Source: Rhodopseudomonas sp. (GTDB taxonomy: Bacteria > Pseudomonadota > Alphaproteobacteria > Rhizobiales > Xanthobacteraceae). From it: a stretch of 57,138 bases of DNA. How positions within the stretch are numbered: position 1 is the stretch's first letter; each line of letters opens with the position of its first letter. Where the stretch lies: NCBI GenBank assembly GCA_016124795.1, contig WGNB01000047.1:1-57138 (forward strand), written 5' to 3'. The position numbers and the translations under genes are program-made. Under the pieces are notes generated by a model. It had not been told where the DNA came from, searched no databases, and saw only the letters and a list, made by a program, of their open reading frames with translations. Positions 1 to 57,138 of the stretch are shown in pieces.

Positions 1-29
1 CCAGAACGCAGGTTTAAGGGAGCCCCATC

Positions 30-884
30 ATGAAGCTCGTCCGCTACGGCGCAGCCGGCCGCGAAAAGCCCGGCATCATCGGAGAGGACGGCAAGATCCG
101 TGACCTGTCCCGTCTGGTCAAAGACATCGACGGCGAGATGCTCGCCTCCGGCGGTCTGGCCAAGATCAAGAAGGCCAATCTGGCGCGCATGAAGCCGGTC
201 CCCGGCAAGCCCCGGCTCGGCCCCTGCGTCGGCAATGTCCGCAACTTCATCGCCATCGGCCTGAACTATTCCGACCACGCCGCGGAAGCCGGCATGCCGG
301 TGCCGAAAGAGCCGATCATTTTCCACAAGGCGCCGACCTCGATCTGCGGCCCGAACGACGACACCATCGTGCCGAAGGAATCGACCAAGCTCGACTATGA
401 AATCGAGATCGGCATCGTTATCGGCAAGCGCGCCCGCTACCTCACCAAGGAAAACGCCAAGACCGCGATCGCCGGCTACTTCCTGTCCAACGACGTCTCC
501 GAGCGCGCGTTCCAGATCGACCGCTCCGGCGGCCAGTGGGACAAGGGCAAAGGCTGCGAAACCTTCGGCCCGATCGGTCCCTGGTTCGTCACCAAGGACG
601 AGATGAAGAACCCGCAGAACCTCAACATGTGGCTCGACGTCAATGGCGAGAAGCGCCAGCGCGGCAACACCAAGACGATGATTTTCGACTGCGAATTCAT
701 CGTCTGGTACTGCTCGCAGTTCTTCGTCATGGAACCGGGCGACATCATCATCACCGGCACGCCGCCCGGCGTCGCGCTCGGCATGAAGCCGTCGCCGAAG
801 TTCCTCAAGGCGGGCGACATCGTCACGCTCGGCATCGACGGCCTCGGCGAACAGCGCCAGAAGATCGTCGCGTTCAAGAAATAA
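30..884 (+). CDS. Fumarylacetoacetate hydrolase (FAH) family protein
   Basis: A 284-residue cytosolic enzyme of the FAH superfamily, which hydrolyses or isomerises 2-oxo/enol acids using Mg2+ or Mn2+. The metal ligands are visible as Glu124 and Glu126 in DYEIEIG and Asp155 in SNDVSER. The family turn GTPPGV lies at 243-248 and [10 protein letters not shown] at 78-87. The layout (short N-terminal cap, then the FAH barrel) resembles 2-hydroxyhepta-2,4-diene-1,7-dioate isomerases and acylpyruvases. The substrate cannot be read from sequence. The ATG has an AAGGGAG ribosome site 7 nt upstream. Its upstream context lies outside the window. A strong hairpin follows at 922-955, so transcription probably ends there. 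Confidence 0.9.
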
Positions 885-921
885 TATCGCTGCCGTCTCC
901 TGTCGGAGACGCCGACTTCGA

Positions 922-955
922 CAAACACCCCAGGGCAACCGCGCTGGGGTGTTTG
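922..955 (+). terminator. Hairpin, probable transcription terminator
   Basis: A perfect 12-bp stem (922-933 with 944-955) closes a 10-nt loop between the FAH gene and panD. It is followed by CATTT, so the U-tract is weak. It most likely ends the upstream FAH transcript. A role in the panD leader is possible but less likely. Confidence 0.6.
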
Positions 956-1032
956 CATTTCACGATGGCCCCTCGACCCGGCTTCATCCGCCGGAGACTG
1001 GGGCGAGCCAGCGGCAAAGGACGAGACGACCG

Positions 1033-1407
1033 ATGAACCGCCGTATGTTCAAGAGCAAGATCCACCGCGGCACGGTGACCCACGCCGACCTGCATTACGA
1101 GGGCAGTTTCTCGATCGACAAGGACCTGATGCTGGCCGCCGATATTCTGGCCTACGAGGAAGTCCATGTCTGGAACATCACGAACGGCTCGCGGCTGACC
1201 ACCTACGCCATCGAGGCGCCGGCCGGCAGCGGCATTCTCTGCGCCAATGGCGCGGCCGCCCACCACATCAAGGTCGGCGATCTGGTGATTATCGCGACCT
1301 TCACCGACATGGCCGAGGTACCCGCCGGTTTCGCGCCGGTCGTGGTGCAGGTCGATGCCGACAACCGCATGGTCGGCACGCTGACGGAAACCGCCGGACC
1401 GGGCTGA
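1033..1407 (+). CDS. panD: Aspartate 1-decarboxylase (proenzyme)
   Basis: Converts L-aspartate to beta-alanine for pantothenate and coenzyme A synthesis. It is a pyruvoyl enzyme made by self-cleavage. The 124-residue product shows the cleavage pair Gly24-Ser25 in YEGSFSID, whose serine becomes the pyruvoyl group. It also shows substrate and processing residues Arg54, Thr57 and Tyr58 in [10 protein letters not shown]. The length matches the family. The start at 1033 was chosen because family members begin about 24 residues before the cleavage site. A longer frame from 949 would begin inside the upstream hairpin. An internal ATG at 1045 is the alternative. The gene stands alone, without panB or panC. 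Confidence 0.93.
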
Positions 1408-1428
1408 CGATGCCGGCGGCTCCTCTCC

Positions 1429-1761
1429 TCAGGCTTTCGTGTGAGCCGTCTCGTCGACAACGAGGTGATAGACCTTGCCCTTGAAGGCCGACATCACTTC
1501 GCCAATCGATTGCCGCACCGCTTCGCGCGTCGGACTGGCGAGCGCCGCATTCATGGCGTCGAGGTTGTCGAAATACAGATCGAAGATGCAGTAGACCGGC
1601 GGCGCGCCGGCTTCGGTCTCGACCGGCCAGCGCAACCGGACATCGCGCAAGCCGGGATAACGCGCGATCGCCGACAGCACGGTGGTGCGCATATGATTGT
1701 CGAAACCGGATTTCGCGTCGGCCGCGACAGTTCCTTCCAGGACCGCTGAGCGCACGATCAT
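1429..1761 (-). CDS. EthD-like / dimeric alpha-beta barrel protein
   Basis: A 110-residue protein with the look of a single ferredoxin-like dimeric alpha-beta barrel: a central YCIFDLYFDN strand, a helical region and a C-terminal strand ending in VYHLVVDE. EthD-type proteins of this size often accompany catabolic genes, sometimes with unknown roles. No catalytic residue can be assigned. Its ATG overlaps the gntR stop by 4 bp (ATGA), so it is translationally coupled to the regulator. It is probably expressed with it and is part of the catabolic unit on both sides of the 2.5-kb intergenic region. The family call is moderate and the function is unknown. Confidence 0.7.
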   Translation of the reverse strand: MIVRSAVLEGTVAADAKSGFDNHMRTTVLSAIARYPGLRDVRLRWPVETEAGAPPVYCIFDLYFDNLDAMNAALASPTREAVRQSIGEVMSAFKGKVYHLVVDETAHTKA

Positions 1762-2522
1762 TTCACGATTTCCTTGGCTGTGGTTGTCCCGGCGCTGCTC
1801 GGCGTCTCCGCCAGTTCGCCGCGTTTGAAATGGTCAGCGACAAAGCGCCAGGTTCGATTGAGATGGTCCTGCAACAGTTCGATCGCGCGCGGATCGCGTT
1901 CGACCGCGGCATTGGCCAGCGCGCGATGTTCCGCCTTGACGTCACGCGCCAGCATGTCCAGCGGACTGTGCAATAGCCGCAGCATCCGATAGCGCTCGGT
2001 CTGTTGCACCATCTGCTCGATCAGCCGCAACAGCCGTGGCGCCGGCGCGGCGGCGACCAGCGCGGCGTGGAAGGCGCGATGGCGCGCTTCCCATTCCAGC
2101 GCATTGGCGGCGCGGTCTTCCTCGGGGCCGGTCTCGGGCAAAGGCGTGCGTTCGAGACGATGGCCGGCGGCCAGCACCGCCGCCTCCCAGCTATCGTCGC
2201 CATGCGCGATCGCCAGCTTGAAGGCCTCGCACTCGAGCAAAATGCGGATGCGATAGATGTCGTCGAGGTCGGCACGGGAGGGCTGCGGCACGCGCACACC
2301 GCGATGCCCGCTGGCCGCCAGAAAACCCTCACCGACCAGACGCGCCACCGCTTCGCGCAAGGGACTGATGCCGCAGCCGTAGCGGGCCAATAATTCGCGG
2401 GTCAGTAGCGCCGCCCCGGGGGCAAAGGCCCCGGCGATCAGATCGGTCTTGAGCTGCTCATAGATGTGTTCAGCGAGCGTTCGGCTGGGGACGACCGGAC
2501 CGGCTGAGTCGGATGTAACCAT
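1758..2522 (-). CDS. GntR family transcriptional regulator, FCD (FadR) subfamily
   Basis: A 254-residue DNA-binding regulator. The winged helix-turn-helix covers about residues 14-80, with the recognition helix around GISPLREAVARL (51-62). The all-helical FCD effector domain follows (about 88-235). Its metal or ligand residues are visible as Arg91/Arg93, His148/His152 (RHRAFH), His199 (EHR) and His220. FCD regulators usually bind small carboxylates and repress neighbouring catabolic genes. It is divergent from the FAH-TRAP operon starting at 2651. The likely target is therefore that operon and itself, through the 129-bp intergenic region, which contains an inverted repeat. The inducer is unknown. 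Confidence 0.9.
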   Translation of the reverse strand: MVTSDSAGPVVPSRTLAEHIYEQLKTDLIAGAFAPGAALLTRELLARYGCGISPLREAVARLVGEGFLAASGHRGVRVPQPSRADLDDIYRIRILLECEAFKLAIAHGDDSWEAAVLAAGHRLERTPLPETGPEEDRAANALEWEARHRAFHAALVAAAPAPRLLRLIEQMVQQTERYRMLRLLHSPLDMLARDVKAEHRALANAAVERDPRAIELLQDHLNRTWRFVADHFKRGELAETPSSAGTTTAKEIVK

Positions 2523-2540
2523 GGCCCGCCTTTGCCATAG

Positions 2541-2567
2541 ATTGGATTATCTGTCAAAAATTCCAAT
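2541..2567. promoter_or_regulatory. Inverted repeat in the gntR / FAH-TRAP intergenic region
   Basis: ATTGGA at 2541-2546 and TCCAAT at 2562-2567 form a 6-bp inverted repeat with a 15-bp spacer, in an unusually AT-rich stretch between divergent genes. The position is right for a GntR operator. The spacer is longer than typical FadR-type sites, so the assignment is tentative. A TTGACT hexamer at 2592-2597 could be the -35 box for the rightward operon, but no convincing -10 box was seen. Confidence 0.35.
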
Positions 2568-2650
2568 GTACCGACAATTTTCCAAAATCGTTTGACTCGT
2601 CCGCCGCGGCGGTCGATCATGGTCAGACAAGCATTCAAGAGGCAGAACAC

Positions 2651-3556
2651 ATGTGGGCGATAGCGACGGCACTCATTAACGGTAAAAAGACACCGTGTCT
2701 GAAGGTTGCCGGCCGGCTTTATCCATTCGCGACGCTAAGCCCGACCCTGCCCGGCTCGACGATCGATCTGTTCGCCGATTGGCCGGCGGCCAGCGCAAAA
2801 CTCGACGCCCTCGCCGCCGATATCGCTGCCGGCAAACTGGCGACGGGCGCCGATCAATCCATCGACGCGGCCACCGCCGATCTGCTGGCGCCGCTGCTCT
2901 ATCCCGGCAAGGTGCTGTGCGCCGGCGCGAACTATTACGACCACATGGCCGAGATGGGCTTTCCCGACGTCAAGAAGGAAACCCAGCGCCTGTTCTTCTT
3001 CTTCAAGCCGCCGCGCAATGCCGTGGTCGGTCCCGGCGACACCGTGACGATGCCGCGCGGCACCCAGAAATACGATTGGGAAATCGAACTCGCCGCCGTC
3101 ATCGGCAAGACCGCGCGCTACGTCACGCCGGAGAACGCGCTCGACCACGTCGCCGGCTACACCATTGGCATCGACCTGTCGGCCCGCGACTTCAATCAGG
3201 CGCCCGATCAGTTTTACAAGCTCGACTGGGTCGCTGGCAAAGCGACCGACACCAGTTGTCCGCTCGGTCCGTTTTTCGTGCCGGCCTCGGCCCTGCCCGA
3301 TCCGCAGAACGTCGCGCTCAAGCTCGCCGTCAACGGTGAGGTCAAGCAGGACAGCAACACCGGCAAGATGATCTATTCGATCGCCGAGCAGATCGCGCGC
3401 GCTTCCGAAATCATGACCCTCGATCCGGGCGACGTCATCCTGACCGGCACGCCGGCCGGCGTCGGCGTCCCGAAGGGCACCTTTCTCAAACCGGGCGACC
3501 GCATCGATGCCGACATTGCCGGCATCGGCCGCCTGACCGTCAAGATCCGAGCCTGA
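2651..3556 (+). CDS. FAH family hydrolase of a TRAP-linked operon
   Basis: A 301-residue FAH superfamily enzyme. The metal ligands are Glu144 and Glu146 in YDWEIEL and Asp175 in IGIDLSARD. A conserved Lys lies at 197 (AGKATDTSCPLGPF), and GTPAGVGV begins at 266. An N-terminal region of about 85 residues precedes ANYYDHMAEMG. It is likely to cleave or hydrate a 2-oxo-3-deoxy or acylpyruvate-type acid. The gene is the first of an operon with dctPQM-type TRAP genes (33-bp gap to the binding protein). This suggests that its substrate derives from the imported acid. The exact substrate cannot be deduced. Confidence 0.9.
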   Translation: MWAIATALINGKKTPCLKVAGRLYPFATLSPTLPGSTIDLFADWPAASAKLDALAADIAAGKLATGADQSIDAATADLLAPLLYPGKVLCAGANYYDHMAEMGFPDVKKETQRLFFFFKPPRNAVVGPGDTVTMPRGTQKYDWEIELAAVIGKTARYVTPENALDHVAGYTIGIDLSARDFNQAPDQFYKLDWVAGKATDTSCPLGPFFVPASALPDPQNVALKLAVNGEVKQDSNTGKMIYSIAEQIARASEIMTLDPGDVILTGTPAGVGVPKGTFLKPGDRIDADIAGIGRLTVKIRA

Positions 3557-3589
3557 CCGTCGTCCAGGCCGAACCGAAGGAGACACGAG

Positions 3590-4582
3590 ATGCATAAGCT
3601 TTCGATGTTCGCGCGCGGCATTGCCGGATCGGCGCTGGCGATCCTGCTGGCGTCGGGCACGGCGCAAGCCGCCGACCTGACCTTGCGATTCTCGACCGCG
3701 GCGCCGCCGGCCGACTTCCTGGCCAAGTCGCTGGAAACCTTCAAGGCCGATGTCGAAGCCGCCAAGGTCGGCATCAAGGTCGAAACCTATCCCGGCTCCA
3801 AGCTGTTCCGTCAGGGCACCGAGGTTCCCGCCATCCAGCGCGGCAACCTCGAAATGAGCACCATGACCACCTTCGAAATCTCGCAACAGGTGCCGCGCTT
3901 CGGCTTTCTCAACCGCGCCTATCTGTTCAAGGACTACGACCACATGATGAAGGTGCTGGCCGGCCCGGTCGGCAAGGCGCTCGACGCCGCGGTCGCCAAG
4001 GACATGGACATCGAAATCCTGTCGGTCGCTTATCTCGGCACCCGCCAGGTCAATCTGCGCAAGGCACGCGCGGTCAAATCGCCCGACGACCTCAAGGGCG
4101 TGAAGATGCGGATGCCGGCCTCGCCGGAATGGCTGCTGCTCGGCCGCACCCTCAACGTCGAACCGACGCCGATGGCGATGCCGGAAGTCTACGTCGCGCT
4201 GCAGACCGGCGCGATCGACGGCCAGGAAAATCCGCTCACCATCATGAACGCCGCCAAGTTCTTCGAAGTCACCGAACAGGTGGTGCTGACCTCGCATCTG
4301 GTGCAGCCGGTATTCTTCGCCATCGGCAAGTCGTTCTGGGACAAGATGAGCGACGCCCAGAAAAAGGTGGTGAAGGACGCCGCCGTCAAAGCCGCCGATC
4401 AGAACAACAAGGGCCGCTACGGCGATGAAAAGCGGGTCGCCGACCTGCTCAAGACCAAGGGTCTGAAGGTCGATGCCGTCGATCTGGCGCCATTCCGGGC
4501 CAATGCCGACAAGATCTACGCCGCCTCCGACCTCGCCAAGAAGTGGGATGCGAAGTTGATGGCCGAGGCGCTCAAGCCGTGA
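3590..4582 (+). CDS. dctP: TRAP transporter solute-binding protein (DctP family)
   Basis: A 330-residue periplasmic binding protein of a tripartite (TRAP) importer. A Sec signal peptide ends at about AQA27, just before ADLTLRF. The mature part has the DctP fold signature: DLKGVKMRMPAS, where the arginine normally binds the substrate carboxylate, and DGQENPLTIM in the C-terminal half. It delivers an organic acid to the DctQM permease encoded next. The dctQ start overlaps its stop, so all three parts are co-translated. The FAH enzyme upstream and the GntR regulator suggest an oxo- or sugar-acid ligand. This is an inference. Confidence 0.92.
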   Translation: MHKLSMFARGIAGSALAILLASGTAQAADLTLRFSTAAPPADFLAKSLETFKADVEAAKVGIKVETYPGSKLFRQGTEVPAIQRGNLEMSTMTTFEISQQVPRFGFLNRAYLFKDYDHMMKVLAGPVGKALDAAVAKDMDIEILSVAYLGTRQVNLRKARAVKSPDDLKGVKMRMPASPEWLLLGRTLNVEPTPMAMPEVYVALQTGAIDGQENPLTIMNAAKFFEVTEQVVLTSHLVQPVFFAIGKSFWDKMSDAQKKVVKDAAVKAADQNNKGRYGDEKRVADLLKTKGLKVDAVDLAPFRANADKIYAASDLAKKWDAKLMAEALKP

Positions 4583-5133
4583 GCCCGGCACCCGCAGGAC
4601 GTCTGGCCTGCGCGCTGCGGACGGCGGTCGGAACGATCAGGAAGGTCGCGACAGTAGTCGCGACCCTCACTTTCACCGGTGTCGTGCTGGCATTCGCTTA
4701 TGGCGTGATCGCCCGTTACGTGCTGCGTAACCCGTCCAGCGTCGCCGACGAATCCGCCGTCATTCTCTACCTGTGGACCATCATGATCGGCGGCTCGCTG
4801 GCCGTCGGGCTCGGCGACCAGATCAGTTTCGAATTGCTGGTCGACCGGTTGCGCGGACGCGGCGGTCGCTGGATCGAAGCGCTCGGCATGCTCATTGCCG
4901 GGGCAATCCTGCTTTATGCGCTGCCGACCACGCTTGACTACGTGCGCTTCCTGTGGCGAGAGAAGACGCCGGCGCTCGAACTGTCGCTCGACAAACTCTA
5001 CGCCTGCTTCGTGCTGTTTCAGGGCGCGACCTCGATCGCCCTGCTGGCGCGCGCGATCGATCTCGCTTTCGGCTTGAGCAATGCCCCCGAAAGCGCGGAT
5101 GCCGCCGACGACACCGGAAAGCAGATCTCATGA
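4579..5133 (+). CDS. dctQ: TRAP transporter small permease subunit (DctQ family)
   Basis: A 184-residue membrane protein with four predicted transmembrane segments, beginning after a short cytoplasmic stretch (about residues 16-41, 52-70, 88-108, 132-155). It carries the DctQ hallmark RYVLRNPSSVADESAVILYL in its first half. It bridges the binding protein and the large DctM channel. The GTG start at 4579 was chosen because it overlaps the dctP stop as GTGA and gives a family-typical N-terminus. An ATG at 4543 would add 12 residues from inside dctP. The stop overlaps the dctM start as ATGA. Confidence 0.9.
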   Translation: MSPAPAGRLACALRTAVGTIRKVATVVATLTFTGVVLAFAYGVIARYVLRNPSSVADESAVILYLWTIMIGGSLAVGLGDQISFELLVDRLRGRGGRWIEALGMLIAGAILLYALPTTLDYVRFLWREKTPALELSLDKLYACFVLFQGATSIALLARAIDLAFGLSNAPESADAADDTGKQIS

Positions 5134-6422
5134 GCACGCCTTTCATTCTGCTGCTCGCCGCTTTCGTCGGATTGTCGCTGGCCCGCGTGCCGCTCGCGCT
5201 GTCGATGATGGTTGCCGGCTTTGTCTACCTGATCACGTCGCATCAGGATCTCGGCATCGCCACCGACCAGATCATGAACTCGCTCTATAACAATTACGTT
5301 CTGCTCGCGGTGCCGATGTTCATTCTCGCCGCCAATGTCATGAACGCCGGCACCATCAGCAAACGCCTGTGGGGCGCGGCCGATGCCGCCGTCGGCCATC
5401 TCCACGGCGGGCTGGGCCACGTCACCGTTCTCGTCTCCGTTGCGTTCTCCTCGATGAGCGGCAGCGCGCTGGCGGATGCCGCCGGACCGGGCCTGGTCGC
5501 CCTGAAGATGATGCGCGAAGTCGGCGGCTTCCGGCCCGGCTTTGCCGCCGCGTTGACGGCCGCGGCCGCGACCATCGCACCGATCATTCCACCATCGATT
5601 CCTTTGGTGCTTTATGCGCTGAACTCGGACGCCTCGGTCGGCGCCCTGTTCCTCGGCGGCGTCGTGCCCGGACTGATCATGGCGCTCAGCCTGATGGCCA
5701 CGGTGTCGATCGTTGCCCGCCGCACCGGCCTCGGCCGGCGGCCCTGGGTCGGCTGGGCCGCTTTCGGTAAGGCGATGGCCGGCGCCGCGATCCCGATGAC
5801 CATTCCGGTGGTTCTGCTCGGCGGCATCTGGAGCGGCGCGTTTACGCCGACCGAAGCCGCCGCCATCGCCGGAATATACGCCCTGCTGATATCGGTTTTC
5901 GTCTACCGCGCCTATGACTGGCCAACCCTGTGGGCGGTGCTCGTTGAATCGATGCGCGCCTCGTCGGTCGTGATGCTGCTGATCGCCGGCGCCTTCCTGA
6001 TCAACTACGCGGTCACCGCCGAACAGCTCGACAAGGCTCTGGCCGGCTGGATCATCGGCGCGCGGCTGACATCGACCGAATTCCTGCTGGCGATCAATAT
6101 CCTGTTCCTGATACTGGGCTGTCTGATCGACACCGGCACCTTGATCCTGATCCTGGTGCCGTTGCTGCTGCCGACCATCAAGCTGCTCGGCATCGATCTG
6201 GTGCATTTCGGCGTGCTGATCACCATCAACATCATGATCGGGCTGATTACACCGCCGTTCGGCCTGCTGCTGTTCACGCTGGCCAAGCTGGGCGACGTCC
6301 GGATCAACGAGGTCGTGCGGGAGATCTGGCCGTTCATCGCCGCCCTGCTGGTGTCGTTGGCGATCACCACTTTCATACCGCAAACCGTGCTTTGGCTGCC
6401 GGCGCTCGCCGGGTTTCGGTGA
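5130..6422 (+). CDS. dctM: TRAP transporter large permease subunit (DctM family)
   Basis: A 430-residue, highly hydrophobic membrane protein with about 12 transmembrane segments. It is the sodium-coupled channel of the TRAP importer. Family features include the N-terminal VPLALSMM stretch, SSMSGSALADAAGPG (about residues 109-123), the helical hairpin motif APIIPPSIPLVLYAL and the C-terminal NIMIGLITPPFGLLL. The ATG at 5130 overlaps the dctQ stop (ATGA). Longer readings upstream lie inside dctQ and are not coding. It completes the transporter, so the operon is a self-contained uptake module. Confidence 0.94.
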   Translation: MSTPFILLLAAFVGLSLARVPLALSMMVAGFVYLITSHQDLGIATDQIMNSLYNNYVLLAVPMFILAANVMNAGTISKRLWGAADAAVGHLHGGLGHVTVLVSVAFSSMSGSALADAAGPGLVALKMMREVGGFRPGFAAALTAAAATIAPIIPPSIPLVLYALNSDASVGALFLGGVVPGLIMALSLMATVSIVARRTGLGRRPWVGWAAFGKAMAGAAIPMTIPVVLLGGIWSGAFTPTEAAAIAGIYALLISVFVYRAYDWPTLWAVLVESMRASSVVMLLIAGAFLINYAVTAEQLDKALAGWIIGARLTSTEFLLAINILFLILGCLIDTGTLILILVPLLLPTIKLLGIDLVHFGVLITINIMIGLITPPFGLLLFTLAKLGDVRINEVVREIWPFIAALLVSLAITTFIPQTVLWLPALAGFR

Positions 6423-6461
6423 ACGGCGCGGCATCAAGCGGACTTCGAACGGTAAGCTGAA

Positions 6462-7418
6462 ATGACAGTCTTGATCACCGGCGCCGGCCTGATCGGTTCG
6501 CTCGCCGCGGACGCGCTTGCCCGGCAGGGCCGGCGCGTGATCCTGAGCGATATTCGCCCGCCGGCATCAAATGCCGGCGCAGGCATCACGCGTGTCCAAT
6601 GCGACGTGGCGAATATCGATGCACTCGATGCGCTGGTCGAGAAGTTCAGCATCACGGAAATTGTTCATACCGCCGCCGTCCTGTCCACCGGCATGCGCGC
6701 CAATCCAGGTGCGGGCTTGGCGACCAATTTTCTTGGCATCACCAATGTGCTGGAGATCGCGCGGCTCCGGCAAATCAAGCGCGTCGTCAACGCGAGTTCG
6801 CTGACGGTTCTCTATCCCGGTTTCGGCACACTGCCCGAACAACCGATCGACGAAGACATTGCACTGAAGCTTGTCAGCCAACGCCCCTCCAGCCTCTATG
6901 CCATCAGCAAGCTCACGTCCGAACAGCTCGGCTTGCACTACCGCGACACGTATGGGCTAAGCACCGTATCTCTACGATTTGCCGCGGTACTCGGCGGAAG
7001 CCTGACGAATCCCACCAGCGTTCCCGGCCAGTTAATGAAGGTGCTCTGCGAAGCTGCACGCGCGTCAGGAACCGCGGTACTGGACGATCCGCTGCTGACC
7101 TGGGCCGGGACGGAAGAATTCATCGATGCCCGCGATTGCGCGGAGGCCATTGTCCATGCTCTCGCAGCGGAGCGGCCGACGACCGGCGTCTATAATATTA
7201 CCTCGACGCCGGCCGTAACCCTGGAGCAATTCATCGCCGCCGTCCAACAGGCCATCGGACCCTTTAAGGTCGAAATGTCCCACCGCCCGGACAAGGGATT
7301 TGCCGGCTTTCCTTTCGTCCGGCCGGCACCGTCGTCGACCGTACGAGCGCGGGACGAACTTGGCTTTATTCCGCAGCACAGGCTCGCCGACACGATTCAG
7401 TATTGGTCGGCTCGATAG
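6462..7418 (+). CDS. NAD-dependent epimerase/dehydratase (extended SDR)
   Basis: A 318-residue extended short-chain dehydrogenase/reductase. The NAD site TGAGLIGS lies at 6-13, with an acidic residue after the second strand (SD30). The catalytic pair is Tyr146-Lys150 in SLYAISK, with Ser112/113 in the NASS segment. Relatives oxidise or epimerise sugar acids and nucleotide sugars. Lying 39 bp behind dctM on the same strand, it probably belongs to the TRAP operon. It may then act on the imported acid, for example as a sugar-acid dehydrogenase. Its codons look slightly less GC-rich than its neighbours. The substrate is unknown. Confidence 0.85.
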   Translation: MTVLITGAGLIGSLAADALARQGRRVILSDIRPPASNAGAGITRVQCDVANIDALDALVEKFSITEIVHTAAVLSTGMRANPGAGLATNFLGITNVLEIARLRQIKRVVNASSLTVLYPGFGTLPEQPIDEDIALKLVSQRPSSLYAISKLTSEQLGLHYRDTYGLSTVSLRFAAVLGGSLTNPTSVPGQLMKVLCEAARASGTAVLDDPLLTWAGTEEFIDARDCAEAIVHALAAERPTTGVYNITSTPAVTLEQFIAAVQQAIGPFKVEMSHRPDKGFAGFPFVRPAPSSTVRARDELGFIPQHRLADTIQYWSAR

Positions 7419-7695
7419 ATTCGATTTCATCGTCGCCTGAATGATGATGAAGGCGATTTCAGTGTCGAGGCAGGCGATACACCGGATCGCGGTCGGCAGG
7501 TCTAACTCGGGTTAGTTGCGGCGGAACTTCCGCGTCCGCTCGGCGGCCGGCGATCGACAACACCGGGCATGACGGCATTCGCCCGGAAACCGCGTGCCTG
7601 TCAGCCTTACGGTCACCGTCGCCCCAGGACCGTCATCGCCAAATTTAGCTAAAATTGTCGCGACCGACCTAACCGGTTCTGAACATGCTGGGTTC

Positions 7696-7998
7696 ATGAT
7701 GATATTACCGCACGAACCGCACACGAAGGCCATGCTGAAAGAACGTCGCAAGCTTCGGCGATATGTCATCAATCGTGTGGCGCAATATCATTGCGGCCTC
7801 GGCACGCTACCGCGTGCCTGCATGGTCACCGACATTTCCGAAAGCGGCGCCCGGCTCTATTCGGAAAACGATATGCCGGAAACCTTCACGTTGTCGGTAA
7901 CCGGCGATGACGCCGAAATCCGGCATGAATGCCGCGTGGTCTGGCGGCTTGGCGGCGAATATGGCGTCGAATTCACCGATCGTCGGCGGCTCGACTAG
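7696..7998 (+). CDS. PilZ domain protein (candidate c-di-GMP receptor)
   Basis: A 100-residue single-domain PilZ protein. Both halves of the c-di-GMP binding signature are visible: the arginine-rich ERRKLRRY stretch near the N-terminus and TDISESGARL, matching the D/N-x-S-x-x-G motif. The usual C-terminal VVWRLGGEYGVEF strand pair follows. The start is uncertain. Two adjacent ATGs at 7696 and 7699, or one at 7732 just before KERRK, are all possible, and none has a strong ribosome site. It stands alone, so which process it controls (motility, exopolysaccharide) is unknown. About 280 bp upstream holds no gene. Confidence 0.85.
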   Translation: MMILPHEPHTKAMLKERRKLRRYVINRVAQYHCGLGTLPRACMVTDISESGARLYSENDMPETFTLSVTGDDAEIRHECRVVWRLGGEYGVEFTDRRRLD

Positions 7999-8044
7999 AT
8001 CCTGCATCGCCCGACAAGCACTCTGACGGCCTGGACTTCATACC

Positions 8045-8080
8045 GCCCATAAAAAAGGCCGGGGTTTCCCCCGGCCCTGT
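8045..8080 (-). terminator. Rho-independent terminator of the outer-membrane protein gene
   Basis: On the minus strand an 8-bp GC stem (8069-8076 with 8057-8064, loop of 4) is followed by six T residues (8056-8051). This is a textbook terminator about 40 bp after the stop of the beta-barrel gene that ends at 8116. Confidence 0.85.
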
Positions 8081-8115
8081 GGCATGACGTAAATCGCGGC
8101 GCGCGCCGCAATCGC

Positions 8116-8793
8116 TCAGAAGCGATAGTTCAAGCCGGCGCGAACGATGTTGGTCTTGTAGCTGACGTCGGTCGAGGTGGTGCAGGCCGCCGCGCTACAA
8201 TTGGCGTTGCCAAGATCGGCGTAGAGGTATTCGACCTTGGCGGTCCAGTTCGCCTGCAAGGCGTATTCGACGCCGCCACCGACGGTCCAGCCGAACTTGG
8301 TTTCCGACTCCGACACGCCTGACGACGGCGCCATCTTGACGTCGCCGAAGGCCGCGCCGCCGGTGATGAACGGCAACCAGCGGTCCCAGGCCGCGTAACC
8401 GATGCGGCCGCGCGCGGTGCCGAGCCAGCTATTCTTGGTTTCGCAGCTGGTGCAGCCGCCGGTGCCGGACGAATCCGACCCCTTGGCCCAGCTGTAATCG
8501 ATATCGGCTTCCAGACCCCAGACCAGCGAACCGGTTTGCAGGTTATAACCCAGCGTGCCGCCGGCGAGCGCGCCTTTCGGCGACGTGCTGCCGTTGGTCA
8601 CGGTGCCGGACCAGTCCGACTTACCGAAGCCATAGCCCACGTTGACGCCGGCATAGAAGCCGGTCCAGTTGTAATGCGGCGCGCTGAAGACCGGCGCCTT
8701 GTAATAGTGGGTCGGCAGATCGGCCGCCAGTGCGGGCGCGGTCAGCGCCGCCGCGAACAGGCCGATAGCGATCGTCATCGGTAGACGCTTCAT
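8116..8793 (-). CDS. Outer-membrane beta-barrel protein (Omp25/Omp31-like)
   Basis: A 225-residue precursor. The signal peptide ends at about ALA23, before ADLPTHYYKAP. The mature chain has the alphaproteobacterial Omp25/31 opening NWTGFYAGVNVGYGFG, alternating aromatic strands, WYAA-like glycine-rich turns and a C-terminal AGLNYRF with terminal Phe, the BAM insertion signal. Such small eight-stranded barrels stabilise the outer membrane and are usually abundant. Two Cys pairs (GGCTSCETK and NCSAAACTT) lie in probable loops and could form disulfides. The start at 8793 has AAGGGAG 7 nt upstream. A frame reaching 8844 lacks a ribosome site. The gene is monocistronic, with its own terminator. 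Confidence 0.9.
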   Translation of the reverse strand: MKRLPMTIAIGLFAAALTAPALAADLPTHYYKAPVFSAPHYNWTGFYAGVNVGYGFGKSDWSGTVTNGSTSPKGALAGGTLGYNLQTGSLVWGLEADIDYSWAKGSDSSGTGGCTSCETKNSWLGTARGRIGYAAWDRWLPFITGGAAFGDVKMAPSSGVSESETKFGWTVGGGVEYALQANWTAKVEYLYADLGNANCSAAACTTSTDVSYKTNIVRAGLNYRF

Positions 8794-9150
8794 CTGAAAC
8801 TCCCTTGGATCTGGCCAAAACTCTTTACGCAATACGCATCGCAATCGGAGCCGGACGAGACCGGCCGAATTCTTTTGGCGTCAAACCTGGAAATGTTGAG
8901 CATCGCGGGCGAGCGTTCCGGACCCAAGGCCGACTTGATGCCAAAGGGCCGTCGCCAGAGCCGATACCCAAACTCGATCGCGCCGTTATTAACAAAGCCC
9001 GAAAGTGGTTAAAGGCCGGTTAACCAAAAAAACCCCGCTATTGGCGGGGCTTTTCTGCATCGTCGCGAAGCGGCGGACTTGTGAGTTCGGCCTTGCTGCG
9101 GCTGTTTATAAGCGGCGGCCGGAAAGCGATTCGCCCCGATCAGCCTCGGC
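8794..9150. other. Intergenic stretch without a credible gene
   Basis: About 357 bp between two minus-strand genes. It holds the promoter region of the beta-barrel gene on the left and the terminator at 9025-9054 on the right. A 72-codon open frame at 8805-9023 (plus) has no recognisable family, poor composition and no ribosome site, so it is not called. Confidence 0.6.
9025..9054 (-). terminator. Terminator of the thiamine/TRAP-binding-protein operon
   Basis: A 6-bp GC stem (9033-9038 with 9044-9049, 5-nt loop) is flanked by seven A residues on the left (9026-9032), read as T7 on the minus strand, and by CTTTT on the right. It can work in both directions, but the minus-strand operon ending at 9151 is the obvious user. 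Confidence 0.75.
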
Positions 9151-10224
9151 TCAGCCGAGCCGCGCCCGCAGCACCGCCTCGATCGAGACATGCGACCACT
9201 GCGCCGTCCGGTCGCGGAACGCCTTGTAGGATTTATAAACACCAGCGGTCGCCGTGTCGCGCGCGGCCAGTTCATTCAAGACATCATCGGCCTGACGGCG
9301 CGCCGCCGCGATCAGATCGGTGGGAAAGGCAACGAGCTTGACGCCGTGCTGGCCGGTCAGCGCCGCCAGCGCCTGACCGTTCAACCGCTCCATTTCCGCC
9401 AGCGCGTAATTTGCCTCGCTGGCGCAGGCGTGCTCGATGATCGCCTTGAGATCGTCCGGCAGGGCCTGCCAGGCCTTGAGCGAGACGATGCACTCGCCGG
9501 TGCCGTTCGGCTTGTTGAAGCCGGGATAATAATAATTGGCTGCGGCCCGATAGAGCCCCAGCGCGATGTCGGTGCCGGGGCCCACGAACTCGGCGCCATC
9601 GATTACACCGGATTGCAGGCTCGACAGGATTTCGGCCGGCGGCGTGGTTTGTGGCGTCGCACCCAGCCGGCGATAGACCTCGCCGCCCAGCCCGAGGGAG
9701 CGAAGTTTCAGCCCCTTGAGGTCGGCGAGGCTCTTGAGATCGCGCCGGAACCATCCGCCCATGCAGACGCCGGTATTGCCGCCCATGAACGGCTTGACGC
9801 CGAAGGGCGCATAAAGCGCATCCCACAAGGCCTGGCCGCCGCCGGCATCGATCCAGGCGACGTGCTCGGCCGGCGTCAGCCCGAACGGCACCGTCGTGAA
9901 GAACGCCGCTGAGGGCATCTTGCCCTGCCAGTAAAACGCCGCGGTATGACCAATCTCGGCAACACCATTGCCGACCGCGTCGAGCACGCCGAAAGCCGGC
10001 ACCACTTCACCGGCCGCCGACACGGCAATATCGAGACGCCCTGCCGACAGCGTGCGGATACGATCGGCGATCCGTTCGGCCGACATGCCCGGCCCCGGCA
10101 GCCGCTTCGGCCATGACGTCACCATGCGCCACTTCAAAGTCTGCGCTTTCGCAATTGCTGGCGCCGCGACCAGACCGGCGGCGGCGAGGCCGGCGCCGAG
10201 CGCAAAATTGCGTCGTGTGGTCAT
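9151..10224 (-). CDS. Orphan TRAP solute-binding protein (DctP family) in the thi operon
   Basis: A 357-residue periplasmic binding protein. The N-terminus TTRRNFALGAG followed by a hydrophobic stretch and AKAQ is a twin-arginine signal, so it may be exported folded. The mature chain LKWRMVTSWPKRLPG resembles the TakP branch of DctP proteins. LKGLKLRSLGLGG carries the probable carboxylate-binding arginine, and GVIDGAEFVGPG lies in lobe 2. The start at 10224 has GGAGTGG upstream and overlaps the thiD stop as ATGA. An ATG at 10236 has no ribosome site. No DctQ/M permease is adjacent. Being the last gene of a TPP-riboswitch operon suggests thiamine or a precursor as ligand, but that is inference. 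Confidence 0.9.
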   Translation of the reverse strand: MTTRRNFALGAGLAAAGLVAAPAIAKAQTLKWRMVTSWPKRLPGPGMSAERIADRIRTLSAGRLDIAVSAAGEVVPAFGVLDAVGNGVAEIGHTAAFYWQGKMPSAAFFTTVPFGLTPAEHVAWIDAGGGQALWDALYAPFGVKPFMGGNTGVCMGGWFRRDLKSLADLKGLKLRSLGLGGEVYRRLGATPQTTPPAEILSSLQSGVIDGAEFVGPGTDIALGLYRAAANYYYPGFNKPNGTGECIVSLKAWQALPDDLKAIIEHACASEANYALAEMERLNGQALAALTGQHGVKLVAFPTDLIAAARRQADDVLNELAARDTATAGVYKSYKAFRDRTAQWSHVSIEAVLRARLG

Positions 10225-11027
10225 AATCCACTCCATGATTGATAGAAATGATGCAACGGCCCATGGCCGTGTCCGACCGCGAGCCGGTCGGCCGCCGCGA
10301 TTGCCGCGGTGACGTAAACCTTGGCGGCGCGCACCGCGTCGTTCAGTCCGAGTCCCTTAGCCAATCCGGCGGCAATCGCGGAGGACAGCGTACAACCCGT
10401 GCCATGAGTGTTGTCGGTCGCGATCCGCGGCGCCGGAAACCGCACCACGCCCTCTTCGCCGACCAGAAGATCGACACTCTCGGCGCCGGTGCCGTGGCCG
10501 CCTTTCATCAGGACGTATCGCGGACCGAACGCCAATATCCTGAGGGCCTGCGCGACCATTTCGTCTTCACTGGACGCGACCGCAGCGTCGGTCAACGCCG
10601 CCGCTTCATGCAGGTTCGGCGTCACCACGAGCGCCAACGGCAACAGCTCACGGCACAGTGCCGCGACGGCTTCGGCCGCCAGCAGCCGGTCGCCCGAGGT
10701 CGCCACCATCACGGGATCGAGCACGATGTTGCGGGCCGCGTGCCGTTTCAGCCCAGCGGCCACCGCCTCGATTGCCGCGACGTTCGATAGCATACCGATC
10801 TTGACGGCATCGACGTCGAGATCGGAGAACACCGCGTCGATCTGCGCCGCAATGAAATCGGCCGGCACATCATGGATCGCGCTGACGCCCTGGGTATTTT
10901 GCGCGGTCAAGGCCGCGATTGCCGACGCGCCATAGACGCCAAGCGCGGCGAAGGTCTTGAGATCGGCCTGAATGCCGGCGCCACCGCTCGAATCCGAGCC
11001 CGCGATGGTGACGGCAATCGCGGTCAT
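10221..11027 (-). CDS. thiD: Hydroxymethylpyrimidine/phosphomethylpyrimidine kinase
   Basis: A 268-residue ribokinase-fold enzyme that phosphorylates HMP and HMP-P to HMP-PP for thiamine synthesis and salvage. Diagnostic sequence: AGSDSSGGAGIQADLK at 9-24 (substrate site) and DNTHGTGC at 205-212, which holds the anion hole and catalytic Cys212. The length equals that of typical stand-alone ThiD. It overlaps the neighbouring genes by 4 bp on both sides (ATGA with thiE before it and with the TRAP binding protein after it), so all are translationally coupled under the TPP riboswitch. Confidence 0.95.
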   Translation of the reverse strand: MTAIAVTIAGSDSSGGAGIQADLKTFAALGVYGASAIAALTAQNTQGVSAIHDVPADFIAAQIDAVFSDLDVDAVKIGMLSNVAAIEAVAAGLKRHAARNIVLDPVMVATSGDRLLAAEAVAALCRELLPLALVVTPNLHEAAALTDAAVASSEDEMVAQALRILAFGPRYVLMKGGHGTGAESVDLLVGEEGVVRFPAPRIATDNTHGTGCTLSSAIAAGLAKGLGLNDAVRAAKVYVTAAIAAADRLAVGHGHGPLHHFYQSWSGL

Positions 11028-11683
11028 CCCCGCCTCCGTTGCGCCAGTGCGACATCGACGACATTGCGCAGGCCGCGCGCCGCCTTGCGCGGGTCGGCAT
11101 TCAACGACAAAGCCGAAATCACCGCCACGCCATCAGCGCCAGCCCCGATCACGTCGGCGGCGTTGTCTTGATCGATGCCGGCAATGGCGCAGATCGGAAA
11201 ATCGGGCCGACGCGCCCGCACCGCCGCCGCAATCTCGCGAAGGCCGGCAATACCGATCGGCGCCGATGTATTATCCTTCGAGGTGGTGCCATAGACGCCA
11301 CCGATGGCGACATAATCAAGTTGATCGAGCGGCGCTTCCTGCGCCTGTTGCAGAGTCTTGACCGACAGACCGATGATCGCGGTCTTGCCGAGCAGCAGTC
11401 GGGCGTCGGCCGGGGACATGTCGTCCTGTCCGATATGAACGCCATCGGCCTCCGCCGCCAACGCGACATCGACCCTGTCGTTGATCAGCAGCGGAATATC
11501 GAGCGGCGCGAGCACAGCGATCAAGGCCCGCGCTTCCTCCATCATGCGCCGGGTCGAACCGTGCTTGTCGCGCAATTGCACCAACGTCGTACTCGGCGCG
11601 ATTGCCGCGGCGAGATCGGCCAGATCGCGGCCACCCGAAACGGCGGGGTCAAGCAGCGCATAAAGACGAAGGTCGAGGTTCAT
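11024..11683 (-). CDS. thiE: Thiamine-phosphate synthase
   Basis: A 219-residue TIM-barrel enzyme that joins HMP-PP and thiazole phosphate to make thiamine monophosphate. Family motifs: VQLRDK at 35-40, INDRVDVA at 67-74 and GVHIGQDD at 81-88 (pyrophosphate/Mg2+ site), then GGVYGTTSKDN around 128-138. Its ATG follows the thiM stop directly with no gap, and its stop overlaps thiD. With thiM and thiD it forms a salvage route from hydroxyethylthiazole and HMP. The de novo genes thiC, thiG, thiS and thiO are not in the window. Confidence 0.95.
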   Translation of the reverse strand: MNLDLRLYALLDPAVSGGRDLADLAAAIAPSTTLVQLRDKHGSTRRMMEEARALIAVLAPLDIPLLINDRVDVALAAEADGVHIGQDDMSPADARLLLGKTAIIGLSVKTLQQAQEAPLDQLDYVAIGGVYGTTSKDNTSAPIGIAGLREIAAAVRARRPDFPICAIAGIDQDNAADVIGAGADGVAVISALSLNADPRKAARGLRNVVDVALAQRRRG

Positions 11684-12505
11684 TCAGGTCACCACCGTTG
11701 GTTCGAGCCGGCCGACTTTGGCATGTGCCGTCAGCGACGCTTCGTCGAGTCGATAGAGCGCATCAAGGATCGCGACGGCAAAGCTGCCCGGCCCTTGCGC
11801 CATCGTCGCGGCCCGTTCGCCGGCCACGCCGACCATCAGCAAGGCCGCGGCAGTCGCCAGGAAGCCGTCGGTTTCGACCGCCAGACAGGCCGCCACCAAG
11901 GCGGAAGCGGCGCAGCCCATCGCCGTCACCCGGGCCATCAGCGGGTCGCCGTTGCCGAGAGTGACCGCACGGCTACCGTCGGCGATCAGATCGGTCGCGC
12001 CCGACAAACCAATTGCGACGTTATGGTCGCGCGCGTAGGCGGCCACCGTTGCAGGTTCCGCCGGGCCGTCGGCCAAGGCAGTGAACTCGGCGGCATTGAG
12101 GCGGACCGACTTCGGCGCCATGAAAATCAAATCGCGGGCATAGGCCGCCCGCTGTTGCGCCCGGTCGACGAAGACCGGATCGAGCACCCACGGCAGCCCG
12201 TTCTGGGCGGCGGCATCGACGGCGATGGACGTCGCCGCGCGGCGCTCACGATCGAAAGTACCGAGGTTGATCAACAGCGCATCGCTGCGTCCGACGAAGG
12301 CACCGATTTCCTCGGCCGAGAGCGTCATGGACGGCACCGCACCAAAAGCCAGCAGCGCATTGGCGGTGAAATTCTGCGCCACGGCATTGGTCACGCAATG
12401 GACGCGCGGACTCTTGACGCGCAGCCGCGCCAACAGCGCCGCCGACGCGGCGACGAGTTCGTCGGCCGACAAATCTGGACGCGATTCCGCCCGGGAATTC
12501 TGCAT
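11684..12505 (-). CDS. thiM: Hydroxyethylthiazole kinase
   Basis: A 273-residue salvage kinase that phosphorylates 4-methyl-5-(2-hydroxyethyl)thiazole. It shows VHCVTNAVAQNFTANALLA near the N-terminus (substrate pocket), the family GAVPSM segment and TAMGCAASA with the catalytic cysteine. The ATG at 12505 is preceded by GGAGGG 7 nt upstream. That ribosome site is the 3' end of the TPP riboswitch. A longer frame from 12595 would run through the riboswitch and is rejected. First gene of the thiM-thiE-thiD-TRAP binding-protein operon. Expression should fall when thiamine diphosphate is plentiful. Confidence 0.94.
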   Translation of the reverse strand: MQNSRAESRPDLSADELVAASAALLARLRVKSPRVHCVTNAVAQNFTANALLAFGAVPSMTLSAEEIGAFVGRSDALLINLGTFDRERRAATSIAVDAAAQNGLPWVLDPVFVDRAQQRAAYARDLIFMAPKSVRLNAAEFTALADGPAEPATVAAYARDHNVAIGLSGATDLIADGSRAVTLGNGDPLMARVTAMGCAASALVAACLAVETDGFLATAAALLMVGVAGERAATMAQGPGSFAVAILDALYRLDEASLTAHAKVGRLEPTVVT

Positions 12506-12510
12506 CTCAA

Positions 12511-12604
12511 GTCCCTCCGCCGGCATGACCCGGATCAGGTTCGTTGGGTTGGCAGACAGACTGCCTCTCAGCCCGACAACGGCCGGACACCCCACGAGAT
12601 TGCT
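12511..12604 (-). promoter_or_regulatory. TPP riboswitch (THI element)
   Basis: Read on the minus strand, this leader has the conserved THI-box order: GTGGGGTG (complement of 12590-12597), GGGCTGAGA, a variable arm, AACCTGATCCGGGT, ATGCCGGCGGAGGGAC. A TCTC/GAGA-type P1 closing helix can form with the bases just before the thiM start. It should bind thiamine diphosphate and repress thiM-thiE-thiD and the TRAP binding-protein gene. The GGAGGG that ends the aptamer is also the Shine-Dalgarno of thiM. This suggests control of translation initiation, as in E. coli thiM, with no separate terminator hairpin seen. Confidence 0.95.
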
Positions 12605-12765
12605 GTGTCCCTACCTAATCCGGGCCCCGAGCCAAGGCAAGGGCGCGCCGCGACATGCCTGTAGATGGCAGTTCCGCAACCGGCAACGGCTGTATCGCCT
12701 TGCCAGCAGGGCGCGTTTTTGCTGGATTGCGGCTTGCGTCCAGCGACCGGCCCGGAGACCCAGCG

Positions 12766-13008
12766 ATGACCCCGTTTTTCGTCCAGATCAAATGTGAACT
12801 CGGCAAGGTATACCCGGTCGCCAATGCACTGGCCGAAGCCGAAATCGCCTCGGAGATCTACTCGACCGCCGGCGACTACGACCTGTTGGTGAAATTCTAT
12901 GTCGATGCCGGCGTTGATATCGGGCATTTTGTCAACGAGAAGGTGCAGTGCATTCCCGGCATCAAGGACACCTACACCATCATCACGTTCAAGGCGTTCA
13001 CGGCCTAG
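12766..13008 (+). CDS. Stand-alone Lrp/AsnC ligand-binding (RAM) domain protein
   Basis: An 80-residue protein made only of the RAM (AsnC_trans_reg) domain: TPFFVQIKCELGK, STAGDYDLLVKFYVD and CIPGIKDTYTIITF match the beta-alpha-beta core of Lrp-family effector domains. The DNA-binding helix-turn-helix is absent. Upstream sequence does not encode one in frame. Such short forms form oligomers and bind amino acids, or associate with full Lrp proteins. The start at 12766 has GGAG about 11 nt upstream. A frame from 12655 lacks support. It is divergent from the thiamine operon; a functional link is not evident. Confidence 0.85.
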   Translation: MTPFFVQIKCELGKVYPVANALAEAEIASEIYSTAGDYDLLVKFYVDAGVDIGHFVNEKVQCIPGIKDTYTIITFKAFTA

Positions 13009-13062
13009 CCGAGGTTCCGGCCGGACACCGGCGCGAAACGGTTTTACGGCATTGTCGCTCGT

Positions 13063-14010
13063 CTAGATCTCCGGTCGACGCGGCCCTTCCGCGGCACGGG
13101 CCCGCTGCAACCCGAGCCAGCGCTCACGGAAGATCACGGCAAGCCCGGCGCCGGCGACGATGGCCGCGCCGACATAGACCAACAGACCCGGCAATTCACC
13201 GAAGACCCAATAGCCGAGCAGCAGGGCCCACAGCATCGCGGTATAGTCAAAGGGCGCGATCACCGAGGCCGTGGCATAGCGGTAGCTCTCGGTCAGGAAG
13301 ATATGGGCCAGCCCGCCGAGCACGCCGGTTGCGATAAGCCCGGTCAGTTGCAATCCGGTCGGGCTATGCCAGGCAAATGGCAGGGTCACCGCGCCGGCCA
13401 GCGTCGTGATCAACGAGAAATAGAACACGATCGACGACGTCGGTTCGCTTTGCGTCAGCCGCCGGGTCTGGATCACCGTACCGGCATTGCAGAACGCGGA
13501 CGCAACAGCAAAGACCGATCCGGCAAGCGCCATGCTGCCGGCCCCGGCTGCTGCGTAATGCTCAAGGCTGAAATTCGGAACCAACATCACGATGACGCCG
13601 GCAAAGCCGACCGCCACCGCCGACCAGCGGAAAATCCTCACCCGTTCCTTGAGGATCAGCGCCGCCAAAGCCACGGTAATCAACGGCGAGGCAAACTGAA
13701 TGGCGGTCGCTTCAGCCAAGGGCAAACGCGCCAGCGCCGAGAAGTTCGTGAACATGCCAAAAACGCTGAGCGCGCCACGGCCGATTTGCCCAAACGGACG
13801 CCGCGTGCGAATCGCGCTCATGAACTCGCCGCGCAGTGCGTAGATCAGCAACACCGGCGGAATGGCAAAAGCCGAACGGAAAAACACCATCTGGCCGACC
13901 GGCGTCACATCGCTCAATTGGCGGATCAGCGCCGACATCACCGCGAACAACAGCGCGGAAACCAGCTTGAAGCCGATGGCTGTGAGCAAATGGGAGGGTG
14001 TCGCCGGCAT
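13063..14010 (-). CDS. DMT superfamily permease (EamA family)
   Basis: A 315-residue inner-membrane protein with about ten transmembrane helices in two EamA repeats (about residues 10-140 and 155-295). The repeats are marked by FRSAFAIPP and LAEATAIQFASPLITVALAA in the first half, and by IAPFDYTAMLWALLLGY in the second. Related proteins export or import amino acids, SAM or other small metabolites. Direction and substrate are not predictable. It is convergent with the RAM-domain gene and read in the same direction as the upstream cytochrome genes, from which it is separated by about 80 bp. Confidence 0.88.
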   Translation of the reverse strand: MPATPSHLLTAIGFKLVSALLFAVMSALIRQLSDVTPVGQMVFFRSAFAIPPVLLIYALRGEFMSAIRTRRPFGQIGRGALSVFGMFTNFSALARLPLAEATAIQFASPLITVALAALILKERVRIFRWSAVAVGFAGVIVMLVPNFSLEHYAAAGAGSMALAGSVFAVASAFCNAGTVIQTRRLTQSEPTSSIVFYFSLITTLAGAVTLPFAWHSPTGLQLTGLIATGVLGGLAHIFLTESYRYATASVIAPFDYTAMLWALLLGYWVFGELPGLLVYVGAAIVAGAGLAVIFRERWLGLQRARAAEGPRRPEI

Positions 14011-14091
14011 GGATGACTTGCATAGCCGCCTTGGCCGGATTTGTCGCCCCTACCGGACTGCGGACGGCGCGCCGGAGCCGACCGCGAACAG

Positions 14092-15012
14092 CTATTTTTT
14101 CCTTGTCGGCGGTTCGGGCCCGTCGATCGGCGATAACGACTTGATATAGACCGCCATCGCCATCCGGTCGGCGTCGCTCAATTGCGACGTGTTGCGGATC
14201 ACCGCCGCCATGCCGCCGCCGACCGAGTCGAAATCGGGGGTCGTTCCGGATTGCAGCAGATAAGCGATATCCTTGACCGACCAGCCGCCGAGCCGCTTCT
14301 GCGTGATGTTGGGCACCCAGCCTTCACCCTCCGGGTTGGGCCCCCCGGCGAAACGTTCAGCCGCCAGGATGCCGCCGAGGCTGTCGCGCGGCGAATGACA
14401 TTCGGCGCAGTGGCCGGGACCGTTGACCAGATAAGCGCCGCGATTCCATTCAGCGCTCCGGGCCGGGTCGGGCACAAACGGCTTGCCGTCGAGGAACAAA
14501 AACTTCCAGCCGCCGAGCAAACGACGAACCGTGAAAGGAAACGGCAGATCGTGCGGCCACACCCGGCCGGACACCGGCGGCAAGGTCTTGAGATAGGCAA
14601 ACAGGTCGCGGACATCGGCGATCCGCATACGCTGATAAGACGTATAAGGAAAAGCCGGATAAAGATGTTCGCCCGCCGGCGAAGTACCCTTGGTCATGGC
14701 GGTCACGAACTGAACTTCGCTCCAGCCGCCGATGCCATCCTTCGGATCGGACGAGATATTCGGCGCATAGAAAGTGCCGAACGGCGACTTCAACGCCACC
14801 CCGCCACCGAGTTTGGTTCGCTGGTCCTTATCCGGCGCATGGCATGCCGCGCAGCCGCCAATATTGAACATGGTCTCGCCATTGGCGAGGTCGGGCTTGT
14901 AAGACGCGGCCAAAGCGCCGGCCGACACGATTTGCGGCTCGGTGAGATACCAGAACGCGGCGACGCCGATCATCGCGACAACAAGGCCAAGACCAATCAA
15001 TCTGCGCCGCAT
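14092..15012 (-). CDS. Membrane-anchored diheme cytochrome c
   Basis: A 306-residue protein with an N-terminal hydrophobic anchor (about residues 6-23) and two covalent heme sites, CAACH at 54-58 and CAECH at 202-206. Candidate distal methionines are Met129 in SYQRMR and one in the GGGMAAV or DRMAMAVY segment. The layout matches cytochrome subunits that take electrons from periplasmic or membrane-bound dehydrogenases (alcohol, aldehyde and molybdenum hydroxylase types). The start at 15012 has GGAG 8 nt upstream. A frame to 15135 has no ribosome site. It lies downstream of a cytochrome c556-like gene and a molybdenum-hydroxylase subunit on the same strand, a possible functional group. Confidence 0.88.
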   Translation of the reverse strand: MRRRLIGLGLVVAMIGVAAFWYLTEPQIVSAGALAASYKPDLANGETMFNIGGCAACHAPDKDQRTKLGGGVALKSPFGTFYAPNISSDPKDGIGGWSEVQFVTAMTKGTSPAGEHLYPAFPYTSYQRMRIADVRDLFAYLKTLPPVSGRVWPHDLPFPFTVRRLLGGWKFLFLDGKPFVPDPARSAEWNRGAYLVNGPGHCAECHSPRDSLGGILAAERFAGGPNPEGEGWVPNITQKRLGGWSVKDIAYLLQSGTTPDFDSVGGGMAAVIRNTSQLSDADRMAMAVYIKSLSPIDGPEPPTRKK

Positions 15013-15192
15013 TTCCTTATCTCCGCCGCCTGACCACAACTTTGCCAAGCCGGCTCCGGCTCGGATAGCACCGGCGTTCATAACTGAACAGCCGTGAAAA
15101 TAAAGGACATCCGGAGCCATCCATTCCTCGCACAATAAAGGCGGCGCACCCGGTCGGGATGGCCGCCCCTATCGCTCAAATGTATCCAGAGC

Positions 15193-15639
15193 CTAGCGCG
15201 GCTTGCGAAACGCCTCGTGGCAATCGTTGCAATTCTTGCCGACGGCACCGAGCGCGACCTTTAAACCGTCCAAACCGCTCATCGCCTTGGCGCGATTGTC
15301 GTCGACATCCTTTTTGAATTTGGCAATCGCGGCGTCGAATTTGGCGCGCTCGGTCCACACCGCCGGCAAAGCACGGGTATCGCCGTCCTTTGAAGTATCG
15401 GGAAACAGCGACGGGAATTGCTGCGCGGTTTCATCCCACTGATCGAAAGCGGCTTTTACCTTGGCAGCGTCGTAGGGCATTTCACCCTTCACCATCCTCA
15501 CAATGATGCCGCCGTTCCGGCCATTGGCTTTCATCAAATCCTGACGGGTCTTGATCGGATCCTGCTGCGCGACCACCGCCGTCACCCCGAAAACAGTGAC
15601 GGTCAAAACTGTCGCCGCAATGGCTGTAGCAAACTTCAT
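15193..15639 (-). CDS. Class II cytochrome c (c'/c556 type)
   Basis: A 148-residue precursor with a Sec signal ending at about VVA24. The mature four-helix bundle carries the heme site near its C-terminus, CNDCH at 137-141, as usual for class II cytochromes. Met36 in RQDLMKANG sits where low-spin c556 proteins have the sixth ligand, so c556 is favoured over c'. It is a periplasmic electron carrier. AAGGGG lies just upstream of the ATG. It sits between the diheme cytochrome gene and the molybdenum-hydroxylase gene, all on the minus strand, with gaps of 180 and 126 bp. Confidence 0.92.
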   Translation of the reverse strand: MKFATAIAATVLTVTVFGVTAVVAQQDPIKTRQDLMKANGRNGGIIVRMVKGEMPYDAAKVKAAFDQWDETAQQFPSLFPDTSKDGDTRALPAVWTERAKFDAAIAKFKKDVDDNRAKAMSGLDGLKVALGAVGKNCNDCHEAFRKPR

Positions 15640-15765
15640 AAAAAATCCCCTTTTCGTTGTCGCTCGATCGTTCGCTGACCAACACCAGTCTAGCCGGCTA
15701 ATTCCCGGCGACCTGGCGAGGCGATACGCCGCACCCTTTCAGAATCCTGTGATCGGATTGTGGCT

Positions 15766-18057
15766 CTACGCGGCCCGGGATTTGCTTGCGGCCGCTATAG
15801 CGCTCCAGATCTTGCCTGGCGTCGCCGGCATGTCGATATGGCGAATGCCATAGCCACGATCGAGCGCGTCGATCACTGCGTTGATCACCGCCGGGCAGGA
15901 CCCGATCGCGCCGGCCTCGCCCGCGCCCTTGACGCCAAGGGGATTGTTCTTGCACGGCGTGTTGCGGGTTTCGAACACAAAGGCCGGAGCGTCTTTGGCA
16001 TGCGGCATGGCGTAATCCATGAAGCTGGCGCTCAGCAACTGCCCTGACTTTTCGTCATAGACGGTATCCTCCATCAGCGCCTGACCGATCCCCTGCACCA
16101 ATCCGCCGTGAACCTGACCGGCCAGCAGCAGCGGGTTAAGCGTGGCGCCAAAATCATCGACCACGACATATTTGACGATTTCGGTCGCGCCGGTTTCGGG
16201 ATCGATATCGATTTCCGCGATATGGCAGCCGTTCGGGAAAGTCGGCAGGTCGGTGGCGAAATCCTTCGCCGCCGTCAGCTTTTCCGGCGTCGCTTTGGGA
16301 TGGTTGGCCAGATCGGCGAAGGAGATCGCCCGGTCGGTACCGGCCACCCGGACCGCGCCGTCGGCGATTTCCATGTCACCCGCAGCGGCTTCCAGCGCGT
16401 CGGCGGCCAGTTCCTTCAACTGGTCAGCCAATGTCTTCGAAGCGCGATCGACCGAAACGCCGCCAACCGGGATCGAACTCGACCCACCAGTGCCGGCCCC
16501 GGTCGCAATCTTGTCGGTATCGCCCTGGATGACCCGCACCATGTCCGGCGGCAGATCGAGACGTTCGGCGACCAATTGCGCGTAGGAGGTCTGATGGCCC
16601 TGACCGGTCGACTGCGAACCGATCAGCACGGTCACCCCGCCATCACGATCGAGCGTCACATGAGCCGTCTCCGGCCCATTGGCCCCACATGCCTCGATAT
16701 AAGTCGCCATGCCGATACCGCGCAGTTTGCCGGCGCGCTTGGCCGCGGTGACGCGCTTGCCAAAGCCTTTCCAGTCGATCAATTCCTGCGCCCGCACCAT
16801 GGTCGCGGCGAACTCGCCGGAGTCGTAGACCTTGCCGGTCGGGGTCGCATAAGGCAGCGCGCTCGGCTTGATCAGGTTCTTGCGCCGCAATGCGTCCTGC
16901 GTCATGCCGAGTTCACGGGCCGTGTTGTCGACCGCGCGTTCGATCAGATAGGACGCCTCCGGCCGCCCCGCGCCGCGATAGGCATCGACCGGCACGGTGT
17001 TGGTATAGGCGGCGCGCAGACGCACATGGCAGGCGGGAATGTCGTAGGAGCCGGTCGCCATGCCCATGCCGAGCCACGGAATGTAAGGCGCATAGCACGA
17101 CAGATAAGCGCCCATGTCGGCGACAATGTCGATATCGAGCGCCAGGAACTTGCCCTTGTCGTCCAGCGCCAGCGTCGCGGTCGAGATATTGTCGCGGCCG
17201 TGGCTATCGCCGAGGAAATGCTCCATGCGGTCGGCGACCCATTTCACCGGCTTGCGCAGCTTCTCCGCCGCCACAGCGGCCAGCGCATATTCGCGATAGG
17301 GAAACAGCTTGGTGCCGAAGCCGCCGCCGACATCGGGCGTGATGACGCGCATCTTGTCGAGCGGCAGCTTCAGGACGTCGCCGCAGATAATGTCGCGAAT
17401 GATGTGGCTGCCTTGACTGCCGAGGGTGAGCGTATAGCGCTCGCCGTCGTATTCGGCGATCACACCGCGGGTATCCATATAATTCGTCACCAGACGCTGG
17501 TTGACGATGGTCGTGGTGACCGTGCGCGCCGCCTTGGCAAAAGCGGCCTTGGTCGCCGCGGCATCGCCGAGCGCGGTCTCGAAAGCGAGATTGGGCCGGT
17601 CCGGCCAGACTTGTGCCGTACCCGGTTTCAGCGCCTCAACCGCGCCGATCACATGCGGCAAGGGCTGCCAGTCGATGGCGATAGCCTCGGCGGCGTCCTT
17701 GGCTTGTTCCAGCGTATCGGCGACCACGAAAGCCACCGCATCGCCGACATGGCGCACCACGTCGAGCGCCAGGATCGGATAATGCGGCACTTTGATATCG
17801 ACGCCTTCGAGAACGCCGGGCGTCGGCAGCGGCCCGAGTTCGGCGGTGTCAGCGCCCGTCAGCACCAGACGCACGCCTTTCATCGCCTTGACACGGCCAA
17901 GGTCCGCGATGGTAAAGCGCGCATGCGCCTGCGGCGAACGCAGCACCACCGCGTGCAGGGCCCCTTGCGGAGCCACGTCGGCGACATAACAGCCGGCGCC
18001 GCGCACCAGCGGGTCGTCTTCCTTGCGGGTCAGCGCCTGACCAAATCCGAATTTCAT
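15766..18057 (-). CDS. Xanthine dehydrogenase-family molybdopterin-binding subunit
   Basis: A 763-residue large (molybdenum) subunit of a xanthine oxidase-family hydroxylase. The N-terminal domain opens RKEDDPLVRGAGCYVADV. PDVGGGFGTK at 241-250 and AYRGAGRPEASY from 359 lie in the cofactor domain. GVKGAGEAG has the catalytic base at about Glu714. The active-site loop is AYRGAGR rather than the AYxCSFR loop of true CO dehydrogenase, so it should not be called coxL in the strict sense. No signal peptide is seen. The FAD (CoxM-like) and [2Fe-2S] (CoxS-like) subunits are absent on both sides, so partners must be encoded elsewhere or be different proteins. Substrate unknown. Confidence 0.92.
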   Translation of the reverse strand: MKFGFGQALTRKEDDPLVRGAGCYVADVAPQGALHAVVLRSPQAHARFTIADLGRVKAMKGVRLVLTGADTAELGPLPTPGVLEGVDIKVPHYPILALDVVRHVGDAVAFVVADTLEQAKDAAEAIAIDWQPLPHVIGAVEALKPGTAQVWPDRPNLAFETALGDAAATKAAFAKAARTVTTTIVNQRLVTNYMDTRGVIAEYDGERYTLTLGSQGSHIIRDIICGDVLKLPLDKMRVITPDVGGGFGTKLFPYREYALAAVAAEKLRKPVKWVADRMEHFLGDSHGRDNISTATLALDDKGKFLALDIDIVADMGAYLSCYAPYIPWLGMGMATGSYDIPACHVRLRAAYTNTVPVDAYRGAGRPEASYLIERAVDNTARELGMTQDALRRKNLIKPSALPYATPTGKVYDSGEFAATMVRAQELIDWKGFGKRVTAAKRAGKLRGIGMATYIEACGANGPETAHVTLDRDGGVTVLIGSQSTGQGHQTSYAQLVAERLDLPPDMVRVIQGDTDKIATGAGTGGSSSIPVGGVSVDRASKTLADQLKELAADALEAAAGDMEIADGAVRVAGTDRAISFADLANHPKATPEKLTAAKDFATDLPTFPNGCHIAEIDIDPETGATEIVKYVVVDDFGATLNPLLLAGQVHGGLVQGIGQALMEDTVYDEKSGQLLSASFMDYAMPHAKDAPAFVFETRNTPCKNNPLGVKGAGEAGAIGSCPAVINAVIDALDRGYGIRHIDMPATPGKIWSAIAAASKSRAA

Positions 18058-18181
18058 GATTCCGATCGCGCAACCTTATTCGCAAGCCCGTCGAGAAGCC
18101 CGGCCAGGACCGGGCACGGGTTGTTCAGTCACGCGCCTCCCGATTTCGTTCGTCCAAAAATCCGCTCGAACCTTTGCAGGT

Positions 18182-21100
18182 CTATTCGGCCGGATGCTGC
18201 TGCGGCGCATCGGATTCCGATTTCTTGCGCCGGGTGAAGATGTCCGCCAGCCACCGCGATACCACGTAGAAGGCCGGGGTGAAAATCAATCCGAATGCGG
18301 TCACGCCGATCATGCCGGAAAAAACCGCGGTGCCCAAGACCTGACGCAGCTCGGCGCCAGCGCCAATCGCCCATACCAGTGGCGACACGCCAAGAATGAA
18401 GGCGAACGACGTCATTAGAATCGGCCGCAACCGAAGTCGCGCTGCTTCCTGCGCGGCGGCATGCCGCTCCTGACCCGAATCTTCCAATTGCTTGGCGAAC
18501 TCGACGATCAGAATGGCGTTCTTCGCCGCCAGACCGATCAACACAATGAACCCGACCTGGGTCAGGATGTTATTGTCCTGTCCGCGCAACACCACACCGA
18601 CGATCGACGCGACCAGACACATCGGCACGATCATAATGACCGCCAGAGGCAAGGTCAGACTTTCGAATTGCGCCGCCAGCACCAGGAACACAAACACCAC
18701 GCCCAGCGCGAAGGCGAAAATCGCCGTGTTGCCGGCGCGAAGCTGCTGGTAGGCCAGCGTCGTCCATTCATAAGCGAAGCCGGGCGGCAACACCTTGGCC
18801 GCGAGCTGCTGCATGATATCGATGGCCTGCCCTTGGCTGAAGCCCGGCGCCGGCTGGCCATCGAGTTCGGCCGCCGGGTACAGGTTATAGCGCGGCAAAC
18901 GGTACGGACCCGAAATGTCCTTGACGGTCGTGAATGACCCCAACGGCACTGTCTCGCCGGCTTCATTGCGCACGCGCAGATTCAGCACATCGCGCGACTC
19001 CAGGCGGTATGGAGCGTCGGCCTGCGCCTGCACCCGGAAAGTCCGACCGAACAAGTTGAAGTCGTTGACGTAGACCGAACCGAGATAGACCTGCAACGTA
19101 TTGAACACGTCGGGCATCTTGACGCCGAGCAACTGCGCCTTGGTGCGGTCGATGTCGAGGTAGAGTTGCGGTGTCGAGGTCTCGAACAGCGAAAACACCT
19201 GCTGCAATCCGGTGGCGCGCCCCGCGGCGCCCATCATGGCGTAGACCGCGCCCTGCAACGCTTGCGGTCCGGCGCCACCGCGATCCTCGACCATCATGCG
19301 GAAGCCGGCGCCATTGCCGATGCCCTGCACCGACGGCGGCTGAATCACGACGATGAATGCGTCCTGAATGGCGGCCATCTTGCCGAACAGCGCCCCCTGG
19401 ATCGCCGCCGCCGACTGACGAGGGTCCTTGGCCCGCCGGACGAAATCGTCGAGCACCAGGAAGATCGCGCCCGCGTTCGGCGCGTTGGTAAAGGTCGCGC
19501 CGGAGAAGCCGACCACGCGAATGGCGTGACTGACGCCGGGCTGCTTCATGGCAATCTCGTAGGCGCGCTTCATCACCGCGTCGGTGCGCTCCAGCGACGA
19601 GCCCGGCGGCAATTGCGCCGCCAGGATCAGAAAGCCGCGATCCTGCTGCGGAATGAAGCCTTGGGGCGTCTTGCGGAATTCGTTGAGACCGAAAGCGAGC
19701 ACGCCGGCGTAAATCACCAGCATGATTACCGCCATGCGCACGACGTGCGCGGCCAGCCAGCCGTAACCGCGCCCAAAAGCATCAAAGCCACGATTGAACA
19801 TGCGGAAAAAACCGTGAATCGGCTTTTCCCACAACTTATCCCGGTAGCGCGGATCATGCGGCTTGAGCAGCAGCGCGCACATCGCCGGCGACAGCGTCAG
19901 CGACACGATCAGCGAAATCACCGTCGCGCCGGCGATGGTAAGCGCGAACTGCTTGTAGAACTGACCGGAAATGCCGGTGATGAAGGCGGACGGCACGAAC
20001 ACCGCGCTGAGCACCAGCGCGATCGCGACCAGCGCCGCGCCGACCTCATCCATGCTCTTGATCGCCGCCTCACGCGGCTTCAGTCCGTTGGCGATATTGC
20101 GCTCGACGTTCTCGACCACGACGATGGCGTCGTCGACCACGATGCCGATCGCCAGCACAAGGCCGAACAGCGACAGATTGTTCAACGTGAAGCCGAACAG
20201 GCTCATCACGAAAAACGTCCCGATCAACGAGATCGGAATCGCCAAAATCGGAATAATCGCGGCGCGCCAGGTCTGCAGGAACAACACCACGACCAGCACG
20301 ACCAGCACCATGGCTTCAAGGATGGTCTGCACCACCGCATCCACCGATTGGCGGATGAACTGCGTCGGGTCGTAAATGATGGTGTATTTCATGCCCTCCG
20401 GAAACTTCTCGGAAAGCTGGGCCATGGCCGCGCGGATATTGTCGCCGGTCTTGAGCGCATTCGAACCGGGGCGCTGGAACACCGCCAGGGCGACGGATGG
20501 ATTCTTGTCCAGATAAGAATTGGACGCATAATTCTGCGCCGCGAGTTCGACCCGCGCGACATCCTTCAGCCGCACCACCGCGGTGGCGGTCTGTTTGACG
20601 ACGATATTGCCGAATTCCGCCGGCGTGCTCAGGCGTCCCTGCGTTCGCACCGCGACCTGGAACGCAAGCTGATGCGGCACCGGCGGCTGATTGAGGACGC
20701 CGGACGCCACTTGTACGTTCTGCCCCTGCAACGCCGAGACGACATCGGCGGCGGTCAGGTTGAGCGATTGCAACCGGTCCGGGTCGAGCCAAACTTGCAT
20801 GGCGTAATCGCGGGCGCCGAAAATCACCAATGAACCAACGCCCTCAACCCGCGTCAGGGCGTCAGTGATTTCGAGGTTGGCGTAGTTGGTCATGAACAGA
20901 TTGTCGCGCGAATTGTCGGGCGAAAAGAGGTTCACCACCATGAGAATATCGGGCGAGCTTTTGGCGACCGTCACGCCAACCTGCTGCACTGCCTGCGGCA
21001 AGCGCGGCGTCACGCTCGACACCCGGTTTTGGACCTGGACCTGAGCGATATCGAGATCGGTCCCGACATCGAAGGTCACCGAAATGGAAAACTTGCCGTC

Positions 21101-21358
21101 GGCCGTCGAATTCGACGACAAATAAAGCATGCCCTCGACGCCGTTGACCGACTGCTCAATCGGTGTCGCCACCGTGTCGGCCACGGTTTCGGCCGACGCG
21201 CCGGAATACTGGCCGGTAATGTTGATGATCGGCGGCGCGATTTCGGGATATTGCGCCACCGGCAGTCGGCTATAGGCAACGCCGCCGAGAATTATGAATA
21301 CGATCGACAAGACTGATGCGAAGATCGGCCGGTCGATGAAGAAGTGCGAGATGCGCAT
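18182..21358 (-). CDS. RND multidrug efflux permease (HAE1/AcrB type)
   Basis: A 1058-residue inner-membrane pump, a normal length for the family, driven by protons. It begins MRISHFFIDRPIFASVLSI. The proton-relay pair is in GIVVDDAIVVVENVER, at about residues 407-408 by AcrB numbering. Two large periplasmic loops and a second repeat are seen, with IVLIGLAAKNAILIVEFAKQ including the transmembrane lysine. It would pair with the adaptor encoded 8 bp upstream and an outer-membrane TolC-type channel that is not encoded here. Likely substrates are hydrophobic drugs or aromatic compounds. Confidence 0.96.
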   Translation of the reverse strand: MRISHFFIDRPIFASVLSIVFIILGGVAYSRLPVAQYPEIAPPIINITGQYSGASAETVADTVATPIEQSVNGVEGMLYLSSNSTADGKFSISVTFDVGTDLDIAQVQVQNRVSSVTPRLPQAVQQVGVTVAKSSPDILMVVNLFSPDNSRDNLFMTNYANLEITDALTRVEGVGSLVIFGARDYAMQVWLDPDRLQSLNLTAADVVSALQGQNVQVASGVLNQPPVPHQLAFQVAVRTQGRLSTPAEFGNIVVKQTATAVVRLKDVARVELAAQNYASNSYLDKNPSVALAVFQRPGSNALKTGDNIRAAMAQLSEKFPEGMKYTIIYDPTQFIRQSVDAVVQTILEAMVLVVLVVVLFLQTWRAAIIPILAIPISLIGTFFVMSLFGFTLNNLSLFGLVLAIGIVVDDAIVVVENVERNIANGLKPREAAIKSMDEVGAALVAIALVLSAVFVPSAFITGISGQFYKQFALTIAGATVISLIVSLTLSPAMCALLLKPHDPRYRDKLWEKPIHGFFRMFNRGFDAFGRGYGWLAAHVVRMAVIMLVIYAGVLAFGLNEFRKTPQGFIPQQDRGFLILAAQLPPGSSLERTDAVMKRAYEIAMKQPGVSHAIRVVGFSGATFTNAPNAGAIFLVLDDFVRRAKDPRQSAAAIQGALFGKMAAIQDAFIVVIQPPSVQGIGNGAGFRMMVEDRGGAGPQALQGAVYAMMGAAGRATGLQQVFSLFETSTPQLYLDIDRTKAQLLGVKMPDVFNTLQVYLGSVYVNDFNLFGRTFRVQAQADAPYRLESRDVLNLRVRNEAGETVPLGSFTTVKDISGPYRLPRYNLYPAAELDGQPAPGFSQGQAIDIMQQLAAKVLPPGFAYEWTTLAYQQLRAGNTAIFAFALGVVFVFLVLAAQFESLTLPLAVIMIVPMCLVASIVGVVLRGQDNNILTQVGFIVLIGLAAKNAILIVEFAKQLEDSGQERHAAAQEAARLRLRPILMTSFAFILGVSPLVWAIGAGAELRQVLGTAVFSGMIGVTAFGLIFTPAFYVVSRWLADIFTRRKKSESDAPQQHPAE

Positions 21359-21366
21359 AGCGGCGA

Positions 21367-22629
21367 CTACTTCGGACTAGTGGCGGTCGCGGGCGCCGCC
21401 GGGGGCTTGCCCTGACCGGCGGCCTGCGGACCCCCGCCGGCCGGCGCGGCTGCTATCCTTACCGTTTGTCCGGGCCGCACCCGCGCCATGCCGTTGACGA
21501 TCACGCGATCGGACGCCGCTAAGCCACTCTTGATGACCCGCAATTTGCCATCCACCAACTGGCCAAGCTCGACATATTTGGGCTTGGCCTTGTTGTCGGT
21601 ATCGACCGCCAAAACAAATTTGCGCGTTTGCTCGCTGCCGATGGCGACATCCGGCACCAACAAGGCCTCATAAGGCGTCGACGCCGGCACGCGAATACGC
21701 GCGAACATGCCGGGCGTGAACAAGCCCTTCGGATTGTCGAACACGGCCCGGCTTCGGATCGTGCCAGTCGATGTGCTGATGACGTTATCAAAGAAATCAA
21801 GCTTGCCCTCATGGCCGAAGGCGTTCTCATCGATCAGCTTGAGCGACACCGGAATGCCGGCGCCGCGGCTCTTCGCTCCGTTGCCGTTATCCTTGTCGGC
21901 TTTGAACATCCGATCGTAGCGCAGATAAGACGCTTCATCGATGGTGAATTCGAAACGGATCGGATCGTCGGTGACGATGGTGGCGAGCAAAGTCGTGTTG
22001 CCGGCGGCGCCGCCGGTAACCAGATTGCCCGGAGACACCCGCCGGTCGCCGATGCGGCCGTCGATCGGCGCGCGCAATTCGGTGAATTCAAGATCGAGTT
22101 CAGCGGTGCGCACCGCAGCCTCGGCGCCGGCAACCGCGGCCTTGGCATTGTTGAAGGCCTGCGAGCGCTGCTGGAAAACCTGATCGGTGATGGTCTTGGC
22201 CGCCACCAGTTCCTTGCCGCGCGTGAAATCGGCTTCGGTGAAAGCCAGATTGGTTTTGGCCTGAGTCAGACTGGCGCGCGCCTGAGCGGCCGCGTTCTGG
22301 AATGGCCGCTTGTCGATCGTGAACAACAGGTCGCCCTGCTTCACCCGGCTACCATCGGTGAAATGAACGCCTTCCAGATAACCGGACACGCGCGCCCGCA
22401 CCTCGACGGTGCTGACCGCGACAAAGCGGCCGACATATTCGTCGTAATCGGTCACGGTGCGCTTGGTCGGCTCGGCCACCGTCACGGCGGGCGGCGGCGG
22501 ACCGCCGGCCTGCTGCTTCTCGCCGCAGCTTGCGACCAGCGCCGCGAGCATCAGCACCGCGCCGATGCGCCGACCAACCGTGGAAATTTCGGGGAAATTC
22601 GCAATTCGAACGACGTTCATGACAATCAT
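21367..22629 (-). CDS. RND efflux periplasmic adaptor (membrane fusion protein)
   Basis: A 420-residue AcrA-like adaptor linking the RND pump to an outer-membrane channel. The lipobox LVASC, with Cys35 as the lipidated residue, points to inner-membrane anchoring. Biotinyl-lipoyl halves (VEVRARVSGYLEGVHFTDG and LRAPIDGRIGDR) flank a coiled-coil hairpin (about residues 100-165). Beta-barrel and membrane-proximal domains follow, and the C-terminus is rich in Pro, Ala and Gly. ATG codons at 22629 and 22620 are both possible starts. Eight bases separate it from the pump gene, so they form one operon. No TetR-type repressor is adjacent. Confidence 0.94.
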   Translation of the reverse strand: MIVMNVVRIANFPEISTVGRRIGAVLMLAALVASCGEKQQAGGPPPPAVTVAEPTKRTVTDYDEYVGRFVAVSTVEVRARVSGYLEGVHFTDGSRVKQGDLLFTIDKRPFQNAAAQARASLTQAKTNLAFTEADFTRGKELVAAKTITDQVFQQRSQAFNNAKAAVAGAEAAVRTAELDLEFTELRAPIDGRIGDRRVSPGNLVTGGAAGNTTLLATIVTDDPIRFEFTIDEASYLRYDRMFKADKDNGNGAKSRGAGIPVSLKLIDENAFGHEGKLDFFDNVISTSTGTIRSRAVFDNPKGLFTPGMFARIRVPASTPYEALLVPDVAIGSEQTRKFVLAVDTDNKAKPKYVELGQLVDGKLRVIKSGLAASDRVIVNGMARVRPGQTVRIAAAPAGGGPQAAGQGKPPAAPATATSPK

Positions 22630-22779
22630 GGCCGACCCGCTTACGAGGACCTCGTCACATAGCGGTGACGACCGGGCCTGTCCACCGTGGCCGAATGGTC
22701 ACGGCGATGGAAAACTTGCGGCAGCTCAGCGAAATTCTGTGCATCGCGCAGCCGCCACGCTTGCGACGATGGAGCGGTG

Positions 22780-24312
22780 TCAGCGCGCACGCCCTTTAAA
22801 GGCCGCGAGCCAGCGCCGTCCGAATATCGCCAGCACTACGCCAGCATAAAGCGTGCCGCCAATGGCGGCCAAGGCCAACAAAGTGATGACGTCGCGGCCC
22901 GGTATTGCCGCAAACAGGCGCGCCAGCGGCGCGGCGACGATCCAAAGCACGACGGCCATCGCGATGCCGGCCGCGCCGAGCTTGATGGCGGACTGCCGCA
23001 GCCTCGCATCGATCCGGATATGGCCGGCGCGCAGACCCAACCACACCACCAGCGTCAGATTGATCCAGGCGCCGATCGAGGTGGCCAGCGCCAGACCGAC
23101 CTGCGCCAGCGGGCCCATCAGCATGACCTTGAACCCGATGTTGACCACCGCCGCGACCAGCGCCGCCTTGACCGGGGTCGCGGTGTCGCCACGGGCAAAA
23201 AACGTCGCGACGGCGCTGCGGATCAGCACGAAGGGCAATAGCCCGATCGCATAGGCCGCCAGCGTATGGCCAGCGGCGACCGCGTCGGCGTCCTGGAACG
23301 CGCCGCGCACGAACAACGCCCGCATGATCAGATCGGGGATGACGACGAAAGCCGCCAGACACGGAATCGCCATCAGCAATGTGAATTCGGCGGCGCGATT
23401 TTGGGCATGGGCCGCGCCGGCGTCATCGCCGGCCGCCAGCCGACGCGCCATTTCCGGCAGCACCACGGTGCCGGCGGCAATCCCGATGACGCCGATCGGC
23501 AATTGATTAAGCCGGTCGGCATAATATAGCGCCGACAGCGCGCCAGCGGGCAGAAAGCTGGCGATGATGGTGTCGGCGAACATCGCCAGTTGCACGCTGG
23601 CCGAGCCGAGCGTCGCCGGGCCCAGAGCGCGAAAGAACTGGCGGACGTCGGCATCGAGGCGCGGCCGACGCAGCCGGGCCAGTACGTCGGCACGGAAAGC
23701 GTCGCCACCGACCAGCAACGCTTGCAGCACGCCCGAGATCAGCACGCCCCAGGCGGCGGCATGGCCCGGCGTCGGGAAATAGACCGCCGTCAGCATCGCC
23801 GCGATCAGCGAGAAGTTCAGCAGGATCGGCGCGGCCGCCGCCGCCGCGAAGCGCTGCAGGGCATTGAGAATGCCGCCATAAAGCGTCACCAGCGTAATCA
23901 GCAGCAGGTAGGGAAAGGTGATGCGCGTATAGGACACCGCCAGCGCGTAACGCCCGGGATCCTTGGCAAAACCGGGCGCCAGCACATCGATGACCGCCGG
24001 TGTGAAGGCGAGCGCGACCGCCAGCAGCACGATCTGGCTCGCCAGCAGAATGGTGAAGATATGATCCGCGAATAGTCCGGCGCGCTCGGACCCACCCTGC
24101 TCGCGGATGCGGGCATAGGCCGGCACGAAGGCGGCATTGAAAGCGCCCTCGGCAAAAATCGCGCGAAAATGATTGGGCAGACGGAAGGCGACGAAAAAGG
24201 CATCGGCGATCGGCCCGGCGCCCAGAACCGCGGCCATGATGATGTCACGAACGAACCCGGTCATCCGCGACAACAGGGTAAAGCCGCCGACCGTGAGAAT
24301 GCGCTTGATCAT
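22780..24312 (-). CDS. murJ: Lipid II flippase MurJ (MviN)
   Basis: A 510-residue MOP-superfamily membrane protein with about 14 helices that flips lipid II for peptidoglycan synthesis. Family sequence includes GFTLLSRMTGFVRDIIMA at the N-terminus, DAFFVAFRLPNHFRAIFAEG near residue 40-60, and FARGDTATPVKAALVAA. The length is typical. It usually is the only MurJ and then essential. A related O-antigen flippase is less likely given the close match to MurJ motifs. It is divergent from the mannose-phosphate gene at 24470 and is followed by no obvious partner. Confidence 0.95.
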   Translation of the reverse strand: MIKRILTVGGFTLLSRMTGFVRDIIMAAVLGAGPIADAFFVAFRLPNHFRAIFAEGAFNAAFVPAYARIREQGGSERAGLFADHIFTILLASQIVLLAVALAFTPAVIDVLAPGFAKDPGRYALAVSYTRITFPYLLLITLVTLYGGILNALQRFAAAAAAPILLNFSLIAAMLTAVYFPTPGHAAAWGVLISGVLQALLVGGDAFRADVLARLRRPRLDADVRQFFRALGPATLGSASVQLAMFADTIIASFLPAGALSALYYADRLNQLPIGVIGIAAGTVVLPEMARRLAAGDDAGAAHAQNRAAEFTLLMAIPCLAAFVVIPDLIMRALFVRGAFQDADAVAAGHTLAAYAIGLLPFVLIRSAVATFFARGDTATPVKAALVAAVVNIGFKVMLMGPLAQVGLALATSIGAWINLTLVVWLGLRAGHIRIDARLRQSAIKLGAAGIAMAVVLWIVAAPLARLFAAIPGRDVITLLALAAIGGTLYAGVVLAIFGRRWLAAFKGRAR

Positions 24313-24469
24313 CGGCCCATCAATTCGCCAGAGGATTTTGTCGGTAAATAGACTTATCCGCCGCGCGACGGTAGTTTGAGGCGGTGTCGTCGAACTGCCT
24401 TTAGGACGATTCCCGACCCAAACATAGGGGTCCGCCCGTTAACCCTCAGCCGTTGCGAGCCTGGTGACC

Positions 24470-25882
24470 ATGCCTTCGCCGATTGTCCCGATCTTGCTCG
24501 CCGGCGGCGCCGGCACCCGGCTGTGGCCGGTGTCGCGCGACGCCCTGCCCAAGCAATTCCTGCCGCTGGTCGGCGGACTGTCGACTTATCAGGAAACGCT
24601 CAAGCGGGTCGCCGACCCGATGTTCGGGCCGCCGCTGGTGATTACCGGACCGAATTTCCACTTTTTCGCCCGTCGTCAGGCCGAGGAAGTTGGCGTCGAC
24701 GCCACCGTCGTCATCGAGCCGCTGCGCCGCGATTCCGCGCCGGCGATTGCCGCCGCCACCGCGATCGCGCTCGCCCGCGATCCGGACGCCGTGGTGCTGG
24801 CGCTGGCCGCCGACCACATCATCCTCGACGTCGAGGCCTTCCGCGCCACCTGTCTGGCCGGCCGCGCCGCCGCCGACGCCGGCAAGATCGTCACCTTCGG
24901 CATCCGGCCGACCGAACCGAAAACCAGCTACGGCTATATCCTGCCGGGCGAACCCGTGGGTGCCGGCGGCGTCAACGTCGTCAAGAGTTTCGTCGAAAAG
25001 CCGGATGCCGCCACCGCGGCGCGTTACGTGCTCGACGGCTACCTGTGGAACTCCGGCAACTTCCTGTTCCGCGCCGACGTGCTGCTGTCCGAACTCAAGC
25101 GGCTGGAGCCGGAGATGGCGGAAGCGATCGCCGCCTCGGTCGACGGCGCGAAAAGCGACCTCGGCTTCCTGCGGCTCGATCCGGCCGCCTTTGCCCGCGC
25201 GCCGCAAAAGTCGATCGACTACGCGGTGATGGAAAAGACCGACCGCGCCGCCGTCGTCGCCGGCGACTTCCGCTGGTCCGACATCGGCAGTTGGGACGCG
25301 CTGTTCGACATCACGCCGGCCAATGCCGACGGCAATGTGCTGCAAGGCCCGGTCGTCACCATGGATACGCAAGATTGCGTGGTGCATTCCGACGGCCGAC
25401 TGACGACGCTGGTCGGCGTTCGCGATCTGGTGGTGGTATCGACCTCGGATGCGATGATGGTGGTGCCGCGCGCGCGCTCGCAGGAAGTCAAGGAACTGGT
25501 CGCCAAACTCAAGAGCGAGAAGCGGCCGGAAGCCACCGACCACAAACGCGGTCACCGTCCGTGGGGCTATTACGAATCGATCGACCTCGGCGAGCGTTTC
25601 CAGGTCAAACGCATCGTCGTCATTCCGGGCGGCGTCCTGTCATTGCAGAAACACCGCCACCGTTCCGAACACTGGATCGTGGTGCGCGGCACCGCCGAAG
25701 TCACCACCGGCACCGAGGTGCGCGACGTCCACGAGAACGAGTCGATCTATATCCCGATCGGCACCGTCCACCGGATGGCCAACCGCGGCAAGATTCCGCT
25801 CGAACTGATCGAAGTCCAGACCGGCAGCTATCTCGGCGAGGACGACATCGAGCGCATCGAAGACGTCTACAGCCGGACTTAA
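24470..25882 (+). CDS. manC: Bifunctional mannose-1-phosphate guanylyltransferase / mannose-6-phosphate isomerase
   Basis: A 470-residue type II enzyme that isomerises fructose-6-P to mannose-6-P and makes GDP-mannose from mannose-1-P. The N-terminal nucleotidyltransferase has LLAGGAGTRLWPVSRDALPK, then VKSFVEKPD and FRWSDIGSWDAL. The C-terminal cupin (about residues 350-465) has RPWGYYESID, KHRHRSEHWIVVRG and ENESIYIPIGTVHR, with the metal-binding histidines. ATG 24470 is chosen. A GTG two codons earlier (24464) is an alternative. It supplies GDP-mannose to the polysaccharide genes nearby. The phosphomannomutase is not in the window. Confidence 0.95.
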   Translation: MPSPIVPILLAGGAGTRLWPVSRDALPKQFLPLVGGLSTYQETLKRVADPMFGPPLVITGPNFHFFARRQAEEVGVDATVVIEPLRRDSAPAIAAATAIALARDPDAVVLALAADHIILDVEAFRATCLAGRAAADAGKIVTFGIRPTEPKTSYGYILPGEPVGAGGVNVVKSFVEKPDAATAARYVLDGYLWNSGNFLFRADVLLSELKRLEPEMAEAIAASVDGAKSDLGFLRLDPAAFARAPQKSIDYAVMEKTDRAAVVAGDFRWSDIGSWDALFDITPANADGNVLQGPVVTMDTQDCVVHSDGRLTTLVGVRDLVVVSTSDAMMVVPRARSQEVKELVAKLKSEKRPEATDHKRGHRPWGYYESIDLGERFQVKRIVVIPGGVLSLQKHRHRSEHWIVVRGTAEVTTGTEVRDVHENESIYIPIGTVHRMANRGKIPLELIEVQTGSYLGEDDIERIEDVYSRT

Positions 25883-25924
25883 GCTATGCCGGGACCGCCG
25901 CCACGCGGCGCTCCCGGATCACGA

Positions 25925-27073
25925 CTAGCCCTTCACCGCCCGGCGCACCGCCGCGATCACGCGATCCTGCGTCGCCGCGTCGAGATAGGGATGCATCGGC
26001 AGGCTGATGACCTCGGCCGCCAGTTTCTCGGCAACGGCCACCCCGCCCTTGCCGACCGGATACTGCTTGTAGGCGCGCTGCAGATGCAGCGGGATCGGAT
26101 AATAGATCGCGGTCGGCACGCCTTCGGCTTTCAGCGCGGCGGCGAAGCCTTCGCGCGCGCCGGCCTTGAGGCGGATGGTGTATTGCGCCCAGACCGACAC
26201 GTAACCTTCCGGCACCGTCGGCACCGTCACGACATCGGCCAGCGCCTGATTGTAACGGCTGGCAACCACATTGCGCGCCTCGATCTCGTCCGGGAAAATC
26301 TTCAGCTTCTCGCTCAGCACCGCGGCCTGAATGGTGTCGAGACGCGAGGCGATACCGATACGGACATTGTCGTAACGATCGCTGCCCTGACCGTGCATCC
26401 GGATCGAGCGCATCAGATCGGCGAGATCGCCATCGTCGGTCAGAACCGCACCGCCGTCGCCGTAGCAACCGAGCGGCTTGGCTGGGAAAAAGCTGGTCGC
26501 CGTCGCCTTGCCAAAAGTGCCGGTGCGGCGGCCGTTGATGCTCGCACCGAAGCCCTGCGCGGCGTCGTCAAGAATCAACAGGCCATGCGCGTCGGCCGCG
26601 GCCTTGATCGCCGCATGATCGGCGGCCAGACCGAACAGATCGACCGGGATCACTGCCTTCGGCGTCAGGCCCAGCGCCTTCGCCGTCTCGACGCCGCCGG
26701 CAATGCCCTTGGCGTCGAGGTTGAAGGTCGCGGCATCGACGTCGACGAAAATCGGCGTGGCGCCGACCAGCACCGCGACTTCCGCCGTCGCGCAGAAGGT
26801 GAACGACGGACACAGCACGGCATCGCCCGGCCCAATACCGAAGCCACGCAGGCCCAGCACCAACGCGTCGGTGCCGCTGGCGCAGCCCACCGCATGCTTG
26901 GCGCCGCCAAAGGCCGCGAGTTCGGCCTCGAAGGCTTTCACTTCGGGCCCGAGAATGAACTGACAGTGGTCGAGCACCCGACCGACCGCCGCATCAAGCG
27001 CCGGCCCGAGACGGCGGCGCTGCGCTTGCAGGTCGATAAAGGGGATCGGCGGAAGATCGGTATGAGCGTTCAT
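25925..27073 (-). CDS. DegT/DnrJ/EryC1/StrS aminotransferase (WbpE-like)
   Basis: A 382-residue PLP-dependent sugar aminotransferase. The PLP lysine is Lys199 in TSFFPAKPLGCYGDGGA, a run typical of WbpE-type enzymes, and the Asp that holds the pyridine nitrogen is in ILDDAAQGFGA. WbpE converts UDP-3-keto-GlcNAc-uronate to the 3-amino sugar. The Gfo/Idh/MocA dehydrogenase directly upstream (about 60 bp) would make that keto substrate, like WbpB. The two probably act together on a nucleotide amino sugar for O-antigen or capsule. The N-acetyltransferase of the pathway (WbpD) is not seen in the window. Confidence 0.9.
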   Translation of the reverse strand: MNAHTDLPPIPFIDLQAQRRRLGPALDAAVGRVLDHCQFILGPEVKAFEAELAAFGGAKHAVGCASGTDALVLGLRGFGIGPGDAVLCPSFTFCATAEVAVLVGATPIFVDVDAATFNLDAKGIAGGVETAKALGLTPKAVIPVDLFGLAADHAAIKAAADAHGLLILDDAAQGFGASINGRRTGTFGKATATSFFPAKPLGCYGDGGAVLTDDGDLADLMRSIRMHGQGSDRYDNVRIGIASRLDTIQAAVLSEKLKIFPDEIEARNVVASRYNQALADVVTVPTVPEGYVSVWAQYTIRLKAGAREGFAAALKAEGVPTAIYYPIPLHLQRAYKQYPVGKGGVAVAEKLAAEVISLPMHPYLDAATQDRVIAAVRRAVKG

Positions 27074-27134
27074 GATGCGAGGATTCCCACGATGAAATTA
27101 TTCGGCGGCGTGCGGACGCGAGCGGCGCGGCCGC

Positions 27135-28151
27135 TCAACCGGCGACGGCGCGCGGCGCCTTGTGCTTGGCCGGAGCGACCGCCGGCGGACGGTCGGTCAG
27201 ACACTGGATCGCGATCTTCAGGCTGGTAACGCCCTGCTCGCCGGTCACCGGCGGGTGGGTGCCATTGCGCACCGCTTGCAGGAAGGCCAGCAATTCGGAG
27301 CGCAACGGTTCGGCGTAACCGACCGACAGATGGCGCATCGAATAGCTGCCATCGGGCTGGAAGCCGAAACACTCGGTCACCTGACGGGTCAGCAGGTCGC
27401 CCTGAACGTATTTGCCGCGCGTGGCGACCGTGACGTTGCGCGCCTTGAACGGCGTCAGCCAGTTGGTGTTGATATGCGCCAGCACGCCCGAAGCGGTGCG
27501 GAACTGCAAAAGGGCGATGTCCTCGCGCTCGGCGACCGCGCTCGACAGTTGCGGCTGCACTTCGACGATATCGCTATCGGTGAAATAACGGATCAGGTCG
27601 ATGTCGTGAACCGCGAGGTCGATGACGATGCCGACATTGGACATGCGCGGCGGGAACGGACCGACGCGGGTAATCGCAATTGACAGGATATCTTCGTTGC
27701 GGATCGCTTCCTTGATCGCCTCGACCGCCGGATTGAAGCGCTCGACGTGACCGATCATCAAAGTGACGCCAGCGGCCTGCGCCGCCGCAATGATTTCGTC
27801 GCCTTCTTCTACCGTCGATGCGATCGGCTTTTCGACGAGGACATGAACACCACGCGCGATGCAGGCCAGCGCGACATCGCGATGCAGATGAGTCGGCGCC
27901 GCGATGGTGATCGCGTCGCATCCCATGTCGAGCAATTCCTCGACGGTACTCACGGCGGCGCAGCCCAGGGCGCGCGCGACATATTCGGTTTGTTTGGTGT
28001 CGGGATCGGCAACGCCAACCAGTTCGGCGCCGGGCAGACCGGCCAGAACGCGGGCATGATTGCTGCCCATGACGCCGACGCCGACAACGCCGACGCGAAC
28101 CGGACGCTCGCCATCCGCCACAGGTGAATTCAAACTCGGAACGTGTGTCAT
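27135..28151 (-). CDS. Gfo/Idh/MocA family oxidoreductase (WbpB-like)
   Basis: A 338-residue NAD(P)-dependent sugar oxidoreductase. The Rossmann fold starts VGVVGVGVMGSNHARVL (about residues 20-36). The family lysine motif EKPIAS follows near 107. DLAVHDIDLIRYF in the C-terminal half carries the catalytic histidine region. Together with the WbpE-like aminotransferase downstream it could oxidise position 3 of a UDP-sugar acid before amination. A short proline-rich tail ends the protein. Specificity toward UDP-GlcNAcA is inferred from the gene pair, not from residues. Confidence 0.87.
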   Translation of the reverse strand: MTHVPSLNSPVADGERPVRVGVVGVGVMGSNHARVLAGLPGAELVGVADPDTKQTEYVARALGCAAVSTVEELLDMGCDAITIAAPTHLHRDVALACIARGVHVLVEKPIASTVEEGDEIIAAAQAAGVTLMIGHVERFNPAVEAIKEAIRNEDILSIAITRVGPFPPRMSNVGIVIDLAVHDIDLIRYFTDSDIVEVQPQLSSAVAEREDIALLQFRTASGVLAHINTNWLTPFKARNVTVATRGKYVQGDLLTRQVTECFGFQPDGSYSMRHLSVGYAEPLRSELLAFLQAVRNGTHPPVTGEQGVTSLKIAIQCLTDRPPAVAPAKHKAPRAVAG

Positions 28152-28368
28152 CGCCTACCGATTTCCCCTGGTCCCGGTTCAAATAACCGAGCCCCGCCCT
28201 CCCCTAGCATGCCGCTCCGGGGCTTGGCGACCGCGTCCACAAAGGACACGCACACGTTTTGATTCAAAGCGTTACAAGCCAAACAATGGCTTTGAAACGG
28301 TCAGCGAGCGCCTTTGTCGGGCCTCGGCGACGTCACAGGACGAGCTTCGATCCGGCCGGCGCTACCGC

Positions 28369-29121
28369 CTATTCGGCAGCGCGCTTCGCTGACACGTCCA
28401 GTGTCAGACCGGCGGCCAGCGCGTCCTCGCGGAACGCCTTGACCGCGCCGAGCGACAATTCCGCGCCGGTGCTGGTACCGAGCGCCGGAAGCTTTTTCAG
28501 GATATCGGCCGGCGCGGTGATGATATGGCAACCCATCATATCGGCTTCGACGACGTTGAAGACTTCGCGAGTCGAAGCCCAGATGATTTCAATCGTCCTG
28601 GTCTTGCGCGCGCGCGCGACTGCATCCTGCACGATCGGACGATAGTCGATGCCATAATCGGCCAGACGCCCGGCAAAGACCGACACCACCGACGGCGCGC
28701 CGCCGTCGAGCGCATCCATCGCGTGGGCGACCTGCTCGGACGTGAAAATCGCCGTGAAGTTGATCTTGATGCCGTCACGCGACAACGTGCGAATGACGTC
28801 ATACAGCGGTTCGGCGCGCGTCGTCGTCACCGGCAATTTGACATAAACGTTCGGACCCCAGGTCGTAATGACGCGGGCCTGCGCGATCATTTCCGGAATA
28901 TCGTCGGAGAATACTTCGAACGAAATGTGGCGATCCGGCACCGCCTCGACCAGGTCGCGACCGAAGGCTTCGTAATTGCTGACGCCGGCCTTTTTCAGCA
29001 GCGACGGATTGGTCGTGAAACCGGCGATCCAGGGCTGCTTGGCCATCTCGACGATCTGCGCCTTGTCGGCGCCATCGGTGAAAAGCTTGACCTTCAAGGT
29101 GTCGAGCGTCGGAGCGGTCAT
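28369..29121 (-). CDS. Transaldolase-family protein
   Basis: A 250-residue TIM-barrel aldolase of the small transaldolase/fructose-6-phosphate aldolase group. The Schiff-base lysine is Lys95 in NVYVKLPVTT. KLFTDGADK at the start and FTTNPSLLKKAG at 35-46 are family signatures. SVFAGRLADYGID and TIEIIWASTREVFNV follow. Canonical pentose-phosphate transaldolases are longer or have other loops. Here it sits inside a polysaccharide gene cluster, so it may supply or remodel a sugar-phosphate precursor. A 218-bp gap separates it from the oxidoreductase gene. Confidence 0.87.
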   Translation of the reverse strand: MTAPTLDTLKVKLFTDGADKAQIVEMAKQPWIAGFTTNPSLLKKAGVSNYEAFGRDLVEAVPDRHISFEVFSDDIPEMIAQARVITTWGPNVYVKLPVTTTRAEPLYDVIRTLSRDGIKINFTAIFTSEQVAHAMDALDGGAPSVVSVFAGRLADYGIDYRPIVQDAVARARKTRTIEIIWASTREVFNVVEADMMGCHIITAPADILKKLPALGTSTGAELSLGAVKAFREDALAAGLTLDVSAKRAAE

Positions 29122-29238
29122 GGTCGTCCTGCCTTTGTCGTCGGGTACCTGGCGCGGTCACACGCCAATCCAAATGAACAAGGCCGATCTCATACGCCGA
29201 GAGCGGCGGTCGATCAACGGACCCCGTCGGCCGCCAGC

Positions 29239-30255
29239 CTAAAGCCGATGATAAGCCTTATACCACGCGACAAATCGGGCGATGCCGTCGCCGATCGGCG
29301 TCGCCGGCTTGAAATCGACTTCACGCATCAGATCGTCGACGTCGGCATAGGTCGCCGGCACGTCGCCCGCCTGCATCGGCGCCAGTTCGCGGATCGCCGC
29401 CTTGCCGATGGCCTTTTCGAGCAGCGCCACGACATCGAGCAATTCGACCGGATTATTGTTGCCGATATTGTAGACCCGCCACGGCGCGCTGCTGGTGCCG
29501 GGATCGGGCCGATCCCCGGAGTAATCCGGATCGCCCGCCGGCGGCCGATCGGTCAACCGCACGATCGACTCGACGATATCGTCGATATAAGTGAAATCGC
29601 GCTGCATCTTGCCGTGATTGAACAGCTTGATCGGTTCGCCGGCCATGATCGCCTTGGCGAAGATCCACATCGCCATGTCCGGCCGGCCCCACGGTCCATA
29701 AACCGTGAAGAAGCGCAGACCGGTCGTCGGCAGTTTGAACAGATGGGCGTAGGAATGCGCCATCAGTTCGTTGGCCTTCTTGGTCGCGCCGTAGAGACTC
29801 AAGGGATGATCGACGTTCTCGTGAATCGAAAACGGCATATGGGTATTGCTGCCGTAGACCGAGGACGACGACGCATAGAGCAGATGGCCGCAGCCGTTAT
29901 GCCGGCAGCCTTCCAGGATGTTGGTGAAGCCGACCAGGTTTGAATCGATATAGGCGTGCGGATCGATCAGCGAATAACGCACGCCCGCCTGCGCCGCCAG
30001 ATGCACCACCTTGCCGAAACGATGCTCGGCGAACAGCGCCGCCATGCCGGCGCGGTCGGCGAGATCGAGCTTGACGAACTGGAAGCCGGGAAGTTTCGCA
30101 AGCTCGGCGAGCCGCGCATCCTTCAGCTTCGGGTCGTAATAGGCATTGAGGTTATCGATGCCGACGACGGGCCGCCCGGCCTCCAGCAGGCGGCGCGCGA
30201 CGTGATAGCCGATGAAGCCGGCCGCCCCCGTCACAAGAATTGGTCCCGTCGACAT
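29239..30255 (-). CDS. UDP-glucuronate 4-epimerase-like NAD-dependent epimerase
   Basis: A 338-residue extended SDR. The NAD motif TGAAGFIG lies at 9-16 and the catalytic Tyr155-x3-Lys159 in SLYGATKK. The stretches DNLNAYYDPKLKDARL and GPWGRPDMAMW are typical of the UDP-GlcA epimerase (LpsL/Cap1J) group, which makes UDP-galacturonate. Galacturonate is common in LPS of rhizobia-like bacteria. The ATG at 30255 has GGAG 8 nt upstream. A frame reaching 30321 adds 22 atypical residues and is rejected. Part of a minus-strand run with the glycosyltransferase starting at 31533. Confidence 0.9.
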   Translation of the reverse strand: MSTGPILVTGAAGFIGYHVARRLLEAGRPVVGIDNLNAYYDPKLKDARLAELAKLPGFQFVKLDLADRAGMAALFAEHRFGKVVHLAAQAGVRYSLIDPHAYIDSNLVGFTNILEGCRHNGCGHLLYASSSSVYGSNTHMPFSIHENVDHPLSLYGATKKANELMAHSYAHLFKLPTTGLRFFTVYGPWGRPDMAMWIFAKAIMAGEPIKLFNHGKMQRDFTYIDDIVESIVRLTDRPPAGDPDYSGDRPDPGTSSAPWRVYNIGNNNPVELLDVVALLEKAIGKAAIRELAPMQAGDVPATYADVDDLMREVDFKPATPIGDGIARFVAWYKAYHRL

Positions 30256-30339
30256 CGTCACCGCTCCGAATCGCCGCGCGTAAAAAGGCTGTCGCCAATT
30301 ATCATCATCGGCGCCGTTCAATGATCCCGTCTTTAGCCG

Positions 30340-31533
30340 TCATTCGGACGCCCCGGCAAGCTCCGGTGCGTTCGGTCGCCGCAACAACGTGTCATACAGG
30401 GCCACGGTTTGCTGGCCGATGCGCTCGCTGGAGAACTCCGCCACCGCCATCCGGCGACCGGCTTCCGCGAAGCGCCGGCGCAGGACCGGATCGCCGGCCA
30501 GAGTGGCGATGGCCTCGGCCAAGGCCGGCGCGTCATCCGGCGGCACCAGCAAGGCGTTGACGTCCTGGCGAGCAACCTCGCGACAGCCCGGCACATCGCT
30601 GGCGATCATCGCCCGGCCGCAAGCCGCGGCTTCCAGCAGGCTTTTCGGCAGCCCCTCGCGGCGTGACGGCAACACCGCGATATTGGCCTGACGCCAGACC
30701 GAGGCGATATCGCTGACGTGGCCGAGCAATTCGACGTTCGGCCTTTCGGCCCATGAGGCGACTTCATCGTCCGGGATCGAGGCCGGGTTGGCCGGGTCGG
30801 CCTGGCCGGCAATTTTCAGCCGCACCGGCGCGCCGCGCGCCGCCAGCAAATCATGGGCGACGATCAGCGTCCGCACGCCCTTGTCCTCGAGCAGACGACC
30901 CACAAAGGCGACGGTCACCTTGCCGTCCGGGCCGACCTCGGGTTCCGGCAACGGCGTCAGGACGTCGACATCGACCCCCGAACCCGGAATCAGGAAAACC
31001 CGGGCCGGATCGACGCCGGAGGCCAGCATCACGGCCTGGTCATCGCCATTCTGCACCAAAGCCGCGGCGTGACGGCCGCGCAGGATCCAGCGCAGCAGGC
31101 CTTTCAGGACCGGCCGGACCAGCCGGGCCTTGGCCGAGCGGGACGTGACGCTGGAACCGAGACCGGCAAACGCGTTGATCCGCGCGATCGGCAGACCGAT
31201 GGCGGCCAGCGAGCCGATCACCGAAGGCTGCAAGGCGACGTGGTGGACGAGGTCCGGCGACAGCCGGCGATAAAGTGCCCGCACCTGACGCAGGATCGAG
31301 ACCAGATCGCGCGGATTGAGGCTGCCGCGCCGCCAGGCCAGCGGATGCACGGTGAAACCGAGCGCCTCGATCCGGCGGCCACCGTCGCCGGTGACATGGG
31401 TCGCGACATGAACCCGATAGCCGGCCGCAAGCGCGGCCTTCGCCATCGGAATGCGATGCGACAGGAAATACCAGTCCTCGGTCACCAGATAGAGCAGAAC
31501 GGGCCCGGCCCCTGCCGGTCGTGCGGAATTCAC
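30340..31533 (-). CDS. Glycosyltransferase family 4 (GT-B fold)
   Basis: A 397-residue GT-B transferase. The N-terminal acceptor domain begins VLLYLVTEDWYFLSHRIPMAKAA, a run common in WecA-cluster and exopolysaccharide glycosyltransferases. The C-terminal nucleotide-sugar domain has VTVAFVGRLLEDKG and, near residue 310, PSRREGLPKSLLEAAACG, the E-x7-E retaining motif region. It adds a sugar to a lipid-linked chain on the cytoplasmic face of the inner membrane. GTG at 31533 with GAAGGAG about 10 nt upstream is the start. Sugar and linkage are unknown. It leads the minus-strand group that includes the UDP-sugar epimerase. Confidence 0.9.
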   Translation of the reverse strand: MNSARPAGAGPVLLYLVTEDWYFLSHRIPMAKAALAAGYRVHVATHVTGDGGRRIEALGFTVHPLAWRRGSLNPRDLVSILRQVRALYRRLSPDLVHHVALQPSVIGSLAAIGLPIARINAFAGLGSSVTSRSAKARLVRPVLKGLLRWILRGRHAAALVQNGDDQAVMLASGVDPARVFLIPGSGVDVDVLTPLPEPEVGPDGKVTVAFVGRLLEDKGVRTLIVAHDLLAARGAPVRLKIAGQADPANPASIPDDEVASWAERPNVELLGHVSDIASVWRQANIAVLPSRREGLPKSLLEAAACGRAMIASDVPGCREVARQDVNALLVPPDDAPALAEAIATLAGDPVLRRRFAEAGRRMAVAEFSSERIGQQTVALYDTLLRRPNAPELAGASE

Positions 31534-31793
31534 CGGTGGTTATCTCCTTCGCGCCGAAGCCTTGATCCAGACGCCCTTTGGCGGCGGCAAACAAGCGCAG
31601 GCAGGCTCTACCGCAAACGCCACCGACCGCCAACGCCCTCGCAAGCCCGACCGGCGGCAAACCGCGCCCGCCGGACGACGCCACGCACAGGAAACCTGCG
31701 CGGGCGGCATGTTCACGGCATCGCCTTTAGCCTATTGAGGCCGGCGACAAATCCGTTGCCGCCCGGACCAGCCGGTGGCAGAACCGCCCCAGC

Positions 31794-32852
31794 ATGCCGG
31801 CTCCAACGATGATCGACACAATGATAAACACCGTCGTGGTGTGGCATCTGGCTTTCGCCAATGCCCTGCTGTTGATCGTCGCCACACTGGTGAGCGCCTG
31901 CCTGGTGGTGATGCTACGGCCAGTGCTGATCCGCCACGTCATGGCGCGGCCGAACCAGCGCTCGTCGCACAAGGTCGCCACCCCGCAAGGCGGCGGCATC
32001 GCGGTCATCGCCGCCGCCGTCGTGACGATCCTGTGCGCGTTGTGGATCGTGCCGGAAATCGCGCCGGTCACGCGCACGCTGCTGATCCTGATCGCCGTCA
32101 CCGTCGGACTGGCGGTGGTCGGCGTCTCCGACGACATCAAGCCGCTCGACGCCGCGCCACGGCTGGTGCTGCAAGGCGTGGCGATCGCGGTGGTCATCGC
32201 GATCCTGCCGGACGGCCTGCGGGTGCTGCCGGCGCTGCCGTGGTGGCTGGAGCGGGCGCTGATGCTGATCGCCGGGATCTGGCTGGTCAATCTCGTCAAT
32301 TTCATGGATGGCATCGACTGGATGACCGTGGTCGAAGTCGTGCCGGTCACGCTCGGTCTGCTGGTGGCGGCCGCGCTTGGCGCGTTGCCACCGGAGGGCT
32401 CGGTGGTCGCGGTCGCGCTCGGCGGCGCCATGCTGGGCTTTGCGCCGTTCAACCGGCCGGTCGCCAGCATTTTCCTCGGCGACGTCGGCAGCCTGCCGAT
32501 CGGCCTGCTGCTGTTTTGGCTGCTGCTGCTGTTGGCCAATTCCGGCCACCTTGCCGCCGCGCTGCTTCTTCCGCTGTACTATTTGGCCGACGCCACCGTT
32601 ACTTTAATTCGCCGACTGATCGCCGGCGAAGCAATCACGCAAGCGCATCGCCGGCATTTCTATCAACGCGCGCTCGATGGCGGTCTTTCGGTAAAGCGCA
32701 TCATCGCCAGAATTTTCTGCCTCAACCTGGCCTTGATCGTACTGGCCGCCATCAGCCTGTTGGCCGCATCGACATTAATCGATGTGTTGGCGCTTGCGGC
32801 CGGCTGCGGTCTGGTCGGCGTGCTGCTTTATCGCTTCGAAGCCAGGACCTGA
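31794..32852 (+). CDS. WecA/MraY-family polyprenyl-phosphate glycosyl-1-phosphate transferase
   Basis: A 352-residue integral membrane enzyme with about ten helices. It transfers a sugar-1-phosphate from a UDP-sugar to undecaprenyl phosphate, the first step of O-antigen or capsule assembly. All family motifs are present: PQGGG at 64-68, the Mg2+ pair Asp113-Asp114 in VSDDIKPL, NLVNFMDGID at 166-175, FLGDVGSLPIG with Asp230, and the His loop AHRRH at 284-288. The start is uncertain (ATG 31794, 31809 or 31821; no strong ribosome site). Its 3' end overlaps the end of the opposing GT2-GT9 gene by 25 bp. Confidence 0.92.
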   Translation: MPAPTMIDTMINTVVVWHLAFANALLLIVATLVSACLVVMLRPVLIRHVMARPNQRSSHKVATPQGGGIAVIAAAVVTILCALWIVPEIAPVTRTLLILIAVTVGLAVVGVSDDIKPLDAAPRLVLQGVAIAVVIAILPDGLRVLPALPWWLERALMLIAGIWLVNLVNFMDGIDWMTVVEVVPVTLGLLVAAALGALPPEGSVVAVALGGAMLGFAPFNRPVASIFLGDVGSLPIGLLLFWLLLLLANSGHLAAALLLPLYYLADATVTLIRRLIAGEAITQAHRRHFYQRALDGGLSVKRIIARIFCLNLALIVLAAISLLAASTLIDVLALAAGCGLVGVLLYRFEART

Positions 32853-34789
32853 TCGAGCGCGGCGATTACCTGACGCGCCGGCAGATCGTCGAGACACTGG
32901 CTGTAGCTTTCCAGACGGCGCTCGCAACCTTCCAACTGACAGGGCGTGCAGGGATAGGCATTCTGCACCAGCCAGACATTGCCACGTTCCTGGATTTTAC
33001 CGGTCGCGGCCCACATCCGGTCCAGGCCATCGGCCGGCCAGGGTCCCCAGAGCCGTGGATCGGTCGGTCCGAACAACGCCACCGTCGCGCAGCCCGAGGC
33101 TGCGGCCAGATGCGTCACCGAGGTGTCGGGACCGACAAAAACTTCGGCTTTGGCCAGCAAACCGGTGAGTTGGCTCCAATCGAGCGTGCCGTCGAGCCGT
33201 GTCACCGGCACGCCGCTGCCCGCCCATATCCGGTCCAGATAAGCGCGCTCCTCAGCCGCCGGTCCACCGGTGGCGACGACCGTCAGTCCGCGCGACAGGA
33301 TGGCTTCGGCCAAATTGCGCCAGCCGGCGATATTCCATTGCTTGTAGCGAAACATCGGCGCGGCATGGATGACGGCATAGCGCCCCTCGGGCGTTACAAG
33401 CCGGTCCGGCACGCGCGGCGTCGTCACCCGGGGCACGCGAGCGATACCGAGCGCATCGACGAGCCGCAGCATCTCCTCAACGCGATGAACGCCCGGCTGA
33501 TAATTCACGCTGCGCGCCAACAGCGCACGCTTGATGCGCCCACTGAAGCGCGCTTCGACCGGCGCAACCGCGCGGCGGCCGGCAATCAATGCAAAGAAGG
33601 TCGGACGGTCGCCAGACTGGGTCGAGACCGCAAGGTCGTAGCGACGCCAAAGTCGCCACACCAGTTTCAAACTCTGCATCGCCGTACGACGCGCCGGCAT
33701 CGTCACAATGTTATCGATGTCCGGATTGCCCTGCACGATGCCGGCGGTATCGGCAAAGACCAGCACGTCGATGGTGGCGTCCGGGAATGCGCGGCGCAGG
33801 CTGGCGGTCACCGGCGTCGTCAGCAAAACGTCACCCAGCCGCCGCAACGCGATCACCAGGATACGCGGTCGCAACGGCAGTTCGATACGACCGGCGCGAT
33901 CCGCCGTGGAAATGGAGACCGGTGTATCCTTGTCGGCGACCGGCGCACCCGGCTCCACCGATACCCGCGATACCGGCCCCAAGGTCGACATGCCGCGCCG
34001 GGCACGCACGACCTCGCTCGCCAGAAGCTGCGCCAGCTTGCGTTCGTTTTCCGGCAGCGCCGAACGGTCGGCCTCGGCATGCCATAAATGGATGACGCCG
34101 GTCGCGAAGGTCCCGTCCCTGCGGGTCACGCCGGCATGCAGCAACCGAACGATGATGTCGGAATCTTCCTTGCCCCAGCCGCTATATTCAGCGTCAAAGC
34201 CATCCACGGTGATCAGGTCGCGCCGCCAAACCGCCATGTTGCAGGACCGCGCACCGCGCCAGGCTCTAGCGCGCAAACCGCGTAACGGCCCGAGCGGCAG
34301 GCTCAGCAACGCCGCCAGCCGGTTCACGCCGCCGCGCCAACGTTCGGCCAGCCAGCGTTTCCAACCCCATTGTTCCGGCAACAAGTCATCGTTCAAGACT
34401 TTCGCCGACAGATCGCGCGACAGCAGAATCCGGTTACCGGTGACGAACTTGCCCGGCCGCGACAGCCTGCGATGGCTGGCGATAAAATCCGGCCGCACGA
34501 TGCAATCGCCGTCGAGAAAGATGACATAATCGCCGCGCGCCGCCAGGACGGCCAGATTGCGGACCTCGCCAGCGCGAAAACCGCGATCCTCGTGCCAGAC
34601 ATGCTCAAGCCGATAATCCAGCGTCGGCTTTGCGGCTCCGATCAATGCCGCGGTCGCGGGCCCCGAACCGTCATCGGCGACAATGACCTCGAAATTCTTG
34701 TCGGTCTGGGCCGCCAGCGACCGCAGGACGGCAGCCAGCGCGCTCTCCCAATTATAGGTCGTAACGATGACGGAGATCAGGTCGGCCAC
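32828..34789 (-). CDS. Two-domain glycosyltransferase: GT2 fused to GT9 (heptosyltransferase-like)
   Basis: A 653-residue fusion. Residues 1 to about 245 are a GT-A family 2 transferase: ISVIVTTYN at the start, the DxD-type DGD at 93-95, and GWGKEDSD from 204, the acceptor motif of GT2 galactosyl/chondroitin-type enzymes. After a linker of about 60 residues, a GT-B family 9 domain runs from about 307: RILVIALRRLGDVLLTTPV and, near the end, VGPDTSVTHLAAASGCATVA, the donor-binding region of heptosyltransferases. A Cys cluster (YPCTPCQLEGCERR) follows. GTG at 34789 is the start. ATG 34978 would add 63 low-quality residues. It probably adds two successive core sugars. Confidence 0.88.
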   Translation of the reverse strand: MADLISVIVTTYNWESALAAVLRSLAAQTDKNFEVIVADDGSGPATAALIGAAKPTLDYRLEHVWHEDRGFRAGEVRNLAVLAARGDYVIFLDGDCIVRPDFIASHRRLSRPGKFVTGNRILLSRDLSAKVLNDDLLPEQWGWKRWLAERWRGGVNRLAALLSLPLGPLRGLRARAWRGARSCNMAVWRRDLITVDGFDAEYSGWGKEDSDIIVRLLHAGVTRRDGTFATGVIHLWHAEADRSALPENERKLAQLLASEVVRARRGMSTLGPVSRVSVEPGAPVADKDTPVSISTADRAGRIELPLRPRILVIALRRLGDVLLTTPVTASLRRAFPDATIDVLVFADTAGIVQGNPDIDNIVTMPARRTAMQSLKLVWRLWRRYDLAVSTQSGDRPTFFALIAGRRAVAPVEARFSGRIKRALLARSVNYQPGVHRVEEMLRLVDALGIARVPRVTTPRVPDRLVTPEGRYAVIHAAPMFRYKQWNIAGWRNLAEAILSRGLTVVATGGPAAEERAYLDRIWAGSGVPVTRLDGTLDWSQLTGLLAKAEVFVGPDTSVTHLAAASGCATVALFGPTDPRLWGPWPADGLDRMWAATGKIQERGNVWLVQNAYPCTPCQLEGCERRLESYSQCLDDLPARQVIAALDQVLASKR

Positions 34790-34995
34790 GCGAAGTCCCG
34801 AAAGGCTAAGGATCGGCAGGCAGGCTTTAGCCGAAAGCCCTGCTTCGGACAAATCGGCGCACCGTGCGCCCGCCGACGCGGACCCATCGGCGAACAAGGC
34901 GCCACGGTCGGCTTTTTGCGCGCCCCGGAGCAGGCCGCGATTTTGCCATTGCCCCGTGCCGCGCCAACTGGCAACCATCGGCCAAAGGTGACAGC

Positions 34996-35799
34996 ATGGC
35001 CAAAATTTCCGCTTATATTCTGACCTACAACGAAGCCGAGAAGATCGAGGCGGCGGTCCAGACCGTCCTCTGGGCCGACGAGGTCGTCGTGATCGACTCC
35101 TTCAGCGTCGATCGCACCGCCGAAATCGCCACGTCGCTCGGCGCACGCGTGGTCGAAGTGCCGTTTCACGGCTTCGGCGACCTGCGCAACCGCGCCCTCG
35201 AGGCCTGTCAATACGACTGGATTTTCAGTCTCGATGCGGACGAACGCTGCACCGAGGAAGTGCGCGATGAAATTCTGGCGCTGATCGCCGGCACACCGGC
35301 CCATGATGTCTATCGGGTGCCACGCCGCAGCTACATGATGGGCCGCTGGATCAAGGGCTCGGGCTGGTATCCTAACTTCCGTCAGCCGCAACTCTTCCGC
35401 AAAGGCGCAATGCGCTACACCCTCGAACCGGTCCATGAAGGCTTCGAGAACCTGAGCGGCAAGCCGCTTGGCACGCTCAAGAATGCGGTCTGGCAATTCC
35501 CGTTCCGCAATCTCGAGGAAGTCATCAAGAAGATGAACCGCTATTCCTCGCTCGGCGTACCCAAGCTCGCGAACAAGAAAGTCTCGATGGTCGGTGCGCT
35601 CGGCCACGGCTTCTGGTCGTTCTTCAAGCATTACGTCTTGAAGCGCGGTTTCCTTGACGGCTGGGCCGGGTTCGTCATCGCCTTCGGCAATTTCGAAGGC
35701 ACGTTCTACCGCTATGCCAAGCGTTACGAGGAAGTTCAGCACTGGCAGCCGCCCGCCGGCAAACCGATCCGTCGCGAAACGCCGCCGCCGTCAGTCTGA
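34996..35799 (+). CDS. Glycosyltransferase family 2, LPS core type (WaaE/KdtX-like)
   Basis: A 267-residue GT-A transferase. ISAYILTYNEAEKIEAAV is the N-terminal nucleotide site, WADEVVVIDSFSVDRT follows, and the metal-binding DAD lies at 80-82 in FSLDADER. RQPQLFRKGAMRYTLEPVHE and a conserved C-terminal aromatic helix match the WaaE/KdtX group, which adds glucose to the inner core. The ATG at 34996 has AAGGTG 5 nt upstream. Upstream sequence in frame (from 34864) is not coding. It is divergent from the GT2-GT9 gene and convergent with the FkbM gene. Confidence 0.9.
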   Translation: MAKISAYILTYNEAEKIEAAVQTVLWADEVVVIDSFSVDRTAEIATSLGARVVEVPFHGFGDLRNRALEACQYDWIFSLDADERCTEEVRDEILALIAGTPAHDVYRVPRRSYMMGRWIKGSGWYPNFRQPQLFRKGAMRYTLEPVHEGFENLSGKPLGTLKNAVWQFPFRNLEEVIKKMNRYSSLGVPKLANKKVSMVGALGHGFWSFFKHYVLKRGFLDGWAGFVIAFGNFEGTFYRYAKRYEEVQHWQPPAGKPIRRETPPPSV

Positions 35800-35806
35800 C
35801 CGGCGG

Positions 35807-36499
35807 TTATTTCCCGCGCAGCCGGCGCGAGACATTGCGCAGCCAGCGGAATGGCAACGCCAAATAATATTTGCGGAAGATTTCCCACCAATCGCCGCCT
35901 TGAACGCGAACGGCGGAATCCGCCGGCACGTACCAGCCGTTATTCTCATAACGGCGGACGATACGATAACCCGCCGCCTTCAGATAACGATGCTTTGACA
36001 GATCGGCGACGTGGTCTTCCATCAGAATAAGCCCCGGCCGCCAGCGCGCGATATCGAACCCGCGCAGCACCTCGATCTCGTGGCCCTCGACGTCGATCGA
36101 CAGAAAGTCGAACCGTTCCGGCGCCCGCACCTCGGCAAGCACGCTGTCGAGAGTGCGGATCGGCACGTCGATAACCGCTTCCGGCACCGCGCCCGGCGCC
36201 ATGCCCGAACGATCGAGAGACGACAAAGGCCCCGCGACATGCAGCGGCAAGGTGCCGCCTTCATGCTCCGGTCCGGAACAGGCCACCGCGAAAACCGTCG
36301 CGCTGCGCTGCGCGCGCAGTTCACGCGCCAGATCGGGCTGCGGCTCGATCAACAAGCCATTCCAGCCGGCCTGTTCGAGGTGCCAGGTCTGCGACCGAAC
36401 CCGCGGTTCGTTGGCGCCGACCTCGACAAAGTAGCCTTTGCGGTCGCCAAAAAACGCGGCAACCAACTGCATCTCAGGATCGAGATCAATGCGGTTCAA
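35807..36499 (-). CDS. FkbM family methyltransferase
   Basis: A 230-residue SAM-dependent methyltransferase of the FkbM family, which O-methylates sugars or other small acceptors. The SAM site is VEVGANEP at 25-32, followed by LIEPQPDL and by the family hallmark FLSIDVEGHEIEVLRGFD. The likely start is TTG 36499, preceded by AAGAGG at a 7-nt spacing, which gives 230 residues. The next ATG (36469) is an alternative that trims 10 residues. A frame that runs back to 36676 would lie inside hldE and is rejected. It is 28 bp from the hldE stop, so it is in the hldD-hldE transcript. Confidence 0.87.
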   Translation of the reverse strand: MNRIDLDPEMQLVAAFFGDRKGYFVEVGANEPRVRSQTWHLEQAGWNGLLIEPQPDLARELRAQRSATVFAVACSGPEHEGGTLPLHVAGPLSSLDRSGMAPGAVPEAVIDVPIRTLDSVLAEVRAPERFDFLSIDVEGHEIEVLRGFDIARWRPGLILMEDHVADLSKHRYLKAAGYRIVRRYENNGWYVPADSAVRVQGGDWWEIFRKYYLALPFRWLRNVSRRLRGK

Positions 36500-36527
36500 G
36501 GGAACGCCTCTTGTTTCCGTCCGGGGC

Positions 36528-38000
36528 CTAGCGCGGTTTGTGAGCGCGCGAGCGCTCGACCATCGATGTCGTGGATTGTCCAGGCACCAGATCGACCAGC
36601 ACCACGGTGCCGCCCAGCGCCTCGACGATGTCATGGCCGACGACATCCTCGCGCTTGTAGTCGCTGCCTTTGACAAGGATCGTCGGCTTGACCCGCGCGA
36701 TCAGATTTTTCGGCGTATCTTCTTCAAAGATCACGACCAGATCGACCGCCTCGAGCGCGGCCAGCACTTCGGCGCGCGATTGCGCGTTCTGCACCGGGCG
36801 GCCTTCACCCTTCAGACGCGTCACCGAAGCGTCGCTATTCAGGCCGAGCACGAGCCGGTCGCAAGCCGCGCGCGCCGCCGCCAGCAACTTGACGTGACCG
36901 GGGTGCAGCAGATCGAAACAGCCATTGGTAAAGCCGATACGCAAGCCTTGATTGCGCCATCCGTCGAGATGCTCGTCCAGCAGCGCCCAATCGAAGACAA
37001 TCTTCTCCTCCGCCGCGAGCGACGCGGCCGGCAGGATGCTCGATCGCAACTCGGCAACCGTCAGCGTCGCGGTGCCGCGCTTTCCCACGACGACGGCAGC
37101 GGCGGCGTTCGCGGCGCGCATCGCACTCTCGAAATCGGCATTCATCGCCAGCATGGCGGACAAGACCGCCACCACGGTATCGCCGGCGCCTGACACATCA
37201 CGCACCCGCACCGGATAGGCGGCAACATGAATCGGCGCGCCATCGCCGACCAATGTCATGCCGTCCTCGCTGCGGGTGACCAGCACAGCCTTGGTGCCGA
37301 GCGCTTTCGCGAGTCCGGTCGCGGCGGCGGCGACTTCGTCATCGCTGCGCGCGACCGTGCCGGTCGCATCGGCCAGTTCCTGCCGGTTCGGTGTGATCAG
37401 GGTCGCGCCGCGATAAATGCTGTAGTCGCGCCCCTTCGGGTCGACGATGACCGGCTTGCCGAGATCATTGGCACCATCGATGACCGCGCGGATGACGCGC
37501 GGCGTCAGCGCGCCCTTGGCGTAGTCGGACAAGACCACGGCCCCGGCGCGCGGCATCGCGGCCAACGCCTGCGCGATCAATTCGTCTTCGGCGGCGGCAT
37601 TGATCGCACCGGTGCTTTCCCAGTCGGCGCGCAGCAGATGCGACGAATGATGCTCCGACACGAAACGGACCTTGCGCGTGGTCTGGCGCGAAGGATCGAT
37701 CACCAGTTCGAACTCGATCAGTGGATAGGCCGTCAACGCCTTGGTCAGTGCGGCGCCCGCGTCGTCGTCGCCGACCACGCCGACGAAAATGCAGCGCGCG
37801 CCCAGCGAGACCAGATTGCGGGCGACGTTGCCGGCGCCGCCGACCATGACTTCGGTGCGACGAACCGCGATCACCGGGGTCGGCGCTTCCGGCGAGATCC
37901 GGGTGACGTCACCGTAAACGAATTCATCGAGCATCAGGTCGCCGATGCAAAGCACCGTCTGATTGCCGAGATCGCCGAGATGTCTGTCAAAGTCGAACAT
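36528..38000 (-). CDS. hldE: Bifunctional heptose-7-phosphate kinase / heptose-1-phosphate adenylyltransferase
   Basis: A 490-residue two-domain enzyme of ADP-heptose synthesis for the LPS core. The ribokinase-like domain (1 to about 320) has [11 protein letters not shown] and [10 protein letters not shown] at 269-278. The adenylyltransferase domain has [17 protein letters not shown], with nucleotide motif HPGH at 366-369, and then [14 protein letters not shown]. It works after GmhA and around GmhB, which are not in the window, and before HldD, whose gene ends 2 bp from the hldE start. The pair is clearly co-transcribed. Confidence 0.96.
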
Positions 38001-38002
38001 GA

Positions 38003-38989
38003 TTATTTATATCGGTCCGCCTGATCGAGATAGCCGGTGACGTATTGGCCAACGGCCTTTTCCAGCGGCGTGAAGCCGCCGTTATAGCCGGCCTTGCGCA
38101 GGTTCTCGATGCTGCTTTGCGTGAAATATTGATACTGGTCGCGGATCGATTCCGGCATATCGACATATTCGATGTTCGGCGGCCGGCCCATCGCCTTGAA
38201 CATCGCGGTGATCATGTCGCGAAAGCTCTCGGCCTGACCGGTGCCCACGTTGAAGATGCCGTTGGCCGTCGGCGTATCCATCAGCCAGCGCAGCACGGCA
38301 ACGACATCATCGACATAGATGAAATCGCGGCGTTGATCGCCGTCGGCGATACCGTCGCGATGCGACTTGAACAGTTTCACCGGTTCGCCGGCCTTGGCGG
38401 GCGCGAAGACCTTGGCGAGTACGCTCGCCATATGGCCCTTATGATATTCATTCGGGCCGTAGACGTTGAAAAACTTCATGCCGACCCAGCGCGGCGGCAG
38501 CTTCTGCTTTTTCTGGACCCGGTCGATCAGCGCGAGATCGAACAGGTGCTTGCTCCAGCCGTAGAGATTCATCGGCCGAAGCTGCTTCAGCGCCGGCAGC
38601 GACCAATCGTCGACGAAATTAGTGACGCGGTCGCCATAGGTCGCGGCCGACGAAGCGTAAAAGAACGGCGTGCCGGTTTCGGTGCACCAGTCGAGCAGCC
38701 GCAGCGACAGCCGGAAATTGTTCTCCATCACCATGTCGCCGTCCGACGCCGTGGTGTCGGAAATCGCGCCCATGTGAATGACGGCATCCAGCTTGCGGCC
38801 TTCCAGCCATTTGGCGAGGTCGGGCGGCGGCACAACGTCGGCCAACTGGCGCTTGGCGAGGTTGCGCCACTTGGCGCCTTCGCCGGCGCCCAGCCAGTCA
38901 TTGACCACGACATCGCTGTGACCGGCCTCGTTCAGGCTGGCGACAATGTTCGACCCGATAAAGCCGGCCCCGCCGGTGACTAAAAACAT
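38003..38989 (-). CDS. hldD: ADP-L-glycero-D-manno-heptose 6-epimerase
   Basis: A 328-residue extended SDR that converts ADP-D,D-heptose to the L,D form used in LPS core. [14 protein letters not shown] at the very start is the NADP site; catalytic Tyr143-x3-Lys147 lies in NLYGWSK, and [15 protein letters not shown] is a family hallmark. The length fits. The start at 38989 gives the normal N-terminus; a frame to 39022 adds 11 residues with no homologous look. It directly precedes hldE (2-bp gap). Confidence 0.95.
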
Positions 38990-39206
38990 CCCTGCCCCGC
39001 TCCGGCACCAGAATTGCGCCATCCTTTGCCCCAGACCGGCGGCGGGCGCAATTGTCCGCTCCGGCGCGCCGGCAAATCACGCCGGAAACCGACCAAATTT
39101 GCGGCTGGACGGCTTGGCGGTCACGGGTTAACCGCTGTCAGCGCAGCCGAAACAGGCGTCGCTTTAAAGCCGAACCAGTTCGGGGCGGCGAAGCCGTCAG
39201 AATAGA

Positions 39207-40253
39207 ATGAATTTGAATTCAGATAATACCGACCGCCCGGTCCTGATCGTGCCGTTTGTCTGGATCGGCGACTTCGTCCGCTGCCATTCGGTGGTCCGAT
39301 TGTTGCGGGCTCAAGCGCCCGATCGTCCCATCGACATGGTATCGAGCACGCTTTGCGCACCGATCGCGGACTACATGCCGGGCGTCCGAAAGGTGATCGT
39401 CAGCGACCAGCCGCGCAAACGGCTCGGTCTTGCCGTCCAGCGCGACCTGGCGAAGCGGCTGCGCCAGAACGGCTACGGCCAGGCCATCGTGATGTCGCGC
39501 AAGTGGAAGGCCGCGCTGGCGCCCCTGCTGGCCGGCATCCCGGTCCGGACCGGTTTTGCCGGCGAAGCCCGCTTCGGCCTGATCAATGACATGCGCTGGG
39601 GCGAGCGCGACCTCGCCCGGATGATCGACCAGATGGGCGCTCTGGCGCTGCCGAAAGGGGCCCCGGTGCCGGCGGAATGGCCGCTGCCCGAATTGCGGGT
39701 GCCGGACAACGAACTGGCCCGGTGGCGGGAATTGCGCGGCCTCGAACGCGAAACCCGGCCGATCGTCACGCTATCGCCTGGCGCGGTCGGGGCCGGCAAG
39801 GCCTGGCCGCCGGGCCATTACGCCGAATTGGCGGCTGCCCTGGCGAAAAGCGGGGTCGCGGTCTGGGTGCTCGGCGGTCCGAGCGAAACCGTCATCGCCC
39901 GGCAAATCGCCGAGGCCGGCGGCCCGGCTGTCCGCGACCTGACCGGTACCGACCTGCGCAACGCCATTCTGGCGCTGGCGGCGGCCAATGCCTCGGTGAC
40001 CAACGATTCCGGCCTGATGCACGTCTCAGCCGCGATCGGAACGCCGACAATCGCGATTTTCGGGCCAACCAGCCCCTGGCACTGGAAACCGCTCAACCCG
40101 GTCTCCGCCATCCTGGAACCGGACAGCGACCAGGAAGCCCGAATGCGCGCCCGCACCGAGGGCAACGACGCCGTCCGCCACCGCAGTACCGCCGGCGTGG
40201 CGGTCGAAACCGTGCTGTCGGCGGTCCGCGCCGAACTTAACCGGGGACGCTGA
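39207..40253 (+). CDS. waaF: ADP-heptose:LPS heptosyltransferase II (GT9)
   Basis: A 348-residue GT9 enzyme that adds the second heptose to the LPS inner core. VLIVPFVWIGDFVRCHSV holds the catalytic Asp22 near the N-terminus. VTNDSGLMHVSAAIGTPTIA and FGPTSPWHWKPL form the ADP-heptose site. The TNDSGLMH form points to WaaF rather than WaaC. It is divergent from hldD, so heptose synthesis and transfer are encoded side by side. The 218-bp intergenic region must hold both promoters. No clear ribosome site precedes the ATG. Confidence 0.9.
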   Translation: MNLNSDNTDRPVLIVPFVWIGDFVRCHSVVRLLRAQAPDRPIDMVSSTLCAPIADYMPGVRKVIVSDQPRKRLGLAVQRDLAKRLRQNGYGQAIVMSRKWKAALAPLLAGIPVRTGFAGEARFGLINDMRWGERDLARMIDQMGALALPKGAPVPAEWPLPELRVPDNELARWRELRGLERETRPIVTLSPGAVGAGKAWPPGHYAELAAALAKSGVAVWVLGGPSETVIARQIAEAGGPAVRDLTGTDLRNAILALAAANASVTNDSGLMHVSAAIGTPTIAIFGPTSPWHWKPLNPVSAILEPDSDQEARMRARTEGNDAVRHRSTAGVAVETVLSAVRAELNRGR

Positions 40254-40321
40254 GCGGTAATCCGGGTGGCCAGCCTGACGACCCCCCGGTTTCCTGCTAT
40301 CTAACCGGCACCGATCCAAGG

Positions 40322-41350
40322 ATGGTACGACACATGGCAAAATCCGTGGCCAAAGCGCAGGCAGCCGACATGAGAAGCGAACAGGCCCAGGCCGCGATCG
40401 ATTGCGCGCTTCGCACCCTCGAAGCCGAAGGCTCCGGCATCGATGCCCTGGCCGCTTCGCTGCGCGATGGCCTCGGTAACGCCTTTGCCGCTGCGGTCGA
40501 GCTGATCCGCGCCGCCCCGGGCCGCGTCATCGTCACTGGCATGGGCAAATCCGGTCACGTCGGCCACAAGATCGCCTCGACCATGGCCTCGACCGGCACG
40601 CCGGCCATGTTCGTGCATCCCGCCGAAGCCAGCCATGGCGACCTCGGCATGATCGCCAAAGGCGATGTGATCCTCGCCCTGTCATGGTCGGGCGAAACCG
40701 CCGAACTGAAAAATCTCACCGACTACTCGCGCCGATTCCGCATCGGCCTGATCGCGATGACCGCCAATGCCGCGTCCACGCTCGGCACCACCGCCGACGT
40801 GGTCCTGACGCTGCCGCAGGCACGCGAGGCCTGCCCGCACAATCTGGCGCCGACGACCTCCTCGCTGATGCAGCTGGCGCTCGGCGACGCGCTGGCGATC
40901 GCGCTGCTGGAGAGCCACGGTTTCACCGCGCTCGACTTCGGGATGCTGCATCCCGGCGGCAAGCTCGGCGCGCTGCTCAAGACCGTCAGCGACTTCATGC
41001 ATAGTGGCGAGGCCGTGCCGCTGGCGCCGCTCGGCACCGCGATGTCGGACGCCATTCTGCAGATGTCGGCCAAGGGATTCGGCTGCGTCGGCATCACCGA
41101 CGGGCCCGGAAAACTGGTCGGCATCATCACCGACGGCGATTTGCGCCGCCATATGCGTAACGATCTTCTCAACGCCCGCGTCGAGGAAGTCATGACCAAG
41201 GCGCCCAAGACCGTGCGCCCCGATCAGTTGATCAGCGAGACGCTCGACCTGCTTAACGCCATGAAAGTGACGGCGCTGTTTGCTGTCGAGGACGGCAAGC
41301 CGGTCGGCATCATCCACGTCCACGACCTGCTGCGCGCCGGGGCGGCCTGA
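40322..41350 (+). CDS. kdsD: Arabinose-5-phosphate isomerase (KdsD/KpsF)
   Basis: A 342-residue enzyme that converts ribulose-5-P to arabinose-5-P, the first step toward Kdo. The SIS domain has VIVTGMGKSGHVGHKIASTM, MFVHPAEASHGDLGMIA, LSWSGETAE and ACPHNLAPTTSS; its first part lies near residues 57-77. Two CBS domains follow (about 205-340), with TDGDLRRHM in the first and HVHDLLRAG at the end. ATGs at 40322 and 40334 are both possible. It lies 69 bp after waaF on the same strand, so they are likely co-transcribed. Confidence 0.95.
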   Translation: MVRHMAKSVAKAQAADMRSEQAQAAIDCALRTLEAEGSGIDALAASLRDGLGNAFAAAVELIRAAPGRVIVTGMGKSGHVGHKIASTMASTGTPAMFVHPAEASHGDLGMIAKGDVILALSWSGETAELKNLTDYSRRFRIGLIAMTANAASTLGTTADVVLTLPQAREACPHNLAPTTSSLMQLALGDALAIALLESHGFTALDFGMLHPGGKLGALLKTVSDFMHSGEAVPLAPLGTAMSDAILQMSAKGFGCVGITDGPGKLVGIITDGDLRRHMRNDLLNARVEEVMTKAPKTVRPDQLISETLDLLNAMKVTALFAVEDGKPVGIIHVHDLLRAGAA

Positions 41351-41368
41351 CGCCGACGGCACCGCCGA

Positions 41369-41950
41369 CTACGACGACGGGCTCAGCACCCGCTCGATCC
41401 GCTTGTCCGGCACCAGCCACATCAGCGCGACGAAAACGTAGATCGCCTGCGCGATCCACTGTTCAACGAATGCCAGCGGAATCGCCGCGGCATAAAACAC
41501 GACCGACAGCTTGCCTTTGCGGTCCTTGCCCACCGCCTGAGCCAGCAACGAGCCGGCGCCCTCCTCGCGAATGATCGCCGCGGACAATATCCAGTAGGCG
41601 ATCGCCGCCATCATCAATACGCCGCCATAAAGGCCAGTGGGCAGGGCCGCGAAATGATTTTCGCCCATCCAGGCGGTGGCAAAGGGAAATAGCGACAGCC
41701 AGAACAGCAGATGCAGGTTGGCCCAGAGCACGCCACCGGTCACGCGCTTGACCGCATGCAGCATGTGATGATGGTTGTTCCAGTAAATGCCGACATACAT
41801 GAAGCTCAGCACGTAGCTGGAAAACACCGGCAGCAAAGGCTGCAGATCGCTCAAACTGTCGCCATGCGGCACTTTCAGTTCGAGCACCATGATGGTGATG
41901 ATGATGGCCAGCACGCCATCGCTGAAAGCCTCAAGTCGGGTTTTCGGCAT
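41369..41950 (-). CDS. TMEM175/DUF1211-family membrane protein (potassium channel-like)
   Basis: A 193-residue membrane protein with about six helices. The defining motif of TMEM175 channels, R-x3-FSDG-x3-I, is exact at residues 5-16 (RLEAFSDGVLAI), followed by TIMVLELKVP. The second helix region has WNNHHHMLHAV, also usual in this family. Bacterial members form tetrameric potassium-leak channels. It is convergent with kdsD (18-bp gap) and lies on the same strand as waaC, downstream of it by 45 bp. It may thus be expressed with LPS genes. A role in envelope function is not known. Confidence 0.88.
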   Translation of the reverse strand: MPKTRLEAFSDGVLAIIITIMVLELKVPHGDSLSDLQPLLPVFSSYVLSFMYVGIYWNNHHHMLHAVKRVTGGVLWANLHLLFWLSLFPFATAWMGENHFAALPTGLYGGVLMMAAIAYWILSAAIIREEGAGSLLAQAVGKDRKGKLSVVFYAAAIPLAFVEQWIAQAIYVFVALMWLVPDKRIERVLSPSS

Positions 41951-41995
41951 TCGCCCCTGCCAATTCGTGAAACAACCGTCGAACGCAAGAATGGG

Positions 41996-42943
41996 CTAAT
42001 GCAGAATGCGCTGCAACGCCTCGTAGACTTCATCCGTCGCCGGCGACTGCCCCGGCGCACCGAGCGTCATCAGCGGGCCGCTGCCGACCGGTCCGGTCAA
42101 ATGCGGCTTGCTACCGGCAAAGATCGCCACCGACGGCACACCGAGCGCCGCCGCCAGATGCAGCAGACCGGTATCGACGCCGACCACGCATTTCGCTCCC
42201 GCGATCAGTCGGGCGACCAGGTCAAGCGGTGCGCGCGCCGGCACCCGGGCACCACGAACCGAGGCCGCGATCGTTTCACTGCGCGCCTGTTCCTTCTGCG
42301 TGCCCCAGGGCAGCACAATCTGGAGCCCCTGCCGCGTCAGGGCCTGGCCCAGCGCGATCCAATGCGCCACCGGCCACTCCTTCTGCGCCTGCGCGGTGGC
42401 GTGCAGCAGCACCGCATAAGGAGCCTCCGCGCTTTGAAACCTGGCACGGTCCAAACCGAAATCCGGCTCGCCCTGCGGTTCATAGCCAAGCGCGAGCCCG
42501 GTCAGAATGCGGTTGCGGGTCACCGCATGCAGCTCGCGACTGACGCGGTGCCGCACATCGTAGAACAGGCTGGCGAGTGGCTCTCGGATGCTGGCGCGGT
42601 CGTAGCCATGGCGAGACCCATTCGTGAACCGCGTCATGATACCAGTGCGCAGCAATCCTTGCGTATCGATCACCGTGTCGTAGCGACGACCCCGGATCAT
42701 CCGTAACGCCGCGCGGATCTCCGACCAGGTCGCGGCTGCCGTCAGCGATTTGCGCCAGCGCCGCCAGGCGACGGGCACGACATCACCAACGGCCGGATGA
42801 AGAGACGCCAACGGCGCGAAGGCCTCCTCGACCAGCCATGCAATACGCGCGGCCGGAAAGGCGCGGCGCGCATCGGTTACCGCCGGCATGTGATGAATCA
42901 CGTCGCCCAGCGAAGAGGTCTTGATGAAAAGGATGTCGGTCAT
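41996..42943 (-). CDS. waaC: ADP-heptose:LPS heptosyltransferase I (GT9)
   Basis: A 315-residue GT9 enzyme that adds the first heptose to Kdo of the LPS inner core. ILFIKTSSLGDVIHHMPA at the N-terminus contains the catalytic Asp14 in the DVIH motif typical of WaaC. GVDTGLLHLAAALGVPSVA near residue 255 is the donor-binding signature. VDTGLLH rather than NDSGLMH separates it from the waaF product at 39207. It is divergent from galE. The Kdo transferase gene waaA, often beside it, is not in the window. Confidence 0.94.
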   Translation of the reverse strand: MTDILFIKTSSLGDVIHHMPAVTDARRAFPAARIAWLVEEAFAPLASLHPAVGDVVPVAWRRWRKSLTAAATWSEIRAALRMIRGRRYDTVIDTQGLLRTGIMTRFTNGSRHGYDRASIREPLASLFYDVRHRVSRELHAVTRNRILTGLALGYEPQGEPDFGLDRARFQSAEAPYAVLLHATAQAQKEWPVAHWIALGQALTRQGLQIVLPWGTQKEQARSETIAASVRGARVPARAPLDLVARLIAGAKCVVGVDTGLLHLAAALGVPSVAIFAGSKPHLTGPVGSGPLMTLGAPGQSPATDEVYEALQRILH

Positions 42944-43091
42944 GATGGAACTGAGTCGAAACGGGAACCTGGCAAAGCCGTATACCGGTCATTAACTTTG
43001 ACCGCCATAACCATGACCGTTCGCCTGCCACCCTAACACCTCTTTCCAAGGTCGCCAGGTACAAGGCATAGTAGTCACTTGGGGGGCAACG

Positions 43092-44090
43092 ATGACGATT
43101 CTGGTCACGGGCGGCGCCGGCTACATCGGCAGCCACATGGTGCACGAACTGGTCGATGCCGGAGAGCCCGTGGTCGTGCTCGACAATCTGTCGACCGGAT
43201 TCCGCTTCCTGTTACCGGCCTCGGTTCCCTTCATCTCGGGTTCGACCGGCGACCGCGAACTGGTCGGCAAGATCATCGCCCAACACGGCGTCACCGCCAT
43301 CATCCATTTCGCCGCCTCGATCGTGGTGCCGGATTCGCTGCGCGATCCGCTCGACTACTATCGCAACAACACGATGAACACCTGCGCCTTGATCGATACG
43401 GCCATTCAGGGCGGCGTCGGCCAATTCATCTTCTCGTCGACCGCCGCGGTCTACGGCAACGTCAAGGAAAGCCCGATTCCCGAAGACGCGCCGACCGCGC
43501 CGATCTCGCCATACGGCACTTCGAAATTGATGTCGGAGATCATGCTGCACGATGCCGGCCGCGCCCACGGTCTGCGTTTCGTCGTTCTGCGCTATTTCAA
43601 CGTCGCCGGCGCCGATCCGCGCGGCCGCACCGGCCAGTCCGGCCCGGTCGCGACCCATCTCATCAAGATCGCCTGCGAAGCCGCCATCGGCAAACGGCCG
43701 AAGATGGACGTCTACGGCACCGATTACCCGACCCCGGACGGCACCTGCATTCGCGACTACGTCCACGTCAGTGACCTGGCGCGCGCGCATTCCGCCGCGC
43801 TCGGCCATCTGCGACGCGGCGGCGCCAGCGCCACCTTCAACTGCGGCTACGGCCGCGGTCATTCGGTCTTCGAAGTCATCGACGCGGTCCGGCGGGTCAG
43901 CGGCCGCGATTTTCCGGTCGAGATCGCCGGCCGCCGCCCGGGCGATCCGCCCGAACTGGTCGCCAATGTCGACCGCATCCGCAAGGGGTTGGCCTGGCAT
44001 CCGCAATTCCAGGACATCGACACCATCGCCGCGCACGCGCTGGCGTGGGAAAAGCGCCTGCTGGGCAAACGCAGCGGCGGCGCCGGCTAA
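43092..44090 (+). CDS. galE: UDP-glucose 4-epimerase
   Basis: A 332-residue extended SDR that interconverts UDP-glucose and UDP-galactose. The NAD site GGAGYIGSHMVHEL begins at 7, DNLSTGFRFLL is at 31-41, and the catalytic Tyr141-x3-Lys145 is in SPYGTSK. RYFNVAGADPRGRTGQ and DYPTPDGTCIRDYVHVSDLA are strong GalE signatures. GGGGGG lies 5 nt before the ATG. It is followed by the MsbA-like gene on the same strand after 159 bp. It supplies galactose units for the surface polysaccharide. Confidence 0.95.
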   Translation: MTILVTGGAGYIGSHMVHELVDAGEPVVVLDNLSTGFRFLLPASVPFISGSTGDRELVGKIIAQHGVTAIIHFAASIVVPDSLRDPLDYYRNNTMNTCALIDTAIQGGVGQFIFSSTAAVYGNVKESPIPEDAPTAPISPYGTSKLMSEIMLHDAGRAHGLRFVVLRYFNVAGADPRGRTGQSGPVATHLIKIACEAAIGKRPKMDVYGTDYPTPDGTCIRDYVHVSDLARAHSAALGHLRRGGASATFNCGYGRGHSVFEVIDAVRRVSGRDFPVEIAGRRPGDPPELVANVDRIRKGLAWHPQFQDIDTIAAHALAWEKRLLGKRSGGAG

Positions 44091-44249
44091 GCCGGCCAAA
44101 GGCTGTCCGCGCTCGAATTTCCCTGTTTTCGGCGGGATTTGTCATCGATTTGTCGCGGCTTTGGGCTTGAAAGCGGCCGGCCCGGGGTTCCCTTGGGCCC
44201 CCGACCGGTTGCGCTTGACGCGCCATATTCAATGCCCGACAGAAGGCGG

Positions 44250-46088
44250 ATGAACGGACCCGCATTGCCAAATTCCGACGAACAACGCTACGGCGCCTGG
44301 CCCCTGATCAGGCGGCTGATCACCGAACAAGGCCTGACGCACTGGCGCACCTACGCTTTTGCCTTCGCGCTGATGGCAATTTCGGCCGGCTGCACGGCGC
44401 TGAGCGCCTATCTGATCGGCGACGTCATCAACCAGGCCTATGTCTACAAGAACATGGCCGGTATCGTCACACTCGGCATCATCACGGTGCTGCTGTTCAC
44501 GACAAAAGGCATTGCGACTTACGGCCACACGGTGCTGTTGCAGAAAATCGGCAACCGCATCGTGGCCGACAATCAGCGTTCGGTTTTCAACAAGCTGCTG
44601 AGCGAAGGCCTGAGCTTTTTTACCGACCGTCATTCGACCGAATTCATCGCCCGCCTGACCACCGGCGCCACCGCCTGCACGCAGGTCATCAACCTGCTGG
44701 TGACGTCGATCGGCCGCGATTTCCTGTCGCTGATCGGCCTGCTCACGGTCATGATCGTGCAGGACCCGCTGATGTCGTTTTTCAGCTTCGTGGTCGCGCC
44801 ACCGGCGTTTCTGGTGCTGCGCAAGCTGATCCGCCGTGTTTACAAGATCGGACGCAGCCAGTTCCAGGGCGGCACCCGCATCATCGAGACCTTGCAGGAA
44901 ACGCTTCAGGGCATCCGCATCGTCAAAGCCTTCACGCTGGAAGACACGATGCGGGCGCGGTTCGACGCCAATGTCGCGGCCGTCGAACACGAGGCCAACA
45001 AGATGGCGCGCGTCTCGGCCCGCGCCAGCCCGCTGATGGAAACGCTCGGCGGCTGCGCGATCGCCATCGCACTGGTGTATGGCGGCTATCGTGTGCTCGA
45101 AACCGGCGCCACGCCCGGCCAGTTCTTCTCGTTTATCACCGCCTTCCTGCTCGCCTACGAGCCGGCCAAGCGACTGGCGCGGCTCAACATCGAACTCAAC
45201 GGCGCGCTGGTTGGCGTGCGCGTCCTGTTCGAGGTCATCGACAGCCCGGCGAGCGAGCCCGTCGATGCCGGCAAGCCCGATCTGAAAATCGAGTCGCGCC
45301 GGCTCGAGTTCAAGGACGTGCATTTCGCCTATCGCGACGAAGAGCGGGTGTTGCGCGGCATGTCCTTCGTCGCCGAACCCGGCAAGCTGACCGCGCTGGT
45401 CGGCCCGTCGGGCGGCGGCAAGTCGACGGTGTTCAATCTGCTGCTGCGGTTCTACGACGGCGAACAAGGCAGCATTCTGGTCGACGGCCAGGACATCCGG
45501 CAGGTTTCGCGCCGGTCGTTGCGCCAGCACATCGCCTATGTCGGGCAGGACGTGTTTCTGTTCCGCGACACCATCCGCGAGAACATCGCCTTCGGCCGGC
45601 CCGGCGCCAGCCAGGATGAAATCGTCGCCGCCGCCAAAGGCGCTTACGCCCACGACTTCATCATGTCGTTCCCGCTCGGCTACGATACGCCGGTCGGCGA
45701 GCACGGCCTGAAATTGTCCGGCGGCCAGCGTCAGCGGATCGCAATCGCTCGCGCCCTGATCAAGGATGCGCCGATCATCCTGCTCGACGAGGCCACCGCG
45801 GCGCTCGATTCGGAAAGCGAATTGCAGGTCCGCGAGGCGATGGACCGGCTCTGCGAGGGCCGCACCACGCTGGCGATCGCGCACCGGCTGCATACGGTTT
45901 CGCACGCCGACTGCATCTACGTCATCGAGGGCGGCCACACCGTCGAATCCGGCCGGCACGACGACCTGCTGCGCCGCAACGGCCGTTATGCCTCGTTCTA
46001 CCAGCTTCAGCTCAAGCAGCAGGACGCAACGGGATCGGGAGCGGCCGAACCGGGCTCCGAACCGACCGCCGTTTCGGAAATCGCCTGA
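44250..46088 (+). CDS. ABC transporter, MsbA-like lipid/LPS flippase (half-transporter)
   Basis: A 612-residue half-transporter with six membrane helices (about 35-320) and a C-terminal ATPase domain: Walker A GPSGGGKST at 385-393, signature LSGGQ at 489-493, Walker B IILLDE at 509-514. It functions as a homodimer. VYGGYRVLETGATPGQFFSF in the membrane part is typical of alphaproteobacterial MsbA-like exporters. Its place after LPS core genes suggests export of lipid A-core or a lipid-linked glycan, though a drug exporter is possible. The start is uncertain. ATG 44250 (AAGG close upstream) is used, and 44232 is an alternative. Confidence 0.88.
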   Translation: MNGPALPNSDEQRYGAWPLIRRLITEQGLTHWRTYAFAFALMAISAGCTALSAYLIGDVINQAYVYKNMAGIVTLGIITVLLFTTKGIATYGHTVLLQKIGNRIVADNQRSVFNKLLSEGLSFFTDRHSTEFIARLTTGATACTQVINLLVTSIGRDFLSLIGLLTVMIVQDPLMSFFSFVVAPPAFLVLRKLIRRVYKIGRSQFQGGTRIIETLQETLQGIRIVKAFTLEDTMRARFDANVAAVEHEANKMARVSARASPLMETLGGCAIAIALVYGGYRVLETGATPGQFFSFITAFLLAYEPAKRLARLNIELNGALVGVRVLFEVIDSPASEPVDAGKPDLKIESRRLEFKDVHFAYRDEERVLRGMSFVAEPGKLTALVGPSGGGKSTVFNLLLRFYDGEQGSILVDGQDIRQVSRRSLRQHIAYVGQDVFLFRDTIRENIAFGRPGASQDEIVAAAKGAYAHDFIMSFPLGYDTPVGEHGLKLSGGQRQRIAIARALIKDAPIILLDEATAALDSESELQVREAMDRLCEGRTTLAIAHRLHTVSHADCIYVIEGGHTVESGRHDDLLRRNGRYASFYQLQLKQQDATGSGAAEPGSEPTAVSEIA

Positions 46089-46252
46089 CGCCGGAGTGGG
46101 TGACAGCGCCAGCCCGGTCGGCCCCCATCGGCCGGCCGGCGGGCGCCTCCGAGGGGTTCTTTTACGCCTTGTTCGAAGGCGGATAATGCGATACCCGAGG
46201 GCCACTCAAGCCCGTCGAATAACCCTTTTTCACCATCCAGAAGGCCAAATCC

Positions 46253-46954
46253 ATGAGCGCGGACTACGTCATTCCTGCGCCGCCGCAGCCCGTCATCGCG
46301 GTTGCCGGCACCACCAAGACCTACCCGGTTCGCCGCATCTGGTGCGTCGGACGCAATTACATCGAGCACATCCGCGAGATGGGCCAGGACGAGCGCCTGC
46401 CGCCGTTCTATTTCGCCAAGGCGGCCGACATGATCGTGGCGGACGGCGGCACCGTGCCCTACCCGTCGCTGACCAAGGACATGCACCACGAGGTCGAACT
46501 GGTCGTCGTGCTCAAGTCGGGCGGCCGTAACATCCCGGTCGACAAGGCCAATGACTGCATCTACGGCTACGCCGTCGGCATCGACCTGACCCGGCGCGAC
46601 CTGCAGATCGCTTCGCGCGACCTGAAGCGGCCGTGGGAAGTCGGCAAGTCCTTCGATCATTCCGCCCCGTGCGGCGCGATCAAGCCCGCCAGCGAAATCG
46701 GTCACCCGACCTCGGCCAAGATCACGCTCAAGTGCAACGGCGAGATGCGCCAGGACGGCGACATCAATCAGCTGATCTGGAACGTGCCTGAGATCATCGC
46801 CGACCTGTCGAAGATGGTCGAACTGGCCGCTGGCGACATCATCATGACCGGCACGCCGGCGGGCGTCGCCGCTTGCGTCCCGGGCGACAAGCTTGAATGC
46901 GCCGTCGAAGGCGTCGGCACCTGCACCGTGACCATCGGGCCGGCGCTGACCTAA
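46253..46954 (+). CDS. FAH family protein (fumarylpyruvate hydrolase-like)
   Basis: A 233-residue single-domain FAH enzyme. The metal ligands are Glu80 and Glu82 in HHEVEL and Asp111 in VGIDLTRRD, with the active-site Lys132 in EVGKSFDHS and GTPAGV at 200-205. The short form with RIWCVGRNYIEHIREMG is typical of fumarylpyruvate hydrolases (gentisate pathway) and acylpyruvases such as FAHD1. It shares little N-terminal sequence with the two longer FAH proteins of the window. No gentisate dioxygenase is next to it, so the substrate is uncertain. A strong terminator follows at 47019-47049, so it is probably a single-gene unit. Confidence 0.9.
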   Translation: MSADYVIPAPPQPVIAVAGTTKTYPVRRIWCVGRNYIEHIREMGQDERLPPFYFAKAADMIVADGGTVPYPSLTKDMHHEVELVVVLKSGGRNIPVDKANDCIYGYAVGIDLTRRDLQIASRDLKRPWEVGKSFDHSAPCGAIKPASEIGHPTSAKITLKCNGEMRQDGDINQLIWNVPEIIADLSKMVELAAGDIIMTGTPAGVAACVPGDKLECAVEGVGTCTVTIGPALT

Positions 46955-47018
46955 GCGACCGCGCCGATCGTTGCTCGGTATCGGACTACTTTATTCGTGG
47001 TCCCTTAAGACTAAATAG

Positions 47019-47049
47019 ACGGCCGGCGGATGGAACCGCCGGCCGTTTT
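47019..47049 (+). terminator. Rho-independent terminator after the FAH gene
   Basis: An 11-bp perfect stem (47019-47029 with 47036-47046), a 6-nt loop and a TTTT tail (47046-47049), 65 bp after the FAH stop. It is one of the strongest terminators in the window. Confidence 0.9.
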
Positions 47050-47154
47050 GCGTTGTTTAACTGTTTAATAACGGCGGAAACGCAAAGTAGACGCTACTGC
47101 ACAAGACCGGGGCTCGATGCTTGCGACCTAAGCCAGCGCAAAGGACCAACACCG

Positions 47155-47379
47155 ATGGGACAAGCCCTCAACGCCAACTGGTACCCGTTTCCGACCGTCA
47201 CTGAAGCCGCGCAGATGGCCGACAGTGTGTTGCGGTATTCGCCCGCGACCGACGCCGAGGCACTGAAGCTGTTGCGCGCCAGTTTTCCGAATTGCCCGTT
47301 GAGCCTGCGCGTGGCGGCGCTCGACCTGCTGATGCGCCGCAAGACACGCAATCCGAGCCGCGGCTACATTCCGAGATAG
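47155..47379 (+). CDS. Small protein of unknown function
   Basis: A 74-residue protein that I do not recognise. It starts MGQALNANWYPFPTV and ends in a basic region (MRRKTRNPSRGYIPR). It is mostly helical by eye, has two cysteines (one in FPNCPLSL) and no signal peptide. AAAGGA lies 8-9 nt before the ATG. It is independently transcribed after the terminator at 47019-47049, and its last 16 bp overlap the end of livF on the other strand. Coding seems likely from the ribosome site, but no family is assigned. Confidence 0.55.
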   Translation: MGQALNANWYPFPTVTEAAQMADSVLRYSPATDAEALKLLRASFPNCPLSLRVAALDLLMRRKTRNPSRGYIPR

Positions 47380-48068
47380 GCCTGACGCACACGGTCGTCG
47401 CCGAGCAAGGCCTCGCCGCTGCCCGACAGCGTGATGCGACCGTTTTCCAGCACGTAAGCCTGGCTCGCCAGTTTGAGCGAGACCGCGACGTTCTGCTCGA
47501 CCAGCACACAGGTCAAACCGTCGCGATTGAGATCGCGCACCGTCTGCAGCACCTGCTGCACCACCGTCGGCGCCAGACCGAGCGAAGGCTCGTCGAACAT
47601 CACCAGTTCCGGCGCGCCCATCAGGCAGCGGCCAATGGCCAGCATCTGCTGTTCGCCGCCCGATAGCGTGCCGGCCGCCTGCGCGCGGCGTTCGGCCAGC
47701 CGCGGAAACATCGTGTAGACCTTGTCGAGGTTGCGATCGCGCAAACCCCTCGCCCGCGGCAGCATCGCGCCCATCGCCAAATTTTCGGCAATCGACAGCG
47801 ACGGGAAAACCTGCCGGCCCTCGGCGACCTGACCGATCCCGAGATCGCACACCTTATGGCTCGGCGCGCCGCCGATATCGACGCCGCGATAGAGAATGCG
47901 GCCGCGCGCCGGCTTGTGCATACCGGCAATGGTGCGGATCAACGAGGTCTTGCCGGCGCCATTGGCGCCGACGATCGCGACGATCGCGCCCTCGGCGATC
48001 TCGAGCGAGACGCCGTCGAGCGCCTGGGCATCGCCATGGAATACGTCGAGACTTTCGATTTTGAGCAT
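47364..48068 (-). CDS. livF: Branched-chain amino acid-type ABC importer ATPase LivF
   Basis: A 234-residue ATPase of a Liv-type importer. Walker A GANGAGKTS (34-42), signature LSGGEQQ, Walker B LVMFDEPSLGLAP and the LivF-specific EQNVAVSLKLA near the end are all present. Its ATG shares one base with the livG stop (TGATG), so both ATPases are co-translated. It drives the LivHM permease. The last codons overlap those of a small opposing gene. In alphaproteobacteria such systems import amino acids, amides or aromatic acids. Confidence 0.95.
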   Translation of the reverse strand: MLKIESLDVFHGDAQALDGVSLEIAEGAIVAIVGANGAGKTSLIRTIAGMHKPARGRILYRGVDIGGAPSHKVCDLGIGQVAEGRQVFPSLSIAENLAMGAMLPRARGLRDRNLDKVYTMFPRLAERRAQAAGTLSGGEQQMLAIGRCLMGAPELVMFDEPSLGLAPTVVQQVLQTVRDLNRDGLTCVLVEQNVAVSLKLASQAYVLENGRITLSGSGEALLGDDRVRQAYLGM

Positions 48069-48796
48069 CAGGAGACGGCCTCCGCCCCGAGATAGGAGTG
48101 GATGACGGCCGGGTCCCGCACAACCTCTTCCGGGACGCCTTGCGCGATCGCCGCGCCGTGATGCAACACAAGGATCGAGCCGGCCAGCGCCATCACCGCG
48201 CGCATGACGTGCTCGATCAGCAGAATCGTCAGGCCGCTGTCGCGGTTCAGCTCGCGCAGGATCGCGACAATGCGGTCGGTCTCGGTCGGCCGCAGTCCGG
48301 CCATCACCTCATCCAGCAACAGGAGCTTCGGGTTGGTGGCGAGAGAGCGCGCCACTTCGAGTCGCTTGCGGTCCGGCAAGGTCAGCGAAGACGCCCGTTG
48401 CGCACGCTTGTCGTACAGATCGAGCCGCCGCAGCACGTCCTGCGCATGCGCACGGGCATCGATTACATTCGGCCGGCGCATCAAGGCGCCGACGATCACG
48501 TTATCCTCGACGCTCAAAGCCGGGAACGGCCGCACGATCTGGAACGTGCGGCCGATGCCGCGCCGGCAAATCTTGTCCGGCGTCAGCCCGGAAATCCGTT
48601 CGCCGGCAAAGTCGATACTGCCGTTGTCCGGCGTATAGACCCCGGCGATCATATTGAACAAGGTTGTCTTGCCGGCGCCGTTCGGCCCGATCACCGCGAA
48701 GATGCCACCTTCCGGCACCTCGAAGCTCAGGCGATCGACCGCGAGCAGGCCGCGGAATCGCTTGCTGATGCCATCGACTTTTAGCAAGGCGCTCAT
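48068..48796 (-). CDS. livG: Liv-type ABC importer ATPase LivG
   Basis: A 242-residue ATPase. Walker A is GPNGAGKTT, Walker B LLLLDEVMAGLRPTE and the Liv insertion FRGLLAVDRLSFEV are visible. The signature region reads LTLPDRKRLEVARSL instead of LSGGQ, a variant known in one LivG branch. The ATG at 48796 overlaps the livM stop (ATGA). A frame to 48835 runs into livM and is rejected. It partners with LivF as the ATPase pair. Confidence 0.94.
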   Translation of the reverse strand: MSALLKVDGISKRFRGLLAVDRLSFEVPEGGIFAVIGPNGAGKTTLFNMIAGVYTPDNGSIDFAGERISGLTPDKICRRGIGRTFQIVRPFPALSVEDNVIVGALMRRPNVIDARAHAQDVLRRLDLYDKRAQRASSLTLPDRKRLEVARSLATNPKLLLLDEVMAGLRPTETDRIVAILRELNRDSGLTILLIEHVMRAVMALAGSILVLHHGAAIAQGVPEEVVRDPAVIHSYLGAEAVS

Positions 48797-49806
48797 CGGC
48801 CGCGCTCCGTCAATCCGAGCCGGCGCGACAGCCACGGCCAGATGCCGTCCGGCATCGCAAGAATGACCAGCAACAGGCAGATGCCATAGAACACCTGCTT
48901 GGCGCCGGGCAGATCGACGCCGATCGCATTGAGGCTGGCGGTCAACGTCTCCGCCAGTCCGGTGAGTACAAAGGCGCCCAGAATCGGTCCGAACAAGGTG
49001 CCGATGCCACCGACAATCGGCCCGAGAATGATCTCGATCGAGCGCGAGATATGAAACACCTGCTCGGGGAACAGATTATTGTAATAGAAAGCATAAATCA
49101 CACCGGCGAAAGACGTCATCGCCGCCGAGATCACCACGGCGATCATCTTGTAACGGAAGGTGTCGATACCGGTGGCGCGCGCGGCTTCTTCGTCCTCGCG
49201 GATCGCCAGCCAGAAATAGCCGATCCGGCTTTGCAGCAAGGCGCGGCAGAAGATGAAAGCCGCCAGCGTGGCGACCAACAGGATATAGTAGAACATCTCC
49301 GGGTGACCGCGCAGTTGCCACAAGTCGTCATGGCTGAATTGGGCGACCGGCAGAAACAGACCCGACGAACCGCGCGTCCAGGCCAGATGATCGAAGCCGA
49401 GCCGGGCGAATTCGGCCACCGCAATGGTGAGGATCGCGAAATAGACGCCGCCGACCTTGAAGCGGAAGGCCAGGAAACCAATGAAGGCGCCGGCCAGCGC
49501 CGCCACCGGGATCGCGACCAGAAGCCCGATCCACGGCCCGATGCCGAAATGAACATAAAGCGCGGCCGCCGTATACGCGCCAAGTCCAACATAAAGCGCG
49601 TGGCCGAGCGAAAGCTGGCCGGCAAAGCCCATCATGATATTCCAGGCTTGGCCGATATAGGCAAAGTACAGAATCAGGATCAGCACGGTCAGCAGATAAT
49701 CGCTGGCGACGAAGGGCGCGCCAAACAGCACGACCAGCAGCACGCCCATCAACAGGAGCGCACGCGGCGATACGCCTTCAAACAATCGGGCCATCATCGT
49801 TCGCAT
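48793..49806 (-). CDS. livM: Liv-type ABC importer permease LivM
   Basis: A 337-residue permease with about ten transmembrane helices. IGQAWNIMMGFAGQLSLGHA, near residue 55-75, is the LivM hallmark, and a coupling region AIREDEEAARATGIDTFRYK follows near 205-225. It pairs with LivH. ATG 49806 is used; 49797 is an alternative. The gap to livH is 37 bp. A basic C-terminal tail ends in RRLGLTERGR. Confidence 0.94.
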   Translation of the reverse strand: MRTMMARLFEGVSPRALLLMGVLLVVLFGAPFVASDYLLTVLILILYFAYIGQAWNIMMGFAGQLSLGHALYVGLGAYTAAALYVHFGIGPWIGLLVAIPVAALAGAFIGFLAFRFKVGGVYFAILTIAVAEFARLGFDHLAWTRGSSGLFLPVAQFSHDDLWQLRGHPEMFYYILLVATLAAFIFCRALLQSRIGYFWLAIREDEEAARATGIDTFRYKMIAVVISAAMTSFAGVIYAFYYNNLFPEQVFHISRSIEIILGPIVGGIGTLFGPILGAFVLTGLAETLTASLNAIGVDLPGAKQVFYGICLLLVILAMPDGIWPWLSRRLGLTERGR

Positions 49807-49843
49807 CTCGTTACCAATCCGGTCGTCTCGGGTCGCAATGACA

Positions 49844-50716
49844 TCACGCAGCCTTTTTGCCCATGATGCCCTGCGGGCGGAACAACAACACCAGGACCAG
49901 AATGGCGAAAGCGAACATGCTTTTCGCCGACGGCGTAAACAGCAAGCCGGCCATCGCCTCGGTCATGCCGATCAGCACGCCGCCGATCAAAGCGCCGGGC
50001 ATCGACCCGAGGCCGCCGGTGATGACGATGACGAAGGCCAACAGCGTATAGGCCGGCCCGAGCGACGGCGTCACGTCGACGATCAGCACCAGCATGACGC
50101 CGGCGGCGCCGACGCAGGCCGCTCCGAGACCGAAGGTCAGCGCATAAAGATGCTTGACGTCGAGGCCGACGACGAGAGCGCCGGTGTAATTGTCGGCGCA
50201 GGCACGGATCGCGGTACCAAGCCGGGTATACTGAAAGAATGAGAACAGCGCCCCCGCCACCACCAGCGCCGCGAGCGCGGCATAGGCCTTGGTGGCGTCA
50301 ACGATCAACGGCCCGACCTGGAAACTGTCATAGGAATAAGAGGTCTGGACGTTCTGGGCGTCGGGCCCGAACAGGATCAGCAGCACGTTGACGATGATAA
50401 TGGCGATCGCGACCAACAGCAGGAACTGGGTGTGCTCCGGCCGCGTAATAAATGGATTGATCACGCCGGCTTGCAGCACATAGCCGAAGACGCCAAGCAC
50501 GGCGGCAATCGGCACCAGCATGATCAGCGGATCGAGATGCAGCGCGGAAAACAGCGTGACCGCGATATACATGGCAATCGTCATCATCTCGCCATGGGCG
50601 AAATTGACCACCCGCACCACGCCGAAGATCACCGACAGGCCGAGCGCCATCAGGCCGTAAACAAGGCCGGTCAGCAGGCCGCCGACGGCGACATTGAGAT
50701 AGACGTCTAAGGGCAC
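49844..50716 (-). CDS. livH: Liv-type ABC importer permease LivH
   Basis: A 290-residue permease with about eight helices. GLVYGLMALGLSVIFGVVRV and NFAHGEMMTIAMYIA near the start are LivH signatures. FGLGAACVGAAGVML follows in the later half. GTG at 50716 with AGGA 7 nt upstream is preferred. An ATG at 50779 would add 21 basic residues that do not fit a permease. It follows the binding-protein gene by 81 bp. Confidence 0.92.
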   Translation of the reverse strand: MPLDVYLNVAVGGLLTGLVYGLMALGLSVIFGVVRVVNFAHGEMMTIAMYIAVTLFSALHLDPLIMLVPIAAVLGVFGYVLQAGVINPFITRPEHTQFLLLVAIAIIIVNVLLILFGPDAQNVQTSYSYDSFQVGPLIVDATKAYAALAALVVAGALFSFFQYTRLGTAIRACADNYTGALVVGLDVKHLYALTFGLGAACVGAAGVMLVLIVDVTPSLGPAYTLLAFVIVITGGLGSMPGALIGGVLIGMTEAMAGLLFTPSAKSMFAFAILVLVLLFRPQGIMGKKAA

Positions 50717-50797
50717 GGGATAATCCTGATACGCATTGCTCCGACCGCGGCGCCAAACGCGACGGCACGGCCGGAGCAAGGAGGACGCAGGCCTGGG

Positions 50798-52069
50798 TTA
50801 GGCGCGCTTGTTGTACGGCGTCAACGGCCAGACCGGCTTGGCATTGGCCGCTTCCTTCGGCGCCAAAGTCACCAGCTTGCCGCCGCGGTTCTGAATCGCG
50901 GAGTCCTTCAGCTTGTCGTTCTGACCCTTGGCATTGAACATGATGCCGGGGCCGGGGCTGACATTGTTGGTGATGTTGGTGGCGCGGATGGCGTCGGCCA
51001 GGGCCTTCGGGTCGGTCGAGCCGGCGCGCTTGTAGGCGTCGGCAGCGATCAACAGCGCCTCGAAGGTGTAAACGTGGTTGGTGTTGAGGTTGACGCCCGG
51101 ATGCGCCTTGGCCAGCGCTGCTTCGAGCTGCTTGGACAGCGGCTTGTTCGGGTCGTACCACGGCGTGAAGCTCATCGGACCGTCGGACAGCTTGCCGAGG
51201 GTCTTGAGATACTGATCCTCGTACCAGCCCGGACCCATGCTCATGATCGCCATCGGCGACCAGCGCTGCTTGACCATTTCGCGGGTCAGCAGGATGGCGT
51301 CGTTGAGGCGGCTGACCACCAGCAACGCTTCGGCGCCGCTCGCCTTGGCTTTGGCGACTTCGACCGACAGATCGCGCGCCGCCGGATCGTAAGAGATCGT
51401 TTCCGCAACTTTATAGGGCATATCGAATTTCGGCATCAGCGCGCCGATGCCCTTGGCCATGGCGGTGCCGAAGGTGTCGTTGACGTGCAGGAAGGCGACC
51501 GACTTCGGCGCCGAACCGGTCAACGCGAACACTTCCTTCTGATTCTTGAAGGCGTCGGTGAGAATCATCGGCGCGGTCGGGAAGTTGCGGAACACGAACT
51601 TGTAGCCCTGCTCGGTGATCGGCGGAGCGGCGGCGATGTTGATGACGTAAGGGATGCCCTTCTGTTCGGCGACCTGGGCGATCGCCGAGCTCTGGCCGGA
51701 GTCGAAAGCGCCGACCAGCAACTGCACGCCTTCACCGATCAGCTTTTCGGCGCGCGAACGCGCGACCTCGACGTTGGTTTCGGTGTCGGCATTGATGATC
51801 TGAAGCTCGGGCAGGCCGAGGTCCTTGAGGATGCCGGCGGCGATATCGACGCCACGCTGACAATCCTGGCCGATGCCCGCCTGATAGCCCGAGCGCGGCA
51901 GCAGCACGCCGACCTTCAGCGGTCCGCCGGCCGCGCGCGCGATGTTGAACGGCGCAACGCCCGCGGTGAAGCCAACCGCGCCGAGGCCCGCCGAAAAGGT
52001 GCGGCGGCTGATGCGCCCGACCGCCGATTGAGCAGCGGATTTGGAATCGGAATTGAATTTCGAAGTCAT
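50798..52069 (-). CDS. Liv-type ABC importer substrate-binding protein
   Basis: A 423-residue type I periplasmic binding protein (ANF-receptor fold). A twin-arginine signal, SRRTFSAGLGAVGF, precedes a hydrophobic stretch ending at ARAA. The mature protein starts PLKVGVLLPRSGYQAGIGQ. VQLLVGAFDSGQSSAIAQVA and GYKFVFRNFPTAPM build the ligand cleft. The absence of the classic branched-chain residues suggests an aromatic acid, amide or other ligand. The ATG at 52069 has GGGAGGA 6-7 nt upstream. First gene of the five-gene importer operon, divergent from a MarR regulator that may control it. Confidence 0.92.
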   Translation of the reverse strand: MTSKFNSDSKSAAQSAVGRISRRTFSAGLGAVGFTAGVAPFNIARAAGGPLKVGVLLPRSGYQAGIGQDCQRGVDIAAGILKDLGLPELQIINADTETNVEVARSRAEKLIGEGVQLLVGAFDSGQSSAIAQVAEQKGIPYVINIAAAPPITEQGYKFVFRNFPTAPMILTDAFKNQKEVFALTGSAPKSVAFLHVNDTFGTAMAKGIGALMPKFDMPYKVAETISYDPAARDLSVEVAKAKASGAEALLVVSRLNDAILLTREMVKQRWSPMAIMSMGPGWYEDQYLKTLGKLSDGPMSFTPWYDPNKPLSKQLEAALAKAHPGVNLNTNHVYTFEALLIAADAYKRAGSTDPKALADAIRATNITNNVSPGPGIMFNAKGQNDKLKDSAIQNRGGKLVTLAPKEAANAKPVWPLTPYNKRA

Positions 52070-52270
52070 TTGAATTCCTCCCTGGCCTGAGTTGGCCGTT
52101 AAATCGGATGATGCCGGATTTGCTCCGGTTCTCACAAGCTCAAAAACGTCGCGCCGGTTGCCGGCTTCGTCAGTGCAAAACGTCAGGTTTTACGGGCCGG
52201 CGAATACAATTCACCATTCCGCATTCCGGTTCGCTGCACCGCACACTGACCGGCGAAGATTGGCCGCATT

Positions 52271-52298
52271 GTTGACGTGGACAACAAATTACGTCAAC
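52271..52298. promoter_or_regulatory. Palindromic candidate operator between the importer operon and marR
   Basis: GTTGACGT at 52271-52278 and ACGTCAAC at 52291-52298 form a perfect 8-bp inverted repeat with a 12-bp spacer in a divergent intergenic region of about 300 bp. A second short pair, GTTG/CAAC, lies inside it. Dimeric MarR proteins bind such palindromes, so it is a likely operator for the adjacent regulator. The site lies about 70 bp before the marR start and 200 bp from the importer start. Confidence 0.5.
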
Positions 52299-52366
52299 CG
52301 CATAATTGCACGCGTTGGTGGCCGCGATCGCGGCCGCCGGCGCGTTCAGACGACCGGGGTTCTACA

Positions 52367-52891
52367 ATGCCGCCAGCCAAACGCATACTACAACCTGGAC
52401 CCGACCAAAGTCGCAGGAAGGCCGGCGTCCGCGCGGCCGGCAAGGCGCCGCTGAAAGTAGCGCCCAGCCCATCGGCCATCGATCTCGGCGTGCTGAACCA
52501 GCATCTCGGCTATTTCGCGCGGCGGATGCAGATCTGGATTTTTCAGGACTTCATCAAGAAACTGTCCAGCATCGACATCAGCCCGGCGCAGTTCTCGGTG
52601 CTGGTGGTGATCGGCGCCAATGAAGGCCTGTCGCAGGCCGAACTGGCCGGCACGCTCGGCATCGAGCGCGCCCGGCTGGTGCGGATGCTGCATCTTCTCG
52701 AGAAACGCGGCCTGACCCAGCGGCTGCCATCCTCCGACGACGGCCGGCGCCACGCGCTGCGGCTGACGCGGGCCGGCCAGACCACCTTGCGCCGGGCCCA
52801 GGCGCTGGCCGCCCAGCACGAGGAAACGCTCAAGCCCAAGCTCGGCGCCGAACGCTATCGCCTGCTGCTCGACGCAATGCGCGCCTTCTGA
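52367..52891 (+). CDS. MarR family transcriptional regulator
   Basis: A 174-residue winged-helix regulator. The DNA-binding part covers about residues 70-140: SPAQFSVLVVIGANEG, then LSQAELAGTLGIERARLVRMLHLLEKRG and the wing RLPSSDDGRRHALRLT. The recognition helix is LGIERARLVRML. A 38-residue N-terminal tail, rich in Pro, Lys and Arg, precedes the dimerisation helix. ATG 52367 with GGGG 7 nt upstream is preferred over GTG 52277, which lies inside the palindrome. It is divergent from the Liv-type importer and convergent with hppD; it may sense an aromatic acid. Confidence 0.9.
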   Translation: MPPAKRILQPGPDQSRRKAGVRAAGKAPLKVAPSPSAIDLGVLNQHLGYFARRMQIWIFQDFIKKLSSIDISPAQFSVLVVIGANEGLSQAELAGTLGIERARLVRMLHLLEKRGLTQRLPSSDDGRRHALRLTRAGQTTLRRAQALAAQHEETLKPKLGAERYRLLLDAMRAF

Positions 52892-52906
52892 GCGGCGTCA
52901 CGCCGC
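52892..52906. terminator. GC hairpin between marR and hppD
   Basis: A 6-bp stem (52892-52897 with 52901-52906) with a 3-nt loop sits exactly between two convergent stops and covers the last codons of the opposing gene. It has no T-tract, so a role as a shared terminator is only possible. Confidence 0.3.
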
Positions 52907-54010
52907 CGGTGTCAGCACGCCGCGCCGGATCTGGTCTTCCTCGATCGATTCGAACAGCGCACGGAAATTGCCTTCGCCGAAGCCCTCGTCGCCCTTGCGC
53001 TGGATGAATTCGAAGAAGATCGGCCCGAGCACGGTGCCGGAGAAAATCTGCAGCAGCACCTTGGTCCGGCCGCCATCGACGACGCCCTCGCCGTCGATCA
53101 GCACGCCGGCCGCCTTGAGCTTGTCGACCGGCTCACCATGGCCGGGCACGCGGACATCGACCTTTTCATAATAGGTGTCCGGCGGGGCCGGCATGAACGG
53201 CAACTGGTTGGCGCGCAATTTGCCGACGGTCACGTAAATATCGCGCGCACCCATCGCGACGTGCTGAATGCCTTCACCTTTGTATTCGCGCAGGTATTCC
53301 TCGATCTGCGACTTGTCGTCGAGCGATTCGTTGATCGGAATGCGGATCTTGCCGCAGGGCGAGGTCATCGCCCGCGAGATCAGGCCGGTCAGCTTGCCTT
53401 CGATGTTGAAGAAACGGATGTCCTTGAAGTTGAACAGCTTGCGATACCAGCCGGCCCAGTAATCCATCCGGCCGCGCATGACGTTATGGGTCAGGTGGTC
53501 GAGATAATGCAGACCGACGCCGGCGGGCTTCGGGTCGCGCTCCCCGGTCCAGACGAAATCGACGTCCCAGATCGAACCCTTGTCGCCGTAGCGATCGACG
53601 AAATACAGCAGCGAACCGCCGATGCCCTTGATCGCGGGGATCGCCAGTTCCATCGGGCCGACCTTGATCTCGGCCGGCTCGGCGCCGAGCGACAGCGCGC
53701 GCTCATACGCCTTCCTGGCATCGACGACGCGGAACGCCATGGCGCAGGCGCAAGGGCCATGCACGGCGGCGAATTTCTGGGCGAAGGACTCCGGCTCGGC
53801 ATTAACGACGAAATTGACGTCGCCCTGCCGCCACAGCGTCACCTTCTTGCTGCGATGACGCGCGACGGCGGTGAAGCCCATCTGGGCGAACAGCGCATCG
53901 GCCTTGGCCGGATCGGGATGGGCGAACTCGACGAACTCGAGGCCGTCGGTGCCCATCGGATTGACGTCGGAAATTTGCGGCGGCGGCGCATCGTGCGGAA
54001 ACGGACCCAT
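52898..54010 (-). CDS. hppD: 4-Hydroxyphenylpyruvate dioxygenase
   Basis: A 370-residue Fe(II) enzyme that converts 4-hydroxyphenylpyruvate to homogentisate in tyrosine breakdown. The iron ligands are His172 in LDHLTHNV, His250 in IQHVA and Glu334 in [30 protein letters not shown] is the family's C-terminal hallmark. The length is typical. The ATG at 54010 has GAGGAGG 5 nt upstream. A longer frame to 54682 runs through the next gene and is not coding. Homogentisate dioxygenase and maleylacetoacetate isomerase are absent here. It is divergent from an Lrp/AsnC regulator that is probably its activator or repressor. Confidence 0.95.
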
Positions 54011-54032
54011 GGGAGCCTCCTCAAACGGCGTG

Positions 54033-54099
54033 AACGGCCTTGTTGTGACCGTTACTGTCCCATGAGTCGGACGCGGATTTTGTGCGAAATGGCGCGAAA
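54033..54099. promoter_or_regulatory. Candidate regulatory region between hppD and the Lrp/AsnC gene
   Basis: AACGG (54033-54037) and CCGTT (54049-54053) form an inverted repeat. GCGAAA is repeated at 54084-54089 and 54094-54099, one helical turn apart. Lrp-family proteins often bind phased, degenerate sites like these. The match is only suggestive. Confidence 0.3.
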
Positions 54100-54139
54100 C
54101 CGGCCTCGATCCCGCACGGAATGCGCGGTAGAATGAGGC

Positions 54140-54616
54140 ATGACGCAAGAAACCGTCACCCTCGACGCCTTCGACCTGGCGCTGCTGACCGCCTTGCAGG
54201 ACAACGGCGCGCGCACCAATCAGGAACTCGCCGAACTCATTCATCTCTCGGCGTCGCAATGTTCGCGCCGGCGCGCCCGGCTGGAGGAAGACGGCATCAT
54301 CCGCCGCTATCGCGCCGAACTCGACGCCGGCCGGCTCGGCTTCGGCATCACCGTCTTCATCTTCGTATCGCTGGCGCATCACTCGCGCGACAATGCCGGG
54401 CGCTTCCGCGATCTGGTCACCGCGCTGCCGCCGGTGCAGGAGGCTCATGCGCTGACCGGCGAAGCCGACTATCTGCTCAAGGTCATGGTCCGTGACCTCG
54501 CCGCGCTGGCCGAACTGGTCAACGACGTGCTGCTGCCGCACAAGTCGGTCGAACGGGTGCGCTCGAACATCGTGCTGCAAACCCTCAAGGACGAACGCAA
54601 GCTGCCGATCGGGTAA
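54140..54616 (+). CDS. Lrp/AsnC family transcriptional regulator
   Basis: A 158-residue regulator. The helix-turn-helix is in the first 60 residues ([19 protein letters not shown], then [23 protein letters not shown]). The RAM effector domain follows, with [20 protein letters not shown] and a C-terminal strand [11 protein letters not shown]. It is divergent from hppD with 129 bp between starts, the classic arrangement of a local regulator, so an aromatic amino acid or its oxo-acid is a likely effector. Compare the domain-only relative at 12766-13008. Confidence 0.93.
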
Positions 54617-54647
54617 CACCGGTCGGAGACGCGGCAATCGTTCCGGC

Positions 54648-55949
54648 TCACCGCCCATACATCCGCTCGATGGCGGCGGCAATGCGCAGCAGCCGGCGGT
54701 CCTGCCCGTTGCGGGCGAGCAGCATCAGGCCGACCGGCAAACCACCATCGCGCGGCAAGGGCAGCGAGATGCCGCACAGGTCGAAGAAGTTGCCGATCGT
54801 GGTGTTGCGCAACAGCAAGGCGTTCTGCGTCATGAAGGCCTTCGCGTCCGTCAGGTCGTCGATACGCGGCGCGACAATCGGCGTCGTCGGCATGATCAGC
54901 GCGTCGACATCGGCCAGCCGCGCGTCCATCTCGGCGATCAACGCGGCGCGCTCGCGGGCCGCGATCACATAATCGGCGGCGGCGATCTCACCGCCCTTGA
55001 GCATGCGGCCGCGCACGATCGGATCGAACAGATCGCCGTGCCGCTCCAGCCGCTCGCGATGAATCGAATAGGCTTCGGCGACGAGAATGCTGGCGCGTCG
55101 CTGCACCTGCATCATCGCATCGAACTGCGGCAGCTTCTCGTAGCTCAAGCGCACGCCGTTCTTTTCCAGCCGGTCGAGCGCTTCGGGAAACCGCCGGCCG
55201 ACGGTGTCGTCGAGATTTTCCAGCGGCAGCCCTTGCGCGACGCCGATCCGCAGCCCGGCAAGCGGCGCCGGCTCGACCTGCCACGGCGCGTCACCGGCCA
55301 GCACCGCATCGGTGGCCGCGCAATCGGCCACCGATTTGGCCAGCGGCCCGATCGAATCCAGCGAATAGGACAAGGGAAAAGCGCCATCGGTCGGCACCCG
55401 CTGCCGGCTCGGCTTGAAGCCGGAGATGCCGCACAGCGCCGAAGGGATGCGCACCGAACCGCCGGTGTCGGTGCCGATGGCGATCTCGCACATGGCATCG
55501 GCGGCGGCCACCGCCGCGCCGGACGACGAGCCGCCCGGCACCCGCGCGCGGTCGGCCGGATTGCCCGGCGTGCCGTAATGCGGATTGAGGCCGACGCCCG
55601 TAAAAGCGAATTCCGACATATTGGTCTTGGCGACAATGACGGCGCCGGCGGCGCGCAACCGCCGCACGATGACCGCGTCCTGCGTGGCGACCCGGCCCTC
55701 CTCCATCAAGGCCAGCGAACCGGCGCGCGTGACCTCGCCGGCCACGTCGAACAGGTCCTTGATCGAGACGATCGCGCCGTCGAGCGGACCGAGCGACAGC
55801 CCGGCGCTGGCACGGGCGTCGGCGGCCTCGGCCTCGACCTTGGCGCGTTCGCGATAGACGGTCGGGCAGGCGCGCGCCCCCTCGCCGGCGGCATCGTCGA
55901 TGCGGGCGAGCGCGGCTTCGAGCCGCTCGCGGGCGGACAGCGTGCTCAT
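54648..55949 (-). CDS. Amidase (amidase signature family)
   Basis: A 433-residue hydrolase of the amidase signature family. The catalytic triad is Lys64 in SIKDLFD, a cis-Ser in PGGSSSGAA (138-146) and the nucleophile Ser165 in [11 protein letters not shown]. It is shorter than GatA and lacks the extra C-terminal domain of allophanate hydrolase (AtzF), so it is probably a simple amidase that releases ammonia. The start at 55949 overlaps the ureG stop (ATGA). A frame reaching 56423 lies within ureG. Its substrate is unknown. Coupling with ureG suggests a nitrogen-scavenging function. Confidence 0.9.
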
Positions 55950-56614
55950 GAAGACAGGCCGCCTTTCTCCTCGATGAATTTGACGACGGCGCTGACATCC
56001 TTGCCGTCGCGCATATTGGTCATCACGAAAGGCCGCTGGCCGCGCATCTTTTTCGCATCGCGGTCCATCACCTCGAGCGAAGCGCCGACATAAGGCGCCA
56101 GATCGATCTTGTTGATGACCAGAAGATCGGAACGGGTGATACCGGGGCCGCCCTTCGACGGAATCTTGTCGCCGGCGGCGACGTCGATGACGTAGATGGT
56201 GAGATCGGCGAGTTCCGGCGAGAAGGTCGCGGCCAGGTTGTCGCCACCGGATTCGATCAGCACCAGATCGAGATCGGGGAACTTGGCCCGCATTTCGGCC
56301 ACCGCGGCCAGATTGATCGAGGCGTCCTCGCGGATCGCGGTGTGCGGACAGCCGCCGGTCTCGACGCCGGCGATGCGTTCGGGGGAAAGCGCGCCCGAGC
56401 GCACCAGATAGTCGGCATCCCACTTGGTATAGATGTCATTGGTGATGGCGGCGATCTGGTAGCGGTCGCGCAAGGTCTTGCACAGCGCATCCATCAGCGC
56501 GGTCTTGCCGGAGCCGACCGGCCCGCCGATGCCGACGCGCAAGGGTCCGTGGAGATTGGGGCTGCGAGGCCCGGCGCCGCGCGGCGTACTGTCTTTTTGA
56601 GCGTTCATCGTCAT
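55946..56614 (-). CDS. ureG: Urease accessory GTPase UreG
   Basis: A 222-residue SIMIBI GTPase that delivers nickel to urease with UreE, UreF and UreD. P-loop GGPVGSGKT at 30-38, the nickel-binding Cys-Pro-His in [30 protein letters not shown] and [12 protein letters not shown] are all present. AAGGA precedes the ATG at 56614; upstream extension to 56731 is rejected. No ureF or other urease gene lies within 520 bp upstream, which is unusual because ureG normally follows ureF. Other urease genes may be further away. Confidence 0.94.
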
Positions 56615-56725
56615 GTCGTTCCTTGTCTGCCGCTCCACTTTCGCTATTCCGGCGCGCGGTGCAAGCGCGGCGTGGCGCGTTGTGTGGCAGGCCGGGTGAA
56701 GCGTGACCGATGGCGGCCGCGTCGC

Positions 56726-56824
56726 CGTCATTCCGGACGCCGCGACAGCGGCGATCCGGACACCGGATGTGCATGAGGGCTTATCTGGATTCCGGGTTCG
56801 CGCTTCGCGCGCCCCGGAATGACG
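56726..56824. repeat. Extragenic palindromic element (REP/BIME-like)
   Basis: An 11-bp inverted repeat (56726-56736 with 56814-56824) bounds a 99-bp unit. Inside its right half, an 8-bp arm ATTCCGGG at 56789-56796 pairs with CCCGGAAT at 56813-56820 over a hairpin of 5 bp (56799-56803 with 56807-56811). This matches GC-rich extragenic palindromes common in Bradyrhizobium-like genomes, as I recall. Only one copy was noticed in the window. Confidence 0.6.
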
Positions 56825-56928
56825 ACGAGGATCATGCGCTCCGGTGTCGTCAAGACATGCGTCATCGCCCGTGTTGTTTGCGGCCCCGGGCGAGCCGTCG
56901 CTTGAAGAGGTCTTCCGTCTTCGCCCCT

Positions 56929-57058
56929 TAAGAACGAGGGCGCGCGGAACGCCGGGGTCCCAACGACCCCGCAGCCTCGTGTGAGAAACAAAAAATCACA
57001 CGAGCATAGTCACCACGAAATCGCCGGTTCCCCGGCATTCCGCGCGCGGTGTTTCTTA
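56929..57058. repeat. Large nested inverted repeat
   Basis: The arms 56940-56957 and 57030-57047 are 18 bp long with one mismatch. The flanks TAAGAAC (56929-56935) and GTTTCTTA (57051-57058) extend the pairing. Two smaller hairpins sit inside: 56954-56959 with 56965-56970, and the 9-bp stem 56976-56984 with 56996-57004 around an A-rich loop. A further hairpin lies at 57103-57118. It could be a repeat family member, a structured RNA or a terminator. Function unknown. Confidence 0.55.
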
Positions 57059-57138
57059 GGTTTGCTCCGCATCGCCCCCGGTGGTCCCAACATTTCAGGC
57101 CCCCTTCGTTACCGAAGGCGAACCTAACCACCGCTACG

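Follow-up and report, generated by a model that had tools for sequence, protein, structure and literature searches.

A thiamine salvage operon of Rhodopseudomonas with its own TRAP-type receptor, a candidate for the uptake of an acidic thiazole precursor

The window, a stretch of 57,138 nucleotides from a Rhodopseudomonas genome, carries on its minus strand a run of four genes whose products all score far above their Pfam cut-offs: thiM (hydroxyethylthiazole kinase, 11684..12505, 273 residues; PF02110, 186.5 bits), thiE (thiamine phosphate synthase, 11024..11683; PF02581, 189 bits, and above the TIGR00693 cut-off), thiD (HMP/HMP-P kinase, 10221..11027; PF08543, 320.9 bits, and above the TIGR00097 cut-off) and a gene for a DctP-family (TRAP) binding protein, the candidate thiazole-precursor receptor (9151..10224; PF03480, 146.8 bits against a cut-off of 23.4, thus a DctP-type TRAP receptor). 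The presence of thiM, thiE and thiD together marks a thiamine salvage operon. The most likely start of thiM is the ATG at 12505, right behind the riboswitch aptamer, instead of the GTG at 12595 in the list of open reading frames, and thiE overlaps thiD by 4 bases. After the last gene, a hairpin followed by a T run (9026..9049, minus strand) may on a reading of the sequence be a terminator; in a terminator scan, which gave 5 hairpins versus 3.3 expected in shuffled sequence, this one was listed for the plus strand alone.

The preliminary description of this locus, which proposed that a TPP riboswitch controls an orphan TRAP receptor linked to thiamine salvage, holds for the operon's parts. A TPP aptamer heads thiM-thiE-thiD (RF00059, 12493..12604, minus strand; E 3.2e-11, 67.8 bits with a gathering threshold of 54.3), and the ATG of the receptor gene (10224-10222) does form an ATGA overlap with the TGA of thiD (10223-10221), although the list of open reading frames starts the receptor at an in-frame ATG at 10236. 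The N-terminus of the receptor, MTTRRNFALGAGLAAAGLVAAPAIAKAQ, is of the twin-arginine type, and the segment encoded by 10141..10224 (minus strand) is a putative Tat signal peptide whose end is placed approximately, so that the mature receptor would correspond to about 9151-10140; of 109 thi-linked relatives, 105 have an RR-type motif ahead of residue 35, in keeping with the predicted Tat export. No DctQ/M genes adjoin the receptor gene in the window, the nearest being at 4543-6422. The aptamer was likewise found in 15 of 16 survey loci submitted to Rfam. A motif search missed it in 15 thiM-bearing related loci, and among the 11 of these given to Rfam it was absent in 8, an observation that counts against the reading of the ligand put forward below. 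In the window the leader also holds a 5' strand with a conspicuous 14-nt run of complementarity to the core of the aptamer, with a fold z-score of only -0.86; because a run of at least 9 occurs in just 8 of 57 leaders, this strand was not taken as a general switch.

The arrangement is more than a product of chance, since the gene order recurs: in 62 of 69 related loci the orthologous receptor gene has thiD immediately before it in the same orientation, and the seven others include one locus that begins inside the receptor gene (L071) and one with only about 220 bases before the match (L060). The same neighbour was present in all 29 top matches fetched from an order-wide survey and in 18 of 36 loci picked from both score tiers, and the linkage persists in many families of the order. 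In a receptor tree of 97 rows, from which near-identical Pseudolabrys-like rows and L071 were left out, all 68 thi-linked rows and 11 nested unlinked rows form one clade with support of 100/100, whose sister is a group of 11 takQM-linked TakPs. The unlinked rows represent three offshoots within the clade, which also weigh against the ligand reading below.

Distribution gives a further line of evidence. By score, the receptor is carried by 82 of the 397 genomes surveyed in the order, where a carrier has a match of at least 379 bits or is G354 (347 bits, linked, L105); G380 (373 bits, inspected, unlinked, L102) was not counted. Linkage was inspected in 48 carriers, the remaining 34 being included on their score. 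Where ThiG matched only more weakly than 1e-30, as in 61 genomes, it was taken to be absent, and a partial ThiG in G279 (1e-34) was taken to be present. Under these rules the gene tracks loss of the thiazole synthase: it occurs in 26 of 45 genomes with ThiC and without ThiG versus 9 of 157 with both, and, counted by genus among ThiC-containing genomes only, in 14 of 24 versus 5 of 60 (p 3e-6). Pseudolabrys sp. Root1462 is a cultured carrier that lacks ThiG. The window's own genome has ThiC and lacks ThiG (best match 1.6e-4), and the 18 other members of its family in the survey have both ThiG and ThiC, with no receptor match at 1e-90. The conserved order, the single clade and the co-distribution with loss of thiazole synthesis together support the core of the preliminary description. 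In three clusters (G022, G163 and G395) thiC lies downstream of the receptor gene and in a fourth (G354) upstream of thiM; all four genomes lack ThiG, so that such clusters could make TMP from a single imported compound.

The closest matches of the receptor by sequence and fold (7ug8, 2hzl, 4yzz, 4yic, 5cm6 and 4pet) place it in the TakP-like subgroup, and its nearest folds are receptors of 2-oxo acids and lactate. Receptors of the TakP kind bind 2-oxo acids together with a cation and form a helix-swapped dimer. The ligand of 4yic and 4yzz, which we take to be picolinate, a mimic of thiazole-2-carboxylate, was given no weight. TakP itself (R. sphaeroides, 2hzk/2hzl), the receptor of the TakPQM 2-oxo acid TRAP transporter, shares 33% identity with the window protein, which differs in lying in a thi operon with takQM not adjacent and in the replacement of Gln156 by Cys, Glu240 by Lys and Trp215 by Phe. 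The TakP cation ligands Gln156, Glu214 and Glu240 thus correspond to Cys158, Glu216 and Lys242, so that only Glu216 is retained. By alignment Glu216 is present in all 110 thi-linked proteins, while position 158 is C in 61, S in 23, Q in 23, N in 2 and T in 1, and position 242 is K in 85 and E in 25. The receptors 7ug8 (Synechococcus, 2-oxovalerate and calcium) and 2zzv (calcium and lactate) are metal-bound by their titles, whereas in the window protein a lysine occupies the place of one metal ligand of TakP. Other pocket positions of TakP are also altered in the thi-linked proteins, with Trp215 replaced by Phe in 106 of 110, Val245 by Gly in 96, and Pro243 and Ile47 by Gly and Pro, respectively, in all.

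Against this remodelled background, Arg179, the counterpart of the carboxylate arginine Arg177 of TakP, is found in every aligned receptor, 110 of 110 thi-linked ones and 30 of 30 others. In SiaP, likewise a DctP-family receptor with a selectivity arginine, that residue is described as limiting ligands to carboxylates (PMC4646407), and the invariance of Arg179 therefore favours a carboxylate ligand. Among the compounds that the preliminary description had named, an acidic thiazole precursor appears the best-fitting candidate.

For a membrane partner, the preliminary description had pointed to the dctQM genes at 4579-6422 of the window. This place is unlikely, because the pair (4543-6422) comes with its own DctP at 3590-4582 and the window's DctM, used as a query, had no match within the flanking sequence (6 kb at most) of the 69 related loci. 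No DctM, and hence no takQM, was found beside the thi-linked loci inspected. The presence of DctM elsewhere in a genome was uninformative as a test, since 80 of 80 carriers (a count that excludes the window's genome and G354) have it, with at least five matches each. A better candidate would be a takQM pair on another contig (C30) of the window's genome, which stands there without a TakP-like receptor. The same absence was seen in the available flanks of takM in 21 of 21 loci, relatives included (L194 having no upstream sequence), and among five receptors of the genome that were compared, the one from the thi operon comes closest to the TakP associated with that kind of TakQM.

We propose, with confidence evenly divided, that the operon salvages a thiazole precursor and encodes a dedicated receptor for its uptake, whose acidic ligand is most likely carboxythiazole, 5-(2-hydroxyethyl)-4-methyl-1,3-thiazole-2-carboxylic acid (cHET), and which docks on TakQM. 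At low TPP the riboswitch, if it works in the direction we assume, would permit production of ThiM, ThiE, ThiD and the binding protein; the latter would leave by the Tat path and capture cHET, its carboxylate held by Arg179 and Lys242 of the window protein probably standing in for the cation of TakP. The loaded receptor would then dock on the TakQM pair presumably supplied from C30. Inside the cell ThiM would phosphorylate the thiazole, ThiC and ThiD would provide HMP-PP, ThiE would join the two, and rising TPP would shut the riboswitch. The use of cHET in Ostreococcus depends on ThiM, cHET-P is a substrate of ThiE, and an Escherichia coli thiG mutant is reported to use cHET at sub-picomolar levels (PMC5899164).

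Several observations sit uneasily with the cHET reading. ThiG is present in 14 of the 82 carriers and in 9 of 18 thi-linked named genomes, including three Rhodoplanes and three Chelatococcus, and 19 of the 45 genomes with ThiC and without ThiG have no linked gene. ThiC is missing in 47 of 80 carriers (again excluding the window's genome and G354), which would also depend on HMP or complete thiamine and would be served by a receptor for either. The Gln/Glu cation pair of TakP is retained in 20 of 110 thi-linked proteins, and the ligand-binding Tyr100 is Phe in 46.

The lack of ThiC is also an argument for another B1-related ligand salvaged by the operon (thiamine, TMP, HMP or an HMP derivative), as is the occurrence of the gene in 42 of 160 genomes without ThiC and ThiG and in 5 of 35 with ThiG only; HMP salvage also uses thiD and thiE. 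We hold this to be unlikely, as thiazole-only auxotrophs carry the gene far more often than HMP-only auxotrophs (26/45 versus 5/35, p 8e-5 with kinship ignored), and neither thiamine nor HMP has the carboxylate that the invariant arginine would call for. Somewhat less likely still is a receptor that continues to take 2-oxo or 2-hydroxy acids as TakP does, with TPP control linking uptake to the cofactor of the consuming enzymes. Its nearest folds, the retention of Arg179 and Glu216 and the minority with an intact cation pair speak for such a ligand, but the window protein, with its remodelled pocket and with Cys158 and Lys242 in place of two cation ligands, does not; one may also reason that the switch would raise uptake at low TPP, just when 2-oxo acids are hardest to use, and the link with ThiG loss would be left unexplained. 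That the gene is carried along in the operon as a passenger and its ligand is unrelated, as its three departures from the operon in the tree might suggest, we regard as very improbable given the linkage kept over many families of the order and a distribution that follows ThiG.

A more substantial minority possibility is that the ligand is right and the partner is not the takQM of C30, one or several other TRAP permeases of the genome being used instead. Each carrier has several DctM proteins to choose from, and a TakM match at 1e-60 is absent in 5 of 80 carriers (here excluding G144 and G354) and weaker than 1e-100 in 12 more, so that 17 lack one at the latter threshold, as do three Chelatococcus; carriers without a close TakM also tell against the cHET reading itself. 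At 7 of the 21 loci, takM is followed at a distance of 2-4.5 kb by a remote DctP-family gene (22-24% identity) that could encode its receptor, a finding that bears in the same direction on both cHET and TakQM. The consistent lack of a TakP-like receptor at takM and the closeness of the thi-operon protein to TakPs of that type nevertheless favour the C30 pair.

In Firmicutes, ThiW is a putative importer of thiazole. Importers related to B1, known or putative (ThiBPQ, ThiXYZ, ThiV, CytX, YkoCDEF, ThiT and Omr1, PMC10881298, PMC12236431; ThiW, PMC6478431) resemble the present system in the uptake of B1 or half of it, often near a TPP switch, and none is given there as a TRAP system; a 2018 paper described thiazole importers as of 'unknown sequence identity' (PMC5899164). 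Searches of open-licence PMC papers brought up none that connects the salvage of thiamine or thiazole with a TRAP receptor. The locus may thus encode a high-affinity cHET importer, its riboswitch-controlled TRAP receptor apart from the permease and paired with a receptorless TakQM, with a lysine in most members replacing the metal ion that holds the ligand in TakP; this would be the first gene for uptake of the thiazole currency of B1, though in this full form we judge the proposal tentative and a little short of even. The exchange of B1 halves among microbes matters in water, soil and the gut, and with a concrete gene and a candidate permease now named, the question of thiazole importers becomes directly testable. 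If the proposal is true, predictions of B1 auxotrophy could include thiazole uptake, and the range of TRAP transporters, a class associated with organic acids, would be extended by a vitamin precursor.

The structural model of the receptor is the alignment-based fold, its single-sequence fold having been discarded (pLDDT 39.5), and in it a long C-terminal helix is predicted at residues 328-360.

In the window, the TPP riboswitch leading thiM-thiE-thiD, and the ATGA overlap of thiD with the gene of a DctP-family (TRAP) binding protein, are real, as the preliminary description had it: the aptamer (12604-12493, minus strand; Rfam, 67.8 bits) is followed on the same strand by thiM, thiE, thiD and the receptor gene (9151-10224), and the gene families match. 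thiM and thiE directly adjoin, thiE and thiD share 4 bases, and a hairpin with a T-run can be read from the sequence 3' of the receptor gene, on the strand opposite to that reported by the hairpin scan (plus only). The likely start codon of thiM is the ATG at 12505, with its A closing the 3' strand of stem P1 of the aptamer. Because that A ends P1 and the GGAGGGA ahead of it sits within the aptamer, the ligand-bound aptamer would directly mask the translation start of thiM. The stretch just 5' of the aptamer (12613-12625, minus strand) is complementary to the aptamer core, in a 14-nt run that dominates the computed fold; such complementary runs of at least 9 occur in only 8 of 57 leaders. The N-terminus of the receptor is a twin-arginine-type signal, and a similar motif lies ahead of residue 35 in 105 of the 109 thi-linked relatives, that is, those whose receptor gene adjoins thiD.

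The arrangement is real and is maintained in many families of the order. Among 69 loci from a search of named genomes (by title Pseudolabrys, Rhodoplanes, Pseudorhodoplanes, Bradyrhizobium sp. LHD-71 and Chelatococcus), 62 carry thiD immediately upstream of the receptor gene and in the same orientation, and of these 60 also have thiM and 59 thiE, some being truncated at contig ends; the remaining seven are L041, L057, L058, L060, L062, L070 and L071, the last starting inside the receptor gene. An order-wide draw yielded a receptor match at 1e-90 in 122 of 397 genomes, and thiD adjoins the receptor in all 29 top survey loci fetched (the window's own apart), so the gene order is kept in related genomes. 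Linkage was found in 18 of 36 further loci hand-chosen from the upper and lower score tiers: 16/16 in the upper tier (L126-L141) and 2/20 around or below the tier limit (L105, L121), with a DctM match adjoining the receptor in 10 of the 18 others. Among the open-licence PMC papers that our searches brought up, we found none describing this arrangement. A motif search detected the TPP aptamer in 45 of 60 thiM-bearing loci of the named-genome set, and Rfam in 15/16 survey loci and 0/11 unlinked loci. Rfam recovered only three of 11 loci missed by the motif search, and therefore a number of thi-linked operons, the ones in Rhodoplanes isolates L049 and L055 among them, showed no aptamer at gathering score.

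The thi-operon protein would act as a TRAP-type receptor whose ligand is an acidic thiazole precursor, probably carboxythiazole (cHET). We counted 82 genomes as carriers (a match to the window's receptor of at least 379 bits, plus G354), with linkage read in 48 (the window, 29 and 18 loci) and the remaining 34 counted by score. Carriage was 26/45 in genomes with ThiC and without the thiazole synthase ThiG, 9/157 with both, 5/35 with ThiG only and 42/160 with neither. Within ThiC-positive genomes, carriage goes with absence of ThiG (odds ratio 22.5, p 1.6e-13, kinship ignored); counting each genus once for each ThiG state, which partly allows for kinship, gives 14/24 without ThiG vs 5/60 with it (p 3e-6). 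The window's genome has ThiC, encoded behind its sole other TPP switch, and no ThiG; all 18 further members of its family among the survey genomes have both, and no receptor match at 1e-90. thiC lies 3' of the receptor gene in G022, G163 and G395 (2.1-2.6 Mb) and before thiM in G354; all four genomes lack ThiG, and their clusters hold the steps to TMP save a thiazole source. Against this link, however, 14 of the 82 carriers retain ThiG, and among 18 thi-linked named genomes it is present in nine, including three Rhodoplanes and three Chelatococcus, and absent from nine, mostly Pseudolabrys-like. The link between receptor and ThiG loss is thus statistical, not strict; ThiG-positive carriers would be compatible with uptake of outside thiazole to spare synthesis. 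ThiC is missing from 47 of 80 carriers, and many therefore require more than thiazole.

In a tree of 97 receptors, every one of the 68 thi-linked rows falls in a single clade (100/100), together with 11 unlinked rows; its sister comprises 11 receptors, each adjoining a DctM. These rows imply a single gain of thi linkage and three losses: in L102, in L104/L107/L108/L111, and in the sub-clade of six L041-type loci (L041, L057, L058, L060, L062, L070). The four L104-group receptors form a sub-clade retaining the family's PNG..E motif; their genomes have ThiG and no ThiC match in the survey list. ThiG is present in four of the six L041-type genomes; the L057 receptor adjoins an M24/creatinase-type gene, and L062 and L070 have similar reading frames. 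The thi-operon receptor falls within the group of TakP, the 2-oxo acid TRAP receptor, in descent and fold, but differs from it at the TakP cation site and in having no neighbouring takQM permease genes.

The dctQM pair at 4579-6422, which the preliminary description listed for examination in the search for a partner permease, is a poor candidate: its DctM matched nothing near the thi operon in the 69 relatives, nor adjoining any thi-linked locus read, and it has its own dctP. That complete dctP-dctQ-dctM set follows an FAA-hydrolase-family gene (2651-6422). A TakQ/TakM pair (PF04290 and PF06808) lies on contig C30 of the same genome (152,230-154,109), sharing 55% and 60% identity with a sister-group TakQM and with no TakP-like gene adjoining; when five of the genome's receptors were compared with the TakP of that sister system, the thi-operon protein came closest (48% vs 41, 39, 38 and 30%). 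TakM matched at 1e-100 in 22 of 25 genomes searched, this one included, the exceptions being three Chelatococcus. In 21 takM loci (20 fetched plus that of the window's genome, with 3.5-6.2 kb of upstream sequence except for L194, which had none), TakQ adjoins takM in 14 and a TakP-type receptor occurs within the sequence covered in none; seven of these loci have, 2-4.5 kb downstream, a distantly related DctP-family gene (22-24% identity) that may be takM's partner there. About 4 kb downstream of takQM, C30 also encodes a DctP-family protein that lacks an obvious signal peptide (L158, 4116-5057), and six other takM loci have a DctP-like match at a similar position. Across 80 carriers, TakM matched at 1e-100 in 63, more weakly in 12 (including the window's genome with that query), and not at 1e-60 in five. 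TakP adjoins takQM in G022 and G102, and takQM may therefore serve two receptors there. Pairing of the receptor with TakQM appears good for the Pseudolabrys-like lineage and tentative elsewhere. The window's genome has 30 DctP-family matches in 5.1 Mb, one of which (C6, 138844-139140) ends at a contig edge.
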